A DNA stretch of 15,587 bases from Candidatus Parcubacteria bacterium. GTDB lineage: Bacteria > Patescibacteriota > Patescibacteriia > PEXW01. The position numbers and the translations under genes are program-made. Every line of letters begins with the position of its first letter. The stretch's first letter is position 1. Positions 1 through 15,587 of this stretch are shown here, piece after piece. A model generated the notes under the pieces. It was given only the letters and a program-made list of their open reading frames with translations. It was not told the origin of the DNA and searched no databases. The stretch spans positions 1-15,587 of the forward strand of contig QZJU01000007.1 of assembly GCA_003597955.1 (NCBI GenBank), in the 5' to 3' direction.

Positions 1-97
1 CCCGTATTCATTCGGTACTGAAAATGCCGCCGGTATTGTTTGCCCAACGGCTGCTCCCACTCGTCGAAAAAGTGTCTTAATTTTGGGGGTCTTGACA
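1..97 (+). mobile_element. Right end of an IS3-like insertion sequence (partial)
   Basis: The segment holds the C-terminal codons of a transposase (3-80) followed by a terminal inverted repeat at about 72-97. Read on the minus strand from 97 inward, the repeat begins TGTCAAGACCCCCA and ends AGACAC. The left end of a similar element at 15490-15515 begins TGTACTGACCCCCA and also ends AGACAC; 19 of 26 positions agree. A TG...CA tip and an inner GACAC block are typical of IS3-family ends. The rest of the element lies outside the window. The base run after 97 (TCCAT) does not match the run before 15490 (GATCG), so the two ends do not show a shared target duplication. Confidence 0.6.
3..80 (+). CDS. 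IS3-type transposase, C-terminal end (partial)
   Basis: The last 25 residues of a protein that starts outside the window. The frame reads RIHSVLKMPPVLFAQRLL, then ends in TAA at 78-80. The RIHS-x-L-x-x-x-P-P-x-x-F-A pattern matches the extreme C-terminus of integrase-core (DDE, rve) transposases of the IS3/IS150 kind, where R-x-H-S-x-L follows the catalytic glutamate helix. The catalytic residues are outside the window. The stop lies inside the terminal repeat, as is usual for IS elements. It is probably the orfB product of an element related to the one starting at 15490. The call rests on a short stretch. Confidence 0.5.
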   Translation, partial: RIHSVLKMPPVLFAQRLLPLVEKVS

Positions 98-121
98 TCC
101 ATATTTATTGCTAACTATAGT
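92..121 (+). promoter_or_regulatory. Possible outward promoter from the IS end
   Basis: TTGACA (92-97) is the last six bases of the IS terminal repeat. It is followed after 18 bp by TATAGT (116-121) in flanking DNA. IS3-family ends often carry an outward -35 box that forms hybrid promoters after insertion. Any transcript would run antisense into the GIY-YIG gene, since no plus-strand gene follows. A second, weaker pair, TTGCTA (108-113) and TATACT (132-137), overlaps it. Confidence 0.35.
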
Positions 122-147
122 ATACATGTGTTATACTTATCATGCAA
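119..147 (-). promoter_or_regulatory. Possible minus-strand promoter facing the IS
   Basis: On the minus strand TTGCAT (147-142) is followed after 17 bp by TATACT (124-119). It points into the IS end and no gene follows in the window. It may be the orphaned promoter of a gene displaced by the IS, or chance in A/T-rich DNA. The AGTATA...TATACT inverted repeat (119-137) makes both strands promoter-like. Confidence 0.25.
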
Positions 148-149
148 CT

Positions 150-186
150 GTGGAAAAGGGGAAGCGTAATAACTCCCCCTTCCCAC
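150..186 (-). terminator. Long hairpin 3' of the GIY-YIG gene
   Basis: A 14-pair stem with G-U wobbles in the minus-strand RNA, with a loop of about 9 nt, begins seven bases after the GIY-YIG stop. Arms on the minus strand are GTGGGAAGGGGGAG and CTTCCCCTTTTCCAC. There is no proper U-tract after it, so it may terminate weakly or protect the 3' end instead of acting as a classic intrinsic terminator. Confidence 0.45.
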
Positions 187-192
187 TAAGAG

Positions 193-519
193 CTACCAAG
201 TACGACCAAAAGTCTTTCCGACCTGGTTGTATTTGGGTTGGCAACGTTTGATCTCTGATGCCTCAAAGTCGTCAGCTTCTTTGACGGAATCACAGGCGCG
301 GTACCCAAAATGGGTAACGTCAGGCCAGTTGTCATCCTGAAGATGCGTCAATAATCGCGCACGCATTCCGCCTTCACCCGTCCCTTTACCGATATAAAGC
401 GGTTTAAGGGCGCCCGGCTGGGTAGGAATACCGCAGTAGTAAACACCTATTGCGGTGGAATTCCACTCAGAAATGACCTTCTGGCTGTAAACGTAGTTGC
501 CCTGGTAATCGTGAATCAT
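193..519 (-). CDS. Small stand-alone GIY-YIG nuclease-fold protein
   Basis: A 108-residue protein made almost entirely of a GIY-YIG fold. Visible signatures are GVYYCG at about 25-30 (the GIY strand), LYIGKGTG at 41-48 (the YIG strand), R53/R55 and H59 on the following helix, acidic residues around E86/E89, and PKYNQVG near 95-101 with the conserved Asn. Proteins of this family cut DNA with one metal ion; single-domain members include homing, repair and mobile-element nucleases, and the sequence does not say which. I chose ATG 519 because an AAGG lies about 10 nt upstream; the in-frame TTG at 528 sits almost on top of that AAGG. The gene is divergent from the LexA-like/nuclease pair and shares its promoter region. 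It may be a third member of that module or an IS-associated passenger. Confidence 0.75.
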   Translation of the reverse strand: MIHDYQGNYVYSQKVISEWNSTAIGVYYCGIPTQPGALKPLYIGKGTGEGGMRARLLTHLQDDNWPDVTHFGYRACDSVKEADDFEASEIKRCQPKYNQVGKTFGRTW

Positions 520-560
520 GGAAATCAAGCCTTTTTAGTTAATTAGGGGATTGCAGGGTT

Positions 561-589
561 AGCATGTCGACCATGCTCGAAAATGAGCA
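561..589. repeat. Overlapping palindromes in the GIY-YIG leader
   Basis: Two inverted repeats overlap: AGCATG-N5-CATGCT (561-577) and TGCTC-N6-GAGCA (574-589). They lie between the predicted minus-strand start site (about 608) and the GIY-YIG start codon. They could be repressor operators downstream of the promoter or alternative hairpins in the mRNA leader. Which protein, if any, binds is unknown. Confidence 0.4.
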
Positions 590-614
590 CTCATGCGCCC
601 CTTAATCATAATTA

Positions 615-642
615 AGTATATGCCCCCCACTGTTCTTGTCAA
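615..642 (-). promoter_or_regulatory. Promoter of the GIY-YIG gene
   Basis: On the minus strand TTGACA (642-637) and TATACT (620-615) are separated by 16 bp, close to the sigma-70 consensus. The start site would be near 608, giving a leader of about 90 nt that contains the palindromes at 561-589. Confidence 0.6.
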
Positions 643-664
643 GTTTTACGGACTTATTGACAAG
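635..664. promoter_or_regulatory. Inverted repeat spanning both -35 boxes, candidate operator
   Basis: CTTGTCAA (635-642) and TTGACAAG (657-664) form a perfect 8-bp inverted repeat. The arm centres are 22 bp apart, about two helical turns, as expected for a dimeric repressor contacting one DNA face. Most of each arm is the -35 box itself, so part of the symmetry is explained by two consensus promoters; the outer AG/CT pairs are extra. GTTC-N7-GTTT (632-646) also lies here, one base from the alphaproteobacterial SOS-box pattern GTTC-N7-GTTC. Binding by the adjacent LexA-like protein is an inference. Confidence 0.45.
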
Positions 665-685
665 CATAATAAGACCTGTTATATT
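657..685 (+). promoter_or_regulatory. Promoter of the LexA-like/nuclease operon (leaderless)
   Basis: TTGACA (657-662), a 17-bp spacer and TATATT (680-685) make a near-consensus sigma-70 promoter. The expected start site is at about 692, and the start codon is at 694, so the mRNA should be leaderless or nearly so. This agrees with the absence of a Shine-Dalgarno sequence. Confidence 0.7.
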
Positions 686-693
686 TCAGACAT

Positions 694-1350
694 ATGCACA
701 CTATCCAAAGCAAGCTAATAGAGCTAGCCAAAAAACAAAATCTTGCCAAAATGACGCTTCGTGGCATGGCAAGCGCTATTGGTCTACCCAAAGCGTCCCC
801 ACAAATGATAAAACACCACCTTCTTCAAGTTCAGAAAAGGGGCTTTTTGACTATTGATAAAAGCCGAGGCCTTATGGCACGTTCCGGTACAAAACCTGGA
901 GTAGCCAACGGTCTAGTAAAAAAAACCTCGCACCTCTTTTCTATTCCGATTATTGGTACTGCTAATTGTGGGTCTGCCACTATTTTTGCAGAACAAAATT
1001 TTAAAGGATTTTTAAAGGTATCCAGTCGGCTTATCGGACGCTCATCGCCTAAAGGACTTTTTGCAATAAGAGCCGATGGTTCTTCAATGAATCGTGCTGA
1101 AATAAATGGAAAAAAAATTGAAGATGGTGATTACGTAATTATCAACAACGAAGACTGCTCTCCGAAAACAAAGGATGTGGTGTTAGCAATCATAGATGAT
1201 AAAGCAACAATAAAAAGATTTATTGAGGATCGTGCTAATGACCAAATAATTTTAAAAGCGGACTCCTCATTTGATTATGAACCAATTTATCTACATAGCG
1301 AGGATTCATTCACAATCAATGGAAAAGTAATTAGTGTTGTAAAAAAATAA
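694..1350 (+). CDS. LexA/UmuD-like S24 autoprotease transcriptional repressor
   Basis: A 218-residue protein with LexA layout. Residues about 1-55 form a winged helix; TLRGMASAIGLPKASPQMIK aligns with the LexA recognition region, ending in KRGFLTID. A linker leads to the S24 peptidase domain from about 84. The predicted self-cleavage bond is C92-G93 in IIGTANCGSATIF; Cys-Gly is the UmuD-type bond, where LexA has Ala-Gly. The nucleophile is S131 (DGSSMN) and the general base K174 (ATIKRF). Such repressors cut themselves when RecA-ssDNA filaments form, releasing their operators. Ser-Lys spacing is about six residues longer than in E. coli LexA. The nuclease gene follows after 10 nt, so it is likely co-regulated. 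It may be the cell's SOS regulator or a dedicated, phage-like repressor; the accessory location and AT-rich composition favour the latter. Confidence 0.85.
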   Translation: MHTIQSKLIELAKKQNLAKMTLRGMASAIGLPKASPQMIKHHLLQVQKRGFLTIDKSRGLMARSGTKPGVANGLVKKTSHLFSIPIIGTANCGSATIFAEQNFKGFLKVSSRLIGRSSPKGLFAIRADGSSMNRAEINGKKIEDGDYVIINNEDCSPKTKDVVLAIIDDKATIKRFIEDRANDQIILKADSSFDYEPIYLHSEDSFTINGKVISVVKK

Positions 1351-1360
1351 ATATTTCAAA

Positions 1361-2161
1361 ATGAAAGTGGAAGATACTATAAAAAACATTATTTCTAAAA
1401 GCGGTAACGACCTTCATATTCAGGTAGAAGAGATATTAAAACAAGGGAAGTGGAGCGTAACCTCGAGTCCCTACTATAATGATCCGGTTACTGGCATCCC
1501 CCGCGAAACTGATATCATCGCAAGAAAGGATTGGGATATCCACGACGACTTTGGCAGAAATAAAAGGGGTATGCTAAGAATTCGCCTTTTTATTGAATGC
1601 AAGTTTCTTTCAGATCCGATTGTCCTATGGCTAAAAGATAAAAATATCGACAAAGCAAAGGCATTAGCAAAAGACAATCCAATTCTTCGCGATAAAGAAG
1701 ACCATTACTTAACTGATACGAGTAAGATACCTAACAAAATTCACCATTATTTTGAAAATAATCAGGTAATAAATCAGTGGAGCAACAAAGACCACAAGGA
1801 CCCACTGTTCGAAGCGATGAGCGGTTGTTTAAATGCTTTTATATATTACCACCGCGCTGGTCTAGAAAACCATGCAGAAACAATTAACTACCCAATTATC
1901 ATTGTAAATGACCTTTCAAAACTGTATGGACGAGATAGAAGTCAGCTTGGCGCATCAGTAATAACAGATAACCAGCAATTAGAAACGTCATACTCATATC
2001 GTGAAGTCAATAACCAATATAAAATGCAGTATTTTTTAATTGATGTTGTTGGATATAATAAATTTAAAGATTTTTTATCAAAGCTAGAAAATAACGATAT
2101 TGATATTTTGCGGAGAATATTATATTGGCAATTAAATCCGATCAATCAGAATAATGATTGA
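1361..2161 (+). CDS. PD-(D/E)XK nuclease-like protein of unknown target
   Basis: A 266-residue protein with no recognised full-length family. Its N-terminal third looks like a restriction-endonuclease-like core: acidic E23/E24 on the first helix, GKWSVTSSPYYNDPVTG (29-45), the metal-binding E49-T-D51 at the start of a strand, then RLFIECKF (75-82) carrying E79-x-K81. This D...ExK arrangement is the signature of PD-(D/E)XK enzymes. The C-terminal half is Asn/Lys/Tyr-rich with no motif I can name. The ATG lies 10 nt after the repressor stop without a clear ribosome site, so translation may be coupled. No methyltransferase is in the window, so a standard type II restriction system is unlikely here. 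Candidates are a type IV-like or abortive defence nuclease, or a repair-linked enzyme kept off by the repressor. Base composition is AT-rich, suggesting transfer. Confidence 0.65.
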   Translation: MKVEDTIKNIISKSGNDLHIQVEEILKQGKWSVTSSPYYNDPVTGIPRETDIIARKDWDIHDDFGRNKRGMLRIRLFIECKFLSDPIVLWLKDKNIDKAKALAKDNPILRDKEDHYLTDTSKIPNKIHHYFENNQVINQWSNKDHKDPLFEAMSGCLNAFIYYHRAGLENHAETINYPIIIVNDLSKLYGRDRSQLGASVITDNQQLETSYSYREVNNQYKMQYFLIDVVGYNKFKDFLSKLENNDIDILRRILYWQLNPINQNND

Positions 2162-2186
2162 GACAATAACAACTTCTTCGCGGCGC

Positions 2187-2202
2187 GCGCTGTAATCAGC
2201 GC
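2187..2202 (+). repeat. Short GC hairpin after the nuclease gene
   Basis: GCGCTG-TAAT-CAGCGC forms a perfect 6-bp stem 26 nt after the stop codon. A run of seven T (2219-2225) follows only 16 nt later, so it is not a textbook intrinsic terminator but may help end the operon transcript. Confidence 0.35.
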
Positions 2203-2226
2203 AACGAAAAATCTCTGGTTTTTTTG

Positions 2227-2251
2227 AACCTTCGGCTTCGCTCAGGTTTTT
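2227..2251 (+). terminator. REP-like hairpin with T tail, possible terminator
   Basis: AACCT (2227-2231) pairs with AGGTT (2244-2248), followed by more T; the loop reads TCGGCTTCGCTC. The core CCTTCGGCTTCGCTCAGG resembles the CCTGAGC...GAAGG repetitive palindromes seen between genes in many bacteria. It may be a dispersed repeat that also terminates the nuclease operon. Confidence 0.4.
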
Positions 2252-2285
2252 CAAGAAAGCCCCCAAATGAATTTTCGGAAAGAGG

Positions 2286-2324
2286 GCGGGGCGGAATTCC
2301 CCCCAACCCCCCCTTCCGCCCCGC
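2286..2324. repeat. Perfect 11-bp hairpin with C-run/G-run loop
   Basis: GCGGGGCGGAA (2286-2296) and TTCCGCCCCGC (2314-2324) form a perfect stem. The 17-nt loop is two runs of C (six and seven) split by AA; the minus strand carries the matching G runs. It sits between the convergent nuclease and gap genes, so it could be a two-way transcription barrier or a dispersed repeat. There is no T-tract on either side. Confidence 0.6.
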
Positions 2325-2384
2325 AGTCAAATCAAGAATTCTCCTTGAAATAGGTTCGTACTTCGTTGTAAAGCCATACCAGAA

Positions 2385-3380
2385 TCAAATCTTTAATTTC
2401 TCCGCCAATTCCACCAACCGGCAAGAATAGCCCCACTCATTGTCATACCAAGCCATGACTCTGATTAAATTGCCGTTGACTTGCGTGGAAAGAGCGTCAA
2501 TAATTGCCGAGTGCGGATTGTCGATGATGTCAGAAGAAACCAAAGGCTCTTCTGAGTATTCCATAATGCCTTTAAGGTAAGTGTCCGCGGCTTTTTTAAA
2601 AGCCGCATTGACTTCAGCTTCGTCCTTGGGCGTTTTTTTGGCAATGAACACAAAATCCGTAATCGATCCGCAAGGCGTGGGCACTCGCAATGACACGCCC
2701 TGCATCTTGTCTTTCAAAGCCGGCACGGTTTTGGCCGCGGCCTTGGTGGCGCCCGTCGTGGTTGGGATAATGGATAAAGCCGCTGCCCGCGCCCGGCGCA
2801 AATCCTTATGCGGCAAATCCAAAATGCGCTGGTCATTGGTGTAGGAATGGATGGTGTTCATCATGCCTCTTTCAATACCGAAAGTTTTCTCCATTACATA
2901 CGCCACAGGCGAAAGCGAATTTGTAGTACAGGAAGCATTGGAAATCACTTCGCCTTTTTCTGCCAAAACCTGCTCGTTAACGCCCAAAACCACGGTGGCG
3001 TCTGCATCGTTGGCCGGCGCGGAGATGATGACTTTTTTCGCCCCGGCCCGCAAATGGACTTGGGCTTGCTCCCGCTTGGTGAAAACGCCGGTGCATTCCA
3101 AAACCACATCCACCTTTAATTTCGCCCAAGGCAATTTTGAAGGGTCTTTTTCGGTAAAAACTTCCATTTCGTGCTTGCCGACTTTGATTTTTTTGCCTTC
3201 CACCTTAACTTCTTCCAGCAAAATGCCGTGAACCGAATCGTATTTAAGTAAATGCGCATTTGTTTTGGCGTCGGTTAGATCATTCACGGCCACAAAGGAA
3301 ATGTTAGGATTATTTAAACCGGCTCTAACCGCCATGCGGCCGATCCGGCCAAAGCCGTTTATCGCGATTCTTTTGGTCAT
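2385..3380 (-). CDS. gap: Glyceraldehyde-3-phosphate dehydrogenase, type I
   Basis: A 331-residue cytosolic enzyme, normal for the family. It oxidises and phosphorylates glyceraldehyde 3-phosphate to 1,3-bisphosphoglycerate with NAD(P)+. The Rossmann loop is NGFGRIGR (8-15). D34 in AVNDL argues for NAD. The catalytic Cys151 is in SNASCTTNS, His178 in NTIHSY, and TTTGATKA is the phosphate-binding stretch. The reading frame stays open 38 codons further upstream, but that extension overlaps fba and is not family sequence; ATG 3380 restores the MTKRIAINGFGR start. The 19-nt gap to fba is an A/T palindrome with no Shine-Dalgarno. It is the last gene of the directon, after tpiA and fba, forming the triose section of glycolysis. 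Confidence 0.97.
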   Translation of the reverse strand: MTKRIAINGFGRIGRMAVRAGLNNPNISFVAVNDLTDAKTNAHLLKYDSVHGILLEEVKVEGKKIKVGKHEMEVFTEKDPSKLPWAKLKVDVVLECTGVFTKREQAQVHLRAGAKKVIISAPANDADATVVLGVNEQVLAEKGEVISNASCTTNSLSPVAYVMEKTFGIERGMMNTIHSYTNDQRILDLPHKDLRRARAAALSIIPTTTGATKAAAKTVPALKDKMQGVSLRVPTPCGSITDFVFIAKKTPKDEAEVNAAFKKAADTYLKGIMEYSEEPLVSSDIIDNPHSAIIDALSTQVNGNLIRVMAWYDNEWGYSCRLVELAEKLKI

Positions 3381-3399
3381 AAATTTTTTAAAAAATTTT

Positions 3400-4272
3400 T
3401 TAAGCTTTTTGATTGCTGCCCAGTGCCCGCAGTTTTTTGCCGACCAATTCAGCCAGGGCCTCAATGGCCGGTGAAAATACCTGCCGCGGGTCATAAGCGT
3501 CTGGGTCTTGATGCAGGTTTTTTCGTAAAGCGCCGATAAATTCCAATTTCAATTCCGTGTTCATGTTTACGATTCGAATTCCGTTTTTAATGGCCGCGCT
3601 TAATTGCGCCGGCCCCAAACCGGAAGCGCCGTGCAAAACCAAAGGCGTTTCGGGGATTAACTGATGAATTTCCGAAAGCCGATCGATGTCCAATTCCTGA
3701 TTAGCGCCTTGCCGCAATTTTATCACGCCATGAATGTTCCCCACGGCAACGGCCAAGGTATCAACCCCGGTTTTTTCCACGAATTCTTTGGCTTCCTCGG
3801 GTCTGGTCATAAAGGGCTTTCTTTGGGACATGGTCATGGCCTCTTCCAAGGCTTTAACGGCGCCGAGTTCGCCCTGGGCCCAGACTTCTTTGCGGTGGGC
3901 GTAGTCCGCGGCCTGCTTGGTTAGAATTATGTTTTCCTGCATCGGCATTTCCGAAGCGTCAATCATAATCGAAGAAAAACCCGCATCAATGCATTCGGCT
4001 ACGGAACGGAAAGACCGGCCATGGTCGAGATGCAACGCAATGGGTATTTTCCCGGCTTCGTCGCGGGCGATGCATTCCACGATTGTGGTGATGGCTTTTA
4101 GACCCGCGTATTCAATGGTTCTTTCCGAGACCTGCAGAATCACCGGGGATTTCTGCTTGACGGCGGCGCGAACCACGCCCAAGGTGGTTTCCAAATTTTC
4201 AACATTAAAAGCCCCGATGGCGTAATTATTTTTAATCGCATCATTTATCAATTCGCGAATGTGAGTGAGCAT
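3400..4272 (-). CDS. fba: Fructose-1,6-bisphosphate aldolase, class II
   Basis: A 290-residue zinc-dependent aldolase that splits fructose 1,6-bisphosphate into dihydroxyacetone phosphate and glyceraldehyde 3-phosphate, or the reverse. AIGAFNVEN (18-26) is the N-terminal family motif. ALHLDHGRS has catalytic D83 and zinc ligand H84. GELGAV (134-139) holds E135. AVGNIHG and LVLHGASGLG carry H181 and H214, the other zinc ligands, and IVNMNTEL (234-241) corresponds to the phosphate-binding NxNTD/E segment. The length matches the short Bacillus-like class II enzymes. The start ATG 4272 lies 5 nt after the tpiA stop with no ribosome site, so coupling is likely. Its two products are the substrates of the flanking tpiA and gap enzymes. 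Confidence 0.96.
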   Translation of the reverse strand: MLTHIRELINDAIKNNYAIGAFNVENLETTLGVVRAAVKQKSPVILQVSERTIEYAGLKAITTIVECIARDEAGKIPIALHLDHGRSFRSVAECIDAGFSSIMIDASEMPMQENIILTKQAADYAHRKEVWAQGELGAVKALEEAMTMSQRKPFMTRPEEAKEFVEKTGVDTLAVAVGNIHGVIKLRQGANQELDIDRLSEIHQLIPETPLVLHGASGLGPAQLSAAIKNGIRIVNMNTELKLEFIGALRKNLHQDPDAYDPRQVFSPAIEALAELVGKKLRALGSNQKA

Positions 4273-4277
4273 ATTTT

Positions 4278-5027
4278 TTAAATTAATTGCGCAATCAATT
4301 GGTGAAATTTTTCGGGGTCCAGACTGGTGCCGCCGACCAAAACTCCGGAAATCGCATCCCCATCCACGAAACTGGCGACATTAATTTCATTTACGCTGCC
4401 GCCGTAAATAATGGGCACGCTTTCCGCGCCCGAGGGCAGAACTTCCCGCAAAACGCTGCGAATGAGTCTGGCCATTTCCCAAGCCTGTTCGGGTTCAATG
4501 GCTTGGCCTGTGCCTATGGCCCACACCGGCTCATAGGCGACAATCAAAGCCAAAGCAGGAATGTTAGAGAGTCTTTCCGTACCTTTCCTTACCTGTTCAA
4601 TGACGACCACTTCATGTTTTTGCGCTTTGCGCTCGTCAAAAGTTTCGCCCACGCACAAAACCGGAACAATATTGTGCGCCAAAGCCTGTTCGACCTTGCG
4701 GCTAATCTCGAAATCGGATTCTTTAAACCATTTTCGCCTTTCTGAATGTCCACACAGGACCAGCCGGCAACCCAAGTCCTGCAAAATTTCCATGGAAACT
4801 TCGCCAGTGAAAGCGCCTCGCTCTTCCCAATGAGCGTTTTGACTACCCCAAGCAACGCCCGTGCCTTCCAGCATTTGCGCAACCGTTGGAATGACCGGCC
4901 CGGCCGGGCAGAGCGTCACTTCCGCCTGTTTTAAAACTTCCAATTTACGCAAAAAAGTTCCCAAGTACACTTTAGCTTCTTGGCTGGTGATATTCATTTT
5001 CCAATTGCCGATTACAATGGGCTTCAT
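4278..5027 (-). CDS. tpiA: Triosephosphate isomerase
   Basis: A 249-residue (beta/alpha)8 enzyme that interconverts dihydroxyacetone phosphate and glyceraldehyde 3-phosphate. PIVIGNWKMN gives N8 and the catalytic K10. CGHSERR gives the electrophile His94. AYEPVWAIGTG gives the base Glu166 and the start of loop 6. YGGSVN (208-213) binds phosphate. I start at ATG 5027, where family similarity begins; an in-frame GTG at 5063 would add 12 residues unlike the family. With ATG 5027 the gap to the upstream carboxypeptidase gene is 42 nt, the largest in the directon. It is followed after 5 nt by fba. Confidence 0.97.
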   Translation of the reverse strand: MKPIVIGNWKMNITSQEAKVYLGTFLRKLEVLKQAEVTLCPAGPVIPTVAQMLEGTGVAWGSQNAHWEERGAFTGEVSMEILQDLGCRLVLCGHSERRKWFKESDFEISRKVEQALAHNIVPVLCVGETFDERKAQKHEVVVIEQVRKGTERLSNIPALALIVAYEPVWAIGTGQAIEPEQAWEMARLIRSVLREVLPSGAESVPIIYGGSVNEINVASFVDGDAISGVLVGGTSLDPEKFHQLIAQLI

Positions 5028-5069
5028 GCCTTTAGCATACTGCAAAATCGGCTTTTTCACCACTAAATA

Positions 5070-6101
5070 TCAGGTATTTTGGGTTTCCCAAACAAACGCG
5101 GAAAAGGCCCATTTTAACAAAGCCTCAGCATTCGCAAAGCGTTCGGCCGAAGACGGACTGCCCAAAAAGACCAGCACCAAACGATGACCTTGACGTTCAG
5201 CTTCGATGGCCAGATTATAGCCAGCTTCCTGCAAATACCCGGTTTTTGCGCCCAGGATTTCAAAATCCGTGTGGTTCAAAAGCTTGTTTGTATTCACGCT
5301 TCGAAAACTCGAGCCATTAAGCGAACGAAAATTATAGACCGGCAGTTTGCTGGCTTGGCTGATATTCGAATCCTGAAAAGCAACATGGGCGAGAATGGCC
5401 AAATCCAACGCCGAAGCCTTATTTCTCGGATCCAAGCCCGAGGGTTCGTATAGATCGGCAAATCTGGCGCCGGATTTCCTGGCAAAGGCCGTTAGTTTTT
5501 CCGCCAATATTTCCGAACCACCACTGATGAGCCGGCCCAGGGCAATGGCGGAATTATTCGCCGAACCGATCAAGGCTGTGTAGAGCAAATCTTTGTAAGT
5601 AATGCGTTCGCCCGCGGGCAGTTTTAAAGCGCTGATGGCGTCGCCCGGCTCGACCAATTCTTGACCGTCGGCGTTAAAATCATTCGGCACCCGGTAGACC
5701 GTATCGAGCTTGGCTTGGAATTGCAAAAAAGTGGCGGCAGTCACTAACTTGGTCAGACTGGCAATCGACCGCGGGCTTTCAGCGTCTTTGGCCCAAAGCA
5801 CGGTGCCGGAATCTGCGTCGATCAAAACTCCAGCCTGAACCTTCGGTTCTGACAGCATTGCCGAACCCGGCTTTAAAGTGGGCTGCTGGATAACCGAGGT
5901 TTGTTCGCCTGCGACCTGGCTGGAAATCGCCCGCGCCGCATTTTTGGCGCTGGGGTAAACCGCGAAATAATAAGCAAAAGCCACAACCGCGGAAATCACA
6001 CTGCTAAAAAGCAAAAATGCCAAACCCGCAAAAATCTTATTCCGGCTTTTTCGAATCGACTTTTTAGACGGCTTCAATTTTTTCTTGGGTCTGGGCGGCA
6101 T
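5070..6101 (-). CDS. D-alanyl-D-alanine carboxypeptidase-like penicillin-binding protein (S11)
   Basis: A 343-residue serine DD-peptidase of the S11 (DacA/DacF) type, which removes the terminal D-Ala from peptidoglycan stem peptides outside the membrane. A Lys/Arg-rich N-terminus (1-23) and one hydrophobic segment (about 24-48) make a signal anchor with the domain facing out. The three active-site motifs are S115-L-T-K118, S180-A-N182 and K286-T-G288, all in the expected order and spacing. PSGLDPRNKASALDLA is a typical family segment. The extra C-terminal domain of E. coli DacA is absent. The start at ATG 6101 overlaps scpB by 38 nt; a TTG at codon 9 would shorten the overlap but not remove it. 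Confidence 0.9.
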   Translation of the reverse strand: MPPRPKKKLKPSKKSIRKSRNKIFAGLAFLLFSSVISAVVAFAYYFAVYPSAKNAARAISSQVAGEQTSVIQQPTLKPGSAMLSEPKVQAGVLIDADSGTVLWAKDAESPRSIASLTKLVTAATFLQFQAKLDTVYRVPNDFNADGQELVEPGDAISALKLPAGERITYKDLLYTALIGSANNSAIALGRLISGGSEILAEKLTAFARKSGARFADLYEPSGLDPRNKASALDLAILAHVAFQDSNISQASKLPVYNFRSLNGSSFRSVNTNKLLNHTDFEILGAKTGYLQEAGYNLAIEAERQGHRLVLVFLGSPSSAERFANAEALLKWAFSAFVWETQNT

Positions 6102-6630
6102 CGGGATTCAATAATTTAACTAAAGTTTCATGGTCATGAAGCTTGGCGTAGTCAGGCAGCTCTTCTACGCTGGCAAGTCCCAAAAACCTGACAAAATCAT
6201 GGGTGACATTGTAGACAGTGACAGCCTGCTTTTTCTCGTATTCTGCTTCCACCAGGCCGCGGATAAGCAAATTCCGCAATATCAAACTACAATTCACGCC
6301 CCGGATTTGTTCCAGTTCGGCTTTGGTTACGGGTCCGCGATAAGCGATTATGGTCAGCGCCTCCAAGCTGGGCTTGGTCAATTCGCCCGAGACCTCTTCT
6401 TTCACAAAAGCCTGGGCAAGCTTCCGTAAATCCGGATGCGAAACCATCTGGTAGCTGTCGCCGGCTTTTTGAATCAAAAGCCCGCCCTTCTTTTCTTCGT
6501 ATTTTTTAATCAACTCTTCTGCCGAGGCTTTGACTTCATTTGTGGGCGCGTCTGACAATTCCGCCAGCTTTTTTGCGGAGAGCGGCCGGCCGGCTAAAAA
6601 CAGAAGGGCTTCAATTTTATCAACCAACAT
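6064..6630 (-). CDS. scpB: Segregation and condensation protein B
   Basis: A 188-residue kleisin-associated winged-helix protein that dimerises and binds ScpA in the Smc-ScpAB condensin, which organises and separates replicated chromosomes. Typical features are the opening KIEALLFLAGRPLSAKKLA, the middle YQMVSHPDLRKLAQ, and the diagnostic second winged helix LSxxxLEALTIIAYRGPVTK-like region, here with SLEALTIIAYRGPVTKAELE and IRGVNCSLILRNLLIRGLVE. The ATG lies 3 nt after the scpA stop. Its 3' end overlaps the start of the carboxypeptidase gene. Confidence 0.95.
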   Translation of the reverse strand: MLVDKIEALLFLAGRPLSAKKLAELSDAPTNEVKASAEELIKKYEEKKGGLLIQKAGDSYQMVSHPDLRKLAQAFVKEEVSGELTKPSLEALTIIAYRGPVTKAELEQIRGVNCSLILRNLLIRGLVEAEYEKKQAVTVYNVTHDFVRFLGLASVEELPDYAKLHDHETLVKLLNPDAAQTQEKIEAV

Positions 6631-6633
6631 ACA

Positions 6634-7341
6634 TTAAACTTGGTTATCGATTTTTTGAATTTCAATATCTTGGAAAAGTTTGGATTGCTTTACCGTGACC
6701 GTTCGCTGCTTAACCAGCTCCAGCACGGCCAGGAAAGAAACTATGATTTCGGTCTTGGTCTTGGCTTCTTTGATTATGCTTTTAAAGGAAACCAGAGCTT
6801 TATCCAAAATCATCACGCGGATCACTTCGATTTTTTCGGAAATGGAAACAGTCTTTTCCACCACGGCCTTGGGCAGGCTGACCACCAATTCAATTTCTTT
6901 CAATACTCCCAAAAATAATTCTTTCAGCAAGTCCGGCGTGAGTTTTTCCGGCGGCGAAAACTTTTTTTCAATCATCACGGTCGGTTTGCCCCGACCAAAA
7001 GTAAAGCGGCGCTTATGAATAATTTTAGCAAGATTTTTGGACGCTTCCAAATATTCTTTGAAGATTTTTAACTGCTTTTCCAGGTCCGAGGCCTCTTCCT
7101 GCCCGTCAACCGCCAGCTGGGGCAGCAAAATCCGGGATTTTATCAAAAGGAGCTTGGCGGCGATCACCAAAAAGTCAGCCAGTTCCTCGGCCGAAAAATC
7201 TTCCGCTTGCTCCAAAGCTAAAAGATACTGCTCGGTCACTTGGGCCAAAGCCACCTGGGAAATATCCATTTGCTCCTGCTCTATTAACTGGAGCAACAGG
7301 TCCAAAGGACCTTCAAATTTGGCGATTTTTATTTTCCGCAT
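6634..7341 (-). CDS. scpA: Segregation and condensation protein A (kleisin)
   Basis: A 235-residue kleisin bridging the Smc heads in bacterial condensin. The N-terminus has the family hallmark FEGPLDLLLQLIEQEQMDIS (residues 9-28), followed by the helical AEELADFLVIAAKLLLIKSR segment and the acidic, glutamate-rich stretch usual before the variable linker. The C-terminal winged helix (about 170-225) includes the FLAVLELVKQR motif that contacts the Smc head. Slightly shorter than Bacillus ScpA. It lies immediately before scpB, the usual pairing; smc itself is not in the window. The start codon follows the deacylase stop by 8 nt. Confidence 0.95.
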   Translation of the reverse strand: MRKIKIAKFEGPLDLLLQLIEQEQMDISQVALAQVTEQYLLALEQAEDFSAEELADFLVIAAKLLLIKSRILLPQLAVDGQEEASDLEKQLKIFKEYLEASKNLAKIIHKRRFTFGRGKPTVMIEKKFSPPEKLTPDLLKELFLGVLKEIELVVSLPKAVVEKTVSISEKIEVIRVMILDKALVSFKSIIKEAKTKTEIIVSFLAVLELVKQRTVTVKQSKLFQDIEIQKIDNQV

Positions 7342-7349
7342 TTCCGAAT

Positions 7350-7892
7350 TTACTTCCGACGCTTGGCCGCTTTGGTTTTGCGTGGTTTGGCTTTGGGCTG
7401 TTTTATTTTAATCTGAAGCTTGATGGGGAATTTTTTGCCAATATCGGCGATCTTTGGCTCGACCATACCAAGGTAATCCTTTACCTTTAACCTGACGCTG
7501 TCGGTAAAGCTGCCGGCCGAAAACAGCGCTTCTTTTGTCTTGGTCAAAGATTTGTCCGCCACCACTTCCAGCTTGTGCAAAGGCCCGAAAGCAGTCATGG
7601 CTCCGGGTTTGGTTTTGAACTCGGTTTGCATGTCTTTTTCTTTGGCAATGTCCACCTTTTTGGCTTTAAAAAACTTCTTTAGTTTGCCGAAGTCCATCCG
7701 AAAATGCGCAGGCAAGACGACTAAAATATATTTTTGGTCGACTTTTACTAAAAGGGTTTTAACGACCTGGTCCAATTTTGTTTTCAGGGTCTGCGCCAGG
7801 TCATAGACCGTAAAAACGGTTTTGTGCGGAATAACTTGGAATTTTATTTTGGCGTTTTTTAAATATTTTTCTACGGGTTTGGATATAGGCAT
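7350..7892 (-). CDS. YbaK/ProX-type aminoacyl-tRNA deacylase-like protein
   Basis: A 180-residue protein with a YbaK/EbsC (prolyl-tRNA synthetase editing-like) domain at about 1-150. Recognisable parts are the N-terminal FQVIPHKTVFTVYDLAQTL, KTLLVKVDQKYILVVLPAHF (where Lys45 of VVKTLLV is the usual catalytic-pocket lysine), and the GAMTAFGPL loop (the G-x-x-x-P-like turn). Family members hydrolyse mischarged tRNAs in trans. Which tRNA this one edits cannot be told. The last 20-odd residues (about 158-180) are an unusual Lys/Arg tail, perhaps for RNA binding. Located two genes after aspS, consistent with a translation-quality role. Confidence 0.8.
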   Translation of the reverse strand: MPISKPVEKYLKNAKIKFQVIPHKTVFTVYDLAQTLKTKLDQVVKTLLVKVDQKYILVVLPAHFRMDFGKLKKFFKAKKVDIAKEKDMQTEFKTKPGAMTAFGPLHKLEVVADKSLTKTKEALFSAGSFTDSVRLKVKDYLGMVEPKIADIGKKFPIKLQIKIKQPKAKPRKTKAAKRRK

Positions 7893-7909
7893 AAATTTAT
7901 TAAAATTAC

Positions 7910-8200
7910 TTATTTAAATGAAAATTTTTGTTGTTTGCCCAAAAGGCTTTTGGCTAATCTTTTACCTTTTGGTGTCAATTTCACGCTTTCAATATACCAT
8001 TTCTTCGGTGTTCGCCGGCCATAACCGATTAGAAAGCCACGGTCGATGATTCTTTCCAAGGATTTGGTGATAGCGTTTTGCTGATCTTCCGGTTTGGGTG
8101 GTTTTGCATTCTTTAAATAAAACTTTTTGAATAAAATCCTTTTGGTAATTTTCGTACCTTGAGATTCTTTAAGGATAAATTTTTGCAAGGGGGAAAGCAT
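7910..8200 (-). CDS. Small winged-helix-like basic protein, function unknown
   Basis: A 96-residue, strongly basic protein. Helices around 4-12 and 20-30 are followed by ITKSLERIIDRGFLIGYGRR and a beta-wing KWYIESVKLTPKGKRLAKSL, the usual end of a MarR/PadR-like winged helix. It may bind DNA or RNA; no ligand or target can be assigned. ATG 8200 is one base after the aspS stop, so translation is probably coupled. The frame is open 22 codons further up inside aspS, but those codons are aspS sequence read out of frame. Related small winged-helix proteins are common in CPR genomes, by my recollection of the group. Confidence 0.65.
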   Translation of the reverse strand: MLSPLQKFILKESQGTKITKRILFKKFYLKNAKPPKPEDQQNAITKSLERIIDRGFLIGYGRRTPKKWYIESVKLTPKGKRLAKSLLGKQQKFSFK

Positions 8201-8201
8201 A

Positions 8202-9593
8202 TTATTTCTTTTTAATCTGGATATGCGCTTCATCCAGCTGGGCTTTAGGCAGTTCGGTTGGCGCATCCATCATCAGGTCTTTCGCGTCATTGGTTTTAGG
8301 AAAAGCCATGATTTCCCGGATATTGCTTTCCCCGGCTAAGATAGCAATTAGCCTATCCAAACCCAGGGCAATGCCGCCGTGCGGAGGCACGCCATAACTG
8401 AAGGCCTTGTGCATATGGCCAAACCTTTTTTCTGCTTCTGTCTTGCCGATTTTCAAAATTTCAAAAATCTTTTCCTGCAATTTCCAATCGTGGATCCGGA
8501 TGCTCCCGCCGGCCACTTCAAAACCGTTCAAGGCTAAATCATACTGCTTGGATATCGCTTGTTCAGGCTCGACCTCGCCTTTTAAAAAACCTTCAGGGTC
8601 TTGGGGTGAAGTAAATAAATGGTGGCTAGGGACTAATTTTTTTTCTGCTTCAGAATATTCAAACAAGGGGAAATCAATAATAAATGCAAACCCCAATTCA
8701 TTTTTATCGTTTTTGTCTTTCCGAATATCCGGCTTATCGGTTTTGTGTGTTTCCATGGCTTCTTTATAGGTGATCCTGGGGAACGGGGTTCGGGTGATAT
8801 GTTTTTCCGGGCAAACTTCTTTGACCAAACTAATGATCATTTTTTCAATTAAAGCCAAGATTTCCTCCCTTTCCGTAAAGCTAATTTCCAAATCCAATTG
8901 CGTGAATTCAGGTTGACGATCTGCCCTTTGATCTTCATCCCGAAAGCATTTGGCGATTTGAAAGTATCTTTCTATGCCAGCCACCATAAGCAACTGCTTG
9001 AACTGTTGCGGGCTCTGTGGCAAGACATAAAATTTCCCCGGAAAATTCCGGGCGGGGACGATATATTCCCTGGCGCCTTCGGGCGTACCTTTTGTCAGGA
9101 AAGGTGTTTCCACTTCCAAAAAATCTTCGCTTGTTAAAAAATTCCTGATGAATTGGTTAACCTTGGCCCGCAAAGCCAGGTTTTGCCGCATGCTGGGACG
9201 GCGCAAATCCAGATAGCGGTATTTCATGCGCAAGTCTTCAGAGGTTTCCTGGGCTTTAGTTTCATCATTGACTGGGAAGGGCGGAGTCAAGGCTTCTGAC
9301 AAAACTTTCAATTCTGTGGCATGGATTTCCACGCCACCCGTAGGCGAACTTTCGTTTTTATTCTTGCCGCCCCGTTCCACAACTTTACCGGTAATTTCTA
9401 CCACCCATTCTGGTCGGATTTGGTTAGCTTTTTCCAACATTCTATCCATGAACAAAACCTGGATAATCCCGGACCGGTCCCGCAAATCCACAAATACCAT
9501 CTTGCCCAAACGCCTGTGGTTATGCACCCAGCCTTTTAACAAGACTGGTTCGTTGATTTTATTGATGGTGTCTTTGATGAGAATTCGTTTCAT
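8202..9593 (-). CDS. aspS: Aspartyl-tRNA synthetase, bacterial type without GAD domain
   Basis: A 463-residue class IIb synthetase that charges tRNA-Asp. An OB-fold anticodon domain (about 1-105; GWVHNHRRLGKMVFVDLRDR) is followed by the catalytic core: YRYLDLRRPSMRQNL, motif 1 (FLEVETPFLTKGTPEGAREY), motif 2 (CFRDEDQRADRQPEFTQLD, about 217-235) and motif 3 (GIALGLDRL, about 407-415). Sequence is clearly bacterial, yet typical bacterial enzymes are near 590 residues. The missing part is the GAD insertion between motifs 2 and 3: HKTDKPDIRK (283-292) runs through a short charged linker straight into FAFIIDFPLFEY. A separate asnS two genes upstream suggests the enzyme need not mischarge tRNA-Asn, but specificity cannot be read directly. 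Confidence 0.96.
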   Translation of the reverse strand: MKRILIKDTINKINEPVLLKGWVHNHRRLGKMVFVDLRDRSGIIQVLFMDRMLEKANQIRPEWVVEITGKVVERGGKNKNESSPTGGVEIHATELKVLSEALTPPFPVNDETKAQETSEDLRMKYRYLDLRRPSMRQNLALRAKVNQFIRNFLTSEDFLEVETPFLTKGTPEGAREYIVPARNFPGKFYVLPQSPQQFKQLLMVAGIERYFQIAKCFRDEDQRADRQPEFTQLDLEISFTEREEILALIEKMIISLVKEVCPEKHITRTPFPRITYKEAMETHKTDKPDIRKDKNDKNELGFAFIIDFPLFEYSEAEKKLVPSHHLFTSPQDPEGFLKGEVEPEQAISKQYDLALNGFEVAGGSIRIHDWKLQEKIFEILKIGKTEAEKRFGHMHKAFSYGVPPHGGIALGLDRLIAILAGESNIREIMAFPKTNDAKDLMMDAPTELPKAQLDEAHIQIKKK

Positions 9594-9604
9594 TTAATAA
9601 TTTT

Positions 9605-10663
9605 TCACTTGGGCAATATTAAGGAACCAAGAATTAATTTAATTGTTTTGTATTCTGGAATTGCTGATAAATTTGTTTGATTGCATCGCTTTACTGTTTC
9701 TACTGTTGTTGCTGTGCCACAATCAAAATATGCGATAAATTGAAAATTGCCAATTTCAAAATTGGAAGCCGTGGTTGGATTATAATTAAAAATCTCTGAT
9801 GTCAAATTATTATAAACTAAATTCCATAAAGTCATTGAGGTACTGCCAATCAAAACTGTATCGCCTTTTATAAATTCTCCTGCTCCTATCCCAGTCCGTG
9901 GCACAATACTGCCGACGTCGGTCTTCTTTTTCATTCCAACAAGTAACCTATAATATTTATTGGGATTTGTGAAAGTTGTTGTGCGAATTGGGGTTTCAAA
10001 AGTATCATAGGGGTCTGTGGTCTGATAAGAATAATTGACCGCCCAGTTAGTCGGATATTTCATAGTCCAACCATATTCAGAATTTGTATACGTCTTCCAC
10101 CCAGCGGTTTCATCGAGAAAGGTAAAAGTCGAAAGAATTTGATCGGCCTCAACGCCAACATGAGAAATAACGAAAGCCTTACCACTTTCTGATTTAACAG
10201 TACTATACGGAATTCCAGTATTTGAACTTTTATTATAAACCAAAACATTATCCCCATTTGCCGACCCCTCAACACCTACCCTAAGGATTATTCCACTCGT
10301 TTCGTTTACTTCTAAAACACGCATGGTCAGTGGATATTTCAAAGAAAAACCATATTTTGTGCTTGCATAAGTCTTCCACCCAGAGGTCGTGTCGGTATTG
10401 GTATTTGAATTAACCACGGTATTAGTATTCAAGTTTCCATTTGTATTAACGACTGTATTGGTATTGCCATTAACCACCGTGGTATTTGTGTTTACAATCG
10501 CGTTGGTATTTTCATTCACAACTGCAACATTGGTATTTGTGACTGTGTTCGTGTTTTTATTTAATGACTTGGTGTAATAATACGAACCACCGGCAATTAA
10601 AGCGGCAACCACGACAACAATCAAAGCGACGGCGACGGGAATAAAACCTTTGGGATTTTTCAT
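9605..10663 (-). CDS. Membrane-anchored surface protein with Asn/Thr repeat linker
   Basis: A 352-residue protein of unknown function. A short basic N-terminus and one hydrophobic helix (about 7-29) anchor it with the rest outside. Residues about 37-92 are a low-complexity stalk of N-T-N, V-V-N and N-T-N-T-V units. Two similar modules follow, each opening with a GWKTY motif: GWKTYASTKYGFSLKYP (95-111) and GWKTYTNSEYGWTMKYP (188-204), 10 of 17 identical. This Y-G-F-S-x-x-Y-P pattern resembles PsbP/MOG1-like extracellular modules common in CPR surface proteins. Two cysteines occur near the C-terminus (about 316-330). It lies between asnS and aspS with spacers of 10 and 11 nt. Confidence 0.75.
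   Translation of the reverse strand: MKNPKGFIPVAVALIVVVVAALIAGGSYYYTKSLNKNTNTVTNTNVAVVNENTNAIVNTNTTVVNGNTNTVVNTNGNLNTNTVVNSNTNTDTTSGWKTYASTKYGFSLKYPLTMRVLEVNETSGIILRVGVEGSANGDNVLVYNKSSNTGIPYSTVKSESGKAFVISHVGVEADQILSTFTFLDETAGWKTYTNSEYGWTMKYPTNWAVNYSYQTTDPYDTFETPIRTTTFTNPNKYYRLLVGMKKKTDVGSIVPRTGIGAGEFIKGDTVLIGSTSMTLWNLVYNNLTSEIFNYNPTTASNFEIGNFQFIAYFDCGTATTVETVKRCNQTNLSAIPEYKTIKLILGSLILPK
10388..10555 (-). repeat. Coding low-complexity Asn/Thr repeat
   Basis: Degenerate tandem units encoding N-T-N, V-V-N-T-N and similar make up residues about 37-92 of the surface protein. The DNA units (on the plus strand, variants of GTATTGGTATT and GTATTAACC) vary, so the repeat looks old and kept at protein level. 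Such tracts can change length by slippage. Confidence 0.7.
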
Positions 10664-10673
10664 ATAAAAGTCT

Positions 10674-11975
10674 TTAAGGTGTTAATCGATTTATCATCCT
10701 GGGAAAAGGAATGGATTCCCGCACATGCTTCAAGCCGCAGATCCAAGTCACGGTCCTTTCCAAGCCAATGCCAAAACCCGAATGCGGTACTGAACCGTAC
10801 CGGCGCAAATCTAAATACCATTCAAAATCTTTTTTGGGCAGTTTCTGTTCTTTCAGCCTTTGCTCCAGCAACTTCAAATCGTCAATCCTTTGCGAACCGC
10901 CAATGACTTCGCCATAACCTTCGGGCGCCAGCAAATCCGCGCACAAAGCCGTTTTGGGATTTTCCGGGTCTGGTTTCATGTAAAAAGCTTTTACTTCCAC
11001 CGGGTAATGCGTGACGAAAATCGGCTTGGGATATGCTTTGGTTAAAATGGTTTCGTCGTCATTGCCCAAGTCAGCCCCCCATTTAATGTCCGAACCCAAT
11101 TTTTTCAATTCGGCTAAAGCTTGGTCGTAAGTCATCCGGATAAACCCGCCTTCAGCAACTTTTTCCAATGGCTTGATGTCCCTTTCCAGGATTTCCAATT
11201 CTTTCTTGTTTTCAGCCAGAACTTTTTTAACGACAAAAACAATCATGCGTTCCTGCAAAGTGATGCTTTCGCTTAAATCCATAAAGGCCATTTCCGCATC
11301 CAGCATCCAAAATTCGGTCAAATGCCGGCGGGTCTTGGATTTTTCCGCGCGAAAAGTCGGGCCAAAGTCATAAACTTTTCCCAAAGCCATTGCTAGCGCT
11401 TCCAAATATAATTGCCCGGACTGCGACAAATACGCTTTCTCACCGAAATACTCGGTTTCGAACAAAGTCGTGGTGCCTTCACAGGAAGTCGGAGTTAGAA
11501 TCGGCGTGTCTGTCATGACAAAACCTTCTTTACGAAAAAATTCACGCAGAGCCCAGATGATTGTATCTCGCACGCGTAGAATCGCCACCTGCCTTTGCGA
11601 GCGCAGCCACAGTTGCCGGTTATCCAGCAAAAATTCCGGGCCATGCTCCTTTTTGCCGATTGGAAATTCTACGGATCTTTGGACCAACCGCAGATCACTG
11701 ACTTCCATCTCAAATCCGCCTGGCGCGCGGGATTCTTTCCTGATTTTCCCGTTTACCACAACTGATGATTCAATTGTAAGTAGTTCAACTGTCTTCCAAT
11801 ACGTAACTTGCTTGTTCGAAACTTTTTCTGAAACAACTGCCTGTAAAATCCCCGTTGAACCATCGCGCAACTGCAAAAAAACAATCTTGCCCGAAGAGCG
11901 AAGATTGGCTACCCAGCCTTGAATGGTTACCTCCTGGCCGTCATATTTGGCAATGTCGGAAATTTTAGCAATCAT
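10674..11975 (-). CDS. asnS: Asparaginyl-tRNA synthetase
   Basis: A 433-residue class IIb synthetase that charges tRNA-Asn. The OB-fold reads [20 protein letters not shown] (about 16-35). The core has [12 protein letters not shown] (AsnRS-type motif after motif 1), motif 2 ([20 protein letters not shown]) and motif 3 ([16 protein letters not shown]) near the C-terminus, then REAIPFPR-like [12 protein letters not shown]. The EGTTTLF and EKSKTRRH segments separate it from AspRS. Length is normal. First gene of the 11-gene directon, with a predicted promoter giving a leader of only about 17 nt and no Shine-Dalgarno. Confidence 0.96.
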
Positions 11976-11998
11976 TGGATTTTAATAATTACGCCTTA

Positions 11999-12027
11999 AC
12001 TATACTGATTTTTTGAGGTTTTGGCAA
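11999..12027 (-). promoter_or_regulatory. Promoter of the asnS directon
   Basis: On the minus strand TTGCCA (12027-12022), a 17-bp spacer and TATAGT (12004-11999) match sigma-70 elements. The start site would be near 11992, 17 nt before the asnS ATG. No ribosome site or leader structure such as a T-box fits in that space. Confidence 0.65.
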
Positions 12028-12109
12028 GATTTGTTTTGAATTATTTATAAGCACGGAGCTTGCGCTTTTATTCTGATTTTCTCGCATTGAAACAGACAAC
12101 CCTGCACGA

Positions 12110-12133
12110 GTCCCTTTGCGGTCCGGTGCGGGG
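12110..12133. repeat. Hairpin overlapping the terminator's outer stem
   Basis: CCCTGCAC (12110-12117) pairs with GTGCGGGG (12126-12133) in plus-strand RNA with one G-U pair. Its 3' arm shares bases with the outer stem of the neighbouring terminator, so the two folds exclude each other. Role unknown. The rest of 11976-12248 holds the asnS promoter, a short hairpin near 12049-12067 and no gene. Confidence 0.3.
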
Positions 12134-12136
12134 TAC

Positions 12137-12178
12137 AAAAAATCGGGCTCTTTGATTTTATCCAAAGCCGCCCGATTT
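12137..12178 (-). terminator. Intrinsic terminator of the P-type ATPase gene
   Basis: In the minus-strand RNA, AAATCGGGC (12178-12170) and CTTTG (12167-12163) pair with CAAAG (12154-12150) and GCCCGATTT (12148-12140), an 8-nt loop between, followed by a run of U (12142-12137). An outer stem, GGGTAC (12131-12136) with GTACCC (12182-12187), could enclose it. It is about 70 nt downstream of the ATPase stop and separates it from asnS. Confidence 0.85.
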
Positions 12179-12248
12179 ATGGTACCCGCCTTAGCAGGAG
12201 AGCCTTTTTACAAAATGCTTATTTATTACAAATCCATTTTAAGGTTTT

Positions 12249-14912
12249 TCAGGCCCCCACTGGATACCTCTTCCGAAACCAGACTTTGCTGATTTCACAG
12301 ATGAAAATCGTGGCAAAACCCAATAAAACAATTAAAGCCCAGTCGCTTAAGCCCAAAGGCACGGTGCCGAAAACGCTTTGCCCAAAAGGCGAATACACGG
12401 CCATGACTTGCAAGCCCAGGGAGATTAAAATTGCCAAAATCAACATGGGATTTTTGAAGGGCGAAGAAAGCATAATAGAGCGGCGTAAGGTGCGCGTGGT
12501 GAAAATGAACATCAAGTGGACGACGCTGATGGCAGTAAAGACTAAGGTGCGGCCGTAAGCCAGAGCCTGGCCGTCGGCCCAAGCCAGTTCAAAAAGCAAA
12601 AGACTGCCGCCGCCCACGACTATGGCCAAAAGAAACATCATAAATTTTGTAAACCTGCCGAGAATCGGCCGGGTAGGGCGGATGGGCGGCTCGTCCAAAA
12701 TCCCCTCTTCAGCCGGCTCCTGGGTTAGGCTGATGGTCGGCAAAGAATCGGTGACCAGATTAATCCACAAAATCTGCGCCGCACCCAAGGGCAGGGGCCA
12801 GCCGATCAGCAAAGCGCCGACAACCACGGAAAGTTCCACGAACGAGCCGGCGACCAAATACAAAATCACTCGCTTGATATTCCGGTAAATTATCCGGCCT
12901 TCAAAAACCGCGTTGGCGATGGTGGAAAGGTTGTTATCCAAAAGCACCAGGTCAGCCGCTTCCTTGGCTACATCCGTGCCTGAACCCAAAGCCACGCCCA
13001 CATCAGCGGATTTTAAGGCAGGCGCGTCATTCACGCCGTCGCCGGTCATGGCCACCACTTCGCCGCGCGCTTGCCAGGCGTCAATAATGCGCAATTTGTC
13101 TTTAGGGCTGACGCGCGCGAAAACCCGGACGTTTTTTACCCGTTCCTGCAATTCTTCGGCTTTGAGTTTTTCCAAATCACGTCCATCCATAACTTCTGAT
13201 TCTTCGTCCAAAAGACCCAAGCCCGTGGCAATAGCTTGGGCGGTGGCCTGATTGTCGCCGGTCAACATTACGGTTCGGATGCCGGCTTGTTTCAAAGTCT
13301 GGATGGTCTGAGCCGCATCTTTGCGCAAAGGATCTTGAATGCCAACCACACCAACCAAGACTAATTCAGCCAATGCCTGTTTTTCGGTAAATTCGCCCTC
13401 TAAATTTTCTCTTATTTGGCGCTGGGCCACGGCCAAAGCCCGCAAGCCCTGCCGGCTCATCTCCCTGACTTCATTTTCCAAACCTCGCTTGCGTTCTGAA
13501 GTTAAAAGGTTTGACTTGCCGTCTTCGTCTATATACTGCGCATGACTGATTAATACTTCAGGCGCGCCTTTGATAAAAATAAATTTGCCATCACCGGATT
13601 TGTCGCACAGCACTGCCATAAAACGACGCGTGGAATCAAAAGGCACTTCCGAGATCCGGGGGTATTGGCGCCTTAAAGCCATTAAATTAAATCCAGATTC
13701 AGCCGCGGCGCGCACCAAAGCGCGTTCGGTAAGATTTCCACGGATGTCCCATTCTTCCAAAGGCCGGTCCGGATTTTCAATAGTCGCGTCAGAAGCCAGT
13801 GCGGCGATCTTCAAAACTTGCAGCGCGCTGGGATCTGGTTCGCCGGGGTCTTGATGCGGGTGGCTGACCTGCCGATTATGCGTCAGGATTTTAACCACTC
13901 GCATATAACCTTCGGTCACGGTGCCGGTTTTATCGGTAGCGATGACCGTGACCGAGCCTAAAGCCTCCGCCGCCACCAAAGACCGCGCCAAGGCACGGCG
14001 CTTGAGCATGTGTTGCATGCCAATGGCCAAAATTACGGTCACGACTACGGCCAAGCCTTCGGGTATGGCGGCCACGGCCACAGCCACTGAAGTGGTGAAC
14101 ATGTCTTCCAAATCGTACAGTTTAAAAACCCCGAATAAAAACACCAGCAGCGCAACGAACAAAATGACTACGGTGATATTCCAACTTAATTGAATAAGCT
14201 TCTTCTGCAATGGAGTTTTTTCCGTGATGGTGGTTTGCAAAAGCGACGCGATTTTGCCCAATTCCGTGCTGATGCCCGATGCGGTCACCACGGCCAGGCC
14301 CCGGCCGCGCACAATCACGGTGCCGGCGAAAACCATGTTGGTTTGCTCGGGTATGGTTACGGCATCTGGTTGAATATGGTTGGTTTTTACCACGGGTTCG
14401 GATTCGCCGGTTAAAGCCGCTTCATTGATTTCCAAATCGTGAATTTCCAAAAGCCTGGCGTCAGCGCCGACTTTTTGGCCCGAGTGCAAGACCAAAATGT
14501 CGCCAGGCACGATCTGCTTGGCGTCGATATCCCGCTCCCGGCCGTCGCGCAAAACCGTGGCCGTGAAAGTAGCCACTTTCTGTAAAGCCTTTAATGCACG
14601 TTCGGCGCGGTACTCTTGAATAAAACCCACCAGCACATTCAAACTGATGGCTGCCAAAATCACACTGCCATCTAATTTATCACCCAAAGCAAAGCTAATA
14701 ACCGCGGCCACCAATAAAATTATGACTAGACTACTTTCAAACTGACGAGCCAGTGTGCGGAAAGAATTCAAGGCTTCCCTTTCGGGCAATTTATTTTCGC
14801 CAAATCGTTTCAGCCGATCGGCGACTTCAATGGAATTCAGGCCTTTGGTTGAGGCATCGAATTTGTGCAAAACCTCTTCAATTTTTTCGTTAGCCGGGCG
14901 ATAGCTTGACAT
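12249..14912 (-). CDS. P2-type cation-transporting ATPase, Ca2+-pump-like
   Basis: A complete 887-residue ion pump of the SERCA/PMCA-like P-type group. Order: N-terminal cation ATPase domain (1-60), TM1-2 (about 60-100), actuator with T168-G-E-S171, TM3-4 with P284-E-G-L287, phosphorylation motif D327-K-T-G-T, nucleotide domain with K448-G-A-P-E, T551-G-D, hinge T623-G-D-G-V-N-D-A-P, and six C-terminal helices. Against SERCA, site residues E285 (E309), E693 (E771), N718 (N796), T721 and D722 (D800) are kept, while the N768 position is S690. PEGL is followed by Ala instead of Pro, and DKTGTVT replaces DKTGTLT. Ca2+ export is the likely role, but Mn2+ or another cation cannot be excluded. It is a single-gene unit with its own terminator and an apparently leaderless promoter. 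Confidence 0.92.
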   Translation of the reverse strand: MSSYRPANEKIEEVLHKFDASTKGLNSIEVADRLKRFGENKLPEREALNSFRTLARQFESSLVIILLVAAVISFALGDKLDGSVILAAISLNVLVGFIQEYRAERALKALQKVATFTATVLRDGRERDIDAKQIVPGDILVLHSGQKVGADARLLEIHDLEINEAALTGESEPVVKTNHIQPDAVTIPEQTNMVFAGTVIVRGRGLAVVTASGISTELGKIASLLQTTITEKTPLQKKLIQLSWNITVVILFVALLVFLFGVFKLYDLEDMFTTSVAVAVAAIPEGLAVVVTVILAIGMQHMLKRRALARSLVAAEALGSVTVIATDKTGTVTEGYMRVVKILTHNRQVSHPHQDPGEPDPSALQVLKIAALASDATIENPDRPLEEWDIRGNLTERALVRAAAESGFNLMALRRQYPRISEVPFDSTRRFMAVLCDKSGDGKFIFIKGAPEVLISHAQYIDEDGKSNLLTSERKRGLENEVREMSRQGLRALAVAQRQIRENLEGEFTEKQALAELVLVGVVGIQDPLRKDAAQTIQTLKQAGIRTVMLTGDNQATAQAIATGLGLLDEESEVMDGRDLEKLKAEELQERVKNVRVFARVSPKDKLRIIDAWQARGEVVAMTGDGVNDAPALKSADVGVALGSGTDVAKEAADLVLLDNNLSTIANAVFEGRIIYRNIKRVILYLVAGSFVELSVVVGALLIGWPLPLGAAQILWINLVTDSLPTISLTQEPAEEGILDEPPIRPTRPILGRFTKFMMFLLAIVVGGGSLLLFELAWADGQALAYGRTLVFTAISVVHLMFIFTTRTLRRSIMLSSPFKNPMLILAILISLGLQVMAVYSPFGQSVFGTVPLGLSDWALIVLLGFATIFICEISKVWFRKRYPVGA

Positions 14913-14918
14913 ACTTTT

Positions 14919-14927
14919 ATTTTAGCA
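14919..14927 (-). promoter_or_regulatory. Extended -10 promoter of the ATPase gene (leaderless)
   Basis: On the minus strand TGCTAAAAT is an extended -10 element (TGN plus five of six TATAAT bases). It ends 7 nt before the A of the ATG, so transcription should start at the start codon. No good -35 is visible 17 bp upstream, as expected for extended -10 promoters. An imperfect palindrome, TAGCA-N6-TGCTA (14923-14938), overlaps it and could be an operator. Confidence 0.5.
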
Positions 14928-14939
14928 TGAGCTTGCTAT

Positions 14940-14962
14940 CCAAAATAAAAAACCGATTTTGG
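14940..14962. repeat. A/T-rich inverted repeat upstream of the ATPase
   Basis: CCAAAAT (14940-14946) and ATTTTGG (14956-14962) form a perfect 7-bp stem with a 9-nt loop. On the plus strand it is followed by GTTTAATT. It may be a weak terminator or operator; nothing decides between them. Confidence 0.35.
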
Positions 14963-14963
14963 G

Positions 14964-15027
14964 TTTAATTGGAACATAAGAAGAACCTGACAATCTTTAA
15001 TTGGAACATAAGAAGAACCTGACAATC
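14964..15027. repeat. Exact tandem duplication of a 32-bp unit
   Basis: Two identical, directly adjacent copies (14964-14995 and 14996-15027) start TTTAATTGGAACATAAG and end CCTGACAATC. Each contains GAAC-N7-GAAC (GTTC-N7-GTTC on the ATPase strand). They lie 51-115 bp upstream of the ATPase start codon, within a stretch of more than 300 bases (14913-15277) that has no firm gene. Confidence 0.95.
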
Positions 15028-15038
15028 GATGAGTAAGC

Positions 15039-15065
15039 AAAAAAAACGCACTAATAAAGAGTGCG
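15039..15065 (-). terminator. Intrinsic terminator
   Basis: In minus-strand RNA CGCACT (15065-15060) pairs with AGTGCG (15052-15047) across a 7-nt loop and is followed by eight U (15046-15039). It ends whatever minus-strand unit lies at 15090-15489 and isolates the ATPase promoter. Confidence 0.9.
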
Positions 15066-15089
15066 GGGCGCGAAGTGGACTGGTGCGGC

Positions 15090-15248
15090 CTAGTACACGA
15101 TGTTCGAACCTTCTACTGGGAGCACCGGCGAGAGCTCGGCTTCCTGCAGCTCCCTGACATTCTGAAGCATAGCAGGGTGAAAAGCAATGAGATGGGAGGA
15201 AAAGTGGCCGCTTAAGGTAACGATGTGTGGAACTGATGCGTAATGACC
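15090..15248 (-). pseudogene. Open frame without a good start, possible gene remnant
   Basis: The frame reads GHYASVPHIVTLSGHFSSHL at its upstream end and finishes SPVLPVEGSNIVY before TAG (15090-15092). It is open for 52 codons after an in-frame TAG. The only ATG (15170) would give a 26-residue peptide, MLQNVRELQEAELSPVLPVE and onward. A strong terminator follows 25 nt later on the same strand, which supports a former or real transcript. No family is recognised. It could also be non-coding. Confidence 0.25.
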
Positions 15249-15277
15249 CTAAATGAATGGAGGTAAAGTCCGCGGTG

Positions 15278-15489
15278 TCAGCTTTCCGATTCTATTCTCA
15301 ATTTCATCTGAAACACCGCTTCATCCTTCAGCTTTGTCTTCACCCACGCCTTCTGCTTGGCGTCAAAGAGCTCGCCCATCCCAGCCAAGATATTCCGATT
15401 GGGCAGTTTCTCCAGTTTCGAGATAGTCTCTGCTAAGAACTCCTTGAACGGTTTCGTCGTCCGCTGTTCGACAATCTCGTGGTTGATCG
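15278..15489 (-). pseudogene. 3' remnant of an unknown gene cut by the IS
   Basis: From the IS junction to a TGA at 15278-15280 the minus strand encodes about 69 residues with strongly protein-like, charged codon use: INHEIVEQRTTKPFKEFLAE, later LPNRNILAGMGELFDAKQKA and ending KLRIESES. The frame continues a few codons into the IS and meets TAG at 15527-15529 without any ATG, GTG or TTG start. So the 5' part appears to have been removed by the insertion beginning at 15490. I recognise no domain; the C-terminus is helical and Lys/Glu-rich. Confidence 0.5.
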
Positions 15490-15587
15490 TGTACTGACCC
15501 CCATATACTAGACACGACGGTCTAGACTAATTAACGTATGGGCATATGAAAAAACATCACTCGATAGCTCCTGAAGTAAAGGAGCAA
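15490..15587 (+). mobile_element. Left end of an IS3-like insertion sequence (partial)
   Basis: The left terminal repeat begins TGTACTGACCCCCATA at 15490 and ends AGACAC at 15515; it matches 19 of 26 bases of the repeat ending at 97. An internal inverted repeat, CTAGAC-N6-GTCTAG (about 15508-15525), follows, then the transposase start. The orientation is the same as in the copy at the window start. Bases before the tip are GATCG. Confidence 0.6.
15546..15587 (+). CDS. IS3-type transposase (orfA-like), N-terminal end (partial)
   Basis: The first 14 residues, MKKHHSIAPEVKEQ, run off the window. They resemble the opening of IS3 OrfA/transposase-8-like helix-turn-helix proteins (M-K-K...P-E-x-K-x-Q). 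The position, 30 bp inside the terminal repeat, is typical. A GCTCC/GGAGC inverted repeat lies within the coding bases (15567-15585). Too short for a firm family call by itself; the context supports it. Confidence 0.5.
   Translation, partial: MKKHHSIAPEVKEQ

Follow-up and report, generated by a model that had tools for sequence, protein, structure and literature searches.

Immune operons that are able to kill the cell require a safe trigger, and the best understood sensor of DNA damage is the LexA-type self-cleaving repressor. The defenses of Patescibacteria are poorly known. The locus described here, from an ultra-small bacterium, raises the question of whether these themes meet: Does a LexA-type S24 repressor gene located directly in front of a nuclease gene act as a damage-responsive switch for defense? 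The window, i.e., the whole stretch of DNA that was analyzed, is a 15,587-base contig, one of 21 in a 0.99-Mb genome that is 98.5% complete.

The gene pair and its two products

The two genes lie on the same strand and are separated by 10 nt (Table 1). Among the window ORFs, no second regulatory gene adjoins the S24 gene. The source genome contains about three S24-fold genes per Mb, and it encodes recA and a separate second LexA-like gene (L001). Past the nuclease stop, positions 2187–2225 harbor a hairpin, GCGCTG-TAAT-CAGCGC, with a run of T residues about 15 nt further on; the terminator scan did not call this hairpin.

Table 1. Features of the S24–nuclease locus, in window coordinates
Feature	Position	Strand	Basis
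Divergent promoter-like site facing the 193–528 ORF	615–643	−	−35 TTGACA 642–637, −10 TATACT 620–615; consensus scan 11/12
Putative operator region TGTCAAGTTTTACGGACTTATTGACA	637–662	+	Inverted GTCAA/TTGAC half-sites
Sigma-70-type promoter-like site, TTGACA-17 nt-TATATT	657–685	+	Consensus scan 11/12; just 5′ of the S24 start
S24 LexA-type repressor gene	694–1350	+	218 aa; winged helix ~1–63, autoprotease domain ~81–216
Predicted cleavage-bond codons, Cys92-Gly93	967–972	+	Alignment to LexA Ala84-Gly85; invariant in 23 relatives
Catalytic Ser131 codon	1084–1086	+	LexA alignment, family conservation
Catalytic Lys174 codon	1213–1215	+	LexA alignment, family conservation
PD-(D/E)XK nuclease gene	1361–2161	+	266 aa; family absent from libraries searched
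Glu49-x-Asp51 codons, nuclease core part 1	1505–1513	+	E49 and D51 invariant in 28 homologues
Glu79-Cys80-Lys81 codons, nuclease core E-x-K	1595–1603	+	E79 in 28/28, K81 in 27/28 (Arg in one)

The first-pass annotation of this DNA described the upstream product as an S24 repressor with an intact Ser131/Lys174 pair and a Cys92-Gly93 cleavage bond. Alignment to LexA places the bond and the catalytic pair at exactly these residues, all of which, together with D146, are unchanged in 23 of 23 family members. Pfam Peptidase_S24 matches residues 85–213 (E = 9e-19). The Pfam LexA_DNA_bind match, to residues 21–57, is weak, but the N-terminal winged-helix DNA-binding domain is present in the AlphaFold2 model (pLDDT 86), which combines it with an S24 fold. 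The best PDB matches of the model are to full-length LexA and span both domains, and RecA-bound LexA is also among the matches. Low-scoring phmmer matches to TIM-barrel HisF structures were rejected as spurious, being partial in coverage and unsupported by the model. With its Ser/Lys dyad and Ala/Cys-Gly-type scissile bond on an S24 domain, the protein is a predicted LexA-type S24 autoprotease repressor, and its self-cleavage is expected to be stimulated by RecA. Like the LexA and UmuD S24 autoproteases, it has the S24 domain, the Ser/Lys pair, and the position of the scissile bond, and, like them, it carries a winged helix. Unlike them, it has a Cys-Gly bond and an extra loop, SMNRAEINGKKIEDGD, after the catalytic serine, and it scores 80.4 bits against NCBIfam lexA, under the cut-off of 110.95 bits.

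The downstream product was proposed to contain a D51...E79-x-K81 nuclease core, and here too the reading from the letters holds. Searches of Pfam, NCBIfam, PHROG, and PADLOC gave no convincing match, and a sequence search of the PDB gave no meaningful one. Genome searches, along with one scan of ~85,000 species using a profile from a 4-row alignment, yielded 28 near full-length homologues. Their hosts are mostly Patescibacteria, and also include Geothrix, Betaproteobacteria, Nitrospira, and a Woesearchaeote, a patchy distribution over several phyla. Beyond the core residues, D41, W31, and G15 are likewise invariant. An AlphaFold2 model built from the 28-homologue alignment has a mean pLDDT of 89.2. 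Foldseek found no nuclease match to it under E = 0.001. A second structural aligner ranks McrC (Z 7.8), XisH (6.8–6.9), and an Hjc-type resolvase (6.8) highest; AF1548, Can2, and BpuSI follow, and the list consists mostly of PD-(D/E)XK enzymes. Because Z values below 8 are moderate, it is the motif combined with the consistency of the match list that carries the assignment, rather than Z alone. In motif and model, the protein presents the D...(D/E)-x-K core on an alpha-beta-beta-beta-alpha-beta fold, and so the outcome named in advance as fatal, a predicted structure lacking the core, did not occur. PD-(D/E)XK membership suggests that the window protein would cleave DNA in a metal-dependent manner.

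The nuclease shares its fold and its D...E-x-K core with McrC, Hjc, XisH, and other PD-(D/E)XK enzymes. It differs from these enzymes in having no sequence-family match and in possessing extra C-terminal strands plus a long helix, and from McrC also in that no McrB-type AAA+ partner adjoins it. We conclude that it belongs to a horizontally spread PD-(D/E)XK family that was missing from the family libraries searched and that is now described.

Nuclease neighborhoods and the missing methylase

Across homologue loci, the neighbors of the nuclease are often defense-like. Specifically, they include HsdM and HsdS (L015), a fused HSDR_N–N6 methylase with HsdS (L037 and its like), a DNA methylase and Shedu (L023), an EcoRI-type methylase (L024), and a KAP NTPase (L026); DUF4145 and DUF3644 proteins also occur. 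An S24 gene lies within ~5 kb at 8 of the 28 loci, in every case upstream and co-directional, and the S24 density of the window genome would predict roughly one such locus by chance. Thus, the coupling is not a chance one. On the nuclease tree, 6 changes are needed to account for S24 linkage, and well-supported branches force no fewer than 4 of these. The linkage, which four or more lineages possess, has therefore been gained or retained repeatedly. Moreover, at least three kinds of S24 protein occur at nuclease loci, a diversity that speaks for a functional link over shared descent alone.

Whether an S24 gene is conserved next to the nuclease had been put forward as a check on the pair, and the answer is mixed. 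The S24 gene does recur upstream, so the second outcome named as fatal, homologues never adjacent to S24 genes, did not occur either, but 20 of the 28 homologues have none in the flank examined, and where one exists, a methylase usually lies between. Only in the window and at L031 (gap of 11 nt) is the S24 gene directly 5′ of the nuclease gene. At L016, L036, L037, L038, and L039, the S24 gene is followed by a methylase gene, the nuclease gene, and then HsdS-like genes. At L041, a C5/N6 methylase and then a 401-aa protein come between the S24 gene and the nuclease. The BcgI-like/type I restriction–modification operons of L036–L039 resemble the window in having a homologous nuclease and an S24 gene in first position; they possess a fused HSDR_N–N6 methylase and HsdS, and the window has neither. 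The S24 proteins that head the HSDR_N–N6 methylase/nuclease/HsdS operons of L016 and L036–L039 form a second, more LexA-like clade, and several of the promoters of this clade have a AGTCGGGTATAAT-like sequence in common.

This arrangement suggests one alternative, namely that the window pair is a decayed restriction–modification locus, an S24–methylase–nuclease operon from which the methylase has been lost, leaving the repressor and a functionless relic nuclease. The intervening methylases of L016, L036–L039, and L041 are what such an ancestor would look like, and the window nuclease departs from several otherwise conserved family positions, e.g., I46, T50, N138, and G155. However, the catalytic residues and the reading frames of both genes are intact, the 10-nt junction contains no relic sequence, nuclease homologues with no adjacent methylase are common, and L031 shows the same bare pair with an S24 protein of another type. 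We therefore regard decay as unlikely. The L031 pair occupies positions 4380–5810 of its locus, and an 18-bp palindrome, GGTGTCCATTTGGACACC, is located between TTGACA and TATACT, 5′ of the likely S24 start.

The remark in the first-pass annotation that no methyltransferase accompanies the pair is true of the locus and can be extended. A genome search with PF02384 and PF01555 returned a single protein, apparently an RNA methyltransferase, and there were no matches to PF00145. Hence, the cognate DNA methyltransferase of a type II restriction–modification system is lacking at the locus and, with respect to these three Pfam families, in the genome. In a cell without a DNA methylase of these three major families, an unrestrained sequence-specific nuclease would pose a danger, a situation that fits tight control.

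Partners of the S24 subfamily

To place the repressor among its relatives, two profiles were run, both blind to neighboring genes: the first, from the window S24 protein and its L041 relative, on 379 genomes of the phylum, and the second, of 23 rows, on 285 genomes of the class. There are 44 S24 loci above 190 bits. A co-directional gene follows within 150 nt at 29 of these, and at two further loci a PemK gene or remnant was detected only by tblastn, giving 31 operon-forming loci. In 26 of the 31, the S24 gene stands at the promoter end of an operon containing a defense or toxin gene, where partners were classed by hand (Pfam or similarity to scanned relatives) up to four genes deep and the window locus is included. 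The first upstream genes, used as a control, are mostly housekeeping or unknown, with at most 7 of 42 defense-like (Fisher p ~1e-8, for loci that are not phylogenetically independent).

The partners are diverse. They comprise restriction–modification genes (L041, L081 with Vsr, L090, L145, L147, L146, L095, L155, and, with HsdR, L101), CBASS-type SMODS nucleotidyltransferases (L088, L149, L151, and L100), PemK (L082, L086, L087, L140, L142, L139, where it is broken, and L091, a remnant), caspases (L084 and L154), a ThsB-like TIR protein (L157), an OLD-like ATPase (L076), a TPR-PIN protein (L089), and the PD-(D/E)XK nuclease of the window. On the S24 tree, whose deep branches are weak, the partner classes require 17 changes, compared to a minimum of 8 and to 25.8 in shuffles, and the CBASS partner alone accounts for 5 changes among 5 rows. 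Partner classes are clustered on the tree, yet often change. The nearest relative of the window S24 protein, L148 (65% identity), precedes a different short ORF, and we reject conservation of the pair as a pair. The bare S24–nuclease pair is the exception, and the conserved entity is a partner-swapping subfamily of S24 controllers. A subfamily that is spread across Patescibacteria, changes partners, and stands first in many different defense and toxin operons is most aptly viewed as a LexA-type controller of the pathways beside it.

A second alternative is that the nuclease is an Hjc-like enzyme of DNA repair or recombination that is under damage control and has no role in defense. The folds closest to the model include those of Hjc and XisH, and control by a LexA-type regulator would be apt for a repair gene. 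Nonetheless, the nuclease is patchy, occurring in 6 of 379 genomes of the phylum, some of these matches being marginal, and being absent from a same-genus genome. Given this distribution and the defense-type neighbors of its homologues, and with related S24 proteins leading defense and toxin genes, we consider a repair function quite unlikely.

Very unlikely, in our view, is a third possibility, that the pair is the remnant of a prophage or mobile element, consisting of a CI-like repressor and a cargo nuclease. The S24 protein does match a PHROG "transcriptional repressor," one subfamily member (L076) resides on a viral contig, and in two same-family genomes the pair is not beside gapA. Against this, the window contains no phage genes, and gapA, fba-like, and tpiA-like genes lie downstream of the pair. 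No relative of the nuclease was found in the viral contigs searched with its profile, in the phage and plasmid collections searched with the window protein, in the plasmid collection searched with homologue L030, or in the phage and plasmid collections searched with L028. Most partners of the S24 subfamily, furthermore, are defense or toxin genes.

The PemK-linked S24 proteins (L082, L086, L087, L139, L140, L142, and L091) have in common a C-terminal tail of ~34 residues, ..DILKDLGPxSxEEYxYYxNL, that was not seen in other subfamily members. It is as if the repressor in these operons doubled as an antitoxin, and on account of this tail, inhibition at the protein level may occur within the subfamily. 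For the window, the corresponding idea, that the S24 protein directly binds and inhibits the nuclease, which self-cleavage then frees, is the least credible of those considered, since the protein ends one residue past the S24 domain and thus has no such tail, and the majority of nuclease homologues occur with no S24 gene.

Promoters and proposed control

The best promoter-like site on the strand of the two genes precedes the S24 gene, and the nuclease is therefore most simply transcribed from there. The sequence TGTCAA is present within 150 bp 5′ of 28 of 44 S24 genes, compared to 2.2 expected from shuffles, and in 9 of 244 control promoters of the same loci. A longer form, TGTCAAG[AT][AT]TTA[ACT][GT], has 8 copies before S24 genes, one of them at window position 637, and 0 elsewhere in 425 kb. 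Half-site spacing varies among S24 promoters, palindromic dyads are not clearly above shuffles, and no one palindromic operator shared by all of these promoters was found; strong enrichment is confined to the TGTCAA(G) half-site.

TGTCAA may be a promoter element rather than an operator because it is the reverse of a −35 box, divergent in many of the loci: for 47% of TGTCAA sites, a divergent −10 match lies at a suitable distance, compared to 6% in the background. In the window, the conserved TGTCAAG and the −35 of the divergent promoter-like site occupy the same place. Two promoters may be arranged back to back in this region, with a putative operator between or over them. The divergent site faces away from the S24 promoter-like site and toward a 111-aa ORF (193–528, minus strand) that resembles a GIY-YIG nuclease, with only a weak PHROG endonuclease match (E = 0.011). 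The 26-mer at the putative operator is unique in its own genome when up to 3 mismatches are allowed, although a shorter or variably spaced site could escape such a search. The window regulator therefore looks local; together with the separate LexA gene, the genome-unique operator-like site points to local rather than global control, unlike the regulon control of LexA.

Drawing on established LexA and PD-(D/E)XK biology, we propose that the pair is probably a locally controlled defense cassette, governed by a LexA-type repressor that RecA-stimulated self-cleavage releases. Specifically, the S24 protein would bind its own promoter and keep the two-gene operon at a low level. Upon DNA damage or invasion, RecA on single-stranded DNA would stimulate the S24 protein to cut itself at Cys92-Gly93. 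Cleavage would remove the DNA-binding half, allowing transcription of repressor and nuclease, and the released nuclease would cut DNA. Because no DNA methyltransferase of the three families was found, the nuclease is presumably either self-harming (abortive) or active on modified or foreign DNA, and would therefore have to be kept off. The layout, the promoter, the shared element, and the subfamily operons fit the derepressible defense unit that the first-pass annotation had suggested; another of its suggestions, repair, is less likely than defense. Evidence against the defense cassette is that an S24 gene is lacking near most nuclease homologues, that the L148 partner differs, and that some S24 subfamily members stand alone.

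Analogous controllers have been described. CapW/BrxR, CapH with CapP, and the new CapK with CapS are DNA-damage-activated controllers of adjacent immune operons (EMBO J, June 2026; PMC13373217). That work counts three trigger families, none of them of the LexA-type self-cleaving kind, and does not mention LexA or S24 (PMC13373217). As with the S24 subfamily, these regulators reside beside diverse immune operons, including CBASS and restriction–modification, and they are thought to release those operons upon DNA damage, as the window S24 protein would. The sensor differs, however. The Cap controllers consist of a WYL domain protein, an HTH repressor with a separate metalloprotease, or a STAS repressor with a GHKL kinase, whereas the window regulator is a single wHTH–S24 protein with predicted self-cleavage. 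It works, by our reading, like the Cap controllers and is not a member of their three families. RptR is similar in being a repressor that controls restriction–modification genes, and the paper on RptR mentions neither LexA, S24, SOS, nor self-cleavage (PMC12255303). A 2009 survey of toxin–antitoxin systems draws only an analogy between LexA and COG2856-Xre proteins (PMC2701414). Searches of the open-access literature turned up no account of S24 proteins that control adjacent immune operons in this way.

A broader reading, for and against which we are evenly divided, is that a single self-cleaving LexA-type protein constitutes a fourth class of immune-operon controller, in which RecA filaments switch exchangeable cassettes across Patescibacteria and the tail serves as an antitoxin in PemK operons. 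The cassettes may include CBASS, restriction–modification, caspase, TIR, PemK, and the solitary PD-(D/E)XK nuclease. If so, CBASS, restriction, and toxins in Patescibacteria would be directly coupled to the SOS signal. The S24 subfamily appears to be an interchangeable switch that senses damage and turns bacterial defenses on, and the subfamily combined with its promoter element provides a search handle for new defense genes downstream.

Several individual loci vary the arrangement. S24-headed operons with CBASS-type SMODS nucleotidyltransferases are found in five Patescibacteria (L105 in addition to the four loci above). In two genomes (L084:3941–5911 and L154:1529–3778), one operon encodes an S24 protein, a short protein that is TIR-like by eye and has no Pfam match, and a caspase-domain protein. 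At L101:1386–8416, the S24 gene is located between an HsdS-like gene and the HsdR gene of a type I restriction–modification locus, as though S24 control extended to the restriction subunit alone. Finally, a lone subfamily member at L103:7735–8361 has neither the catalytic serine nor the cleavage-bond cysteine (GHQMDKSE, NVNSGK), and it is perhaps a non-cleavable repressor.
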